Of a DNA stretch of 64,000 bases, positions 1 through 64,000 are shown piece after piece. Position numbers and translations under genes: made by a program. Source of the stretch: Effrenium voratum (Eukaryota; Sar; Dinophyceae; Suessiales; Symbiodiniaceae); assembly GCA_963377175.1 (NCBI GenBank), contig CAUJNA010000465.1, forward strand, positions 97,501-161,500, written 5' to 3'. A model generated the notes under the pieces. It saw only the letters and a program-made list of their open reading frames with translations. It made no database searches and was not told the DNA's origin. Positions within the stretch are counted from its first letter, which is position 1. Every line of letters starts with the position of its first letter.

Positions 1-304
1 TGGTTGGAAAATGTGCGAATCTGATTGTGCACAGCACAACATCTTACAGAATACAAACAGGTTCCAGCAGTTCCAGCATGTCCAGCAACAAACTGCGCTA
101 CATTAGCTACATGTGTTCCAGGGACACTTGGCATGTGCAATTTGAGAATTTGGTGTTGCATGGCTCCAGCTTCACGGGCTTGTGTGATTTCAGACCGACT
201 GCTTCAATGTTGGAGGTTGTTTTGACATTGTATGTTCAGATCACATTGTGATTTGCATTGTTGAGCTGAATGAGGGTTGCGATTGTTTGCTTGCATTTGT
301 TGCC
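1..304. other. Left edge, no gene assigned
   Basis: Short open frames exist on both strands, but none shows a recognisable motif. The frame of the downstream exonuclease is open from 248, but its first true ATG is at 305, so this stretch may be 5' untranslated, intron or intergenic DNA. Confidence 0.4.
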
Positions 305-1108
305 ATGTATCGGAAGCTCTGTGCCCGCAAGCCAGATTTACAGCAGGCAGAGGATATTTTTCACACGTTCCGCGGCAACCTCGACGTGGTTGATTTGGCG
401 GACATTGATGCTGGCCTGAACGATTTTCCGGGAGCAAAATGGTTGGAAGGTAAAATCCGGAACAGGCAGCCGATTGGCTGGGACTTGGAATGGCCCCCAG
501 ATCGCTCCAAAGAAGCCAACAATCCGATTGCCCTGATGCAATTTGCGGATCACGAGTATGCTCTGCTTATTCGCACACATCGAAGTGAACGTTGGCTACC
601 AAGTGTGGTGAGACAGGCTCTTCTTTCTGACACGTGCACCAAAATCTGTGTGGGCTGGGACGGTGCTGACAAGAAGAAGATGAAAATATCTTTTGAGCTG
701 GAGCCGCTGGGCCTTTTGGACTTGTCGGTTGTGGCATCCCAGAAGGGTTTGAGAGAACGCGGGCTCAAGGCGCTCGCAGAGCATTTTGGGTTTCGCATCC
801 GAAAGGAGACGCGGGTGGCCAGGTCTAATTGGGCAGTACGAGAACTGACTACTGAGCAGGAAATGTATGCAGCAGAAGATGCTTATTTTACATACCTTCT
901 GAAGGAAAAGCTGGAGAGCCTTCCAGACATTGAAGAAGAGTCTGTCAACTTGGCTGTGGAGGGACAGCTGGCACTGAGGGAGGGCTGGGCAGAAGCAGGT
1001 ATTGTCAGGCGGCACGATGGCTTGCACTGCGAATTATGCCATCAGGGTCCGATGAACACTCAAGAAAATGTGGAGTCGCATCTGAGAGGCAGCAATCATG
1101 CAGCTTAG
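305..1108 (+). CDS. 3'-5' exonuclease domain protein with C-terminal U1-type zinc finger
   Basis: Probable DEDD-family (Werner/RNase D-like) 3'-5' exonuclease that removes nucleotides from DNA or RNA ends using two metal ions. From the ATG at 305 the product is 267 residues. The exoI motif reads IGWDLEWPPD (metal-binding D and E, as in Werner-type exonucleases); exoII is likely in ICVGWDGADKKKM; a helix with LLDLSVVASQ and GLKALAEHFG follows; exoIII is YAAEDAYFTYLL, of the Y-x3-D (DEDDy) form. The last 25 residues contain C-x2-C-x13-H-x5-H, the spacing of U1/matrin-type RNA-binding fingers. The start is uncertain: AG acceptors at about 344-350 could mean that coding begins at the segment reading FRGNLDVVDL and that earlier residues are intron. 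The product may end at the TAG at 1106 or splice onward, because more U1-type finger and WW exons follow on the same strand. The domain call is firm; gene limits are not. Confidence 0.8.
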   Translation: MYRKLCARKPDLQQAEDIFHTFRGNLDVVDLADIDAGLNDFPGAKWLEGKIRNRQPIGWDLEWPPDRSKEANNPIALMQFADHEYALLIRTHRSERWLPSVVRQALLSDTCTKICVGWDGADKKKMKISFELEPLGLLDLSVVASQKGLRERGLKALAEHFGFRIRKETRVARSNWAVRELTTEQEMYAAEDAYFTYLLKEKLESLPDIEEESVNLAVEGQLALREGWAEAGIVRRHDGLHCELCHQGPMNTQENVESHLRGSNHAA

Positions 1109-1790
1109 CTGAAAACATTGACACTTGGGCATGATTGTAACATTGTTCCTCAATCATCCAGCAATTAGCAATCTTGAAACTGTCTCTGTTCGTTCAAAGA
1201 TGCGGAATGGGTTTAGTCAAATGACCTTGCAACCGAGTTGCCATTGCTGCTCATATTCATTTGCGGCCAGGCAAAAAAGACAAAGGCCAAGCAGGGTCCA
1301 GTTGTAGATGCTCTCACAGAGGACTGAACCTCCAATGGCGCAAGCTGGTGTTTATCAATGCATCGTGCCAAAAAGCCAGGAGCAGGAGTCAAATGGAATC
1401 TTTGCTGGAGTGACTGACTCAGGCATGATTGATGAATCCCGCATGGTCTCAACAGCACTGACGGTGTCTGAGCCTCGTTGATGCATACTGAGGATGGGAC
1501 TAATGGTGTGGATCTGGGCCAGTACAAATGTCGCTTGTGCGACACTCTTCTCACTTGAACCTCGACTGGTTATATCCAAACCCTTGTTAGCGGATGTAGG
1601 CCTACCCACAGCTTGACAATATGGGAAAGTCGAGTCATGTAAGAGTTTGCAAAACTAGGGTTGCAATGCGTTGCAGCTTACACTGCTATGACACTGCTAT
1701 TTGCATAGCATATTGGTGCATGCATCTTTCTCTCAGAGATCAGAGAGCCGCCACAGAGCCTCCTTTTCTGCTAAGGCACTCAGAACATAG
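1109..1790. other. Intron or intergenic, nothing recognised
   Basis: Only short frames without motifs on either strand. If the exonuclease and the finger/WW exons form one gene, this is intron. The stretch ends in an AG (aacatag) directly before the finger half-exon at 1791. Confidence 0.35.
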
Positions 1791-1867
1791 ATTCACACAT
1801 CAAGTCGAAGAAGCACCAGAAGGTGGGGTTGCGCAGGTCGACGCACAGGATTCAGAAAGCCGAACAA
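1791..1867 (+). CDS. Exon: histidine half of a U1/matrin-type zinc finger
   Basis: A 77-bp stretch after an AG acceptor and before a GT reads SHIKSKKHQKVGLRR and then a basic helix-like tail. H-x5-H followed by basic residues is the second half of the C-x2-C...H-x5-H finger seen complete at the end of the exonuclease frame. The matching C-x2-C half was not found immediately upstream, so the exon partner is unknown. It lies in the same orientation as the exonuclease and could belong to the same gene. The open frame ends in TGA just past the proposed donor, as expected for an internal exon. The motif is short, so this is a moderate call. Confidence 0.45.
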
Positions 1868-1966
1868 GTCTGAAAGCCAAATTCTGCCGAAAAGCCGAAA
1901 GACGATTGAATCCGAGGTGCTTGAGATTGCTCGAGATTGCTTGAGTTTGAATGCGTTTTCTCGCAG

Positions 1967-2034
1967 GTCCTCTCGCCTCCAGCTGAGGAAGTTCCTAAGG
2001 ATCCCTTCGCTCAGCTTTGGATCCTTGGCCAAGC
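1967..2034 (+). CDS. Candidate exon, proline/acid-rich linker
   Basis: After the acceptor tcgcag the frame reads VLSPPAEEVPKDPFAQLW, a composition typical of linkers between fingers and WW domains. It starts 99 bp after the finger half-exon, so the intervening intron would be short. No domain is present. A minus-strand frame of 204 codons (1793-2407) overlaps it, has no motif, and was not preferred. Confidence 0.3.
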
Positions 2035-2049
2035 AGTTTCCAGAGATAG

Positions 2050-2783
2050 TTTCTTTTTTTGAGAATGGAATTCCATTGATTGAATCGTATGGATCTGCCC
2101 AAAGTGATGTGTTGCCAACTGAATTTTGAAAGTTGAATGATATCCGGGTACCAAGCGCGCGCTCTCTGGAAAGCAAGCATTTTGTGTGCTTTGGCCACAA
2201 ATGCATGTAATGAGAAACCTTACCAAGGTTCACCACCAAGCCCATGAGCAATCCAGAATCAATTGCAATTGTTTGTCGGTCAGCAATATCAAATACAAGC
2301 AACATACATGGGCATGGCGAAGAGAAAGTGCAAGCGCGTGATCGAACCATATCATGGCAAGGACCTAGAGGGCTTTGGAGGGCCTGGCTAACAGGCCAAC
2401 AAGGCAAGCTCTTAATTCACAAGGACATTCCAAGTTATACGAACTGCATTCGATTGATCGGGCCAAGTCAGGAACGTGCCAGACTATGTGGAGTTCAACA
2501 ACCAAGAGTTAAGCTGCGCCCGGACTGCAAGAGAGCAACATCCTTATATCATCAGCATTGCTATCAGTTTTCGGCACGCGCTAACCTGAGTGCAAAGCAG
2601 CTCTTGCCTGTCTTGCAATTCAGAGCTCAGGGAAGCGCCATTGAACACTCACGTGCAATGCAGTCAGCAGAGGTACTTTGTGCTCGACAAAAGCTGCAAG
2701 CGTTCGCCAGACTCATGGCCAGAGTTTCATACACTTATTCTGCATTTGTGGTGCCTGTGTTTGCAACTGTTTGGTGTTGCCAG
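2050..2783. other. Intron or intergenic, nothing recognised
   Basis: Open frames of moderate length occur in several phases but none has a motif, and codon choice does not clearly favour one frame. It ends in a CAG acceptor (ttgccag) preceding the cysteine-rich exon. Confidence 0.3.
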
Positions 2784-3093
2784 CCCAGGATGCATCAGCA
2801 TTTGCATGGTGCCCCAGCTCAGAGCAGTGTGAAGCGAAGCGATCACGAAGTGCTCAGCCCAGGTACTCAGCACCACAAGAAAGCTCGCTCCTTGAAGAAA
2901 GAAGATGTCATTTATGTCAAGGAGCTGGCTTGCTTGGGCATTGGGATAGAGAACAGTGCGACATTTGCTGGGGAAAGAGGATGGTTTTTGGCTTCCCTGC
3001 TGTGTGCGTGTGCTACATCGAGGAGAAAGATAGGCTGGAGTTCACAGAGAGTGGAAAGCCCGTTGTCCGCATCTTGGTTGGAATAGGTAGCAC
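2784..3093 (+). CDS. Exon: four-cysteine zinc-binding motif
   Basis: After a CAG acceptor the frame runs from AQDASAFAWC to a stop at about 3094. Its core is RRCHLCQGAG, thirteen residues, then CDICWGKR. Two C-x2-C pairs with glycines after each resemble DnaJ-type CxxCxGxG knuckles or a short treble-clef finger. A charged segment (EEKDRLEFTESGKPVV) follows and looks coding. A second frame over the same bases (through 3086) is also open but has no comparable motif. It lies between the U1-type finger exon and the first WW half-exon, consistent with one multidomain nucleic-acid-binding protein. The exact function is not known. Confidence 0.4.
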
Positions 3094-3473
3094 GTGATTC
3101 CACGTGATGGAAGGGGGTATCTCGTCAAGATAATCCCTGTAATGCAAATCGATGCTGAGCTACAATAGTATGCCAAGACCCGCCGGCTACTTTGCGATGC
3201 TATTGAAGCTATGTTTTACGATGTCTCATGCTTGCCGAGGCACAGGCTTCAAAATGCCAGCAAAGGCCAGTACAGTTTTCGATTTGCCTGAGCTCCATCA
3301 GATATGCCAGGATGAAGCCCGCGCCACTCGTAAAGCCTCAACCAAGCCCCACATCGGCAGAAGCCCAGCTGCATGCTTCGGATGCTAACGCATGCATGCG
3401 AGCGTACTAAATCAAGTGGAACAAGAAACACACTGTTTTAAGTACGCTGTTTCAAGTATTGTGTCTCCTCCAG

Positions 3474-3544
3474 GTGACGAAGAAGAACTGCCAGATGGGT
3501 GGGCATGCTCCATCGATGAGAAAACTAACCGCCCATACTACTGG
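3474..3544 (+). CDS. Exon: N-terminal half of WW domain 1
   Basis: Directly after the acceptor cctccag the frame reads DEEELPDGWACSID and then EKTNRPYYW. L-P-x-G-W, a turn with D, and R-x-Y-Y-W are the first tryptophan, loop 1 and the aromatic block of a WW domain, which binds proline-rich ligands. The frame stops at about 3566 before the second signature tryptophan and proline, so the domain must be completed by another exon. The best candidate is at 14581 on the same strand. The donor is not a clear GT; GA or GC donors are known in dinoflagellates and would fit near 3541-3545. Confidence 0.65.
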
Positions 3545-3671
3545 ATGGCGGCTCTGCCAACATTGTAGACTGGTATTGCACAATGACTTCAGGAGCCTCC
3601 CCTTCGGATTTGATGAAAGTCAAGCGTGGCATCAGCGGCAAAAGTGCCCTAATGCTTCGTCAAGTTATACT

Positions 3672-4168
3672 TGGGTGTGTGTGTGTGTGAGGTGTGTGTG
3701 GTGTGTGTGGTGTGTGTGGTGTGTGTGTGTGGTGTGTGTGTGTGTGGTGTGTGTGTGTGTGGTGTGTGTGTGTGTGGTGTGTGTGTGTGTGTGGTGTGTG
3801 TGTGTGTGTGTGGTGTGTGTGTGTGGTGTGTGTGGTGTGTGTGTGTGTGGTGTGGGTGGTGTGTGTGTGTGTGTGTGTGGTGTGTGGTGTGTGTGGTGTG
3901 TGTGTGGTGTGTGTGTGTGGTGTATGTGTGTGTGTGTAGTGTGTGTGTGTGTGTGGTGTGTGTGGTGTGTGTGTGTGTGGTGTGTGTGTGTGTGGTGTGT
4001 GTGGTGTGCGTGGTGTGTGTGGTATATGTGGTGTGTGAGGTGTGTGTGTGTGTGGTGTGTGTGTGTGTGTGTGGTGTGTGTGGTGTGTGTGTGTGTGGTG
4101 TGTGTGTGGTGTGTGTGGTGTGTGTGTGTGGTATATGTGGTGTGTGTGGTGTGTGTGTGTGGTATATG
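3672..4168 (+). repeat. TG-rich array, TGTGTGTGG type
   Basis: About 500 bp made only of TGTG runs punctuated by GG (units such as TGTGTGTGGTG), with rare A or C. All three frames are open, giving spurious proteins of V, C and W. The G-rich strand is the plus strand, as in the arrays at 5.8 and 13.4 kb. Confidence 0.95.
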
Positions 4169-4311
4169 GGGGCCGTCCGTAATTGCGTTTCTAAAACTTA
4201 TGAACAGAGGTAACTTGTCGAGTCGCGCGATTGGGAAAACTCGAGCCGCGGTTGGCCGGCGATTGGAGCGCGAACGGGAAACGAATTCATCATGAATTTG
4301 GAAGTTGCTTG

Positions 4312-4312
4312 G

Positions 4313-4354
<42 letters not shown>

Positions 4355-4384
4355 TTACTAGTACTAGTACTACTGCTAGTCCTG

Positions 4385-4416
<32 letters not shown>

Positions 4417-4530
4417 GATACTACTATTCTCATTACTTCCACTACTACTGCTACCTGCTACTGCTATTGCTACTGCTACCGCTACTGCTACTGCTACTGC
4501 TACCACTACTACCACCACTACTGGTACTCT
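4312..4530 (+). repeat. (CTA/CTG)n trinucleotide array
   Basis: Nearly pure ACT/CTA triplets from 4312 to about 4425, then interrupted CTA, CTG and CCA triplets to 4530. Open in several frames (poly-L, poly-T, poly-Y, and S- or V-rich on the reverse), all artefactual. Confidence 0.93.
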
Positions 4531-4735
4531 TTTGCTACTATCACGACTACCGCCATTTGTTTAGCACAGTAGTTTAAATTGCCAGGAATCCTACCAGCAT
4601 GTCTGGTTTTGCTACTACTTTCATTATTGCCACGAACTTGTGGTAATGACTTAGTAAGCAGCAGTTGCCGGGCGCAGCTTGAGTATTCTGTTGTGGTACG
4701 CCAAGTAGCATGCAAAACACACGCGTGAGTGCGGA

Positions 4736-4818
4736 CCGCTCGCGCGCGGAACCCGAGCGCGCGGAACCCACAGGAGCGCAACCCGCGCGCGCGGAACCCG
4801 CGCGCGCGGAACCCGCGG
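4736..4818 (+). repeat. GCGCGCGGAACCC minisatellite
   Basis: Four to five copies of a 14- to 16-bp unit containing GCGCGCGGAACCC, ending in a NotI-like GCGGCCGC. Strongly alternating purine-pyrimidine, so possibly prone to Z-DNA. Confidence 0.85.
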
Positions 4819-5247
4819 CCGCGTAGAATTCGCGTAGTGCCTATTTCACGCTTCTATCTTCTCACGGGCGCTGCCCGCAAAAGGAGACAACATCTCTGAA
4901 GCATCCCAGTTGCGTTGTTGCTTGCGCCGCTCCTTCCCTAGATGGGGTTTTGCGATGGCTTCGGCCTGCGTTGTATTTTTCTATCATGTCTGAAAGTGTT
5001 CATTTGACTTGCTACCGCACTGCATCCAGGGCTATTAGACCGCCACAGCAGGATGAGTGTCATCTTTTCTTAGGGATTGCTATTACTGCTACTAGTCTCA
5101 GCAGGAACATTGTTTCAATACGACCGCTGGCGTTGTAGTAACGGTACCTTACTACCGGGGCTGCTTTGTTTCTACTTTTTTTGTTGCTTACTGGAAAACG
5201 AGACGTCATTGCTTAGGGTTGATCGATTGTTTTGCTCACCCTAGGGC

Positions 5248-5316
5248 CTTATAGGGTCTGAAACAGGTCTGAAACAGGTCTGAAACAGGTTTGAAACATC
5301 CTTTCTGAAACATCCC
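5248..5316 (+). repeat. GTCTGAAACAG 11-bp tandem repeat
   Basis: Three close copies of GTCTGAAACAG (5257-5290), a diverged copy with TTTGAAACA, then CTGAAACATCC. Confidence 0.85.
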
Positions 5317-5476
5317 GACGCATGTCGCTGATTTTGACTGCGCAGGCTTGCCCGAATGTCCCCGCTAGAACCCTGGATGTTGACTTTGTCTGGCAGGCCC
5401 AGACAGTGCTTTCCAAGTCTGATTGCTAGCAAGGGCTAGATGGAAGCTGCAATCCGAAGTTTCGCCCGACGAATTC

Positions 5477-5533
5477 CGCGATTGGACCGCGATTGGACCG
5501 CGATTGGACCGCGATTGGACCGCGATTGGACGA
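5477..5533 (+). repeat. CGCGATTGGAC 11-bp tandem repeat
   Basis: Five consecutive copies of CGCGATTGGAC with the flanking motif GAATTCCGC at both ends. The minus strand reads as repeated SNRGPIAVQ, a repeat artefact. A single related copy (GCGCGATTGGG) occurs at 4226. Confidence 0.9.
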
Positions 5534-5829
5534 ATTCCGCCAGTGAGCCCCTGCCCATCCGGGCTTTGCCGCTTCCTTCTTGTCACTTCTTTCTTGTTCC
5601 GGTGAAAGGTTGACTTGTTGGTGACCGCCCCCGAAGACAGCAAGCCACGACTCTGAAGCAGGTTTATGGTGGCCAACAAGTTGCTGAGGCGGAGTGAAAA
5701 TGGAGCCACATGAAAGACTTTGCTGCAGACAGCAATGAGTCCAGTTCCTCGAGCAGCACTTCTACCACATCAGATTCTGTGGACTCATAGGATCGAGCAA
5801 GTTGCAGCGGCGAGAAGCGCAAAAGAAGG

Positions 5830-6325
5830 CGGTGTGTGTGTGGTGTGTGTGTGTGTGGTGTGTGTGTGTGTGGTGTGTGTGTTGCGTGTGTGAGCGCGTG
5901 TGCCTGTGCGTGCGCGTGCGCGTGCGCGTGCGAGCGCGTGCGCGTGCGCGAGCGCGTGCGCGCGTGCGCGTGCGCGCGCGTGCGCGCGTTCGCGCGCGTT
6001 CGAGCGTTCGCGCGCAGGTGCGGGCGCGCGTGCGCGTGCGGGTGTGGGTCTGGGTCTGGGTCTGGGTCTGGGTGTGGGTGTGTGGGGGTTTGGGGGTGTG
6101 GGGGTGCGGGGGTGTGGGGGGGCTGTGTGGGTGTGTGGGTGTGTGGGTGTGTGTGTGTGGGTGCGTGAGTGCGTGCGCGTGCGCGTGCCCGTGCGCGTGC
6201 GTGTGCGCGTGCGCGTGTGTGTGCGTGTGCGCGTGCGTGCGCGCGTGCGCGTTTGCGCGTGTGCGCGTGTGCGTGTGTGCCGTGTGTGCGTGTGTGCTTG
6301 TGTGCGTGTGTGCGCGTCTGTGTGC

Positions 6326-6357
<32 letters not shown>

Positions 6358-7046
6358 GTGTGCGTGTGTGTGTGTGTGCGCGGGTGTGCGCGCGTGTGTG
6401 TGCGCGTGTGCGTGTGTGCGTGCGCGCGTGCGCGTGTGCGCGTGTGCCGTGTGTGCGTGTGTGCGTGTGTATGGGTGTGTGGGTGTGTGGTTGTGTGGGT
6501 CTGTGTGTGCAGGCGTGCGCAGGCGTGTGTGCGTGTGTGTGTGTGTGGGTGTGCGTGTGCGTGTGCGTGTGCGTGTGCGTGTGCGTGTGCGTGTGCGTGT
6601 GCGTGTGCGTGTGCGTGTGCGTGTGCGTGCGCGTGTGCGTGTGCGTGTGCGTGTGCGTGTGCGTGTGCGTGTGCGTGTGCGTGTGCGTGTGCGTGTGCGT
6701 GTGCGTGCGCGTGTCCGCGTGTGCGCGTGTGCCGTGTGTGCGTGTGTGCGTGTGTGCGTGTGCGCGTGTGTGTGTGTGTGTGTGGGTGTGTGCGTGTGTG
6801 TGCGTGTGTGGGTGTGTGGGTGTGTGGGTGTGTGTGTTGTGTGTGAGTGTGTGTGTGTGAGTGTGTGGTGTGTGTGTGAGTGAGTGTGTGAGTGAGTGAG
6901 TGAGTGAGTGAGTGAGTGAGTGAGTGAGTGAGTGAGTGAGTGAGTGAGTGAGTGAGTGAGTGAGTGAGTGAGTGAGTGAGTGAGTGAGTGAGTGAGTGAG
7001 TGAGTGAGTGAGTGAGTGAGTGAGTGTGTGTGTGAGTGTGTGTGTT
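5830..7046 (+). repeat. 1.2-kb compound TG array (TGTG, GTGTGC, GTGAGT)
   Basis: Ordered blocks: TGTG/GG (5830-5890), alternating GC/GT dinucleotides (5890-6030), GGGTCT and GGGTGT (6040-6170), mixed GTGCGT (6170-6540), a regular GTGTGC hexamer block of about 26 units (6551-6710), TGTG/GTGGG (6740-6880), and about 35 units of GTGA (6880-7025). It is open on all frames of both strands, giving H/T-rich frames of 429-493 codons on the minus strand that should not be annotated. Alternating purine-pyrimidine over a kilobase is strongly Z-DNA prone. Confidence 0.95.
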
Positions 7047-7130
7047 GAAGTGTTGAAGGCACACTTGAGGCCACGAAAGTGTGGCGCGAGACACAAATGA
7101 GTGTTCAGGAAGGTGGACCCTGGACCATTT

Positions 7131-7146
7131 GCCATTTTGGCTCAAG
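7131..7146 (+). other. Relict dinoflagellate spliced-leader 3' end
   Basis: GCCATTTTGGCTCAAG matches the last 16 bases of the 22-base dinoflagellate spliced leader exactly (leader sequence from general knowledge). The bases before it (CCATTT) do not match the 5' part but resemble a broken second copy. In dinoflagellates such relicts mark genes that re-entered the genome through a trans-spliced mRNA. It is followed after about 70 bp by a retroelement-like reading frame. Confidence 0.7.
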
Positions 7147-7699
7147 GCCCAGGGGAAATCATGTTTTGCGTTTTTTCCCCTGTGTTTTCTCCTCGCGAGT
7201 TTCGGCTATCGGCTATGCTTCCTTCTGCTGCCGAAGCGTTGGCTTTGACTACCGTCACGGAGCTCCTCGCGCTCTTCCGGGTGCCGCGGGAGCTTTGGGT
7301 GGCTGGGCGACGACCGCCTGCGCTTGTGGCCTGCAGTTGCGAACAGGCCTCAACGGCAGTTGGGGCACTGAAGGTTGCGGAAGCGACTCAGGCGGGATTG
7401 GTCTACAGATTGGCGAGGAGGATTACGCGTGGGGCGATTGGCAAGACCCCAACCTTGGGGAACAACCAGGTCAGGCGTCTTCCAACACGGCATGGGGGGC
7501 TGCTGTGTCGAGTACCCCATCAGAGAGCATCGAGAGAAAGCTCAAAATGAACCTGATCATAGATCAGGGCGACGACATGGGACCTACGTCACCAAGGAGC
7601 TGCGTGGACCTTCGGACTGGAGCTAGTGGTTGGCTCAGGGTTTACAAGGTCACGATGGTCATGTTGAATTATGTCAGCTTAGGGACGTTGCAGGCCTAG
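7147..7699 (+). pseudogene. Decayed retroelement ORF, N-terminal region
   Basis: From the ATG at 7214 the frame reads MLPSAAEALALTTVTELLALF and shortly VPRELWVA; about 45 residues later it has QAGLVYRLARRI. A second frame then takes over with IERKLKMNLIIDQGDD (about 7530-7580), a third gives TYVTKELRGPSDW (to 7624), and the second frame resumes as WLRVYKVTMVMLNYVSLGTL to a stop at 7699. From memory these blocks resemble, in order, the amino-terminal region of large polyproteins of dinoflagellate retroelements; I could not check this. At least three frame changes make it a pseudogene. Lack of introns and the spliced-leader relict at 7131 suggest insertion of a reverse-transcribed, trans-spliced mRNA. 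Confidence 0.5.
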
Positions 7700-9779
7700 A
7701 GACCTTCTCACGAGCTGGCTTGGTGGTCAACGGGCAAATTCAGGCGTAGAGGCATCCGTCACAAGGGCGTTGGCGGAGAAGTTGGGCGTGCCCTACTTGG
7801 CTTCGGGCTTGCAGGGCATGGCGAAGCATTCGCACTGCTGGTGGCCCTGCACGTCTGGGATGCGCTCTGTTGCTCACCCTCCAGCGGCAGGAAGCCCGGG
7901 CCTCAAGCGCTTGGCGCTTGGGCGCAGATCTGGAGAAGCTGGACGTTCAGCACGTGGACGCTTCCTTTCCCGAATACGGCAGCAGAGACTGGCTATCAAG
8001 GCTGAAGGAAAGGGGGGAATTGCCCGCCGCGCTGAGGGGCGTGAAGATTCGAAGGACGGGTCTGACGGCAGTGCCAATCGCTGAAGGATGTGCGCTCTCG
8101 CACGCTTGGGACTGCATGCTGCAAGGAGCAGTCCCAAGATACGCGACTGTGAGTCCAGGAAAAGGAGGGGTTCACGTTAAGGTTGATCGCGCGTTGTCGT
8201 GGGTTCGTGTTTGCGTGTTGTCAGCTTGCATTCTTTTAATTGGTTTCGACAGACAATATGTCTAGCTCGAGCCAGGAAGGGTTGGCCCCGTCGGCCCTTC
8301 TTACACCCCATCGATTCGCACGTTAAGGACGAGCCATGAACCTGGGATCAGATCCTGATGATTGGCGACATGGGCATGGTGGCTATGGCGCGACGCAGGC
8401 GATGGTGTCGAACCCACCCACCCACCCTTGTGCACTGGTCCCCTCCGGTCACTCGCGGACACAGCGCCAAAGAAATGGACAGTGTTGGTTGGAAACTTCT
8501 TGCAGATCCCCAGAAAGAAGGCGGATAAACAATGGCGCAGCCCGAGGAAACTGCTTTGGAGGGCACTGCAGAACCGCTGGAGCTTCGGCGACAAGGTGGA
8601 GGTCAAGGGTACTTGTAATGGTTCACCCGCTCAATTGAGCGTTGGCAGGCGGCACGGCTGAGACGATTATCAACTACAGTAAAAGTTAGGTCAAAATATT
8701 CGAAAGGGTTCGGGTGTCCTGTCCTTCACCTTCGGCACGATGGGTAGGCAGGCTTTGAATGCGTTCAACAAGGGCATGAGCGTGAAGAGCAGCGCGAAGG
8801 CAAAGATTGCAAAGCGTGCTGGTGTGGAAAAGGTGGCAAAGAGCGTGACCAATCAAGGTGACATCTACCCCATTGGAACCAAGGGCGGGCTACAAGTGGG
8901 GCAAGACCTACCTCTTGGAGCACAAGCTGGCCCACGTGGAACGTGGCTTCGCGTGGACTGACCAACTACAACGAGCCATGAGGCTGGCGTTGATGAGTCT
9001 GAAAAGTGGCAGGGGGCCACGGAGGAAGGCCGTTGATTGCTACAGTGAAGGTTGCTGCGAAACCTGGATTTGTGAGCATGAAGCCAATTGGGGCCCCACA
9101 CGCTACGGAGATCTTTATCTTTGCCGCTGTCTGGATGCTCAGAGAGATAGAGGTGTCTGTGCTGAGGATCAAGGACATCGTCCTCGTGAAGGACACAAGG
9201 ATCGTGGCCGCGGCTCATGGGTGTGCAAGAACATGAGGACAGGTACGGCCATCACGCAGGTTCAGCATCTGGGTCAGTGGAAATCCAACGCGGTGGTGGG
9301 CTCGGCGCAGCAGTCTGAAACAACCGCGCAGCCCCAAATGCGTGGTCATCGGCGGAGTCGTTGGAGTTCGGGCTTGGGCGAGTTGAAGGGCGTCTTGGGG
9401 CAACTCAAGCAGGCACAGAAGATGGACATGCTCAGGCTGGAATGGACCACTGTCAGGAGGAGTCGGGAGTCGGGAGTCGGTCAAGGGCATGTAGGATGGC
9501 CAGACAAAATTAGGTCTCAGCATAGCCAAGTGGTCCACCAGTTGGAGAAGCGCTTGCAGTTGGATCATCCGGGATGTGGAGAACGACGTGCGGTTGGTCA
9601 TTTGAGTTTGCATGTTACATCTACGTCACCGACCCCGAAGTGGAGGTAAGTTGCAAGAAGTGCGTCGCACTGCGCGATGCAGGGAGGTGAGGATTGGGCA
9701 GTGCGAGAGTTTCGCTTGGAGAGAAGCATGCAATTCACGCAGCCCAGAAATTTATCTAAATCCGAGAGTCATGCTAAGG
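7700..9779. other. Coding-like but frame-broken DNA, unidentified
   Basis: Plus-strand patches look protein-like: RALAEKLGVPYLASGLQGMA (about 7764-7825), APKKWTVLVGNFLQIPRKKA (about 8463-8523), and a lysine/alanine-rich start MGRQALNAFNKGMSVKSSAK at 8740. They are in different frames and interrupted by stops. This may be the continuation of the retroposed sequence starting at 7.1 kb. No known domain was seen. The basic patch at 8740 superficially recalls dinoflagellate histone-like proteins but lacks their sequence. Confidence 0.3.
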
Positions 9780-10445
9780 GGTGGTTCTGGTGACTTGGAA
9801 TGTAGGGGTACGGTTGCACGGGTACAGTTGCTGGTGCGGTGGGTACGGTCTGCTGGTGCGATCGGTACGGTTGCTGGTGCGATGGGTGCGGTCTGACGGT
9901 GCGACGGGTACGGTCTGCAGGTGCGATGGGCGGGCTGTTGGTGCGATGGGTACGGTCTGCGGGTGCGATGGGCACTGCTTGTGTGATTGGTGCGTTCTGC
10001 TGGCACGATGAGTACGGTCTGCTGCTGCGATAGGCATGGTTTGGTGGTGCAATAGGTGCATGGCGCTGGTAGGATGGGTGCGCTCTGACGGTGCGATGGG
10101 TACGGTCTGCTGGTGCGACGGGTGCGATGAGTACTTGCGGGATGGGTGCGGTCTGCACTGGTGCAATAGGTACAGTCTGTCGGTGCGCTGGGTATGCTGC
10201 TGCGATGGGTGCGGTCCGCTGGTGCGATGCGTACGGTTTGCTGGTGCGACAGGTGCGGTCTGCCGGTGCGACGGTACCGTCTGGTGGTGCATTGGTTCGG
10301 TCTGATGGGTGTGGTTTGCTGGTGCGATGGGTACGGTCTGCTGGCACGATGGGTGCGGAGGTTTGCTGGTGAGAGGGTTGCGGTCCTGGTGTGATGGGTA
10401 TGATCTGCCGGTGTGATGGGTGTGGACTGCTGTTGTGTTGGTCTG
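9780..10445 (+). repeat. Minisatellite A: GGTGCGATGGGTACGGTC units
   Basis: About 30 imperfect 21- to 22-bp units built on GGTGCGATGGGTACGGTC followed by TGCT. Open on several frames (V, R, W, C-rich). It is the outer left member of the nested arrangement around 11.5 kb. Confidence 0.93.
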
Positions 10446-10544
10446 CTTTAATGTGGTCTGACCTCATTCAGGATTGCCCAGTGTTTTTCGTCAAATATTC
10501 GGAGGGGGTGGGGGAGAGGGCTTGGGGCCGAGTTTGATTGAAAA

Positions 10545-11305
10545 CGCAATCAAGTTCCAGGAAAACACAACTGGGACTATATCATGTTTGCTTTAGAGTC
10601 AATTTCCAAGAAAACATCACCAGCCAGGGACCGTGCCGTTCCTGTCAAAAACATACCACCAATTTCAAAGAAAACACCACCAATTTCGAGGAAACCGCTC
10701 CAATTTCGAGGAAACCACCCCCAAATTCCAGGGAAATGCCACTAATTTCATGAAAACACCGCCAATTTCAAGTTAGCGTAGCTTGTTGCCGAGACAACAA
10801 CACGAATCATTCTCAGGAAAGCGCCACATATTTGCAGGACAACGCGACCAGTTTCCAGGAAAACACTACGCATTTCCAGAAAGCTTCGCACCCTGGGACC
10901 GTACCTTTATTTTATCGAAAGATCACAAAAACACGCTTCCACACAAAAATCCAATTTTTCAGATCAACACCACCAATGTCAAGAAAAACACCACCAATCT
11001 TGTTTCGTGATCGCACTCTAGGAAAGCACCAGACATGTCCAAGAAAACGGGACCGTACCCTCCACCAATTTTCAGGCAAACAAAACCAATTTCCAGGAAA
11101 ACAAAACCAATTTCCAGGAAAACACATAAATGTTTCAGAAACACAACAAACAAAAACACAACCAATTGCCAGGAAAACACCACCAACTTTCAGGACAACA
11201 TTACGAATTTCCAGGAAAACACAACCAATTTCGAAGTACATACAAAAAGAAGCACCCAATTTCCAGGAAATCACCACCAACTTTCAGGACAAACTACCAA
11301 TTTCG
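10545..11305 (+). repeat. Minisatellite B: CCACCAATTTCCAGGAAAA units
   Basis: Imperfect 21-bp units (core CCACCAATTTCCAGGAAAA) with occasional insertions of GGGACCGTACC, at about 10628, 10894 and 11049. More B units occur at 11485-11560. The same unit appears in reverse orientation at 11.75-12.8 kb. Confidence 0.95.
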
Positions 11306-11480
11306 CGTACCGTGCAAACCGCACCCCCGCACTGTACCCCGTACCCCCGTACTGTACCAACGGTACGCCCGTACCGTACCAACCGTACCCCAAAAACCGT
11401 ACCAACCGTACGCCCGTACCGTACCAACCGTACCCCAAAAACCGTACCAACCGTACCCCAAAAACCGTACCTCTTTTTCA
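11306..11480 (+). repeat. Minisatellite C: CCGTACCAACCGTACCCC units
   Basis: Tandem units of about 15-33 bp with cores CCGTACC and AACCGTACCCC, separated by CAAAAA. They are followed by a short run of B units and then by the reverse complement array at 11561. Confidence 0.93.
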
Positions 11481-11560
11481 CAAAAAAACACAACCAATTC
11501 CAGGAAAACACGACCAATTCCTGGGAAAACACAACCAATTCTAGGAAAAACACAACCAAC

Positions 11561-11692
11561 TTATTGGTACGGCGCGGGGGTACGGATGGTACGGTACGGG
11601 GGTACGGCTGGTACGGTACGGGGGTACGGCTGGTACGGTGTGGGGGCACGGTTGGTACGGTGCTGGGGGTACGGTTGGTACGGGCCTAGGCC
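11561..11692 (-). repeat. Minisatellite C', inverted copy of C
   Basis: Units GGTACGGCTGGTACGGTACG and GGTACGGTTGGTACGG, exactly the C core in the opposite orientation. The pivot of the whole inverted arrangement lies between 11480 and 11561. Confidence 0.93.
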
Positions 11693-11744
11693 TGGGGTGT
11701 TTTTTGTGATTGTTTTTTTCTCGAAAAAAGAGCGGTCCGGAGGG

Positions 11745-12800
11745 TGTACCTGAAAATTGGCGGTGTTTTCCTAGGAATTGGTGGTGGTTTCCTCGAAATC
11801 GGTGGTGTTTTCCTGGAAATTGGTGGTGTTTTTTTCTTGAAAAACGGGTGGGTTCCTAGACATTGGTGGTGTTTTCCTGGAAATTGGGTGGTGTTTTTTC
11901 TCGAAAGACGGGTACGGTCCCAAGATGTACCGCAAAATTGGTGGTGTTTTTTCTAGGAATTGGTGGTGTTTTCCTGGAAATTGGTGGTGGTTTCCTGAAA
12001 ATTGGTGGTGTTTTTTCTCGAAAAACGGGTACGGTTCCAGGGTGTACCTGGAAATTGGTGGTGTTTTTCTAGGAATTGGTGGTGTTTTCCTCGAAATCGG
12101 TGGTGTTTTTTTGGAAATTGGTTGTGTTTTTTCTCGAAAAACGGGTATGGTCCTAGGGTGTACCGCAAAATTGATAGTGTTTTTCTAGGAATTGGTTGTG
12201 TTTTCCTCGAAGTTGGTTGTGTTTGCCTGGAAATTTTGTGTTTATTCTCAAGAATGGGTACGGTCCCCCGAGTGTACCTTGAAAGTTGTGGTTTTCCTAG
12301 ACATTACATTGGTGGAGTTTTCTTGGGAAATTGGTGTTTTTCCGCAAATTTTGTTTTCTTTGGAATTGGTTGTGTTTTCCAGTGGTGATGTTTGCCTGGA
12401 AATGTGTGTGTTTTTTTTTGCAGTTAAAGGGGTCCAATTAGCGGTGGTTTCCTGGACATTAATTGTGTTGGTACAGTACAATCCCAGGGTGTATCTCGGA
12501 ATTCATGGTGTTATTTTTGCAGTTGCAGCGTTTTCCTCCTTTGGTGGTGCAATTGGAGGTGTTTTCCCGGAGGTTGGTGATGTATTCCGGGAAGTGTGTT
12601 TTCTTGTCCTTGGGTTCAGGTCATAGGGATTGATTGGTGGTGCTTTTCTGAAAATTGGTGGTTATGTGCCTTGTTTTCTCCAAAAAGGTTTCTCCGAAAA
12701 GCAAAACAAAGTGTACCTCGAAATGTTGTATTTTCATCGAAATTGGTGGTGTTTTCCTGGAAATTGAAAATGTTTTCCTGGAAATTGGTGTTCAACATGA
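11745..12800 (-). repeat. Minisatellite B', inverted copy of B
   Basis: About 40 units of TTTTCCTGGAAATTGGTGG and variants, the reverse complement of array B. GGGTACGGT with GTGTACC insertions every 100-120 bp (11750, 11910, 12030, 12150, 12260, 12490, 12810) mirror the GGGACCGTACC insertions in B. Confidence 0.95.
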
Positions 12801-12879
12801 TAAAGGGTACGGTCCCACGCTACCTTCGAATTGGCAGTTGAAGCATGCGCAGAAAATATGTTCAATCCGCCAGTTGCGA

Positions 12880-13240
12880 CGCACCCCACAAAGAGAATCT
12901 GCAGGCCGCCGCTGGGCGTACTCGATGCCACACCGCACCACCACGCCACGCAAGCGTACCTCGCGCCGCACCACCGCAAGCGTACCCCGCAAGGCGCCAC
13001 CGCACCACGCACGCAAGCGTACCCCGGACCGCACCACCGCGCCACGCAAGCGTACCCTGCACCGCACCACCGCAGCGCGCAAGCGTACCCCACTACCGCA
13101 CCACCGCACCTCGCAAGCGCACCTCATCGCACCCGCACTCCGCACTACCGCACCACGCAAGCGTACCCTGCACCGCACCACCGCACCACGCAAGCGTACC
13201 CCCGCACCGCCCCACCGCACCTACGTGCCGTACCTCATTT
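12880..13240 (-). repeat. Minisatellite A': CGCACCACCGC / AAGCGTACCC units
   Basis: Tandem 30- to 35-bp units built from CGCACCACCGCACCACGC and AAGCGTACCC. CGTACCC and CGCACC are shared with the reverse complement of array A, but unit length differs, so the link to A is looser than for B and C. Confidence 0.85.
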
Positions 13241-13299
13241 CCACCCCTCCACCAGAGCATGACTCTTGAATTTAGCTAACCAGAAATTGGGCAATTCAG

Positions 13300-13333
13300 G
13301 CACCACCGGCATCTGCAGAGGTGAAGAACAAAG
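13300..13333 (+). CDS. Candidate 34-bp microexon
   Basis: Between acceptor aattcag and donor gtactgg lies a short frame reading APPASAEVKNK, similar in composition to linkers beside WW domains. It is the only coding-like stretch between the inverted minisatellites and the next TG array. It is too short to be convincing alone. Confidence 0.2.
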
Positions 13334-13364
13334 GTACTGGCAGGGAGGGTGGGGTTTCACACAT

Positions 13365-13767
13365 GTGTCTCTGTGTGTTTGTTGTGTGTTGGTGTGTTTG
13401 CGTGTTAGTGTTAGTGTGTGTGTGTGTGTGTTTGTGCGTTGGTGTGTTTGGGTGTTAGTGTGTGTTTGTGCGTGTGTGTTTGTTTGTGTTTGTGCGTTTG
13501 CGTGTTTGTGTGTGTGCTCATGTGTTTGTGTGCGTGCTTGTGTGCTTGTGGGCTTGTGTGCTTGTGTGCTTGTGTGCTTGTGTGCTGGTGCGCTTGTGTG
13601 CTTGTGTGCTTGTTTGCTTGTGCGCTTGTGTGCTTGTGTGCTTGTGTGCTTGTGTGCTTGTGTGCTTGTGCGCTTGTGTGCTTGTGTCCATGTGTGCTCG
13701 TGTGTTTGTTCGCTTGTGTTTTTGTGTGTTTGTTTGTTGGTGTTTGTTTTTGTGTTTGTGTGTGTGT

Positions 13768-13801
<34 letters not shown>

Positions 13802-13965
13802 GTTGTGGGTGTCGGTGTGGGTGTGAGAATGGGTGTGGGTGCGGGTGTGTCTCTGTGTGTGTATGTTTGTGTGGGTGGGTGTGGGTGGGTGCGGGTGCGG
13901 GTGCGGGTGTGCCTGTGTGTGCGCGCGTGTTTGTGTGTGTGTGTGCGCGCGCGTGCGTTTGCTTG
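13365..13965 (+). repeat. TG-rich array with GCTTGTGT octamers
   Basis: TGTG/TTTG blocks, then about 18 octamer units of GCTTGTGT or variants (13530-13690), then TGTG and GGGTGC blocks. It has the same strand polarity as the arrays at 3.7 and 5.8 kb. The long V/C/L-rich plus frames here are artefacts. Confidence 0.94.
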
Positions 13966-14580
13966 ACTATGTGGTGTGTGGGACGCAGTACTGCCTAGTC
14001 AATGTTAGAGGGAGTTGGGTAGATTCGGCTGGCTTTTGTTGTCCGAAGGGTTGACAAGTCTGGCACTCTGGTACGCTTGTAGGTGTCCTTCCCGAAACAG
14101 GGTGAGCCTGGGGAGCGGACGCATGCCTTGGTCAAAGTTTCGAGTGCAGGGGCTCGTGCCAGAAAGAAAAGTAGTACACTTGATTGATGGAAAAATCGAA
14201 GTTTCTTTTTATGAATTCCGGGACCTCTCGCTCCGCATGGTTATTTGTTGTTTGAGAAAACATGATTATTCATAGGGCCCCAAGGGGGGTTCGAGTACAG
14301 TTCTGATCGAAATGGAGTGCCACCCTTGGCCGAGCGCTAAACCCCGTGAAATGTCCAACCTGGGGAGCAAGGAATTTATGGAATTGATCAAGCATGGGTG
14401 TGCATTTGTAAATTCCATATATGCAAGTTTGAAAGGCGGACAATCTAATATTTGATTAATATTTGAACTTACAACAAAAAGAATGGGGTGGATTTGATAG
14501 TACAGGAAGGGAACATATACACAGGCTAAACTATGTCTATGGTAGCCAGTGGCATGACGCTGGCCGAATTTTGGTGGTAG

Positions 14581-14695
14581 CCAAGGTTGCCGACCGCACA
14601 AAAGTTCAGTGGGAGCCACCTGGAAGGAACAGCCTGTCGCGTGCTTCCACTGCAGCGAGCAGTACATCTAAACATCCGGATCCATTGAGCTACTT
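14581..14695 (+). CDS. Exon: C-terminal half of WW domain 1
   Basis: After an acceptor ggtggtag the frame reads AKVADRTKVQWEPPGR. Threonine/valine then W-E-P-P is the second tryptophan and ligand-binding proline of a WW domain, with nothing of the first half in front, so this exon needs an upstream partner. The half-domain at 3474-3544 ends exactly where this begins in the fold. A serine/alanine-rich linker (RASTAASSTSKHPDP) follows. If the pairing is right, the intron is about 11 kb and contains the TG, CTA and A-B-C arrays. Other pairings cannot be excluded. Confidence 0.6.
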
Positions 14696-14699
14696 AGCT

Positions 14700-16285
14700 G
14701 GTATTCCGTTTTGGTTGATACTGGTTGTTGGCAGTTTCTTATCCAATGTGCTTGCTCCACCCTCGCGGGAGGCAGCCCGCCGCATGCAACTGGTAATCCA
14801 GGGATCGCAAGGCGGCCACAGCTAGAGGCCTCACTATCCAAAGCGAAAATTTGATTCTGAGAGGCCGTGTTCCACATTGCAAATAGATTCCGTTCAAAAA
14901 AGCCTGCTGAGGAGGTGTATACAGTACGTGCGTAATTCCTGTTGTTTTTTTTCTTTTTCTTTCGAATTGAAGCGGGCCCCTGCCTCAATCAAGCAAATCC
15001 CGCCGGCAGCGCTAGCTTGGCGCTACCTCGACACTAGCGTGGGAAAGTTTGCAGTTAATTTCATATTAAATATGAGGGCTGTCTAGTCTAGGAGGGGCAT
15101 GGAATGTGAGATGCGGATGATTTCATACATCCTGTGCAGTGGCCCCTTGTGCGACAATACTAGGGTGCGGGCAAAAAGCTGAGGACATAGGCAATTCCGC
15201 GCGCTAGCTGCGCGCTAGCTCAGCGCTAGCAGGCAGTTCCCAAACCGAACACTTGTTGGAGTCAACATCCGTCAACCACTTGCATGTTTCTATGCAGTGG
15301 TTGTAAGTCAGGTTGCGTAGTCACAGAGCGCCTTGCCGCCAAAGCTCTCCAAATGAGAGAAGAAATCTGAAAGCAAGCTCAGATAGTTCATTTCGTGAGC
15401 AGCTAAGTAAAGGTACGCGCTAGCGCGCCTGTCAGTCACTTGCATGTTTCTCATTCAAACCTACAGTGCCTGTTTATATGGCCCGGATGCCCCCCCATGG
15501 CATGATGTTTTTTTACGCTTAACAACCGGGAGCCAACATTTTGACATCCAGCCACAAAGGCAGCTATCCAAGCCTCTACCCCCTCGAAGATAATTGCATT
15601 GAACGAGACAAAATGTGCAATGAGAACGAGCATATGCCCAAGACGCCGTCTGAATTCACTGAAGCACCTGCACCACAAGCTAAAGCGAAAAGCAAAGGCG
15701 TGACTAAGTTGTTTTGTGCCAGCGTGTCCGAGAGCGTCAGCTACCAGAATGCAGTCGTGCAACTCTTTCTTTTGAGAACCATGCTCCAAAGGGCTAGTGA
15801 ACAATGTTGTTTCATCGTGTGTGTGTGTGTGTGTTTGCCTGCCAGTAATGACTGCCAAGGAGACTTCTTCCCTCAATCCCCCCAACCCCCCCACACCCAC
15901 ATGCACAAATGCAGACACACACACACACACACACAAGACGTTCACTTGAGCACGGAGCGTAGTCTGGGGGGCTCACGCATACAGAGGAGTCCATCCCCTT
16001 TGGGCCATGGTCAATAGACATCAAATTATTGCGCTTTGACCCAGTCTTTGGGAAAGTGGGAGGTTACTGCTGAGAAAAGGGCTCGAGGCTCTAACTTCTT
16101 AAAATGCCATGCGTTGCTCAGAAACATGTAATGGACATGAATGACTCCAGCCGTTTTAGACCCCTGCAGCGTCTTGATCACAAGTTGTTGTCTCTTGTGT
16201 CCCTTCATTGTTGCATCATGTGCTGCATATGCAAGGCGTATGCAAGGAATCCAAGCAATTTTGCTGAATGTCCCTGGTGCTCTAG
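14700..16285. other. Intron or intergenic with small hairpins and TG/AC runs
   Basis: No motif-bearing frame. Notable: GCGCGCTAGC repeats at 15197-15232 that can fold; a (TG)8 run at 15818-15835 and an (AC)n run at 15913-15934 that form a natural inverted pair around about 80 bp of C-rich sequence. It ends in the acceptor ctctag at 16285. Confidence 0.35.
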
Positions 16286-16392
16286 GCGAGAAGCAGTCGT
16301 CACGACCAGCACCAACATCTTCGATTGCCCGCAACAGCTTGCCGGATTTGTGGGAAGAGCACGAAACTGATGATGGCCGCAAATACTATTAC
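16286..16392 (+). CDS. Exon: N-terminal half of WW domain 2
   Basis: After ctctag the frame reads GEKQSSRPAPTSSIARN, then LPDLWEEHETDDGRKYYY, ending at TGA. L-P-x-x-W, an acidic loop and R-K-Y-Y-Y give the first strand and aromatic block of a WW domain; the usual glycine before tryptophan is leucine here. The second tryptophan must come from another exon. A serine/proline-rich linker precedes it, as with the other WW units of this gene. Confidence 0.6.
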
Positions 16393-16507
16393 TGATACTT
16401 TGCTGAAACTTGCATCATGGGTCAATGTGTGCAGGGATTTCAAGCATGGCAAGTGAGGTCTCAAAACGCAAAAGTCGCAATGGCATCATCCCTGTCAAGG
16501 GCAGACC

Positions 16508-16786
16508 ATGCCAAAGCCCGGGAGCGTGGCAACTTCAACAGCTGATATGTGCCACAGCAGCCACATGCCGGAAGCGGTGCCTCAGCAGACCTGCCCGAAG
16601 GAAGAAGTGGCACGTTTCAGACCGGAGCATTCTGAAGCCACTACCGGCTTGCATTCACAGTTTGCCGCATCTCAAAGATCCGAGCAGTTGCCACCTGGTT
16701 GGCAAAGGGTGGTGGATGACAAGACTGGTCGAACCTACTTCTGGGATGCCGAATGCCAGGACGATTCGCCGGCGAATTATGACACA
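16508..16786 (+). CDS. Exon: linker and N-terminal half of WW domain 3
   Basis: The frame starting MPKPGSVATSTADM carries a low-complexity linker and then SEQLPPGWQRVVDD with KTGRTYFWDAE at about 16681-16755. L-P-P-G-W, D-K-T-G-R and Y-F-W are classic WW features. The frame ends at 16789 without the second tryptophan, so it is spliced. An overlapping plus frame (16410-17024) without a WW motif gives a basic segment, SMASEVSKRKSRNGIIP, near 16445, which could be a separate exon. Confidence 0.65.
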
Positions 16787-17174
16787 TAGTGCAAAGAGCA
16801 AAGATGCGCAAATACTTTTGGTTGACAATCCGGAACTAGAGTATAATTGGGAGCAGCATTTGGCCAGCGTTTGTTCGGAGATTGACAGGATCTGTTTCAA
16901 GCACCCTGCCAGGCAGCCAGTTGGACTCCACCGGAGCATGCTGAAGATAGAGTTTGGACACGTGAGGAAAATGGAGAAGGAGCATGTTGGGTATGTCCAG
17001 GAACTGCGGATAGACCAAGCATAAGCGATACCCTCAGTCTCAGAGGCATTAGGACCATCGTGCTTTCGCTCCATGCCAGAGACAAAGAGAGACATTTCAA
17101 CAGTGCGGTGGCAGTGCGGTCCGGTAAGGCTTCTGGGAATCTGATGCCAGCTGGCACCGGCGTCAGGAGCTGTC

Positions 17175-17311
17175 CCAGTTGCGGTTTTGGGTGCTTACTC
17201 GTAGCATGTCCATGGCCTGAAGTTTGGTGGGACCTGATTTTGCAGGACTGCGAGGGACGGATATATTGGAGCCATCCCGTTTTTCGACTCCGTTTCTTTG
17301 AGCCTGTGCCG
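17175..17311 (+). CDS. Exon: WW domain 4, complete and divergent
   Basis: The frame ends with ACPWPEVWWDLILQDCEGRI, then YWSHPVFRLRFFEPVP and a stop at 17312. W, a D-x2-G-R turn, Y-W-S-H and a final F-F-E-P-V-P match a WW domain in which the second tryptophan is phenylalanine. Unlike the other three, both halves sit in one exon. It is the last convincing WW unit in the series and may be near the 3' end of the gene. Confidence 0.5.
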
Positions 17312-17402
17312 TGACCAAGAAATGTGCAGCACATTGTTGCTTAGTCAATGTGCCTTCGCGTGTGTGATTGTAGACACCAAAGAACGCCGTGCCGTTCGAT
17401 AG

Positions 17403-17460
17403 CTTCAAGAAGTCAAGCCATTTTGGCAAGATGCTGATGGTTGCCAGCTTTGCACACTGA
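17403..17460 (+). CDS. Exon: cysteine half of a finger
   Basis: After an AG (gatag) the frame reads LQEVKPFWQDADGCQLCTLK. G-C-x2-C at the end of an aromatic/acidic segment is the usual first half of U1-type fingers, as in HCELC of the exonuclease C terminus. The H-x5-H half was not located downstream. Confidence 0.35.
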
Positions 17461-18062
17461 AAGACATTCTGCATGCAATATCATGCAATCATGTGAATAT
17501 GTTTCGCGGCTTGTCACTGACAAAGCAGCTAAATGTGAAAGTTGTAAAGCTGCTGACCGGCAGTCTACATGTTTCAGATCATTCTCAGCAGGCAAGCGAA
17601 CCAAGCAGCCTCTAAGAAAGTGAATAGCAGCATGCCTGCGTTGGGCCTTGCCAATGTGATCCCAAGGCCGGTTCAAGATTGTGCTTGCTGGGATGCAGTG
17701 CGTTTTTGTTATTGCCAGATGGCTCTTGCTGCATGACAGAGCTCCTGTCTACAACTTGTCCTGTCCTTACAATCGTGTAAAAAGGATCGATATCATGATA
17801 TTCCTTTGATTTCCTTTGCGCGAATTCGGTTGTGATGCAGTGGCCTCTTGATCAAGGCCAGATGAGATTGGCTATTGGTGCGTATGCATAGTTGGGTGGT
17901 TTGTCTGCATTTGGCCAACACTGCGCACCCACACACACAACTCATTCATGTGCAAATTGCAGAGTGAGGACGCACTAAAGCATTTATGAAGATAAAATTG
18001 AGTAGAGTTGCCTCGCACGCACTCTTCCTTGATGCTTTGCAATTTGGCGAATGCCTGGCCTG
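17461..18062. other. No gene recognised
   Basis: Only short frames without motifs on either strand. Confidence 0.3.
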
Positions 18063-18290
18063 TCAGAACGTTCTTCGGCATCCTGTGCGTGCTGGGGATT
18101 CTGCGCTGGTCTCAGACTTTGTGAGTATGCTAGCCATATGCTGGGTGTGGCAAACCCTGAAATGTGCCGCTGCTCGTTCGGCCATCATGACTTCTTTCTG
18201 GGCTGTCAAGGCTTTTTTGTGCTCGAATCTCAACACCTCGAGCAGAGCTGCTCCGGCATTCAGCTTTTGTAATGCCCGGACCTTATTCAA
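18063..18290 (-). CDS. Possible helical exon, unidentified
   Basis: The minus frame reads MNKVRALQKLNAGAALLEVL and continues with alternating charged and alanine-rich helix-like sequence to a stop. A plus-strand frame at 18051 contains GECLACQ, a C-x2-C that could instead belong to the finger/WW gene. The two readings exclude each other, and I cannot decide from sequence. Confidence 0.2.
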   Translation of the reverse strand: MNKVRALQKLNAGAALLEVLRFEHKKALTAQKEVMMAERAAAHFRVCHTQHMASILTKSETSAESPARTGCRRTF

Positions 18291-18299
18291 CGGAAATGT

Positions 18300-21200
18300 G
18301 AGATTTAGAATCTCAGATGCATAAAACAGGCATACAGAAGAGGCAAATGCAGAATCTGAAATGCCAGTGTGACAAGAGTGACAAGCCGGACCCTGACAGA
18401 TCCGTTGACTTCAGCGGATCAGTACAGTCTTGCTGGTACCACACCAGGTGGTCAACATGGCAAAGGCTGACTGTTGTAGCCGTTCATATTGTGACTTGGT
18501 CAAGGTTGACCACGCTGACGTTTGACTAATTTAATAACATGATGGCGGATGATTGAAGCACAGGAAGTCACCAGAATTTGTTTGCTCTTGAACATCATTC
18601 AAGGGCTCGCCCTGGCAAGATTTCCACGCCGAACTTCTTGAGGGGACGGCAACAGCTCCAAAACAGTGTGTATACAGTTTTCGGGCTTTCTTGGCATTTC
18701 TGTTTGTTTGCTTTGAGCTGTCTCTGTTTGGCTGTTTGGGGCTGGGGAGCGCGTGTGCCCCCCGTACCTTGCCTCGTCAGCTCTTGCCCCTTGCTTGACC
18801 GGCATCTCGAGCACATGTTGCATGACTTGTTTGATGGAATGAGGATCATGCTGAGAATCACGCTGGGCGTTTTGGCAGATGTCCTGCTGTAGCCACCCCA
18901 TCCCAGCAGTCTCAAAAAGTCACGTTTGTTGTTTCTCACCAGCATCATCCAGGATTATGACATAAAAGGAATCGTGGCAAATTCCGCACTACCAACATCG
19001 CTGCTACGTCAGTGCCAAAACTGCCCTGCGTCACCAAGAAGCAGCCCTCAGCTCAGCGCCACGCAGCGGGTGCAACGTGTGTGGCTGCGACAGAGATGCA
19101 ACACAAATCATGCGTATACCGTTAAGCACTGCGGCAGCGTCACTAGCAGCTGTCCCGCATGACGCCCAGATAGTACACCTGCATCATCCTACATCCCCTG
19201 CGAGCACCACCAGAATCAGCAGCATCATCAGCTTTCCTATGCAATTTTGCAAAGGTGCCAGTATGTGATGAGGATCAGCTTGAGCCTGGCAAATGAAATG
19301 AGGAAACCGCCCACAGGCACCGTTGGTTTCCATAAAGCTTCTTAAAATTGTCAGAAAAGCTCCCAGCTGTAGAAGGCGCATCTCTAGCAGCACACCAAAA
19401 CACCAATAGGATCCGCATTGGAGGCTTCGTTTTCGACATAGTTCGGACGGATTTGCTTTCCCGTAGCATTCTTCCTAGCTGCGACGCAAAGAAAGATCTG
19501 AGCATGTTAAACAGGCGTATTAGTTGGGGAACAGATGTTATAAAGGATCGCAGCCTCCCAAGGTCGCACTTCATGCCGCGTGGCAACTGTCCAATGGTCT
19601 TTTAGGATACTACAGGGTCAGCCGCTACGTAATACAAGCCAAGAACGACAACGGGGCCGGAATCAATCAATGCCCTGAACACAAATCAGCATTTGATGTT
19701 GTTCATTCCATTCCTGTTTTACCATCGCAGGTACTCGAATACTATTGTATAGCAAACTCAAACCCAAAATCTATGGCACACACCCGGCATATTCCACCTT
19801 TGTTTCGATGGCCGGAGGCACCGGGCATTTCAATGTGGCTACTATAGTGATGGTGGTAGCCAACCCAAAAGATGTTTGAAACTTGCAGATCAATTTTGAG
19901 ATTTCGTAGGCTGCTTTTTGAGCAAGGCTTCACATCACGGACTATGTCACAAACATCCTTACCATGGTTATAGCAAGGAGCTCGGAACCGTATGCTTTCT
20001 GAATCAACATCTGCTCTGGGCCGCAGCGGCAACCTGCGGCAACCTGCAAGGTATGTTTGGTTGACCATCAGAGATACTTCTATGTGCTCCTTTTGTCGCC
20101 GAGAGCTAAGCTGCAATTGAACGCTGGGATGTTGCAATGTATAGGAAGACTGGTTTGGCTCTGATGGAAAGAGCAGAAACAAGGGACAGCCGATGTAAGA
20201 GGCAGTAGCCAGCATCGTGGAGATGTGCTGTCGAGTTGTGCTTTGGATTCAGGCACTTGGTCATTGGATGCTTTTGCACATACACGGCCTCCACCCGCCT
20301 GGACCACCAGACAATGAATCACTTGAAACATAACATGCTTTGCTGTATGCTGTACGGAAGGCCATATGTTGCATGTCGATCGTGGGAGGAGTGGCAAAAA
20401 TGGTGCTGCGTGCCGTTCATCAATTTCTTCATTATGGTGCCTGGCTTGGATCAAGTTCTTCAAAATCCCGTGCACGTACCGAAAGCGCCCAGCTGCAAGG
20501 TTATTTTCATGGGGCTCATGCAGGGCGTTCAGCTATGTATGGCGCATGATGCTGGACCCCCAGATACCTCAGACCCATGGTTTCAGCCATGTTCCACACC
20601 ACTTTGTAGGTTGTACAGCACCAGCAGCATGATATAGCGCACTTTGTGCTGAAGATTTATAGAAAGAGACATCTCCAGCTTCTAGCGTGAGTGCGTTCAG
20701 GCATGGTTTTGTTTGCGGATTCATAGTGTGTGGACACCATTGATGCCTGCGACCTGGCACCAACTGCAACTTGCAAAGGAAGATGAACATGGCTCGTCGC
20801 AGCCAGATGAGGGGGCAAGTAAACTGCAAGCTTGGAGATATTGAGGAAATGACACCAGCAGTTTTACTTTGGCGTGGATGTGTCATGATGCATTGTCGCG
20901 CGGCATGGTGAATGATGATGGTTTTGTGGAAAACATCCCACCTGCAACAGCAGACAACAATGATGAAATTACCTGCTCCTGAGAAGGGATTCCACCTAAA
21001 GCGACTCGGCCATAGATAGGCTAATTACCCACACCTGAAATTGATAGTTTTCAGCTCACCAGAGAACCCATCAAGAAATGTGAAGCACTGCATGAAGTCA
21101 GCACCCATCTCAGCTCTGAGGTCATTAGCGCGCATTCCTTGGCCAATCGAACATCCATGGCCATCATGTCAGCACCTAGTGCATAGAAATCCTGCCCAGA

Positions 21201-21930
21201 ACACCCAGCGCCGAACATACGTTTCTGGATCCAAGAGGTGACCGTCACATACAAGCTTAAAAACTGCTCCAACTTAGCCGACTCACAATGTGACTTGTGT
21301 GATGGTCTTTGTTAAAAGGCAAATGCTGCTACGAAATGCTAAAGCTGGCAGCATGAAGTCAAGCCGTGGGCAACAACGGCCTACGCAAGTCGAGCCCGAC
21401 TAAGCACCGATTGTAAACAATATTGGCTGTGTAGTATAGTACATCCTTGCCGCGCATTCCCTCCACAGAATCACGTCAGGGGCTGAAGCGCAAAGCCAGT
21501 TCTTTGCGTCAATTTAACCCTGATAGCAGTCCAATAGCAACAAAGTTTAATCCTCGATTCCCTGAAAGAAAACGGCGGGCTAGTACGCAAGTTCAACATG
21601 TTGAAGGTCTATAAACTGCAAAGGATCCTGGAGTCAAGGAAGACATGATGACTCCTGTGTTAAGGCCACTGCCGCCTCGAGCTGCGGACACAAGCTCTAC
21701 ACACGATAAAACAGTTCAACAACGGCCCTGTACAAGTCCGCAAGTAAAGCCCGGCGCAGCACTGCCACAGCGGTCGAATGAAGTTCAACTATTTGGATCC
21801 TTGCCCTGCACTTCTCCCCGCGCAAAAATACTAGCGGTGTTTGATACCACATAACTTATTAACAATTTGTAGACCAGATCATGTTGCTACCACTATAAAC
21901 TTTAGAGCCTCCGGCTCAGTCCGCCGACAT
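18300..21930. other. Unassigned DNA with ambiguous open frames
   Basis: Open frames of 60-157 codons occur on both strands: 18599-18901 minus, glutamine/serine-rich; 19275-19586 minus; 19742-20215 minus; 20236-20637 plus. None shows a domain, and overlapping frames on the opposite strand are equally open. No repeats of note were seen. This may be intron or intergenic DNA with a few undetected exons. Confidence 0.3.
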
Positions 21931-21934
21931 TATC

Positions 21935-22202
21935 CTCTCCCTTTTCTCCTTCTTCCTCTCTCCCTTGTCTCCCTCGTGTGTTCTGTCGTCCTCTCTCCCT
22001 CCCTCTGCTCCCCATCCTCCCCATCCCCCCAAGCCTCTCTCCTCAATCTGCCTCTCTCTGTCTCTCTCTCTCTCACTCTCTCTCTCTCTCGCTCTCTCTG
22101 CTTCTCTGTCTCTTTCTGTCTCCCTGTCTCCTTCCTGTCCACGCCCCTCTACGGAAAAAGGGTACCCTAACTCGAACCTCTCTACTCTCTCACTTTCTCG
22201 CT

Positions 22203-22238
<36 letters not shown>

Positions 22239-22455
22239 GTCTTTCTGTGTCTCTCTTTCTCAGTCTCTCTCTTTCTCTTTCTCTCTGTCTCTCTCTCTCT
22301 CTGTCTGTCTCTTTCTCTGTGTCTCTGGCTGTGTCTGAGTCTCTCTCTCTCTCTCTCTTTTTCTCACTCTCTGTGTCTCGCTCTCGCTCTCTCTCTCTCT
22401 CTCTCTCCCTCTCTCTCTCCCGCTCTCTCCCTCTCTCTCTCTCTCTGCATTGCAG
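21935..22455 (+). repeat. Polypyrimidine CT array
   Basis: About 520 bp of CTCT/CTGT/CTTT, interrupted once by about 50 bp of mixed sequence near 22140-22190. Mirror-symmetric pyrimidine runs can form triplex (H-)DNA. R/E-rich and S/L-rich frames here are artefacts. Confidence 0.95.
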
Positions 22456-22539
22456 CGTCACGTCCCCCCTGAGTTGCCTCGATGTCCGGGCACTGCCCCT
22501 TCATGACCCTGAACGGTCAGCTGACTACTGGCTTGCTTG

Positions 22540-22915
22540 ATTTCCCCTTCATGTCCTTTTCACGTTTCCCATGATGTCCTGCTGATGTCCCTTCCATGCC
22601 TGTCAACTCCCCCTTCAGGTCCCTGACATTTTCTCGGTATGTCCGCTTCATTTTCCATGTATGCCCCGTTCTTTCGTTGTGAGTCATTTCCCTACATCTC
22701 CCGTCGTGCCGATCGGTGTGTCCTTGTGCTTCGTTTCCCTCTCATTCCCCCTGCACTCCCCTTGTTTTTCATTTCTATCCCTTGCATGTCCCTCTCAGTT
22801 CCCTTTTGTTTCCCTTTCATTTCCCGCTGCTTTCCTGTCAGGTCGACTTCCTATTTCCTCCCCTCATTTCCTGGCACTTTCTTGCATTTCCCCTTTGCTC
22901 CCCAATATTTCCCGC
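22540..22915 (+). repeat. Degenerate CCCTTCATGTC-type pyrimidine minisatellite
   Basis: Loose 14- to 18-bp units around CCCTTCATGTCC and TTTCCCTTTCATTTCCC. Strongly pyrimidine biased on the plus strand like the CT array before it, suggesting continued decay of one tract. Confidence 0.65.
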
Positions 22916-23389
22916 AAAACGGTTTTTCAGCGTTTTCGGAATTAGGACGTCCAAAAACACAGAGTTTTTCCAGATTTTCGGCAAAAGGAGGCAGGAACCC
23001 CAAACCAGCAAAGAACCGGCAGGGCGAATCGAGCCTGGGACCCCCCTGTTTTGCAACACCGGCTCCCCGAAGACTACGTTTAGTGGAACGCGGTCCGGCG
23101 GGGGGGGGGGCCCTCCCCCCCGTATCAGACGTTGGGCGGGGGGGGGAGGCCCTCAGTCCCCCCCACACGCATGTATAATCCCCAATAATAAACGACGCCC
23201 CCCCCTAATAAAAAAAATACCCGGCCCGCAAAACAATTTGTATTATTAGGGGTCCCCTGGTTCTGGAGGGCAGGTTTTGGAGGTACTTCTTGTTCTGTGT
23301 AGGCTTGTTTGCAACTGTGGTCACCCTTTGACCTTGACCACCAGCCTCTGTAGCTAATTAGTTAGTTGGAACAGCCTGCCGGTCTCAAA
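22916..23389. other. Poly-G/poly-C rich junction segment
   Basis: Contains G and C homopolymer runs (about 23099-23161) and A/T-rich patches such as CCTAATAAAAAAAATACC beside TATTATTAGGGG, which are inverted relative to each other. No coding motif. Confidence 0.45.
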
Positions 23390-23710
23390 GGAAACGTACT
23401 CCCGGAGCTCTGGCTCCAAAGTCGCAACTTTGTAGTACAACCGTAGTAAAGGAAACGTGCTCCCGGAGCTCTGGCTTGAAAGTCGCAACTTTGTAGTACA
23501 GCCGTAGTAAAGGAAACGTGCTCCCAGAGCTCTGGCTCGAAAGTCGCAAATTTGTAGTACAACCGTAGTAAAGGAAACGTGCTCCCGGAGCTCTGGCTTG
23601 AAAGTCGCAACTTTGTAGTACAACCGTAGTAAAGGAAACGTGCTCCCGGAGCTCTGGCTCGAAAGTCGCAACTTTGTAGTACAGCCGTAGTAAAGGAAGC
23701 GTGCCCCCGG
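23390..23710 (+). repeat. 61-bp tandem array, about five copies
   Basis: GAAACGT starts at 23391, 23452, 23513, 23574 and 23635, a constant 61-bp spacing; a sixth partial copy begins at 23696. Each unit contains GCTCCCGGAGCTCTGGCT, with the palindrome AGCTCCGGGAGC-like core, and AAAGTCGCAACTTTGTAGTA. Copies differ mainly at two positions. The minus frame over the array (105 codons) is a repeat artefact. Confidence 0.95.
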
Positions 23711-24249
23711 GGTCCCCCTAATGGGGCTGGATTTGAGTACGGGCAGGAAAATATCTACTTTAGAATTGGTTTAGCATTGGCTATTCTAAAAGTAGTATTC
23801 CCGGATTTGGGACTTCCGAAACAAATATTTATTATTAGGGAGACCTTTATTAATAGGGGGAACGGATTAATATGTATTGATCAAAGGAAGTTGCGGACAC
23901 TAAGTGACTTGTAGCACACACATACAATCAAAACAGCATGAACGCATGCGAGGGGAATGGAAATCGCAAAAGCAGATTCACCCTTTGCGGGCTTTGGAGG
24001 CTGACAGCTACCCGAGTCGCAACGCCCTGACGGACGACGGGGTCCGTTGGAAGTGCGGAACGGGGTCGGACCCAGACCCATTGCCACAGACGCGCTCGCT
24101 TTTCGCAACGTCATTTTTGCGTGACAGGCGTCTCGCTTCGGCAAGCTGAGGTGCGCCTTGCGTGGCTCAACCGGTAGAATGTGTACATATGTATAATATA
24201 TATATATATATACACGTGTTCCGGCAAGCGCGCCAAACAGAATCTTAAA

Positions 24250-24619
24250 TTCCACCCAAGTAATGTTGCTTAATGTGTATATACAAATATAATTAGAGCA
24301 AACACATTCGCAATATTATTCACTCACCACTGACGAGGAATGTTTGCGTTTGCCCTTGGAAATAGCGTTAGTTTCGGGCGCGAAACCAACGACTGCGCAT
24401 GTTTTCTTGCAATATGTACACACAGAACCGGCATCAAACGAAAAAGGGGGAAAACGCGCAAATGCCTTACATACACAACTACGTTTTTCAGCGCCGCAAC
24501 AATTGAAATATCAATGCTATCACAAAGTATTTTTCTCAGACATTTCACAAGTACTTTATATTTTCCGGCTCCAAACCAAAAGACAATCCGAGTCATTCTG
24601 GCATTCTACTTGGGTGGAA
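24250..24619. mobile_element. 370-bp MITE-like element with 13-bp terminal inverted repeats
   Basis: TTCCACCCAAGTA at 24250-24262 is repeated exactly in reverse complement at 24607-24619, and ATG follows each terminus after 0 or 2 bases. The interior has no convincing gene. No clear target duplication is visible. Size and structure fit a non-autonomous DNA transposon (MITE), but a single copy is not proof. Confidence 0.5.
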
Positions 24620-25198
24620 GATGCATCGCGTAGGCCAGAGAGAGGCAAGAGGCAATGTAAATACTACTGCGAACCCAGCCGCAAGTGAACCGCAATTTAA
24701 GAGAAATAGTCTTCAATATTGCACCGAAGGATTACACGCGACGGCGACAACGCTCACTGACTGCCGAGCTGAATGCCGAGCAGCGAGCCACGAGCTCAGT
24801 GCTGTGGGCAACTGTCCACTGCACATCAGGAACATGCAGGTTGACTGCAGTGCCCATATGGTCAAATTGGTTGCTGGATGATGCTGGCAGACCTCGCAGC
24901 ACTAGGTTTGGCCGATTCAACAGCTTTGGCTTGCACTAGCGGTCTGCAACATCGCAAACGATAGCCTTGAAGATAGACCTGACTTAGCCTTTGTTCTCTA
25001 CAAAGAACTCTTTTTGCAGTTGAGCACAATCATGGCCCTGGGTTGCTTGCGAGTTCCACAATGCGGCTGTGAATGTAGTGCAACATGTGTTGTCAGGGTT
25101 GTAATCGTTTCGGTCTAAGGTTCCCGCCATGATGCCTGCTCGATTTCACAGCAAGGTGCCAGCCATGATGCAACGACCAGACCTGCCCCTCGGCCCTG

Positions 25199-25447
25199 CA
25201 GGCTATGGATGGTCTTCTTGAAGGATCAGTCTTTGCATATGTCGCGATGTACGCGTTGCTGAAAGACAACTGGGCTGAGCCAGAGGCTGAGGACCAACAA
25301 CTCGAAGGCTATTGCAAGATCCAGCACACCGACACAGAGCAGCTGTTTGTATATAGGATCATGAGCATGCTGAGGCCACGGTTCAACCCGGTGCAGCTGC
25401 AACAGGACATGGTATTGAAGCAATACATGGTTTGCCTGAAAGAGTGA
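25199..25447 (+). CDS. Candidate terminal exon, unidentified protein
   Basis: After the acceptor ccctgcag the frame reads AMDGLLEGSVFAYVAMYALL and continues 80 codons to TGA with balanced composition, including TEQLFVYRIMSMLRPRF. It has amphipathic helix character, no membrane segment and no recognised domain. The minus strand over the same bases is also open but less protein-like. No other exons of the same gene could be linked confidently. Confidence 0.4.
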   Translation, partial: QAMDGLLEGSVFAYVAMYALLKDNWAEPEAEDQQLEGYCKIQHTDTEQLFVYRIMSMLRPRFNPVQLQQDMVLKQYMVCLKE

Positions 25448-27179
25448 TGGCCAATGGATCAGGAATGGTACACCCCTTGCCTGTACATAGGCCTGCGATA
25501 GCCTGCGTCTAATCGATCAGTCTGCTCTCATTTGGGTTTGCAAGGAAATAGCGGTGTTTGACACCGCGCATGGAGACCCGCACAGGTGCTGTTTGCAGCA
25601 TGCTCAACGTGGGCCTTGCACTAGTGGAGGCCAGTTGCAGGTTCATTTTTCTGAATTCGTCAACAATGCCTGCCAGACTTGACAGTGACGTGTCTCATTG
25701 GTCGCGTAGCGTGAATTATGACTGATCTCCGCCTTTAATGCCCGAAGGGAAATCAGGCTAAATGAACCACCCTTTTTCTTCTGGTGTTGAATGATGTTTA
25801 CGCATGTTTGCGAACACAGCTTTCGCGAACATTGCAATGTCTCCAGCTTTTTTGCAGCTACACCTCCAAACTAGAACAAGTAATCCACTAACTGCCATCC
25901 ATCCTGAACCCATTATCGAGCTGGAATGGCACTCTGCCTAGTCCAACGCCGGTCAGCTATCTTACGGAAACGTGTTTGTGTGTGTGTGTGTGTTGATGTT
26001 GAAGTGGTGCGAAGCGGTCTGTTGAGAAAAGAGATCCACACATGCCGGCAACCTAGATTGACCACCGGACATCAGCCTGCGCGCGGGGACCCACCTGCTT
26101 AATCGGAAGAGATTATGCAGAAGCGGTTGATTGCACATGTTTGCCGCTCAATTCTAGCCCTAGGTGCAGACTGTGCTCAATGTCAACCAGTCTTCCTTGG
26201 CATCTGCTCGACATTTATCGTGCCAGCCTTTGGCATACGCTTGGCTAATGATTCTGACCATGGCAAAAGTCAGGAGTTACTGTCAGAGGCACTGCATGTC
26301 GTTCTTTCGCAGAGAAAGATAAGGTTCAGAGCAGCAGAATTCTCCATGCGGCTGTTGACACTTCTTGTCTGCAGCCCAAGCTTTCCATGCACCAGGTGCC
26401 TGTAGCACAGGCCTTGCCTTAAATGGAAGGCCAGCAAGTGCCGCACACGTGTTGTAGTACTAGCACTTCACGTCAACCCAGGATTGCTCTATACATTCTT
26501 CCCATGCAATGCAAAAGACATTCTGCAAGATCTTGTTCTGTCATTTCGACCTCCAAGGCGTTTTGCACATTCATGCGGCCACTGCGATTCTGGTGGATTG
26601 CCTACGCTCCATCCTTGGCTGGACTCTGGAGGAAGGGAGTGGCACTTGCGGCAACACTTGCAATGCACATTGTCACATGGCAAATGGCTTGTGCCACTCC
26701 AAGCACTGTGAGGCCAGGCTTTGATACATCGAATTATTCTAAAATTCCCCGATTGGCATTCCGCGTTGCATCTATTGTTGCCTGGAAGCCTCTGTTTGTT
26801 GGATATCAATACACATATACACATATATACATATACACATACATATTATATGGTCACCCCCCCTAGAGCCCACCTTTACACTTCTTGCACAAAATAGATC
26901 TATTTGCAGATGTTCAGTGTTCACTTGGCTTGCAGATGCCTTGCAGAAAGCACTAATTTATAGTGTGTTTGCGGGTTTTTGTTATATATACATATATATA
27001 TATATATTGCGCCAGATGTTCTTTGTGTGCTTGATGCAAAACAAGACTCAAGAAAGCAAACACACACACACACAAACCAGGAAAGCGTTTTCAGATGCAA
27101 CATTGTCAGTGTTGAACACACTGTTACTTGCAGTATGGTTCAAAGGAAGCTGCAAACACACCTGTGTTTGTTTTTGATG
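25448..27179. other. Unassigned DNA with AT dinucleotide tracts
   Basis: Two plus frames (26115-26405 and 26484-26711) are open but lack motifs. Simple AT/ACAT tracts at 26811-26852 and 26984-27006. A (TG)n run occurs at 25978-25992. Confidence 0.3.
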
Positions 27180-27835
27180 GTCGCATCCTCAAAAACATGC
27201 ACAGGCTCAAACAATGTAAACAATCCACACCTGAAAGCTTCAAAATCTGCGCAGGCTCGAAACAATGCAAACAATGCAAACCCCAGATGCCATGTCAACG
27301 GTCAGGGCTTGATTGGTCCAGATGTTTGCATTTGTTTCATTTGTTTGGGCCTGTGCAGGCTTCAGAGCTTTTAGCTTTGGATGAATTGATTTTTGTTGAG
27401 CCTGTGCAGGTTTTCAGAACCCAAAACCTGCACAGACCCAAAAAATGCAAAACCTGAAACCTCCAAAACCTGCACAGGCTCAACAAGAATGTAAAACAGA
27501 GGTCAGGGCTTGATTGGTCTAGAGTTTTGCATTTGTGTTGCATTTTTGAGCCTGTGCAGGTTTCAGAGCTTTAAGTTTTAGATTAATTGCATTTTTGAGC
27601 CGGTGCAGGTTTTGGAGCTTTGGGTTCTTAAAACATGCACAGGCTCAAAAACATTCCAAAATCCAAACTTGACCTACACAGGCTTAAGAAAGGCAAACAA
27701 TGCAAAACCCAGATGCAATGTCAGAGGTCAGGGCTTGATTGGTCTAGATTTTGCATTTGTTGCACTTTTTGAGCCTGTGCAGGTTTCAGAGCTTTTAGCT
27801 TTGGATTAATTGCATTTTTAGGCAACTTCCGTATA
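27180..27835 (+). repeat. Diverged 200- to 225-bp repeat rich in CCTGTGCAGG
   Basis: GTCAGGGCTTGATTGGT recurs at 27301, 27502 and 27727, each time followed by TTTGCATTTG and then GAGCCTGTGCAGGTTT...AGAGCTTTTAGC. The reverse complement core AACCTGCACAGGCTC also occurs between them (27205, 27465, 27635), so the block can fold into several hairpins. Confidence 0.8.
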
Positions 27836-27919
27836 TGTGTGTTGACAAACGGGTGTAGATGTGAGCAGCGCCAAAAACCCTTGTGAAAGGAGTTAATTGA
27901 GGGCCTCTCGCTAAAACGC

Positions 27920-28200
27920 AGGGCGCGAAAGCCTGCGAAAGCTTGCGGCGAAAGTGGCTGCAGAGGAGCCCGCCGCGAAAGCGTCGCGAAAGTGCATGTT
28001 TGCAGTTTCTGTTTGTGTCTGTCTCTGCCTAACCGTTTGTGCTTGTCTCTGTGTTTGTAAGCGTGTGTTAGGAGTTGAGGTAAATGCAAACGGCCCGCCT
28101 CTAAAGCTCCACCAAAGTGATCGTTACAAACCGCATTCCCGCGAAAGTGAATCGCGTGGTCGTGAAAGCGTCGCGAAAGGTTGGGCGAAAGCGGCTTGTT
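27920..28200 (+). repeat. GCGAAAGC/GTCGCGAAAG interspersed short motif cluster
   Basis: At least nine occurrences of CGAAAG within 280 bp, several as GCGTCGCGAAAG, in irregular spacing. No coding motif. A similar AAAGTCGCAACTTT vocabulary appears in the 61-bp array and at 37.4 kb. Confidence 0.5.
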
Positions 28201-28639
28201 AGTAAAGAGGTCTTCCTACACCCTATTTTCGGCACCGCTCATGTAGCTAATGACAAATCAGTGACCCTATTCAACGGATGCTTAGACGGAACTTCCGTGT
28301 TACGAACACGAATTGAAGGTAGCTTTGCGCACAGAGAAGATGAAGAAGTAATGAACGCTACAAAAACTTGCGCGGGCGTGTGGCGGGAAGAAATCACGAA
28401 AAGGAGTGACCATCTAGGGGTTTTGGCGTCTTTGGCGAGCTGAAAGCTACCTTGGTACGACGCCTGTTGGGGAGCGGGTGCGGACGGGTCTTTGGAAGCC
28501 TGAGGTGTAGAGTGTAGATCTCGTGGCAGGCGCAGCTGCAGGGTTTGCGAGGTCAAGTGCGAAGTTCGTGGCATCTTCAGCACAGATTTCGTGGTAGGCA
28601 CATCACTTTGTGGCAGGCTCCGCGCTTCACGACGAAGAT

Positions 28640-29115
28640 ACATAGATAGGTAGATAGTGAGGTTCGATAGATGGAGAAACAGATAGATAGAAGGCTAAGA
28701 AAGAAAGCTCAGAAAGAGGGCAGAAATAAAGAATGAAGGTTTCAATAAACTAGCTTAGGTTAGGCAGTTAGTGAAGTTGGAATGATAGACAGGTAGATAG
28801 ATGAACATATAGATAGGAAAATGGATCTCGAGAGATAGGTCGCTAGCTAAAGATAGAAAGATAAACTGACATCTCGGGAGACAGATCTTGAGGGATAGAC
28901 AGATAGATGGACGGATGCATGAGTGGCTCTTGAGAGACAGCAGGCTAGCTAGCTGCTAGGAAGGTAGGCAGATCTCGGGAGAGAGATAAACACATAGATA
29001 GGTGGATAGGTAGACAGACAGGTAGGTAGACGGACAGACAGTTAGATCTCGAGAGATAGGTAGATAGGTAGGTAGCTAGATAGATCTCGAGAGATAGATC
29101 GACACATAGACAGAC
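28640..29115 (+). repeat. Degenerate GATAGATAG array with TCTCGAGAGATAG
   Basis: GATA/GACA tetranucleotides interrupted about every 60-70 bp by CTCGAGAGATAG or similar, giving a loose higher-order period. A-rich GAAAGAGAAAG tracts follow to 29320. Confidence 0.85.
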
Positions 29116-29329
29116 AGACAGATGGATAGGGAGATTAGGCGCATAGACAGACAGACAGAACAAGAGAAAGAGAAAGGGAGGGAGAAAGACACATATGCCA
29201 TCTACGTGAAGCATTTTCTCGACAGACGGGCTCCAGGAAAGAATGAGAAAAGAGAAGGGAATTCGGTAAGAGAATAAGAAAGAAAAAGAGAAAGAGAAAG
29301 CAGAAGAAGAAGAAGAAAAACACTATAGT

Positions 29330-31118
29330 TCCTATATTTCGAAGCTTCCGCCAACCGGTTTCGCGACTGGGACTAGACACGCCCACCCCGGAACAGAAAT
29401 AGCCTAGGGGCGGAACAATGTCTGCTAACAGGACGTATTTGGGCGCCAGGGGGCTTATTTGCTTGCCTTCCGTTGGTAAAATGTGTTCTCCCTTGGGAGA
29501 AGTAAACAGCGTTATCTCAAGAATACTTGATTAGTTGTTTGTTAAAGAGGAGCGAAACACGGTGGCAATGGAATTCAGGTCAGTATTGCAGTAAGGGGCT
29601 CAGGGATAGCCAGGCTCCGTATTAAGACCAGCACTGGGGTGGGCCGATAGTGGCTGACAAGGGGCGCAATTGACACGCAGCACCGTTAGCTGTGAAGTCA
29701 AGGTGCTGGTCGCAGCTGACTATATCTTTGGAGTTGGGCACTTGAAGAGAAGCCGGATGTGCATAATTACTGCATTTTTGCGACGGTGGCATGGGTCTTG
29801 TAGGCTATCAAGGCCGTGAGGATGATTAGTAAGTCTTGTGGTCTTTTGGCAAGCCCGTGCAAATCGAGCAGGTGGCACTGTTGATCCTCCTTGGTGGCCG
29901 TGACCCAATTCGCGAGGCGCATAGCGTGATGAGCAAAACGTTGAACTGCCTTAGTTTGAGCTTAGCATAGAAATGTTCAAATGCCAACTTCAGTCTGTTT
30001 TAAGACTAGACGTGGACCATGATGTGTCTCTGATGGGCGCGCCTCCTTGCTTCTTGAGTAATGCGTGTGCCTCGCTGGCTCATCAATCTCAAACGCATAG
30101 CTTCAAGCGGCTGCCTTGTAGGCATTTTAAAGAACACTTGAAGCATTGCTTCTACGCGCTTGTCCGGCCCCCGGCTCCGACCCCGGTTCCCGACTCCGGC
30201 TTCGGCCACCCGGCGCCCGGCCTGGCCATGGTTTGCCTTCTTCTCGGCACTTCTGGCTCGACTCTCCGGAGCTACGTGCGATTGCATGCCTTACCAAAGC
30301 GCAACCCCCCACTCGGCTGAGTGGCTCCATAATTGTAAGCGTTCACCCTCCCCCCCCTCCCCACAAAGAATTAACGCACTCCGCACAATCACAGCCACGC
30401 CCGATCAAACCAAAGTATCACCAATGAGAGCGCTAGGCGACGCCCAGTTAAGTGGAACAACGAATGCGATGAATGCCGTGGAAGAAGCATGCCCGCCAAA
30501 ATCGCATCTCTTTTACACTTGAAGCCAACTCAACGCTGAACCAACCCTTTGAAAACCCTAATCCACCGTAGACGTACTCTAAACCCACCCGAACTCACCA
30601 TTAACACCTTCAGCGCGGTCTGAACCCGCTCCAAATTTAACCTTGAGACACACCTCAAGCCTGCCCCTAAGCCCAAACCCGAATCACCCGAACTTCACCC
30701 TAAGCCAACTTGAAACAGCAAAGAATCCAGAGCCCACCGCTGACTAGCTGCGATGAATGCTCCTCAGCTAGCATCGCCAGCATTCCCTGCCGCCAGCGTC
30801 ACAAGCATCACCAGCATGTGCCTAAGGACAGGTCTCTGCGTACATAAGGACAGCGCTGCTAGGGTCTTTCGACGGTCTTCCCATACCTGAGGACGGGTGC
30901 AGTCCTTGAGAACGGGAAAGTCACCAGCAGCGTGCGCCTATGCATGACTCCTTAGGTACGCAGGTGGTTTGCGACCGACCAACGTCCGTAGTCCTAGCGC
31001 CACGCCTTTGGTATGAGCATAGCCAAGCTTTGAGTGAGTGAGTACTGTCTCACACAGCCGAACACCCTCGACGGGCGGGGTCACGCGCTGACGCACACGG
31101 CGATGCTGAGCTGATTGT
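29330..31118. other. Unassigned DNA, partly C-rich
   Basis: No domain-bearing frame. Frames of up to 120 codons at 30.0-30.5 kb overlap on both strands without motifs. A C-rich patch with CCTAAACCC-like words at 30540-30715. Confidence 0.3.
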
Positions 31119-32060
31119 TTGTCTCATTTCATGCTGAAGGCATCGCTGCGCAAGTTGCCTGTGCTTGGTATGAAAGCCTCACTGCAAATGTTGCCTCATT
31201 TTACGTTGAAGGCATCGCTGCAGAATGTTGCCTCTTTTCTCTCTGAAGGCATCACTCGATTGTTTGCCTCGTTTCTTGCTGAAGGCATCGCTGCAATGTT
31301 TTCCTCATTTCTTGTTGAGGGCATTGCTGTACAGTTTGCCCCTCATTTCGTGTTGCAGGCATCACTACAAATGTTGCCTCGTTTTATGCTGTCAACATCG
31401 CTGCATTTATTGCCTTATTTCTCGCTGGTCTCATTTATGCTGAATGCATCGCGCAAAAAATGCCTCTGTTCTTGCTGAAGGCATCGGTGCCATGCCTCAT
31501 GTTCTGTTGAAGGATCGCTGCACATTGCCGCAAATTGGGCTTCATCTCTTGTTGAGGGCATCGCTGCAAATGTTGCCTTAGTTCTGTTGAAGGCATCCTT
31601 GTAATGTTTGCTTTATTTCTTATCGAAGTCATCGCTGGAAGTTTTGACCGAGTTTTGGTTGAAGGTATCGCTGCGCATTGCAGCAAACTTAGCATTTCTT
31701 GTTGAAGGCATCGTACAATATTTGCCTCATTGCCTGATTTCTTGTTGAAGGCACCGCTGCAAAGGTTGCCTCATTCTTCTTGAAGGCATCGCGACAAATG
31801 TTGGCTCATTTTCTGTTGAAAGTGTCGCTGCTCATGTTGCCTGAGTTTTGTGTGAAAGCACCGCTGCAAAAGGTGCCTCATTTCTTGTTGAAGCCATCAC
31901 TACAGTTTTGCCTCATTTATTGTTGATGGCATCCATGCAAAATGCGCCTCACTTAATGTTCAAGGCAGATGTTGCCTCTCTTGTTGTTGAAGGCATCGCT
32001 GCCATGCCTTACTTCCTGTTGAAGGCATCGCTGCAAATGTTGCCCTGAACAGCCATGCCT
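31119..32060 (+). repeat. GAAGGCATCGCTGCAAATGT minisatellite, locus 1
   Basis: About 25 imperfect units of 33-40 bp with core GAAGGCATCGCTGCAAATGT, then TGCCTCATTTCTTGTT. The same unit is found at 34.4-34.7 kb. Open frames (V/L/F-rich) are artefacts. Confidence 0.93.
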
Positions 32061-32757
32061 TCAATAAGCAGTGATGCCTGCAACAAACACTCAGGCATAG
32101 AGTGCAGCGATGCTCTTTCCTGTTGAAGGCATCACCTCACATAGCCACAAATTTTATGGGCCCTCCTTAATAATTTATTCAGGGGGATCGCGTCAGCCCT
32201 TGGAATTGTATTTCTGTCATATGTTTTTGGAATATGTTTTTGTAATTTTGTGGGGTCTTGGGCTCCCCACTTGATGGTGGTTTTCAAAAAACATGACAAC
32301 CCGATGACCCCAGGAATAATTGTTCATATGTTTTGGAGTCGGAGGTGCTTCGGGTGGGAGAGGGGTCGAGCCTGGAATAATTTCCACCGACAGGGAGGGG
32401 CGGAACCACAGGGACCTGCTGGGGATGTTTCTGGTGATGCTATTATCTCTAAGGCCAAGGATTTCGAGGGATTTGGAATTTTGTGGATTCCATTTCTCCT
32501 TTTCCTTGTTTGGAGTCCAAGCCATGAGTTGCTTGATGCCCCTTCATTGCTTTGGGAGACTGCTTCGTGTGATTGCGCCCAAACAAGGAAAGTGCCAATC
32601 GAGGCTAGTTTTGGCACTTTCGTGTTTCCGCGAACAACTCTGGCTGTATGAAGCGGAAACGAGTCGCGACAAAACAGTCGGCTCGAGTTGGCAATAAGAC
32701 CGCTAACCTAACTACGGTCAGAATAGTTTTTGCCCATGGTCAGGATCCACAGGACTA
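32061..32757. other. Spacer without recognised gene
   Basis: Frames of 97-133 codons at 32.25-32.7 kb overlap on both strands and carry no motif. TAACTACGGTCAGAA at 32709 recurs near 34290. Confidence 0.35.
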
Positions 32758-32822
32758 ATTGTAAACGCTGCGCGTTGCCCGCCTCGGCCAAGCCGAGCGC
32801 GCAGCGTCTGTGGTTCGACTGC
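32758..32822. repeat. Short dispersed hairpin repeat, copy 1
   Basis: ATTGTAAACGCTGCGCGTTG, then CCCGCCTCGGCCAAGCCGAG and CGCGCAGCG. CTCGGC-CAA-GCCGAG and CGCTGCGCG/CGCGCAGCG can pair into a bulged stem. Related copies: 36823-36856 and 45697-45729. Confidence 0.55.
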
Positions 32823-32934
32823 AAGCAGCAGAGCTGATCAAGTGACGATTCAAGCATGGACAGGTTCGGGTTCTGGCGTCGTAGGACCAATTGATGTCAT
32901 GGGCCCGCAGGAATCCCCCAGGCGATGCACAGGA

Positions 32935-33560
32935 CAGGGCGAGCTGGGCTGGGCCTTGGTTGGGCTGGGCCTTGCTTGTGTGGGTTGCTGGTTGGGCTGG
33001 GCCTGAGAACTGGGCCCGAGGCCGGCTAGTCTCAGAGCTTGTCTGACGCGTCCCTTGCTTGGGTGGTTGCTGGTTGGGCTGGGCGTGGGTGGGTTGCTGA
33101 TTGGGCGAGTCTCAAATTAGGCAGACGAACAGCGCTGCTGGGGCCTGGGCTGGGTGGCTGGTGCTGGTTGGGCTGGGTCCTGAGGGCTGGGCCCGAGGCT
33201 AGTCTCAGAGCTTGTCTGACGCGTCTCTTGCTTGGGGTTGCTGGTTGGGCTGGGCGTGGGTGGGTTGCTGGTTGGGCAAGTAGGCAGCCGGATGCGGTGT
33301 GGGGCCTGGGCTGGGTGGGCTGGGCTGGGCCTTGCTGGTGCCTTGCTTGTGTGGGTTGCTGTTGGGCTGCGCCTGAGATCTGGGCCCAATGCGATGTGTC
33401 CCTTGCTTGGGTGGGTTGCTGGTTGGGCTGGGCGTGGGTGGGTTGCTGGTTGGGCAAGTCTCAAATTAAACAGCCGGACTGCGCTGCTGGGGCCTGGGCT
33501 GGGTGGGCTGGGCTGGGCCGCGCTTGTGTGGGTTGCTGGTTGGGCTGGGCTGTGAGGTTA
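32935..33560 (+). repeat. GGTTGGGCTGGGC G-rich minisatellite with about 175-bp higher-order unit
   Basis: TGGGCGTGGGTGGGTTGCTG occurs at about 33079, 33249 and 33428, with the same succession (AGTCTCAAATTA, GCTGCTGGGGCCTGGGC, CTCAGAGCTTGTCTGACGCG) around it. Runs of GGG with short loops on the plus strand could form G-quadruplexes. A 194-codon plus frame (W/G/L-rich) is an artefact of the repeat. Confidence 0.88.
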
Positions 33561-34384
33561 GTCTCAGACAGGCCTGGCCAGCAGGAGGTCATTCTTTTCA
33601 CAAACCCCTTCAAGGCCCGCTGACAGGAAAAGCAAAGATTCCCTTTGGGAAACGAGATCTAAGCACCCTTGGCCGTCTTGGGGGTGAGGCGAATTCATGT
33701 AAGCCCTGCGCCCATCCCCTCCTCAAAAATATAAGGTGTTGGCTTTCCTCAAGCTACTTGCCAAGTAAACTTCCTCAGAGCTCCCTCCTCAAAACATAAG
33801 GTTTCAAGTTTGTGGCGGCTTGCCTCAAACAACTTGCCAACTTCGACTGCCTCAACAACTTGTTTTAAGAGCAACGCACCTTTCTTGCACCGTTTTTCGT
33901 AGGGCACACAAGGGCTTATTATGGGCTTAATAAGGGTTTAACCCTTTGCGTGTTTTGGCACACCGGGCGGTTTGGCACCCGAAAAGCAACAAAACACACA
34001 AGCGCCAAAGAATCAAGGGTTTGTTGGGGGCCGTTCAGCCGGTTTTGTCCTGTCTGGGGATGCCATAGTCCAGCAATTAGAGGCTAGCTGATGCGCAGAC
34101 AGGTGGTAGTTGATTTGTGTTGAGTACCTTCCTGCCCTTAATAAGCCCCTAACAAGCCATTATTTGTGACTTTCATGCAAACAATTAGTAATGACTCGTT
34201 AGGGGCTAATAAGGGTCTATTATAGAAATACCTTCTGATCCCACCTTATATATTTGAGATGAAAGGGGCAAACAATTATGCCGGGAGCTCAACTACGGTC
34301 AGAAGAGTGGTTGCCAATGGTGATGAGGACTATCCGGAAAAATAGAAAGAGTATTCCAGGGTGGACCAACGTGGGGGGTCCCAT

Positions 34385-34712
34385 CAAATGTAGCCTCACT
34401 TCCTGTCGGCATCGCTGTACATACTTCTGTCTCATTTCTGCTGAAGACATCGCTCCAATATTTGACGCATTTCTTGTTGCCGGGATCTTGTATTTTTTTT
34501 CTTGTTGACGGCCTCGCTGCAAATGTTGCCTCGTTTCTTGTCGAAGGAATCGCTGCAATCTTCGCCTCCTTGCCTGATTTCTTGTTGAGGGCATCGCTGC
34601 GCTTGCCTCATTTTTTGTTGAAGGCATTGCTGCAAATTTTGACTTTCGATTCTTGTTGAAGGCATTCTTGCAAATGTTGTTTTGTTGAGTGCATCACTGC
34701 ACATGTTGCCCT
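34385..34712 (+). repeat. GAAGGCATCGCTGCAAATGT minisatellite, locus 2
   Basis: About nine units of the same 33- to 40-bp repeat as at 31.1-32.1 kb, in the same orientation and 2.3 kb away. Confidence 0.9.
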
Positions 34713-36500
34713 ATTTTTGTTCACTGCCTGTGCAGTCTTTGCATTGAGATGAGGGATCTCGCGCAAAGCCTTCAATAGTGCACAGGGGCTTCAGGCAGAC
34801 TTGTATCCATATTACATACGGTTCCGGATCTGTGTTTTGCGTCATGCCTCTTATTGGCTATTTGTTTGTAAGGTGCTGACAGAACTGTGGATTTGTGGTC
34901 CTTGTTTCCTCGTGACACACCACTGTTTGGGGTCGTTGCTGGGAGAATGTCTTTCCACAAAACTGACCTTCAAGCTGCAACCCTGAAAGCGAACGCTACT
35001 GGTAAAAGCAACCCAATTCCCGCTTGCTTGCAACGGCACACCACAATATGATGGATTGTTGTTGCTTGCCAGGCATCTGTGGTACTGGGGGTGCCCTTGT
35101 TCATGGTCAATATTATGCAGCCCTTCAGCTGCACATGCAAGCCAGAGTAAGGGCGGAGAGTCTGCAGTTTTTCCAGCTTGAGACTACTGATTGTCAGCAC
35201 GCGGGATGAGTTGTGCAGTTGGCCGAGGTTTGTGGATGCTCCCGGTATGAGCCTCCAGGTTCAAAGTTGTCGACGCTTTGCTTGCGCAGCGGAGTTTGCA
35301 TGACAAGATCTGGATTCTCTGCCAGGCTAGACAGATCTCTGAAATCATGGTGCCGTTGCGCAGTTTCGAATTTGTGGGTGTGCCTTTCTCAGAATGAAAT
35401 TCTCATCGGGACACGCAGCGCGAGTCGTACTTCACTGGATGCGCTGAGACCAAGCTTTCAATGTATACTCAACACCAAACATGCAGCACACCATGCACAG
35501 CCTCACGTTTGTCGACAAAGGGGTTGCTACTAGTATGCCAAAAGTTCAACCTGCTCGGAGATTCCATAGTGTTCTTGACAAGTGTAACGAGAGGAGTGCA
35601 AGTGTTTGGGCATGCGCAGCTGAAACCTTGCAGAGCCGAGCTGTGCAGATGGATGGCAGAATGCACAGATTCGCACAAAAGCTTGCATTGGACAGGCGGT
35701 GTGAAGAAGATGGAACACACAGCCATGGAGTAGCCTCATGCTAGCCTATGTTGGGCATCAGCTGAACCTCGAACCTCAAGATGCAAATCCGAGGGTCAAA
35801 TAAATCAATGATTGTACTGTTAGTCCACAAGTTGGATCCGGCTGTAGGTCCTGCTGTTCTGCGTCTTTTGCCCTGCCAAGATCAGAGTAGACCTGGCATT
35901 GTTTGGCAGGGACAAGGGCAATTCAGATTTGGCTTGCGAATTTTCCGTCGCATTAAGTGAGTTCTGAACATCCGCCTAGTTAGTCATGCCCAATATACTG
36001 AATTGCAGGTTGTCGGCGAGACGGAGGCACGTGCATTGCTTTACTTGTTGGTTGGGTTCAATAAGTGAGCGCGGAGACCCTTTCAGCCTGAGGACTTTGG
36101 GATGGTGTCCTTCATCCTGAAGTTCCACCCTTCCTGGGTCTCGTCTTCAGAGTGTGATTGATGGTCTGCAGCTGTTGCACTTTTGAGACTGCCACGAGGC
36201 TGTGTGCTGGGCAGCAAGTGTTTTCATTTACTACCTCCTGCTAGCAACTTATGCTGCCAGGAGCATCTATGGCCAAGAGTTACTGTGATGGGCCATGTGG
36301 ACTTATGTAGATTGGAGACCTGGATATCGTGGGTACACTCTTAGGGGCACACAAAAGTCCGGGACTAGCCAGCGGCACCTAACATGGTCCCAGGACCAAG
36401 CCTGGCGCTGATTTGCACAGTGCTGTCCACCTGCCTTGCCTTCAAGTCACTTGATTGTTGAAGAAAAGGGTATTAAGTTTAACCATTTTTACCCAATGCC
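34713..36500. other. Unassigned DNA with weak exon candidates
   Basis: Plus frames at 35024-35209 (GICGTGGALVHGQYYAALQL) and 35481-35744 look mildly protein-like but lack known motifs, and minus frames over them are equally open. No repeats recognised. Confidence 0.25.
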
Positions 36501-36512
36501 ATGGTTGCCAGG

Positions 36513-36630
36513 TGGCGTATGGTGAAGTTGAAGTGCTCCGCAATCTTCTTCGCAGCCTTGGCCTGTTTGGCAGCAGAGTAGAGGTGTTCCGGATGATGTG
36601 TCATCCAGCATGTGTGTCACCGGTTGTCAA
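36513..36630 (+). CDS. Candidate exon, unidentified
   Basis: After an acceptor tgccag the frame reads VAYGEVEVLRNLLRSLGLFG, then SRVEVFRMMCHPACVSP. It has an amphipathic helical character that could fit an alpha-solenoid repeat. It lies upstream of the ankyrin exons on the same strand, so it may belong to the ankyrin-kinase gene, but 3.5 kb separates them. Confidence 0.3.
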
Positions 36631-36899
36631 TCACGCTTTGACTGGCCTATGCTGCTCGGGGCAAACTATCACCGTGTGATGTCAGGGCTGAGTTACCAGG
36701 GCGAGGATTCTGTGTGAAGCAAACCGCCGCTCTGAAGTCCGTTTAGCTGTATAGAGCCCCTTTGCACAACTGGCCGTTGCAGCTGCCAGATAAAAGTAGT
36801 TCACCTCATCACATTCCTGTTTAATTGTAAAGGCTTCGCGCTGCCGCCTTGGCTAGGGGCTATTTGATTTTAGAGGCTTCCTTTTTCTCGAAAGCATTG

Positions 36900-37560
36900 C
36901 GGTAGAGTTGTCAGCCTTATCGCACAGCCAAACTTGCACGAGCCAACTTGCATGAGAGTGATCGCAAAGCCAAACTTGCACGAGCCACCTTGCACGAGAA
37001 GAAAGATCGCACGGACATGTGGACACAAAAGTAAGTAGTTAGTCTCTTAATCTTAAGGCGGCGCGGTGGGACCGAACCCACTCTGCGAAAATGACACCCT
37101 CTGCGGGAATTGGCATGGCCGATGCGCAAAAGCAAAACTTTCTTCTACGATTTCTTTAGCGCGCGCGCGACCCTTTTCGAAAATTCACGTAATTGATGCG
37201 CAACATTTTCCATGTTTGATCTGCGCGCGCGACCCTGTGTGTGAATTGTATAAACTGTGCTTGTTCTAGTCGGAATGCGGGCTTGAAAGTTTGTCTGCGA
37301 GCAGCCCCGGGCTCGAATTTTGCTTGGTCTCCACAGCTTCTATAAGCTAGAAAGGCAGCAGCGCGAAACCAACTCGCAAAGTGCACCTTCACAGCTCCGG
37401 CTGCAAAATCGCAACTTGCAAGTACGAAAGTGGTACGCGAAGTACACTTTCGCAGCTTCGGCTGGCAAATTGCAACTTTCAAGCACGAAAGGAAATCACG
37501 CGAAGTACACTTTCAGAAGGCTCCGGCGGGAGGACCGCAACTTTTAAGCGTAAGTACTTT
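36900..37560 (+). repeat. Two short tandem segments: CAAACTTGCACGAGCC and a 60- to 75-bp GCGAAGTACACTTTC unit
   Basis: CCAAACTTGCACGAGCCA occurs twice about 44 bp apart (36929, 36972), each time followed by CTTGCA. At 37390-37530, CGCGAAGTACACTTTC-like units recur, preceded by GCAACTT...AAGCACGAAAG. They share GCTCCGG and TCGCAACTT words with the 61-bp array at 23.4 kb. Confidence 0.55.
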
Positions 37561-39227
37561 CGCAGGTGCGAATGGACAACTGGGTTCAAATTGCAGGCTG
37601 CTGTGTTTTGGTCAGCGCTGCGCGCATGAAACTTGTTCCGAGCTTGCGCAGCACACTGGTGCAGAGCGCTTGCGCATCGCAACCTGCACAGAGCACTTGC
37701 ACACGCAGAGCGCCTTGCTCAGAAAACTTGGCAGAGCACTTGCCCGTGGAAAGGGAAACAAGCACCCCGCACACATGAAACCAACGCTCGCTTTCCCTCA
37801 TGCTTTCGGGCCCCGATCTCCGTTCTTACTCCAGGGCCGTGTGTGGGAAGCTGGCCAGCTGGCAGGAAATGACGTTTGTGCCTGGGCCTGGGTGAAAGAA
37901 TCAGGAAAATATCGTCTTGGCACCAAAGGACAGCCAAAGCTTTAGCAGGCACGGAGGCTGGGGTTAGGGTCGCGGCTACAGCGGCATTTTGGGCTGCTGC
38001 CTGGCCAGCCGCGATGGCTCACTCATGCTTGCGCCGGTGGCGGGCTGGGGGGTGGGTATGGGCTTGGCGAGACCCCTACAAGCTGAAGGCTGGCGCAGGG
38101 CAGGCAAAAGTGTGTCTGGGGCAAAGCGACGTGGAGGCACAAAGGCAAACGGGAATGCAGGGGCGACTCGTAGTGCCTTGTCTTGACACAAACTTCGATC
38201 GTAGTAGGCTGTTTGACGGCGCTGTCTTGCACGGCTCTGACCGCGCCTGCAGAAACTCTGGATCTTCCCGATATCCTTGCCTTTACATGCCTAGAGCCAT
38301 CCTTTGCTCCTTTTCTCCGCATTAGGATGGAAGTCGCGAAGACACCCATAACGGTTGGGACTAAATCTATATGCTTGGGCTTCGTGGGCATCAAATGGAA
38401 ACTTCCAGCTCCTGGCTTTAGTAAGGCTAGCAAGCATGCCAAGCAAGAGTCGTGTGGCCCTGCGTAAGCAAAAGCCCTGCACGGCGTAAGCCGGCGCAAG
38501 AACCTGTTCGGGACCCCGGGAAGCATGCTGCGTAAGCGCCTGTGACTGCTTCCTATTAGTGTTAAATGCCAGAGGCTCAGGCTTAGCCGTTGGATTTCCA
38601 AATCACGAGGGTTACCGCACGGCAGATTCTGCAAACTATTGGTCCAGGCGCGTGCACATCAAGGTTTGCGTAAGCTCACCTAGCACGGCTGCCCACGATG
38701 CCGCAAAAGCTGTTCCTTTGATTTGTGGAGGCAAACTTGTCGGCCAAATCCAGAGCGCTGTGCAAGAGGGCTGCAAGGCGAATACTCTGAAAAGAATAGC
38801 GCCAAGTTGCTCCGCCTGACAGCAACTCTTCATCAACCTCTTCCTTAGAGTCATCCGTGCTATCTTGAACAGTGGCTGCATACAAGAAAGGACCCCGCGC
38901 AAGCTCAAAATGCCGAAACGTAAGCAGCGCGAAAGCTGGACATTCTCGCTGACTGCCGCGTAAGCCAAAAACATGGATCGCGCCAGCAAAGCCTTAGCTT
39001 GCAAGGCGCTCATTTCGTGTATTGAGTTGCTCGGCTGACTTTGCCCAGGCATGGAGGCCCAACACAAATTGTCGTGTTGCTTTCCAGGCCTGCGCCTTCT
39101 ATATCGTATGGTGGAGCATTCTGTTGTTTTTGTTGCGGTTGCTGGATCGAATCTTACTCAAGTGACATGATTCCGGGCATCCGGCAGCCGTAGCACGGAC
39201 ACCTTCAAAAGTTTAACCGCACGCGCG
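37561..39227. other. Unassigned DNA
   Basis: Several long open frames (minus 38023-38634, 203 codons; minus 38636-39067, 143 codons; plus 37430-37945, 171 codons) overlap frames on the other strand and have no motif. In GC-rich DNA such lengths occur by chance, so none is annotated. Confidence 0.25.
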
Positions 39228-39261
39228 CAAACAAACAAACAAACAAACAAACAAACAAACA
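39228..39261 (+). repeat. (AAAC)n microsatellite
   Basis: Eight consecutive AAAC units. Confidence 0.9.
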
Positions 39262-40149
39262 GACGAGACTCCCAAGCCCCCATGCTGCGGTCCCCTACAG
39301 GGGAGACCACTCAGGCTTGACCTGCCATTGGCCATGCTTAAATGATCTTAAATGCAAGAGGCTAGCGTGACTATCAAGTGAGCTGAGCTGCTGGGTGTGG
39401 CTTGCAGTGCTGCTGGGTTTGCCTGTGTTGAAGAAGAATATTGTGCTGAATAGCCTGGGAAGAATATCGCAAACTTCTCGGTCGGACTGCCTTAGCGCAT
39501 GAAGCCTTTGAACCGTTGGCGAAGCACGATGACCAAAGGCGCAAGCCCCTTGCATTGAACTTGGAAACCCATAGCAAGCCTCTTGCAATCTGAAGAAAGT
39601 TGCCTCGCTGCCTTGGGCTCAACGATCTAAGTGTCCTGCCAAATCATCAGGTATCGCGTGTCAGACCGTCGTCTCACAAGGCCTATTATCGGTCCGCCTC
39701 ATGCCACGTTCTTTGTCACCTGATTGCAGATGCCAGACCCAATCATGTGCGTCAGTTTACATAAGCTTAGTGGTGCCGTTTCATGCCAAAAACATCAAAG
39801 CAGTTGAAGCCAAACTCATGTCAGCCCATGTCAGATCGAGTGATACAGCTTTGACGTAAAGCAGGTACATCGCACGATGATGCGGAATCATGCACCATGC
39901 CTCGCGACATTTTCCGTTTCAAGTTCGGGGCAATCGCATCAACTTATTGTCGTGTAGCGCGTGGAAAAAAGCTTAGCTAAAGCACAACCTGCTTGTCCGA
40001 CCACGTTTGGCAAAGAGCGTATCATGCACGCCACATAATGTAGTTGACGTCTTCCAGGCCACTTTGCCAGCTTGCTTCAAAGTTGTTTGTGATGCATTAG
40101 GGCGTCAGTGGCAGGCAAACCAGTGTTTAGCAAAGCTCAATCTGTTCCA

Positions 40150-41008
40150 GGCAGCTCCGAGTTGGTTCTGGACATCTCCCGCGGCAGCCTTGACCAACTC
40201 CTCGGAGTTTGAGCCATTGTGCATCTTGCAAACCAGCACAGGCTTTGGCCCTGACGGCCGGAACCCACTTCACTTGGCAGCACGACGAGGGCAGGCTGGG
40301 TGCACTTTTTGAACGCAGCGACTGTCTATTTATCAGCACAGGTTGAATGCATGAAGCTCCTGGTTGAGGAAAAGGCAGACTTACAGGCCTGAGCGCCAAT
40401 CTTCGCCCGAGACACGACACGGGCCTAGGCGCAGACAGGCAACAAGCAGCAGCACATGGCTCTCCACTTGGCAGCAATGAATAAGGCAAGTGGCGGGAAT
40501 TGGGGGGGAGCAGGGTCCACAAGCGGTGTTAAATTACATTGCCTGTCCACATGGCCCCCTCACACACATACACAATAATATGCCAAGATGCAGCAAGACT
40601 GGGTGAGAGAAAGAGGGAGGGAGGGAGGGAGGGAGGGAGGGAGGGAGTGAAACAGAGAGGCAGCGAGGCAGAGTAGCTATCCTGCACTGCGAAGGTGCCT
40701 GATGCGGCACGATTTCTATGTCAGGCTTGTCAAGGTGATCCTCGCATTCTGAATGCTCCTAGGAGAGTGTCAAGATGTTTTGTGTTGAAGAATGTTCTGG
40801 CAGGTGGTTCGCGGATAGCGCTTGTCTCTTCAGGCTACTAATGCAGAAGGCGACACACCCCTGCACATCGCAGCAAGATGCCAAAATGCGCGGAGCCAAA
40901 TTCTGCACTCTGGCTTTGGAGTTGTATGATATTGTATGTAGTGTGCGAAGATGCCCGGAGTTGAGGTAGATGTGCTGCGTGAACTTTTGCATCATCCAGG
41001 CATTCAAG
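40150..41008 (+). CDS. Ankyrin-repeat exons of the ankyrin-kinase gene
   Basis: Five short plus-strand pieces carry ankyrin signatures in order: GPDGRNPLHLAARRGQ (about 40249-40299); VECMKLLVEEKADLQA after acceptor cacag (40342-40389); MALHLAAMNKAS (about 40456-40491); ATNAEGDTPLHIAARC after acceptor cttcag (40834-40881); VDVLRELLHHPGIQV (about 40965-41010). D-G-x-x-P-L-H-L-A-A is the first helix and L-L-x2-x-A-D the second helix of the 33-residue repeat, a protein-interaction fold. Each piece is cut at a repeat boundary or mid-repeat and needs splicing. On the same strand 3.7 kb downstream the kinase exons begin, so a single ankyrin-kinase protein is likely. Individual intron limits are inferred. 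Confidence 0.65.
40608..40648 (+). repeat. (GGGA)n microsatellite
   Basis: GAGGGAGGGAGG run of about ten units within an inter-exon stretch of the ankyrin gene. Confidence 0.9.
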
Positions 41009-41384
41009 TCAGGCCTGTGATTGTCCTGTCTAGTGTGCATTCTGGACCGCTGCATGCTCGCATCTAAGTATAATGATTGTCATCAGAGTCCTGAGACGTC
41101 ACACAGTCTTACTCAGTTTGAGGGAGAGACCTCGAGTTGGAAGCTTCCGGGAGTGTTCGGTCCTGGAGTTGTCTCCGGAGTTGGACATGGCGTTGGTGGG
41201 AGTGCTAACCGGAGTTGAAGTGAAGTGTAGGCTTGGGGTTGGGAGGGTTGAGAAAGTTGAGATTCACAGTGGGTTCCAACAGGTTGAAGCAAAAGTTACC
41301 AGCATTTTTGGAGCCCAGGCCAAGTATCAAGCCATTCCCCCGACTGCTCGACCATTATTTTGTTTCTTTTGGTTTGCAGGAGAT

Positions 41385-41985
41385 GGTGTTTTTTTTGCCT
41401 AGCCCTGGTCCCCCCTTAGCCCTGGTTGGTTGGCTGGCTGGCTGGCTGGCCGCATCCCCGGCATCACCAACATCACTTGGACCTGGGGTTGCCTATTGGC
41501 TCTGATGGGGTGGCAGTTGGGAGTTGCTGGGGGCTGGTTTAAGTTAGGGGGTTTTGGCTGGCTTCATGAGGGTGGGTCTTGGGGTGGTTTGGGGTTGATT
41601 TAGGCGAAGCGAAGGGCTGACATCCAGGCTGCTGTTGGGCGGGTTTAGGGTTGGCTTTAGAGTTGCTTTAGTTTTGGTCTAGTTTTGGGTTGGTTTGGGA
41701 GCGTTGCCCCAAATCTATTAACCACACCCTAAAGCAACTCTAAGCCGCTGCTAAACCAGCAGCACACCTAACACAAATCAGCTCCAAGCCACCCCAAACC
41801 CACTCAAAGTCAACCCTAAACCCGCCCAACAGCAGCCTGGATGTCAGCCCTTCGCTTCGCCTAAATCAACCCCAAACCACCCAGTAGGCAACCCCAGGTC
41901 CAAGTGATGTTGGTGATGCCGGGGATGCGGCCAGCCAGCCAACCAGGGTTAGGAAAAAACCAGGGCTTAAAAAAAACAAAAACAA
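41385..41985. mobile_element. 0.6-kb foldback (long inverted repeat) element
   Basis: The left arm (about 41385-41670) and right arm (about 41730-41985) are near-exact reverse complements. Matching blocks: TTGGCTGGCTGGCCGCATCC with GGATGCGGCCAGCCAGCCAA; CTTGGACCTGGGGTTGCC with GGCAACCCCAGGTCCAAG; GCGAAGCGAAGGGCTGACAT with ATGTCAGCCCTTCGCTTCGC. The left arm carries about 60 extra bases (41500-41580) not paired on the right. The loop is about 60-100 bp. There is no gene inside. It lies between ankyrin exons and the next exon candidate, so it would fold as a giant hairpin in the pre-mRNA. Confidence 0.85.
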
Positions 41986-42230
41986 CAACTCCACCTGGTG
42001 TGCAACTCCCGCACATACCGTATGGGGGGGTTGTCAACTTGCGCTTTCGGCCGGTTTGCTAGGATATTGAACAAAAAGGGGCTTGTTCCTGCAGAGTGCC
42101 CGGGCCTTGTACGTCAAAGTTGACAATCGGCAGAGAGTGTGGGCTTGAGAGAACATGCAATCTCATTGACTCATGCAATCTCAGGCAGCAAAGAGCTTGA
42201 TTGTTTTTGCCCATCCACAGGTGCGCCATC

Positions 42231-42634
42231 CGACAAGTTTAGCTTCGACCGGGACAGCGCAGAGTGTGCCGTAGCTGACCTTCTCAGAGTTGCAGAGGCA
42301 TTAGACATGGCTGTCCCATTTCAGATAGTCATGTTGAGTGTGTGTTGTATCGGAGCAGGTTGACCCCAATTCTTTGGCAAACGCTAGAGCTAGCGCTGAC
42401 GAGCTCGGACCTTATGTCGCACTTCTAGCCACGCAATGATCGACGCTATGTGCACAAGCTGATTGCTAGGTCAGGCTCTTCGTCACCAGGCATTCAGGCA
42501 GGTTGGGTAGGATTGAGCGGGCATGGTGTTGCAACATCTGTTGCGATGGGGTTGTTACCGCCCAAAACTCCGCCAGTGTTGGTCGCAGTGCGTCCTGATG
42601 ACAAGCTACTCATATGGAAACTGGATTTGGCACA
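42231..42634 (+). CDS. Exons between ankyrin repeats and kinase, unidentified
   Basis: Three coding-like pieces: APSDKFSFDRDSAECAVADL after acceptor ccacag (42231-42330); VDPNSLANARASADELGPYV after acceptor gcag (42361-42420); and NDRRYVHKLIARSGSSSPGI followed by GWVGLSGHGVATSVAMG and LVAVRPDDKLLIWKLDLAQ, ending at a GT donor (42438-42634). The last reads through about 65 residues without stop and looks firmly coding, but I do not recognise a domain. Its place between ankyrin exons and kinase exons on one strand suggests the same gene. Confidence 0.45.
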
Positions 42635-43206
42635 GGTCAGTCCCGAGCCAGCCCAGGAAATGTCAGATTTTCGACAGAGGCAGGGATCCTGAGTTGTGTT
42701 GCTTTGGCAGTGTGTATTCACTGCAGCTTGATAACATCTAGCTGCTCGCCAGCTGTGAAATTGGTCTCTGATGTGTGGGTCTTGTTACCTCAACGAGAAG
42801 AGCATGTTGCCGTATGTTGCCTGTTCTTAGAGAGCCTGTCTTGCTTTTTCCGGTGTAATGTTTTGCGAGCCTAACGGAGGTGCGGGAGCCAGTTCGATTC
42901 AGGTCAGGCTGGGCGCAAAGACAATTGCGCAGAGACAGCATGTCACATGTCACAGGGGCACGGTGGACATATGTTACATACCCCGTTATATACATACCCT
43001 ATGCAGAACAAGAGCTGCTGGCTCATTGCGCATCCCCTGCTCGAATACCTTCGTTACACACCTTGCATACCCTGATGAATACCTAGGGTGCTAGCAGAGC
43101 ATGCTTTTACTGGTCATACCTGTCCAGAGTCAACTTGAGCTTGTCCTTCAGAAGAAGAAATGTTGAAGAATCCACTTTTTGTGCTGCAACTGTTGCTTAC
43201 TGCATT

Positions 43207-43398
43207 CCAGGATCGTTACATACCAAGTTGCACCCAACCCCAGCCAGTGTCCTGCGACCTCTTTGGCGCCGTCACCCGGCTTGCGCTGAATGCAACTTTC
43301 GAGCTGGAGCTGCGGAGCTTGCGCCACCACACTCGCGTACTGAAGAGCAGAGTTGCGACCTCGAGCCGGAACTGTGCTGCTTTGCCGTTGCAGAAGTA
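43207..43398 (+). CDS. Candidate exon in ankyrin-kinase gene
   Basis: After acceptor attccag two plus frames are open: DRYIPSCTQPQPVSCDLFGA and, shifted, one with HPACAECNFRAGAAELAPP. The second contains C-x2-C and an acidic end; the first is a longer even-composition segment. I cannot choose between them, and a 214-codon minus frame also spans the region. One more plus patch (SEAPEAPRQGVPSSPFVILA, about 43523-43660) follows. Confidence 0.3.
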
Positions 43399-44435
43399 GC
43401 GAGGACCTCGTCTCACGTAGTTGTAACAAGATTCGTGCCGCGTCGCTGCCTACATACCCTCCCAGGTCAATCCTGCATGACATGCTGAGCACATTGCCAT
43501 TGAGAGCCATACCAATTTGCTGCTTGCATCTGAGGCTCCTGAGGCGCCCAGGCAGGGCGTGCCGTCTTCGCCCTTTGTCATCCTGGCCTCGAGAGCCACA
43601 TTGGAAAGACTTTCTGTTTTTGGGGGCTCCGTCAGGAAGAGCACAGCACCATTTCATTCTTGTCAGCTGCGTGGAAGGCGAGCAAGCGCAGAGAACTCCG
43701 TACCCTTGATGCCGCATGCCTGGACTGAAAGCCTCAAATCTCGCGTTGCAGCAAGAAAGCGGGCGGCTGCCCAACGCACGCCCAGTCATCATCGGTCGTC
43801 CCCTAAAACATCATGCTAAGGTCTGTCCCGCGTGGAGCCGAGGAGAACTTTGTGAGGCCGCACTGGCTTTGAGTCCAGATGCTTGTATCGATGCGTTTAT
43901 GACGTGATCCTTGCAGAATCAGAGAACATTGCCTTGGCTTCCCTGCAGGGCGTCGCAGGGCACGGGAATGCAAGTGCCACGGCCTTAGATCTAAAAGCGA
44001 GAAACAAACACGCTTGAGTGGTCCACGTTCTATCACGGAGCTCGAATACACAAGTTAGATTACTGCAGCACGTTGAAGCTCGAGCCATGGAAGCTTTTGG
44101 ATGTGACTGTGTGTGTAATTGCAGTACAATCAACGCTGCTTTTTGGCCCAGAGGAAGCTGTGAGGCAACCAATCACCTGTCCAGGAGTCTGTCTTTGTGC
44201 GTGTATGTGTGTGTGTGTGTGCGCCCCCGCATGCTGGCCCATCCACGTGCAGTGCCATCAGCATTGACAATAATGACCGCAATGTTCTGCTCCTACAAGG
44301 TCGACAGATGCTCCACTTGCGGTTACCAATTGTGGCGGCTTGGCACATTTGCAATAGTGGAAGTGTAGAGCTAACCAAGATGCAGAACCACTTTTGACAA
44401 TTTTGCTCACCGACCAGGTTTGTCTTCGTTCATGC

Positions 44436-44706
44436 TGAGTGCTGGCAGCGACCTTTCGCTTTTAGATTGTCGAACAGTGCCCCGCAGTTTGGCCTCCAGG
44501 TCTCGGAGCCGTGAGCAGATTCTTCCTAGGGTCCATTGCAGAAGATGCAGAGAAAGGCGCTGGTTGCATTCAGACCTTTCAGACATTCACGCAATTGATG
44601 TCGCAGTTGCAGATTATGCGCTAAGCCCAGGCTTCAATGACTCGGAGACACCAACTGTCAGCATTGAGGACCAAGAGCCCAGGCTGAGTCTGTGCGGGAA
44701 AATGGT
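44436..44706 (+). CDS. Probable exon N-terminal to the kinase domain
   Basis: The plus frame reads AGSDLSLLDCRTVPRSLASR and later DIHAIDVAVADYALSPGFND with ETPTVSIEDQEPRLSL. It is acidic and looks coding, but is one frame off the kinase exon that starts at 44713 after TAG. A short intron or an upstream splice site would be needed to join them. No domain was recognised. Confidence 0.4.
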
Positions 44707-44712
44707 CACTAG

Positions 44713-44943
44713 GACTTTGCAGAGATGCGCCTCCTTGGCGAGGGCGCTTTCGGAAAGGTGGGATTGCAAATTGCAACGAGTTCTATTGCGTATGAGGGTT
44801 GGCTATAACCCTGCTTTCCACGCATAGCTGCGCAGTCATGCCAGGTGTTTGGATTTTGGCCTGCAAGCCGAAGTCGCATGCAGCTTGTGCCCACGTGCAG
44901 GTTGTCTTGGTGAGACACAAAGAGACTGGGGAGTTGTACGCGC
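44713..44943 (+). CDS. AGC-like protein kinase, glycine-loop exons
   Basis: Exon 44713-44757 reads DFAEMRLLGEGAFGK, the ATP-binding glycine loop (G-x-G-x-F-G), and ends before GTGGGA. After 143 bp and the acceptor gtgcag, exon 44901-44943 reads VVLVRHKETGELYA, strands beta2-beta3. The two join in phase as GAFGKVVLVRHKETGELYA. The invariant lysine of beta3 should follow directly but the next bases give RALDNS, so it must lie in a further exon I could not find, or be lost. The family call (AGC-like) rests on the later HPFVVQLHFAF and RDLKLEN motifs. Confidence 0.7.
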
Positions 44944-44999
44944 GAGCCTTGGACAACTCTGTATTGTTTATAGACCCGTGAGCTTTTGCACATCATGGT

Positions 45000-46024
45000 C
45001 GCAGCCTGGGTCAACACGCAAGCTAAACTTCGTTGCGGCATTCGCACTGGTGGTGGGATCAGCGTTGTTTTTGACCCTCAGTTTCTGCTTACCCAGCTTG
45101 GCGCTAGTCAAGCAGCTCTACGTCACAATCGCGAGTTCCAACGTTGTTGGCTGTTTGAACTTGCTTGCAAGCCAAAGACTTGTTGCGACACTCAAGCCAG
45201 CTGCATTAAAGCCAAAACGAGGTTCTGGGCCGCATTCAAGGGTCGCAAGTGAGATGTCGCCAGAAGCGCCGAATAAGATCCGGAAAGCAATCTACACCAT
45301 TTAAGATCACAATCAACAAGCCCTTTGACACGAACCCTGTAAGAATCGATTGAGAAGCAAGTTTACGCTTTTGCTTCAAGCACCCTCAGGTGCGTCCGAA
45401 GCCGCTGAAGCCGCTACAGCGGCTTGCGGGGGATTGTCAAGCCCATCCAAGCAAAGTGTTCAATGGGCGCTTCTCTTGCTGTGCTTTCCGGCACGCAGCC
45501 AAAGCTTGCAACACGTTTCTGCGCCCTGGCCTGTGGCCTGAAACAGAGTAAGGTCCATTTTGCAGGCGCCTATGCTATTTCCAGTGTCCACTCCCCATCC
45601 CGCGCACCCCCTCCAGCACCCTCTTCAACGCCCTATGAAAAAGGCTACCCCGAATCTATCAGTTTAACAGCATAACAGGGGATCAAGACAAGGTGATTGT
45701 AAACGCTTCGCGCTGCCCGCCTCGGCCAGTATGCTTTTGGCTGGCTTTGAAATGTTGTGTTTGTTTGAGTGAGTCAACCGGCACCGACATAGGTGAGCTG
45801 GTTTGTATATGGCTTCAGCCGCTCTGGCGAGAGCCGCAATCTGAGAGCCACAGAAGGGCAGTGGAAGTGGACTAGGGCCAAATTTGGCTGGGGCAACTTG
45901 ACCAATGTCTAGTGAAACAGGGGATTTGAGCGAGTTTTCCAGATGCTGGTCTTCTCGGGTTCAGGCGAGGGCCTGAGTGGCGAGGTACGTCTCTTGCTCG
46001 AAGGTGTGGTCATCTTGTAAATCA
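45000..46024. other. Kinase intron, part 1
   Basis: No convincing exon for beta3/alpha-C was found. A plus frame reading EMSPEAPNKIRKAIYTI ends at 45304. The hairpin repeat copy at 45697-45729 (ATTGTAAACGCTTCGCGCTG) lies here. Confidence 0.3.
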
Positions 46025-47160
46025 TCATGAAAGTCGGGTATTTCGAGTAGTTAGGTGGCTGGGGACGCAGACGCAAACTTCTTGAGCTTCATGCATGGTC
46101 AAGCAAAGTTGCCAGCACTGATGGAACACAAACTCGGGGAAACTTGTCAAAGGGGATCTCCTGAAGATTAATGGCAACAGTCTGACGGACGTTGTGCCAG
46201 CCGTGCTTCTCATTTTTCTTCGGCAAGCAGTCTTATCTTCTAAGCCAACTTGGAAGTCCTTTCATAGTCGGCCAATTAATCCCTTCTCAGACTCATCGTC
46301 ACCAACCATAAGACGATTATCAACATGAAGAGAAAGATCTCCATGAACTTAATGATTCTGAGCATTGTTTCAGAAGCAGGGTCCATAAGGTAATCAGCAG
46401 CTCCTTCAAGACCAAGTATGTTTGATGATTTCTTTTCATTGGTCGGTGCCGATCGGGGAAGGATCTTGCCATAGTATACATATGTACACCAGTCTGCTCT
46501 TGTTGGCGCACCTGTGCCGAGTCTAGGATATTCCGGTGTCATTCAGCCCATAGGCAAGCTTCTTCATCCCTGCGCCAATGTATGGCGGGTGTCCCGTTTC
46601 AGGAGGGGTCTGACAAGGGATGTCTCTGGTCTGATCATATGCCTCTCCTTGGAGGAAGCCTGTCTTCAGAGCTATGTGCAAAACATTCCAGCCCTTTTTC
46701 GCAGCTGCTTGGATTGCCAGGTTTGCTGGTCGTCCTTCGGTCACATCTGTCTTGGAAGCCTCTGAGGACCCACCGAGCCTTGATCTTCAATCCCGTCCTT
46801 ATCTCGCTGGAGGGTGAGGGCCCAACGACCGGTATCCCAGTTCTTGACCTTGATCTTCCCAGTGTCAACAAGATCAAACACCTCATTGTCAAGCCATGGT
46901 TTACACTCGAGCAGCTTTGCTTCTGAATTGCTTCTGAAAAGCTCTTACTTCTGTCGACTCTTGCGCCTTCAAGAGTCGTACTGCTGTTTCCGCTCGATTC
47001 GGTCATGGTGTGTTCGGCCGCAGCGAAATCGGTGGGATGTCAAGGGACTGACAAAAATGTTCCCATGTGTCTGTCATGAAGCCCTGATCTCCGACGAATG
47101 TTTTGGGCTGCAAGTGTATAAACGCTATAGCTATCATGTGATGCTTGCAGCTTTTTGAGA
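46025..47160 (-). mobile_element. Decayed copia-type integrase/reverse transcriptase fragment
   Basis: Reading the minus strand from 47.1 kb: VGDQGFMTDTWEHFC and PISLRPNTP, then after a stop PNRAETAVRLLK (integrase third-acidic-residue region, about 47085-46970); then EAKLLECKPWLDNEVFDLV and KARWVLRGFQD (RT entry, about 46925-46755); then LKTGFLQGEAYDQTRD, GAGMKKLAYGLND, PTRADWCTYVYYGK, LHVDNRLMVGDDESEK and QTVAINLQEIPFDK (about 46690-46125). Frames change at least four times. Two catalytic aspartates are altered: the residue before LKTGFLQGE is A, and the VDD box reads VDN. The connector between integrase and RT is missing. Its orientation is opposite to the kinase gene, in whose intron it lies. 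Confidence 0.85.
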
Positions 47161-48404
47161 ATTGTGGGAACATCTGTGATTTCATTTGGCGGCTATCCAG
47201 CCAGCTAAAAACACCACATAACACAGGCTTTGACATGGCTACCCAAACTCTTGTGGCCATCCAGCCAGCGCCAGCTCGACCAAGTTGCTTGAGACTACCC
47301 ACCGACCCCACATAGCCCCTTTGGCTATTCAGCCACCAACTAGCATGGGAAGCCCTGCTAAGCGCTACAGAACCAATTCCCCAGCAAAACTACACCCGAG
47401 TGACTATCCAGACTTGCGCAACTTTAACATGTTCCAGAACACATCAATGAATCCACTCAATGAGCTCTGTTTTCACTGGCTTCAATTGGCTTGGTTTCTC
47501 AGCCCTGTTGCTGTGTTGCAGGAGAGCAGCGCTAGTGTACAAGGCCTCGTCTCATGGTTTCTCATCTCATGGTGGTGGCTTCTCATCTCAAAAACTTACT
47601 TTTTTGTCATGTCTTCCTTCCTCACTTTTCTTCAGCAGCTCAAGCTGCTTGTAGAGGTCTTTGCAAGCCGTGACTCTCTGTAGCGCTTGCAGCCATCATT
47701 GAGTGGAAACGCGACACGGTGTCTCACTTGCATTCCACTGACGTACTGTCTCAAACTTGCCTGAGTCGGTTGCTGAGACTGCGCGGCTCTTCTGATATAT
47801 TCTGACAATTGCGCCGGGATGAAGGGCATCAGATCATTCCATGCTGCTTTTAGTCAGTGCAAAACGAGAAACTCTGCACCGTGTCTTCTATGACTGAAGA
47901 AACTGAAGAGTCGATAAAGATACATGTTGGTCGTACCTTTCAGGAAGTACTGCTTCAGCGTGTTCTTGCAAGAAGTAGTTGACTCCTTCTGCTGATTGTC
48001 GAGTAGCTCTCGACGCATGAGCGTGTCTCCCACAAGCCAGCTCTTAAGGAGAGGCACTAGCGCTTTGATACCACGGTGGTGGTTACCAATAGGTTCCTCA
48101 CACCCAAGCCAGCTGACTTCCGTAGGTTCCTCGCACCCAAGCCAGCTGACTTTCGTCACATTGGCGGCCGCTTGGCGGTCATCGATAAATTTAGTGTATC
48201 TTCAGGACTGCCGATAGGTCAGCCTGCGCTGCTACAAGCCACGAGGCCTTTTTCATCTGATGACATCGTGATGATGGGCACCTGACCCCTAAAAAAGAGA
48301 GGCTCAATACAAACGACTAAGTGCTGGGAGCCAGCGCAGCGAGGTCTTTTTTTTGTGGCAAGAATGAACTTGGGCCCATATGTATACATCAAGCAAGGCA
48401 CGAG
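47161..48404. other. Kinase intron, part 2, with short duplications
   Basis: A 33- to 36-bp direct duplication (TAGGTTCCTCRCACCCAAGC...) at about 48089-48160, and scattered CCATCCAGCCAGC words at 47190-47280. No exon recognised. Confidence 0.35.
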
Positions 48405-48632
48405 CCTTGCACTCACTCATTCACTGACTCACTCACTCACTGACTGGCTCACTCACCCCTCCCTCCCTCACTCCCTCACTCCTCCCTCCCTCACTCCCTA
48501 ACTCCTCACTCCCTCACTCCCTCCTCCCTCTCCCTCAATCCCTCAATCCCTCAATCCCTCACTCCCCCACTCCCCCTTACTCCCTCACTCCCTCACTCAC
48601 TCACTCACTCACTCACTCACTCACTCACTCAG
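48405..48632 (+). repeat. (ACTC)n/CCCTCACTC array
   Basis: Tetranucleotide ACTC blocks at both ends and CTCCCTCACTCC in the middle. Pyrimidine-rich on the plus strand, inside a kinase intron. Confidence 0.94.
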
Positions 48633-49239
48633 CACGGAAGCTGAGGACGCAAGGCCCGTCCCTGCAGGACGGAGCCCGTCCTGTCAAGACGGGGCCCGTC
48701 CCGACATTCCGGCGAGTCTACGAGTGTATATCGCTTTTGTTAGTGCGGCGTAACGGCGTTTCTTCACGCAGCGTAACTCAAAGAGATTCCACGTGGCGTA
48801 GCCGTCAAGCCTCCCTGAGTAGCTGTTTCTAAAGGGGGAAGCTTGCCTCACAAAGACCGAATGTCGTCAACTCTGGCAGGGCACGAGATTGGGGGGTTAG
48901 CTATGCACGTGTCCCACACGCCTCCAAATCTCGGCGGATGATGCTTAGCATTGGCATGTGCGTGCAGTTGGCTGGCTATTCGCAAAGGCGTTGGATCTAG
49001 CAACTCTGAGCGAGAGCAGCCCAGGCCATGAAGACGATGGAAAAGGCCAAATTCAAAGCCCAGAAGATCACGAGCAAAGCGCACAGCGAGCAGTTCATTT
49101 TGAAGCTTTGCCGAATAGCGCTTTAGCCTCAAGTACTTGTGCAATCTACCTGATGCACTGTAAGGAGAACCACAAGGCGTGCGAAAGAGCAGATTTACGT
49201 GTCAGCACTGCGACGTTGACGCACAGCATTTCCGGCTAG

Positions 49240-49276
49240 GCATCCCTTCGTGGTCCAACTGCATTTCGCTTTTCAA
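49240..49276 (+). CDS. Kinase exon: alpha-C end and beta4
   Basis: After an AG acceptor (ccggctag) the frame reads HPFVVQLHFAFQ, the strongly conserved segment after helix alpha-C in AGC kinases. The preceding codon would be completed by the previous exon (a split arginine). The alpha-C helix with its conserved glutamate was not found. Confidence 0.65.
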
Positions 49277-49448
49277 TGCTCATACTTTTGGGTCAGATCC
49301 CAAGATAGCCTTGAATTGTTGCCTTGCCCATTTGTGCGCCACCCGTTTGCCATTTCACAAGAACAGCAGTCACATGCATCAGGCCTGAGAGCAGTATTGA
49401 TTATAGTACACCGTATTTGCATTCTATTCACTGTGGCCCCATCTTGAG

Positions 49449-49487
49449 GCACTGGTGATGGATTACTGTCCGAATGGTGACCTTCAG
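49449..49487 (+). CDS. Kinase exon: beta5 and hinge
   Basis: After acceptor cttgag the frame reads ALVMDYCPNGDLQ, strand beta5, gatekeeper, hinge and the start of alpha-D. It is 172 bp after the beta4 exon on the same strand, as expected. Confidence 0.75.
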
Positions 49488-49686
49488 GCCCGCCATGCAG
49501 CGATCAGGGCGTTGACAAAAGAAGGTTGCCCGTTTGATCGACTCACATTGCATAATGTTGCGTATGTTGCTGCCAGGCATGCATGATAAAGCACGGTATT
49601 CCTGGACTGTTGCTGGAGGCCTGTTGCTGGCGTTGCAAGTTGTCCTACGAGGCTGCTCAGCTATGCACTCTGAGTCAACTTTACAG

Positions 49687-49856
49687 GACGCAGCTCGATT
49701 TTCTGGAGAAGTACTGCTAGCGTGCGGCACTATGTGTAGATTTGCGGCTCTTCTGATCTCCGCATGTCCTTTGCCACGGCCAGAGCAACGATTGCAGGCT
49801 GGAACACCTGCATGGCATCAGAGTCATTTTCCGTGACCTGAAGCTGGAGAATGCAA
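49687..49856 (+). CDS. Kinase exons: alpha-E and catalytic loop
   Basis: Exon 49687-49721 (after acceptor ttacag) reads DAARFSGEVLLA up to a GT. After a 76-bp intron ending in ttgcag, exon 49798-49856 reads LEHLHGIRVIFRDLKLENA. The split codon restores A between LL and LEHLHG. RDLKLEN is the catalytic loop with the catalytic aspartate, the lysine of Ser/Thr kinases and the metal-binding asparagine; histidine of HRD is phenylalanine, as in some AGC kinases that have YRD. The 76-bp intron is the best-defined one in the window. Confidence 0.85.
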
Positions 49857-50039
49857 TAGGCTTAGTTCCTACAGTTTGTTCCGGCAAGTCGAGTGCATGG
49901 GTGCTGGCATCGCGAGCATGTTGAAACTGCAGCAGTTGGCGGCAGAAGCCTGCGTCGCCTTTTGTTCATACGCTGGTCTGACGACCATTCAGGAGTATCG
50001 CATCAAGTGCTGACGCATGAGCTGCTTGCCTTATTGTTC

Positions 50040-50390
50040 ATTATCTTTTAATAACCATTCGGGCCTTTTAAAATGAGGTCTTTCCAGTGAAATGTGTTAA
50101 TCCTTCAAGGCTGCATAAAATCCACAGAAAGCAGGTTGGGAGTATGACCAGAACCAAGGAATTGTCCGGAGTTGGGTTCATCATCAGGGCACTGGTAATC
50201 ATCTATGTCTTCAATTGTGTTTAACCTTCCTTTTCTGCTGGTATCTTGTGATTTCTCTCTTTATCTTCATTTGTTATCTCTCTATTTCTTATTCCGTTCA
50301 CCTTTGGTCTTATGTAGAGGAGATAGAATGCTTGAAAGACAGGTAGCAGCTCGTGAATGTGTGCGTGATCCGTTGATGTGGGCATGTTGA
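50040..50390. other. Kinase intron, nothing recognised
   Basis: AT-richer stretch without motifs, leading into the minisatellite at 50395. Confidence 0.35.
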
Positions 50391-50394
50391 GGAC

Positions 50395-50815
50395 TCTTTT
50401 TTGTGGGAGCAAATTGAGAAACGTGTTGCAGAAAGGTTGGGAAACAGGTTGCGGGAAAAGGTTGGGAACAGGTTGGGAAAAAGCTGGGAAAAGATTGGGG
50501 AACAGTTGCGAAAAGGTTCGGCAAAATTTGGAAAAGGTTTGGGAAAAAAGGTTGAGAAAAAAGGTGGGAACAGGTTGGGAAAAGATTGTGAACAAATTGG
50601 GAACAGGTTGGGAAAAGATTGTGAACAAATTGGGAAAAGGTTGGGAAAAGGTTGGGAAAAAAGGTGGGAACAGGTTGGGAAAAAGTTGGGAACGGTCGGG
50701 TTGGGAAACAGTTGGGAAAAGTTGGAAAAGGTTGGACAAAAGTTGGGAAAAGCTTAGGGACAAGTTGGGAAACGCTTGGAAACGAGTTGGGAAACAGTTG
50801 CGAACAAGTTGTGAT
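50395..50815 (+). repeat. GGTTGGGAAAAG minisatellite
   Basis: About 35 units of 11-15 bp, core GGTTGGGAAAAG, purine-rich on the plus strand. Frames of 118-184 codons over it are artefacts (K/G/W-rich on plus, F/P/S-rich on minus). Confidence 0.95.
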
Positions 50816-50906
50816 GAGGATCATAATGCTGCACACACTTTTCTGATCTGAGTGGAAAAGCAGCTGTTATGAGGGCCTTGCAGAGCTGGCCAGTGCGTTG
50901 TTTGTT

Positions 50907-50922
50907 GGGGGGGGGGGGGGGG
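50907..50922 (+). repeat. G16 homopolymer
   Basis: Sixteen consecutive G followed by CGGGGC. The length is likely unreliable in any assembly. Confidence 0.9.
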
Positions 50923-50929
50923 CGGGGCA

Positions 50930-52462
50930 GCTCTTTGTAGGGATTTTCCCGGATTGTTGAGGATGATCAAGCTTTTCGTGGGGATTGCATAGCTTCTTGT
51001 GATTTTGTCTGGCTTGTTGTGCCTAATAACAGTTTCCAAAGAGACCATTTTTGACACGGTCCGACTGGTACGCCTTTGCCATTGCTTACAACTTGCAACT
51101 AAGGGCATGCTTTTGCTACTGGCAGTGATGGGCAGTCATTCTTCGCCAACAGCTTACCTTTTACCACAAAGCCTGCTTGTTGAAGCTCTCCAACGCGCAC
51201 GTGTTTCTTTTAGCAGCTCTTCCTCTCACAGCTCATAGCTGAAAATGTACACCTGCCGCTGGAACAGTTTGCTATTTTGCTGTCCTTATCAGAGCAGACG
51301 CTTTCCTGCTGCGTGAGACTTCTCCGAAGGTGTTGGAACACGGAGTTTTTTGGCGGTGCAGACATGTTGAGGGTGTTTTGTACCACAAGGGCAACATTGG
51401 CGCGTCTTGAACTGTGTGAGTTCACCATGCTCTAAATATGGCGCTCCACGTGTTGATCCACCAAACGAACACGTTTCGGAGTGCAACTACGATAATTGGG
51501 GATTGTGTTGACCACTTTAGCATTCCTGTCACGGTGAGCACGAATTGGACTGCATCCACCATGGGAAACATACAAGCGATCAAGTACCACAACGAGCGCG
51601 TGTTGATTTGTCGTACACTGTGGGCAAAATGTAAGCGTTCCCATCATGCTGAGCACGACATGTGGACATTTGAGGGCAACAGCGTAAGCACCCGTCAACA
51701 ATCTGCATCTTGCAGATGCTACCGTCCTGTCCCGGTGATGCTCGCCGCATTTTCAAGCACATCGACCGTGGACATATTTGTTGGTGGAGACAAGCTGGCA
51801 CATGTTTGCTTGCATTCTATATAATTCGGGTCAATGCTAGCGTGTTCAAGCTCATTCTGAATTGCATCCACCACTCGCATTGGAGTGTTTTGTAGAGCAT
51901 AGCTTTGCAGTGGCTGACATCGTTGCACCCGTGTGATCCTGTGTCAGCTTGTCATGCAGGAGAGAACCTTGCTCAAAATTCAGAAGCTGAGTTTTCTGAA
52001 TTTGGGCCTCCAAGAAGAGGTGCTTCAAGCCATCTTGTAGCAGGCCAGGCCTGCTGCAATCAAGTAAACTCAGCCGACGGGATCGGTCGTGTTTCCCACG
52101 CGTACTGTATGATCCTTCAATCACATATATAATCTGCTCAGAGACGCGTTCGGTTGTATTCCGGGCGCAACAAACCCCGACCTGTAGACCCAACATATCG
52201 CTGCAGGCTTTCAACATAATACCACCTGAGCGCTCAACTGCTAGTGTCGTCGTGCAACCCGTTCACAAACAACATTCCACTGGATTGTGTAGCGTGATGT
52301 TTTCTGCTTCAGCCTGAACCGTTTGCCACTTGCTAGCAACCTGATGCCACCTACAGCGCACCTGTGCGTTGCTGAGGTAGTTGTTGACTCCAGCTTTCGA
52401 GCCAAAGTCAGTCCCTCATGATGTCATTGCAAGGGAGTTTTGCGATGTTGATGTGATCCAAG
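50930..52462. other. Kinase intron, nothing recognised
   Basis: Frames of 60-128 codons on both strands without motifs. The next motif exon starts at 52463. Confidence 0.35.
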
Positions 52463-52494
52463 GTCACAGACTTCGGTTTGGCAAAGAAACTCTA
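52463..52494 (+). CDS. Kinase exon: DFG motif
   Basis: After acceptor atccaag the frame reads VTDFGLAKKLY. D-F-G binds the ATP magnesium; LAKKL is typical of the AGC group. It lies 2.6 kb after the catalytic loop exon. Confidence 0.8.
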
Positions 52495-52633
52495 CACCGC
52501 TAGCATCATGTTTGCAAGAAATGATGTTTGTTCATTGCCCATGCATTGGAGCTGGAAATGAGGCGATGCAAACACCATGCCCGGGACGCAGCTGACTTGC
52601 AGAGCAGTTGCCTTGCAAGTGTGACATGAGCAG

Positions 52634-52690
52634 GTGTGGTTCTTACGGCTATGCGGCACCAGAGATCATGCTGAATGCAGGAAGGCAGGG
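52634..52690 (+). CDS. Kinase exon: activation segment end, APE motif
   Basis: After acceptor gagcag the frame reads CGSYGYAAPEIMLNAGRQG. C-G-S/T-x2-Y-x-A-P-E is the P+1 loop and APE motif. The position normally threonine two before G-Y is serine. It joins in phase with the next exon, which starts YTYAVDLYS. Confidence 0.8.
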
Positions 52691-52790
52691 CGCGCAAGTG
52701 ATGAGTTCCTGCCAGTTTTGCCGTTTCTTGCGTACGAATCTTGATTCGAATCTTTGCATACTGCATACTTGGCATTAGTTTGTCCTTCAG

Positions 52791-52842
52791 GTACACGTAT
52801 GCAGTTGACCTGTACTCCTATGGTGTGCTGCTTTACATGCTG
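52791..52842 (+). CDS. Kinase exon: alpha-F
   Basis: After acceptor tccttcag the frame reads YTYAVDLYSYGVLLYML and ends at a perfect GTAAGT donor. D-x-Y/W-S-x-G-V-x-L-Y-x-M-L is helix alpha-F with the conserved aspartate; the usual tryptophan is tyrosine. Confidence 0.82.
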
Positions 52843-52970
52843 GTAAGTGGTGGAGAGACTTCTCAGCGCAATCCAATGCACTCGGCTGAGTTGCGTTTGC
52901 TTTGTCCGGGTTCGTGCAAGCCACCGCAAGCACGATGTGCAAGTGATTTGTGAGGGTTGGAGATTTTCAG

Positions 52971-53020
52971 GCAGAAGAATCGGCTGCCTCCGAAGAACCA
53001 TGGGCAGCTGACACTTGGCA
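52971..53020 (+). CDS. Possible kinase exon: alpha-G region
   Basis: After acceptor ttttcag one frame reads QKNRLPPKNHGQL, similar to the R-x-x-LPP-K-N segment before alpha-G in dinoflagellate kinases as I remember them. However, the phase left by the alpha-F exon (phase 0 at GTAAGT) would instead give AEESAASEEPWAAD. Either another exon lies between, or the acidic reading is real. Later C-lobe exons were not identified. Confidence 0.35.
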
Positions 53021-53924
53021 TCATTCAATAATTTATGCTTTATATTATGAATGTGACATTAGGAAATCAGGCTCCGGAGAGATTTTGTGATCCCCCTCGT
53101 CATGTCCAAGCATTTGCTCACCTGCTTTGCAAAGGAAGAAGAAATTGAGGGACTCGGAAAAGGACTGGACACTGCCTGGTGCATGACTGTGGCCATACAC
53201 AGAAGCGACGCAGGACCTAACAGTGAAATGGGCACGGCGTTGCCCTCAAGATTGGCAGGGCATAAGCTCAGCTTGCGCCCAAATTTGCAGGCCAGAAACA
53301 GTGGTCATGCCGCTTCTCAAAATTTTGCTGTCAGAGGCGTGGTGGCATTAATTTGTATACTTAAGCCATAGATGCAGTGTAAAGAAAGACACCGGCAGAC
53401 ATGCTTTGGCATTTGAATGTGCGTGCGGTTGCTATCAGCTCGTTATGCACGTTGGTGCCGATGCCTTTGCGGTGCGTAGTGGCTTACTGTCATTGAAGCA
53501 TCTGGATTCTTCAGTTGTTTGCAACATGTTTGTGGACTTTGCCGATGTTACGACGCTGATGCTTTTGCGGATACTGTTTCACCTGACGTTCCTGCCATGC
53601 AACTGACTGTTTGCCCCTCTTGCATTCAATACCATCATAGAGCATTACAGAGTGACATGGATTGAAAGGGCAATGCGTCGAAGAAGACGCCTTCCTTCTT
53701 GTTAAAACAAGCGTAAATCTTCCGTATTTGGTGCACGTTGACTCCGCTGTCACTATTGCTTGGCGCGGGATAAGGCCCCTTGAGTTGATGGTGTGCAAAA
53801 TGATAGGAAGCTGTGCAGTTGCGCGACCGATCGTTGCCGTTGCGTGCGTTGCTTCAGCCGCAACATCGCCCGGAACTCCCGCTTATTGCTAGACAGCTCC
53901 ACCTCAGTCTCAGAATCGACCCCG

Positions 53925-55440
53925 TCACCTGCTCGGAGAGACGGCAGAAGCCACAGACTCCGTTGCAGAAGAGACCCCGATGCCACCCGAGGATGACGGC
54001 GATGGAGCCGTTACGATGTCGCCCGAAGCGCGCAGCGAAGACAGTTGACAAACGCAGCCCTCAGCAAGGTGCCTTTCTGGCAGCCAGAGGTGTCCAGCTG
54101 CTGAGTCGGATCTGCAAGATCGTCTTCCTGCTAAAGACTTTGAAAGCACAGCGGCTCGAGACAAGCTGGGGAGATGGGCAATGCTGCTGGAGTAGGACGG
54201 CGCGAAGAGAGGGCGCCGGCAACTGATCAGGACTCACGCGAAGGCGCCTGCGTTCAAGGAGCGCGGAAGCCTGATAGAGCTCCATGGCCGGACCCACCTT
54301 TGCGATCGTCCTGGAGAGATGTAGGGCGCGATGATCCTGAGAAAGCCGAGTGCCCACGAAGAGGATGCTTAGCCAGGTGAAGCCACTGACGCCACCGCCT
54401 TTGCCGTAGTACAAGCAAAGCGGTTGGCCGCGCAGCGACGGCCACGCCCAAACGTGCGATCAAACCTTCGGAATCAGTGTCACTTAAGTAAGGCGGGCAG
54501 AACCCGTGTCACAACTGGAAGACCAAGAGCGCCTGGAAGAGAAGGCGCGGACGTTGACCAAGCAGCGGGTGGCGCGACACGCGCGCCCTGATTTGGCCTA
54601 GGGTTGCAGTGAAAGTGTCAAGATCTGATGGACGCCAAAACAGTGGCTTTTATATGCCTCTAATTGGATTACGCCATAAACTGGCGCACAGATCTAACCA
54701 ACGTGATTGGGATGACTCTCTTTTAACGGTGCCTCAGTTGAAAGTGAAGATGTGTTCCAATCGCCGGGTCCGAAGCGTAACTTGGACTTGGAAGTGCCGA
54801 GCAAACCATTCAGCGCTTCCAGATTTCCAGAACTCTGATTCGTGGTGATCGATTTCACGTGATCGACCAGAGCAAGATGCGACATAGAGTTTCATGATGG
54901 TGACATGCACTCGTAAGTAAGGGCGTGTGAATCTAGTGCGCACAGACCTAAGCGTAGGCCAGCTGACGCACAGTCTCTGATGCCGCCATGACTCGACGCG
55001 CCATTCGGACCCTTGAGTTGCTGCCGGTAAAAAAAAAGAAGAGAGGAAGCGCCGTGACTTGGGATGCGCAGCGCCGACCGCTGCCCAAGCCTTGGTTGAC
55101 CATTTTTTGAACCACCAGCGCGATTGCCAGCTAGTTGCGCGTTTCAGATTCTTGGCCCATTCAACTTGAGTGTGCTGCAGTGTGCTTGCTTTCATTTGCT
55201 TTCTTTGTTCCGGTCGCTCACAGAGAATGAGACTGCCAGTTGCGTTCCGTGTTGACCGCAGGACCCACGGGAGCGCACCAATTCGACCGCATTGAAATCG
55301 AATGCCTTTTTTGCTCCTCGGCTGGCTTACTGAGCAAATCGATCATGATAATGATTCTCAGGATTCCAAGATCAACGTGTCATTGCATGTTGCAGCGGGT
55401 GGTGTCGCTTGCGTTCATAACTTCTTGAGATTGCACTCCA
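53925..55440 (+). pseudogene. Frame-broken coding-like patches
   Basis: Plus-strand patches in changing frames: GETAEATDSVAEETPMPPED (about 53938-54050), DLQDRLPAKDFESTAARDKL with GRWAMLLE (about 54110-54193), THAKAPAFKERGSLIELHGR (about 54235-54305), and NGASVESEDVFQSPGPKRNL (about 54725-54840). They are interrupted by stops, as expected of a decayed intronless (retroposed) gene. No domain is identified. The location just upstream of a retroelement suggests they may belong to a retroelement cluster, but this is inference. Confidence 0.35.
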
Positions 55441-55499
55441 CGTGACGTGCCCGAGCCAGCTCGACAGCGGCATGATGAGTGTTTGTATGAGAAAACATC

Positions 55500-55980
55500 C
55501 AAAAGCAAGTGTTCAAGATGCTACCCGTTGCACGACCCTGTATGGCAAGCCGATTCGGCCCGTTCCTTCCCCACATCCCAATGCAAAGACGACTCAGCCG
55601 TCTCCAAGACCCCGAGGGGCATGCGAAAGTTGAGAAGTTTGTCCATGCTGTCGTAACATATGAGGAACTATATAAGAAAAAGATGGCGGTGTAAGAATCA
55701 CGCCATCTAGTCGTGGCTGAGGTCGTACTGTGCAGTAAAGCGTGATCCATGAAAGTTGAGGATATGTGTTGCTTGCGTGAAGGTGTGGCTAGTTTCCAGT
55801 TTATTGTGCTGCATGAGAAGAGCCGCCCGCTGCCAAGGCCAAGTACTTGAAAGAGCCAGCAGTGATCCCAGCAATGGTGTTTGATATGTGCGGTACGTGA
55901 TGTGATTGAGGTGGATGCCTTGCTGGAAGAGCGCAAGTATCGTCCACCCCAGACGCTATCGTAGTTCTACTTTTCTCACA
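55500..55980 (+). pseudogene. Coding-like patches, unidentified
   Basis: LPVARPCMASRFGPFLPHIP, then EGHAKVEKFVHAVVTYEELY to a TAA at 55694, and after frame changes AKYLKEPAVIPAMVFDMCG (about 55830-55890) and VIEVDALLEERKYRPPQTLS (about 55900-55965). These look like pieces of one protein with frameshifts. They are continued in style by the patches at 56.6 and 57.4 kb. Confidence 0.4.
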
Positions 55981-56599
55981 CCAGCAGCGCACAATGTTTC
56001 AGTTGGCATGAAGAGTTTCTGCTCACTGCGCAGCACCCACTAGCGACCAGTGCTTGAATTTCCTACTTGCCAGTCGTTGGTGTTAAGTTTGGAGCCAACC
56101 CGATGTTCTATATATGAAGTCTCAGTTGAAGAATACTGAACAATATGCATGTTTGACAGGGTGCGATGCCAATGATTCACCATCACTTACAAGACATGTC
56201 CAGTCAATAGCCTTCATGTGGCATGCTTAGCTGAAAAGGGATTCTTTGAGTGGGCGGAATCGTCATGTAGACGTTGTTTGTCCACCGTTTCACATACTCA
56301 TGAACTCGTGGTTAAGCAAAGCTTTCATCCATGAGGTTCATTCCTTTTGCAACCATGACAGTTTGCATGTGTCATGTGTTTCAATTCTCTAAAAGGTACC
56401 AATCCTCCAAACGCACCTGCGTTTGGCTCAAGCTGCCTAAGGGTCAACAGGAGTGCGTCCGCCATTTGCTTGACGACGCGCGGTGTTCTTTACCTCTTGG
56501 TAGCGACATTACTTGGATCGAGTTTGGGATTGCTTGAATCAATTACAACGAGCTGTTCTATTCTTGATTCAGCTGGTTATCAGCCGTAAGCGGCTCTTA

Positions 56600-57200
56600 G
56601 CTGGTACTGGATTGCGAAGCCACGGCCGGCGAACCTCCCGATTCCGGACGATTTGTGGGAGCTGTTGAAGTGGCAAAGATCTGGTAAGAGGGGCACAAGT
56701 CAGAAGGCGACAATACTGAGACAAGTCTTGGCAGCAGACGGGTGGGACTCGGATCGTAAAGTAATTCTACTTGATCGAGTTAAGCACTTGAACCTGCCGG
56801 TGGAGTTGTATTACTCAGTGCCCAAAGTCGCTGAAAAATCGCATTCCGCATCAGCATCTTCTTGAAAAAGCCGGGAATGTCGCTCAAAGGAACACTTTTG
56901 AAACGCGATCACTCAAGCCAGACCCTGCAGCTGCTGCACAAGAGAGCTGTTCCTGTTTTGCCAGGGGCAACGGCGTCCACCAAAACCCATCAAATCCCCA
57001 GATCCGGGGTTGTCGTTGTTTGGACCCAGAGATTCGCTCTTTGAAAAGGGAACCACACCCATCCCAGCTGCACCAGGTGAGCCACAATCCACCGAGCGAA
57101 GGAGTCTTCGTGTGCACAACCCTGAGAAGCATCGATTCCTTAAGGCCGAGGATGATCTGAACGTCTTTTTCCGCAGTTCAAGAACGCCAGAAATTGCAGC
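56600..57200 (+). pseudogene. Coding-like patches, unidentified protein
   Basis: The frame from about 56605 to 56865 reads PRPANLPIPDDLWELLKWQR and, after a basic stretch, VLAADGWDSDRKVILLDRVK, HLNLPVELYYSVP, ending in SASASS. After a frame change, SLFGPRDSLFEKGTTPIPAA continues to EDDLNVFFRSSRTPEIAA (57010-57201). It is clearly protein-like over 180 codons in total, with no family recognised. The loss of frame at about 56.87 kb marks it as a relict. Confidence 0.45.
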
Positions 57201-57375
57201 TTAAGAGGAAGAGGGCGGAGGAGTCAGCCTCTGCGGCCTCAGATCAACCTGCCGGACCGGGTTAGGTGTTACGTGAAGGCCAAGACAAGCCGGTTCCGGG
57301 AGGTCCTCAAAGGACCTATCGTGTTCTGCGACTATCACCAGTGCTTGAATAGGCACAGTTGCCATTGAATACAAC

Positions 57376-57759
57376 TGTGCTGCTTGATTTGGAGCATCAT
57401 TGCCCTGCGTTTGTATTTCATATGTGCACGCGGAATCAACACGCAGGAACCTGATCGAGGACTTTATTGCGAATCATCAGACCTGCTTCGTGTTCACGGC
57501 AATTTTTACAACTGAGCAACCTGCTGGCAGAGTTGGGAAGATAGCGACCATCAAAAGCCTGAAGATTCCTTTGCATAAGTGCTTTGTCATTGACGACAGC
57601 TGTGAAGTCATTGAGGAGGCAATTGCAGCGGGGATCCCTTGTGCGAACGTGAAGTTGCAGCGCAAGCCATCAGTCGGGGGCGACAAGCGTCACATTCTCG
57701 GTTGGTTCGCTGACGCTCTGCCCATTGTTGGTCGTTGGGCACGGAGGCTGGACGAGTGA
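57376..57759 (+). CDS. HAD-like domain fragment (inferred)
   Basis: The main frame begins near 57406 and ends with a stop at 57759. It contains CISYVHAESTRRNLIEDF, TAIFTTEQPAG, GKIATIKSLKIPLHKCFVID, then DSCEVIEEAIAAGIPCANV and DALPIVGRWARRLDE. A phase-shifted piece just upstream reads TVLLDLEHHCPAFVF. A D-x-E near the start, a serine in ISY, a lysine before the DD pair and VIDDS with helices between give the order of haloacid-dehalogenase motifs I-IV. The second aspartate of motif I is glutamate, so phosphatase activity is doubtful. The frame change at about 57.40 kb may be decay. Family assignment is by eye only. Confidence 0.45.
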
Positions 57760-58064
57760 GATTGCACAGAGAGAGTGAGGAAAAGGAGCGATGGCGAATT
57801 GGGAAGCACGTAGCCGGTCGCAATCGGATGTTGATAGGGCCCTGATGAAAGCCCTGTTCGAAGGCGTCAGCCTGTTGTGAGTGCATCCCAAGGGATAGTT
57901 GCCCAGCAGCACACCTCTCCGGCAGAATCAATTCCAATTCTTATGACATCATCTGGCAGTGATCTATGAATGGAGCCAAGAAATTTGCACTTATCAGAGG
58001 GCAGACCATGGAATTGAGGCTAATCAGACCAATCAGAGCCCCGTGTATAGTCAACAGCAGCAAA

Positions 58065-58975
58065 CGGTAAAGATCACCGCTTTGACGGAATTACTGGACG
58101 AATCTTTGCTACTCCCTCCACCCTCATCCACTCCTTTCCCACCTGAGCTCTTTGACCCTGAGGACGGATTCGCATCAGACTCAGATTCACTTTCATTACT
58201 TCGGCTAGCACGGCTCTTGAGAATATCGAGGTGCGCTTCTGGGATGGGTAAGGCCGTGCTTCCTGGCTACTGGCCTGATCACGCGATCTAGATGTGTCGC
58301 CATAACGCTGAGCATGGGCGCTTCGAGTCCTCTGTGGCTTCAAATCATTCATTTCCCCGGTCAGGTTTTCGATCTTAGCGATTAGGAAACTGAGGGCTGC
58401 CTCTATGCCTTGGCTTGGTGCTTCTGGCATGTCATCGCCTCCCCCAAGCCCCGATGATCCGGCCAGTTTTGGTTCCTGAACATCAGAACTTCCCTTAGGG
58501 TGCTTCTCGGTGGAGCTTTTATGCTTTTCACCGATCGGACTTTGACTTGTCATCCTTAGTGCCGGCCTTTGAGGGTTCCTGCGCCAAAGATGAGCCACAT
58601 GCGCCGGCCATTTGCGGTTCCTGCTCATGTGGAATTTGGTCCGTGCCATGATGGACGAGTTGCTGGGGAGCACCATTTGCATGCTTTGAGTCATAGCTTC
58701 CTGTTCCTTGATCTTTGACACTAGCATATGCAATTGTTGCTGCATTTGGTCAAACTGAGTTTTGCCATGATCAGCATCCTATCCTTTTCCTGGATCTGGA
58801 CATGTGCGTGTTGCACGGAACCTTGGGCTTCAGCCCACCACGTCTCTTTCCTTGTGAGCGCTATCAACGGCAGTTTGAGCTTGATGGTAGATCTCTGTGG
58901 CTTGGGCCCTTACACGACCTAGTTCATTGCCAGCCTGGGCAGCAAGGTTCAGGAGCCCTGGGTCACATCACACAT
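58065..58975 (-). pseudogene. Inverted gag N-terminal coiled-coil segment
   Basis: On the minus strand, from 58975 leftward, the frame reads QNV-stop-CDPGLLNLAAQAGNELGRV, EIYHQAQTAVDSAHKERDVV, then after a shift AHVQIQEKDRMLIMAK, then QFDQMQQQLHMLVSKIKEQE, and to 58074 a charged low-complexity tail (SQGIEAALSFLIAKIENLTG). Q/E/K-rich helices suggest the gag coiled coil. The plus strand just left of it (to 58064) reads NQTNQSPVYSQQQQ, and continuing from there into the minus-strand reading keeps the frame (QQQQ-N-V). The segment is bounded by CAGCAAA (58058-58064) and TTTGCTG (58976-58982), a 7-bp inverted pair. Confidence 0.75.
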
Positions 58976-58984
58976 TTTGCTGTT

Positions 58985-60133
58985 GCTGATAGTAGGAAAA
59001 GAAGCTGATGCGAGTCAAGGCTTATGAGACTAGGAATCAGTTGTGTAGCAACATCACCAAGCTGGCAAAGGGCAATGAAGCACCCGTGTTCAAATGGATC
59101 GACAGGTGCTACCGCGAAGACGATGTGTCAAAGTTGAAGGATTCCGGCAGCTATCCTTTGTTGGATCGAATTGTTGGAGTTCTCGCTTTTCCATGGATTT
59201 CCAATCTTTGCAGGAAAAAGCTCAGAAAAAGGGTCGCCAGCCAAAAGGGAGGGTACTCTTGTGGCATGTTCTTGCGAGGTACAAACTCGATCGCGACAGA
59301 GGCACCTGTTTGACTCAGCATCGCTTGTTGTCCTTGAAAATCTCGGGTAAGGATGCGAAAGCATTGGAGAACTTTAGGACTAAGTATGACTTCGTGTTCA
59401 ATTCGCTCGAAAAGGACGAACGTCCGAGCGAAAGCTCACTTAGGACTCACTTGTTCGAAGAGCTCAAAGAACATCCTCTAATGTTGCTGCAGATCGACAA
59501 GTTCAGGTGTGCTAAACCCGGGTCTCACAAGAGAGCTTCCACATGGCTGTGAAAATGGGTGAAGCCATTGACATTGCCCAGGTGGAAGAAAATACTGCTT
59601 GTGTTGACAAGTCGTTGGGTGGTGGCCAAAATCAAAAGGTTCATGCGAACATTGCCAAAACCAAAGAAGAAAAGAAGGAAAAGCCGAAAGGATCCAAAGA
59701 AAACCCCAAGAAGAAAGACAACCCCAAGAAAGGGGGTGAATCCAAAAAGGATTCAAACAAGCAGGACAAGGGGGAAAAGGCGCCCAAGAAGGGGGGAACA
59801 AGCTAGCGTCCTGCTGCCCCCGCACCCTCAACTCCGAAGAAAAATCAGCAGAAAGGGACCGGAAAGGGGATGCCTGGGACTCCAAGTACAAAGGAAGAGA
59901 AAGCGAAGATGCCGCGCATGTACTTCGCCTTTGATAGCTGCGCAAAAGACAAGTGTGATTACTTGCATGACAAGAACAACCTGTACAAAGGGCCTAAGCC
60001 TCAGGGATTGAGGACCGCAGAAGGTTTGCAACTGTGGGTGGGGTTGAGGCAGGGTTCTGATGCAATCAAAATGCAAGGGAAGTTGAGTGGAAGCAACACA
60101 TTCTACTCCTTGAGGAGTGTCCGCCTGCGTTGA
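58985..60133 (+). pseudogene. Retroelement gag with CCCH-type zinc finger
   Basis: Blocks in order, with frame changes: RVKAYETRNQLCSNITKLAK with VFKWIDRCYREDDVSKLK (59010-59170), DFQSLQEKAQKKGRQPKGRV to DKFRCAKPGSHKR (59195-59530), then a frame from 59543 with AIDIAQVEENTACVDKSLGG, a lysine-rich tail KEKPKGSKENPKKKDNPKKG, a TAG at 59804, and MPRMYFAFDSCAKDKCDYLH (59909-59970). The last is a C-x4-C-x3-H finger whose first cysteine is arginine, as would weaken RNA binding. The lysine tail plus CCCH finger suggest the nucleic-acid-binding part of gag. At least two frameshifts and one stop. Confidence 0.75.
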
Positions 60134-60930
60134 GTCTTGGTATTCAGGTGAATGAGCATCAAAAGCCCTGGGTATGGTTCCCAGGTCAATTGCCATTCTT
60201 CACCAAGGCCGATCGCATTCAGGATGTGACATTCCATCGCCCTGAATCAGCTAAGATATATGTGGATAGAGTGGTTCAACATGTGCCAGTTCTACATAAA
60301 ACTCTGAGCTGCGATGTGGGCACTGATCCTGTGCATCAAGGCAATAGCACTGTGCCATCTATGACGTGTGAAACTTCAAGCCTTGCTTCTTGGACAAGAA
60401 AAGAAAGAGGTGCCAAAAGGTTTCGCACCTCCATCGGCGGCCCACCTTGGAACCAAGTTGTGAAGCGTGTGACAAAATGCCTCAACTCAGGCCAAGTGAT
60501 TGCCGAAGAAGATGTGCAAGGAATGAAAGAGGCAGAGCTGTTTGCTAAAATTCCAGGCGGCCCAAGGGACATTGAAACAACTTTGTACTTTAAACCACCC
60601 ACTGGGGTCAAGGAAGCCAATCACGCGTGTGAGCCAAAGGCATCAAATGATAGCAAATTCGGCATAAAACCAGATCAGGTGGCGTTATCGGGTGGAAATG
60701 CTGTAATGTACCCACCAGTATCAGGAAACCCCGCTGCGGAACCAAGCTCCTCATCAAAAGGGCCTGCATGGGACATAGTACACCCGCCAAGGCCATTGCC
60801 GCCGGAGGTTGAAACCCCGAGACCGTTGAGGGTCGGGTGCCCAAAGCAGCGCCACCGCCGGAGGTTCCTCCAACGCCAGGTGAACGCAGACCTGTTGTTG
60901 AAATCAAAGAGTCAGAACCAAGACCGTTGA
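60130..60930 (+). CDS. Retroelement gag-pol linker frame
   Basis: A continuous 266-codon frame. Its early part reads WFPGQLPFFTKADRIQDVTF and YVDRVVQHVPVLHKTLSCDV; the middle has GGPRDIETTLYFKPPTGVKE; the end is proline-rich (HPPRPLPPEVETPRPLR) and basic. It sits where a copia protease would be, but no D-[ST]-G motif is present, so the protease is missing, diverged beyond sight, or located in a frame I did not identify. The start is the first usable codon after the gag stop; the protein was probably once fused to its neighbours. Confidence 0.55.
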   Translation: MSLGIQVNEHQKPWVWFPGQLPFFTKADRIQDVTFHRPESAKIYVDRVVQHVPVLHKTLSCDVGTDPVHQGNSTVPSMTCETSSLASWTRKERGAKRFRTSIGGPPWNQVVKRVTKCLNSGQVIAEEDVQGMKEAELFAKIPGGPRDIETTLYFKPPTGVKEANHACEPKASNDSKFGIKPDQVALSGGNAVMYPPVSGNPAAEPSSSSKGPAWDIVHPPRPLPPEVETPRPLRVGCPKQRHRRRFLQRQVNADLLLKSKSQNQDR

Positions 60931-60945
60931 GATTGAAGCCAGAAT

Positions 60946-61383
60946 TTGGCTCATTTTGGGGAAGGGGATGAACTATCTCTTTGCGAGGATATGGGGTTCA
61001 GCGAAAGGGACAAGCCTCTCGACTCGGATGACGACCTTGAATGGACACCTTCCTTGCGGGATACGCTGATGAAAGAAGCTCACTCGTTGGAACATTCCCT
61101 CACTCACTTTCCTAAAAACCGTTACTGCGAAGTGTGTCGTAGAGCTAAAATGACTCAGCGAGTGCACTGCGGTAAAAAGGGGGCAGACAAGGAGGGCGAG
61201 GAAACTCCGCCACTCCATTTCGGCCATCGTTTACGAGCTGATCACATCATTCTTGGCTCCGACCTGACCAAAGGATCAGAAGGAGAACAAGCCTGTTTCA
61301 TTTGTTATGGTGATTACAGTGGGCGTGTCGAAGCCTTTGCGATGACTCAACGAACTGTGGATCACAACATTGTCCTAACAGCT
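60946..61383 (+). CDS. Integrase N-terminal zinc-binding part (broken by inversion)
   Basis: Reads GDELSLCEDMGFSERDKPLD, then HSLEHSLTHFPKNRYCEVC with CRRAKM: H-x3-H-x7-C-x2-C, the HHCC zinc finger of retroviral-type integrases (H61083 region). Next LRADHIILGSDLTKG holds the first catalytic aspartate of the D,D-35-E core, followed by CFICYGDYSGRVEAFAMTQ. The coding sequence ends at NIVLTAS and a stop created by the inversion breakpoint (AGCT at 61380-61383). Restored orientation of the next 560 bp continues this frame. Confidence 0.8.
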
Positions 61384-61943
61384 TCATAGTCTAAAATCAG
61401 GCGCGCGTCACGGAATCTGAATCCCGCATCCAACCTCCAACCAACGAAGATTACTGCAAAAGTTCGAGGGTCGAAAGGAGGAAGATCCCCGTGCTTGGCC
61501 GGCTTCTAGTAAACCAGGGCGCCTAATGGAATTTTGAAACCAGTGAATGGTTCACCATTATTAGCAGCCTCGTAAGCTGTTAAACCTTCCTTGAAACTTT
61601 TAGTTTCTTCAGTGTCATGCGAATGCACAGGCACCGGCTGCGAAATTGATTTTGCAACACAACAGTATTCGATGGATCGCGGTCACAAGGCGTGGTGAAA
61701 GACGGCCTTTAGATGGATCGCTCTTGCTCCCTCCTTGATCGACCTGATAAGTCTTTCCAACTTTGGGTTGTGAAGAGGATCATTTGCAATCCCTGGCGGA
61801 GGCAACCAACCAAGATATTTCACCGCCTCTGTAGTTTCAGCAGCTGCGTCAGAGCGAGCAACACTTTGCCGCGAGCGCGAGTTCCACCGAACTTCTGAAG
61901 TACTTGAAGATCCAAAGGATACGGCAGACCTTTGCAGATTCAC
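61384..61943 (-). pseudogene. Inverted integrase core segment
   Basis: On the minus strand from 61943 leftward the frame reads VNLQRSAVSFGSSSTSEV, ARSDAAAETTEAVKYLGWLP, PPGIANDPLHNPKLERLIRS, IKEGARAIHLKAVFHHAL-stop-PRSIEY, then TKSFKEGLTAYEAANNGEPF, GFKIPLGALVY-stop-KPAKHGD, FAVIFVGWRLDAGFRFRDA and LILDYEA. SDAA holds the second catalytic aspartate, and ERLIRS the region of the catalytic glutamate. Two stops are single-base decay (TGA, TAG). Both ends are palindromic AGCT (61380-61383, 61944-61947). Reading from the plus-strand integrase into this segment in its minus orientation is in frame. Confidence 0.8.
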
Positions 61944-62858
61944 AGCTCTGGGCTGGTGATGCCGGAAACTTTTACCTTTCCACTCTTTGAAGCTCAAGTG
62001 TCAAAGCTTATGTTGTTCAAGCCGGATGCGGAACTCAAATCATTTGAAACAAGGGAAGCCCTGCCTTTTGAAGGCAACGCTCCAAAACCTTTGGTCAGGC
62101 ACAGAAGAACCTACGTCACCCTTGAACGGGCGATGAGGTTAGGCAAGGCTCCGGGGTGTAAAGGATGTGCAAAAATTTCAGAGGGTATTCCCCTCTCAGA
62201 TGAATGCCATGAAAGATTCAAACGATTGCTTGAACATGAAAAGGCAGCCGAGGCGGAGAAGCGATCATCTGCTCCCGCCACTCCAATAGCAGCGGCAATG
62301 CCTGCTTTGCAGCAGAAAGCAAATATATGTCCAGCAACGAACCCTGAACAAAACGAAAAGTATTTTTGGGAATTCGATGAAAATACGATGTGTTGGAAAC
62401 GACTCTTTACTTCAGTTGGTAAGGATGTGCCGTTTGATTCTGACAAGATAACTTCACATCGTTTCACCGAATGGAAGTGTAGAGGGCGATGGTCGACCTA
62501 TGAGGACGACTGGCAGCACGGTTCTCCTAACCGCCGCATTTCACCAAGGAGCTGGACAGGTGTGACATGGTTCTTCCCAAAGGAGCCAGTTGACACCAAG
62601 ATTGCTAAAGTCTCTGCAGTGCAAGTAAACTTGCTGACTGAGTCGGACACTCTGAAAAGGGGTGACCATGCTGTGGTTTCTATCAGTACAGACCTCCAAG
62701 AAGGGATTACCAAACCAAACGTTCGAGAAGCCGTAAATGGACTTGTGCGTAGCGATTGTCAACACATGCCCTTGAATCCTAAATCAAAATCAAAACGCGG
62801 CACCGATCAAGTGACGTTTGAGTTTGCTGTAGCCCCCAATGATGGGGAAGATCCATGA
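61944..62858 (+). CDS. Retroelement post-integrase linker region
   Basis: A long frame, about 300 codons, starting within the inversion breakpoint and reading SGLVMPETFTFPLFEAQVSK, RRTYVTLERAMRLGKAPGCK with CKGCAKISEGIPLSDECHER (a C-x2-C...C arrangement), a long E/A/K linker, KYFWEFDENTMCWKRL, GVTWFFPKEPVDTKIAKV and ending VTFEFAVAPNDGEDP. In copia polyproteins of dinoflagellates, as I remember them, a cysteine-containing linker of this type lies between integrase and reverse transcriptase. The frame is intact over 900 bp, in contrast to the upstream parts. The RT that should follow is absent. Confidence 0.7.
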   Translation, partial: SSGLVMPETFTFPLFEAQVSKLMLFKPDAELKSFETREALPFEGNAPKPLVRHRRTYVTLERAMRLGKAPGCKGCAKISEGIPLSDECHERFKRLLEHEKAAEAEKRSSAPATPIAAAMPALQQKANICPATNPEQNEKYFWEFDENTMCWKRLFTSVGKDVPFDSDKITSHRFTEWKCRGRWSTYEDDWQHGSPNRRISPRSWTGVTWFFPKEPVDTKIAKVSAVQVNLLTESDTLKRGDHAVVSISTDLQEGITKPNVREAVNGLVRSDCQHMPLNPKSKSKRGTDQVTFEFAVAPNDGEDP

Positions 62859-63164
62859 AGAGCTAGGCATTGGTCACATCAGACTCACCGCTGAGAACTC
62901 TGATGTGTCTGACCGTCAGCAAGGGCAGTCTGCTAAACATGCTGGAAAAGTTTCCTGGCTCTGACCTATAAGACTCATTACCACGCAGCCCGTGGTCAAA
63001 TTGGCAAAACATGTGTGTGCGCACTTGCACGGTGAAAGCTACAAAAATTAAAGGACCGGATAACCCCACATGCTATGTTTTGCGCAAGGATGTGAGTTCA
63101 AATGTCCACACACATGTACCGTGCGCCCCTTGTATGGATGCGATTACAGAGCACCCAGATGCAC
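62859..63164. other. Spacer between retroelement and satellite
   Basis: No gene. GCACCCAGATGCAC just before 63165 is the end of a satellite monomer, so the array begins with a truncated unit near 63150. Confidence 0.5.
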
Positions 63165-64000
63165 AGAATGCAGCGCCTGCCACGACTTCGGCAACGGCAT
63201 CGCCAAAGTGCTGCGCCTGCCACGATTTCGCAACGGCATCGCCAAAGTGCTGCGCCTGCCACGATTTCGCACGCCCCCCGCCGCGCGCGCGACAACATCC
63301 TGTCCCTCTAGACAGCTGCCGAATGCGACCCCTGCCACACAAACACACACCCAGATGCACAGAATGCTGCGCCTGCCACGACTTCGGCAACGGCATCGCC
63401 AAAGTGCTGCGCCTGCCACGATTTCGCAACGGCATCGCCAAAGTGCTGCGCCTGCCACGATTTCGCACACCCCCCGCCGCGCGCGCGACAACATCCTGTC
63501 CCTCTAGACAGCTGCCGAATGCGACCCCTGCCACACAAACACACACCCAGATGCACAGAATGCTGCGCCTGCCACGACTTCGGCAACGGCATCGCCAAAG
63601 TGCTGCGCCTGCCACGATTTCGCAACGGCATCGCCAAAGTGCTGCGCCTGCCACGATTTCGCACGCCCCCCGCCGCGCGCGCGACAACATCCTGTCCCTC
63701 TAGACAGCTGCCGAATGCGACCCCTGCCACACAAACACACACCCAGATGCACAGAATGCTGCGCCTGCCACGACTTCGGCAACGGCATCGCCAAAGTGCT
63801 GCGCCTGCCACGATTTCGCAACGGCATCGCCAAAGTGCTGCGCCTGCCACGATTTCGCACACCCCCCGCCGCGCGCGCGACAACATCCTGTCCCTCTAGA
63901 CAGCTGCCGAATGCGACCCCTGCCACACAAACACACACCCAGATGCACAGAATGCTGCGCCTGCCACGACTTCGGCAACGGCATCGCCAAAGTGCTGCGC
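63150..64000 (+). repeat. 196-bp satellite, 4.3 copies, reaching the window edge
   Basis: AGAATG starts at 63165, 63361, 63557, 63753 and 63949, an exact 196-bp period. Each monomer contains two and a half copies of a 39- to 40-bp subunit (GCGCCTGCCACGAYTTCG, GCAACGGCATCGCCAAAGTGCT), then CCCCGCCGCGCGCGCGACAA, CCCTCTAGACAGCTG and ACACAAACACACACCCAG. Copies are nearly identical; CGCACGCCCCCC (1st, 3rd) alternates with CGCACACCCCCC (2nd, 4th). 196 is not a multiple of 3, so the open frames over it are artefacts. Confidence 0.97.

Follow-up and report, generated by a model that had tools for sequence, protein, structure and literature searches.

Short segments of DNA that have been turned round in place, known as microinversions, are the closest described counterparts of the locus treated here, which lies inside a retrotransposon of the dinoflagellate Effrenium voratum; the host element is compared below with Ty1/copia-like LTR retrotransposons, whose class features are general knowledge. 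Between Drosophila melanogaster and D. pseudoobscura there are 143 inversions under 5 kb, 77.6 % of them under 1 kb, which were checked against reads by the authors, according to the excerpted text of PMC1779558; the rate between these two species is 1.1-2.9 per Mb. The excerpted text of PMC8755829 describes human-chimpanzee microinversions of 17-33 bp, the majority of which are exact reverse complements. For internal inversions in LTR elements, no such case stood among the titles and opening lines of abstracts listed, nor was there one among the matches listed for inversion in dinoflagellates or Symbiodinium. The single mention of 'inversion' in the excerpted text of PMC8045281 concerns tube handling, and no open-access paper naming dinoflagellate and microinversion together was found under that wording.

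By the window is meant the whole stretch of DNA analysed, 64,000 nucleotides in length (C465:97501-161500), which has a GC content of ~50 % and contains no N. It holds a dead, 3'-truncated copy of a Ty1/copia-like LTR retrotransposon, in which two segments, designated blocks A and B, run against the rest. The features on which the argument depends are as follows.

56124..56574, plus strand: remaining 5' LTR of the window copy; a matching unit stands at both ends of the relative at L011/L019, where the two are ~95 % alike.
58065..58993, minus strand: inverted block A, gag region, 929 bp.
60937..61371, plus strand: left flank of block B, an ORF with linker, HHCC-like finger and first catalytic Asp region, for which 26 proteins were found, one of which is the window's own.
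61087-61137, plus strand: HHCC-type finger, motif position.
61231-61251, plus strand: first catalytic Asp motif LRADHII, motif position.
61372..61906, minus strand: inverted block B, most of the integrase catalytic core (QVLQKFGG to LDYEAVR), 535 bp with base-level junctions.
61752..61784, minus strand: NDPLHNPKLER in block B, with the presumed catalytic Glu (codon 61755-61757), invariant in a four-row alignment.
61827..61856, minus strand: RSDAAAETTE in block B, with what we take to be the second catalytic Asp (codon 61848-61850), aligned with P0001 and P0002.
61907..63047, plus strand: right flank of block B (KGYGRPLQIHSS..., the post-integrase linker), to which P0007 aligns from KGYGRP (~61911) onward.

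The window copy retains the 5' LTR, gag, the integrase region and the linker, and is considered truncated at 63047 because alignments to most longer copies stop at window position 63046-63047. Whereas the relative at L011/L019 has two LTRs (~470 bp, ~95 % alike), the 5' LTR alone was seen in the window copy. In another relative (L014) the integrase region is followed downstream by a reverse-transcriptase match, the order being taken from coordinates; the L014 ORF matched RVT_2 of Pfam at 28.0 bits and E 2e-6, under the curated cut-off of 31.6, and an ORF of L019 matched no Pfam family. Relatives of the element were found neither in IMG/VR nor in prokaryote genomes. As to the surroundings, a 196-bp tandem satellite without assigned strand (63152..64000) starts ~100 bp beyond the point where the element is truncated and extends 1,865 bp past the end of the window, its units being ~97-100 % alike to the first, and the 5,000 bases immediately before the window (C465:92501-97500) are N.

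The orientation of block B was judged against other copies of the element, with DNA searches covering 1.156 Gb in 3,699 contigs. A search with the right flank gave at least 14 matches beside the window's own, on 12 other contigs, of which 11 were examined, a short match on C110 being left out. Eleven other loci (10 kb each) were fetched from the same genome and represent 10 distinct ones, because L011 and L019 share an identical 9,806-bp stretch; the two contigs concerned, C1760 and C1640, are of exactly round sizes, carry this stretch in opposite orientation and look like an assembly duplicate. Relative to the window, block B is opposite to its flanks in all 11 loci (at L018, to the right flank only), and hence the window alone is flipped and the others are collinear; none of the copies found shares the flip. 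When the 11 loci and the window were all compared with one another (66 pairs, E up to 1e-10), each of the 11 pairs that include the window had minus-strand matches and none of the remaining 55 did. An earlier note on this DNA had proposed that the element's own sequence was inverted in place, and this is what the 10 of 10 distinct other copies bear out.

That note had also set the block at 61384-61943, and its ends have had to be moved. Used as a DNA query, the block in that form gave at least 18 matches on 12 contigs; on C1068, C1760, C1640 and C3268 the match runs to approximately base 525 on one strand and over bases 524/525-560 on the other, and on C694 the first 348 bases match one strand and bases 525-560 the other. 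With the strand switching at ~525 on five contigs, the right end of the block belongs near 61907 rather than at 61943. Related proteins point to the same flip. When 38 proteins, including the window's own P0013, were compared with the window by tblastn, eight (P0002, P0003, P0021, P0025, P0029, P0033, P0037 and P0038) gave at E<0.01 both a plus-strand match before the block and a minus-strand match inside it, the plus-strand matches of 8 of the 38 terminate exactly at 61371, and P0007 is already on the plus strand from KGYGRP, ahead of the right end first proposed.

At base level, collinear copies join the left flank to 61906 (reverse-complemented), and 61372 (likewise reverse-complemented) to 61907. 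The left junction is exact in four of the five copies with both left anchors placed (10 were tried), the exception being L016 with a 4-base overlap, and the right junction is exact in six of nine placed, the exceptions being L012 (1-base overlap), L013 (19-base overlap) and L010 (rearranged, the parts far apart). Our reading of these inexact junctions (1 of 5 left, 3 of 9 right) is that they reflect changes in the copies concerned; L013 is a copy with deletions of its own. Since most collinear copies that could be placed give exact joins, the block is 61372-61906 (535 bp), and in most copies nothing has been gained or lost at its ends. These ends can slide by 2 bp, because the TT at 61370-61371 pairs with the AA at 61907-61908, and an inverted overlap of at least 2 bp occurs in ~16 % of 5,000 random pairs. 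Within 40 bp of the ends no inverted repeat exceeds 6 bp, which is also the maximum met most often when the block was placed at random 3,000 times. Apart from the 2-bp overlap, neither inverted repeats beyond chance nor recombination sites were found at the ends of block B.

Nested insertions are common in such genomes, and the minus-strand block might on that ground be a separate element fragment that landed in opposite orientation, as the earlier note had itself allowed. Identity to single copies does differ between block and flank by up to ~9 points; for example, L009 is 89.2 % identical over the left flank, 90.2 % over block B and 94.1 % over the right flank, while L012 has 88.2, 82.7 and 86.1 %, respectively. 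However, the difference goes in either direction, the range of identities is that of the flanks, and block B fits precisely the gap between its flanks, with nothing duplicated. With the gap filled exactly and identity within ~9 points of the flanks, a nested insertion is not needed to account for the block, and the exact fill-in excludes it in practice; we consider it scarcely credible.

The consequence of the flip for the integrase is straightforward. As the earlier note had described, the plus strand carries the HHCC finger (61087-61137) and the first catalytic Asp (LRADHII, 61231-61251), the minus strand carries the second Asp and Glu region (RSD, 61856-61827; NPKLER, 61784-61752), and the post-integrase linker, to judge from the right flank and from P0007 (from ~61911), is on the plus strand again. 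The roles of the last two residues are taken over from DDE integrases in general, i.e. the Asp of RSDAAAETTE as the second catalytic Asp and the Glu of NDPLHNPKLER as, presumably, the catalytic Glu. The core was recognized here by motifs alone: 0 of 18 proteins had a Pfam integrase match, a PDB sequence search gave no match, and P0033 matched the NCBIfam family IS481 weakly (E 0.0056, 16.2 bits against a cut-off of 224). A structure model of the integrase was poor (pLDDT 49.7), and when this low-confidence model was submitted to Foldseek the top hits were mostly Ty3 and retroviral integrase chains, with a best E of 0.039 and TM-scores of ~0.2 or less, none of them significant. Given the truncation and an integrase core divided over two strands, with stops and frame changes that interrupt the reading, the window copy would not be expected to function.

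The earlier note had furthermore taken the block to be bounded by AGCT at both ends, with the minus-strand reading continuing in phase (V-N-L-Q), and such sites, together with two flips in one element, might suggest a site-specific or repeat-mediated switch, driven by an invertase or by recombination between inverted repeats. With breakpoints at 61371/61372 and 61906/61907, however, the AGCT at 61380 lies 8 bp inside block B and that at 61944 lies 37 bp outside. In six of the seven collinear copies displayed, both AGCT stand within ~50 bp of each other and flank the right junction; they are old element sequence, and neither marks the left junction. The window contains 324 AGCT in total, and AGCT occurs within 41 bp of both ends (a distance that covers the observed case) in 11 % of 20,000 random placements of a 535-bp block, while some shared 4-bp palindrome does so in 62 % of 20,000. 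With the sites off the breakpoints, an AGCT- or palindrome-bounded switch is rejected. The V-N-L-Q peptide fares no better: it arises when the plus-strand flank 61907-61946 is read in reverse complement. The homologous reading of the block opens with QVLQKFGG, in a different frame, and V-N-L-Q is dismissed as flank sequence. The idea of short inverted or palindromic bounds combined with frame preservation thus falls on both counts, as there is no palindrome at the breakpoints and no meaningful preservation of frame. A survey of the copies for AGCT-bounded inversions, which the note had called for, found none flipped among the 11 loci (10 distinct). No sign of an invertase was met in these comparisons. 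Given also that the longest inverted repeat nearby is of a length typical by chance and that blocks A and B have no visible end feature in common, a switch of this kind is highly improbable and is largely refuted by the collinear copies.

Block B had been described as the second inversion in the same copy, and this is correct, in that block A (58065-58993) is real as well. Block A is opposite to its flanks in seven of the seven distinct copies that hold it, and here too the window alone is flipped. Its junctions could be placed in 4 of 10 copies per side (L017, among the four on the right, differs in the last bases), and sequence present in collinear copies is missing, ~10 bp from the left end and ~2 bp from the right, a total of ~12 bp judged by eye; block A has therefore lost sequence, whereas block B has neither gained nor lost any. 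Divergence is also higher in block A than in its flanks, which goes against a simple reading of it: identity to L012 is 74.2 %, as against 83.6 and 85.8 % for the flanks, and the same region of five of six other copies is 79.3-84.3 % identical to L012, with L017 at 71.3 %. Beyond their short length and in-place position, no feature common to A and B was visible at the ends. The view that two such events in one element are hardly due to chance keeps its factual part, both flips being real, and loses most of its force, since the window was selected for having two; the coincidence is only suggestive. By simple arithmetic, two independent events on 11 equal-sized copies would fall on the same copy in ~1 of 11 cases, and with that expectation and the choice of window the pair was not accepted as proof of a linked mechanism.

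The account that we favour, with a probability of about three in four, is that block B is a conservative microinversion in a dead, 3'-truncated Ty1/copia-like copy, produced by two breaks and end joining. Two double-strand breaks ~535 bp apart would have freed a fragment, and this fragment would then have been turned and rejoined at the same place by end joining. An exact flip with no inverted repeats, duplication or loss fits such a course, and the losses at block A fit it likewise. Since one copy alone carries the flip, it probably took place after insertion, in situ, and among the copies examined it would be confined to that of the window; it would probably precede the split of the two strains or close relatives that share the left junction (see below). 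A separate, similar event ~2.4 kb upstream would have turned the 929 bp of block A, with a small loss at the ends. The orientation of block B, its ends, the lack of the flip in the other copies examined and the fit of the block into the gap are observed; this mechanism and this order of events we infer. Against it, two flips here and none in 10 other copies could point to a special local process.

One process that would bring the two flips together is template switching, whereby a DNA polymerase in repair or replication, or the reverse transcriptase making this copy, copied a segment from the opposite strand. A single error-prone synthesis event would suit two flips in one copy as well as the divergence of block A above that of its flanks, and template switching could in principle give an exact flip. 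It is also discussed as a source of microinversions, the 17-33 bp human-chimpanzee cases being explained by microhomology-mediated break-induced replication in the excerpted text of PMC8755829. The same excerpt has all 59 of its inversions, far shorter than block B, flanked by inverted repeats of 3-75 nt, whereas block B shows neither duplication nor loss, and its ends share no more than 2 bp of inverted repeat. On balance, template switching appears unlikely, albeit deserving of some weight.

It must also be considered whether the flip is an assembly error, i.e. a piece of repeat set in the wrong orientation. The element is a repeat, and in this assembly C1760 (55,000 bp) and C1640 (50,000 bp) share 9,806 identical bases. 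On the other hand, the window is free of N, and a 2-bp overlap at the junctions should be too short for an overlap-based assembler to build a false join on. The protein table assigns P0013, whose sequence equals that of the window ORF terminating in the inverted left junction (HNIVLTAS), to a contig of 233,363 bp, whereas the contig of the window measures 223,809 bp. P0004, also on a 233,363-bp contig, matches the window locus at 94.7 %; it matches nowhere else on the window's contig as far as that contig can be read, 5 kb of it being N. Among matches of at least 93 %, other database proteins pair with other loci at ~94-99 % (P0003 and P0008 with L013, P0006 with L015, P0012 with L012, P0023 with L016, P0025 with L009 and P0031 with L014), probably as orthologues in a second assembly would, and the two sets of contigs suggest that such an assembly exists, from another strain or a close relative. 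With the left junction encoded on a contig of a different size, an assembly error is very unlikely; this argument covers the left junction of block B and draws on the contig sizes of the protein table. A separate oddity is found on C999, where L013:4968-5031 joins pieces that are apart elsewhere (window 58532 to 61324, and 61364 to 61842 in the block). P0003 spans both of these joins at 98.9 % identity, and they are thus probably present in the second assembly too.

A screen for further in-place flips returned 29 redundant rows, of which 25 fell within C465 (53-62 kb and 214-218 kb), four were between the window element and the loci, and none was between loci. Those at 53-62 kb of C465 were set aside, since GAT/CAT simple repeats abound there, and besides blocks A and B there is one further clear in-place flip on this contig. 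It lies outside the window at C465:217813-218180 (L035), measures 368 bp within a minisatellite of roughly 100-bp units, and was judged against the related array C465:214982-215282, the flanks being collinear. It is tempting to speculate that conservative sub-kilobase inversions are unusually frequent in this genome, perhaps through a packing of chromosomes that brings nearby breaks together, but we regard this as a long shot.

The present case thus adds one well-resolved microinversion from the dinoflagellates, in which rearrangements on this small scale seem to have received little study, and it removes a false lead, there being no sign of an AGCT-guided switch. It also indicates that such events can readily be counted by comparing the copies of a repeat, with no need for a second species. 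Compared with Ty1/copia-like elements, the host element agrees in having same-genome relatives with two LTRs (L011/L019) and with integrase motifs followed by what may be a copia-type reverse transcriptase (L014), and differs in that the window copy has neither the reverse-transcriptase end nor the 3' LTR and carries two flipped blocks. Block B itself is an ordinary small inversion, and the kind of event is already known. Like the majority of the human-chimpanzee microinversions in the excerpted text of PMC8755829 it is an exact reverse complement, although those microinversions are far shorter and all flanked by inverted repeats, as against 535 bp and nothing beyond 2 bp here. With the Drosophila microinversions, as excerpted from PMC1779558, it has in common a short segment turned in place; theirs lie in introns or beside genes and were seen between species, whereas block B lies inside a dead retrotransposon and was recognized from copies in the same genome.
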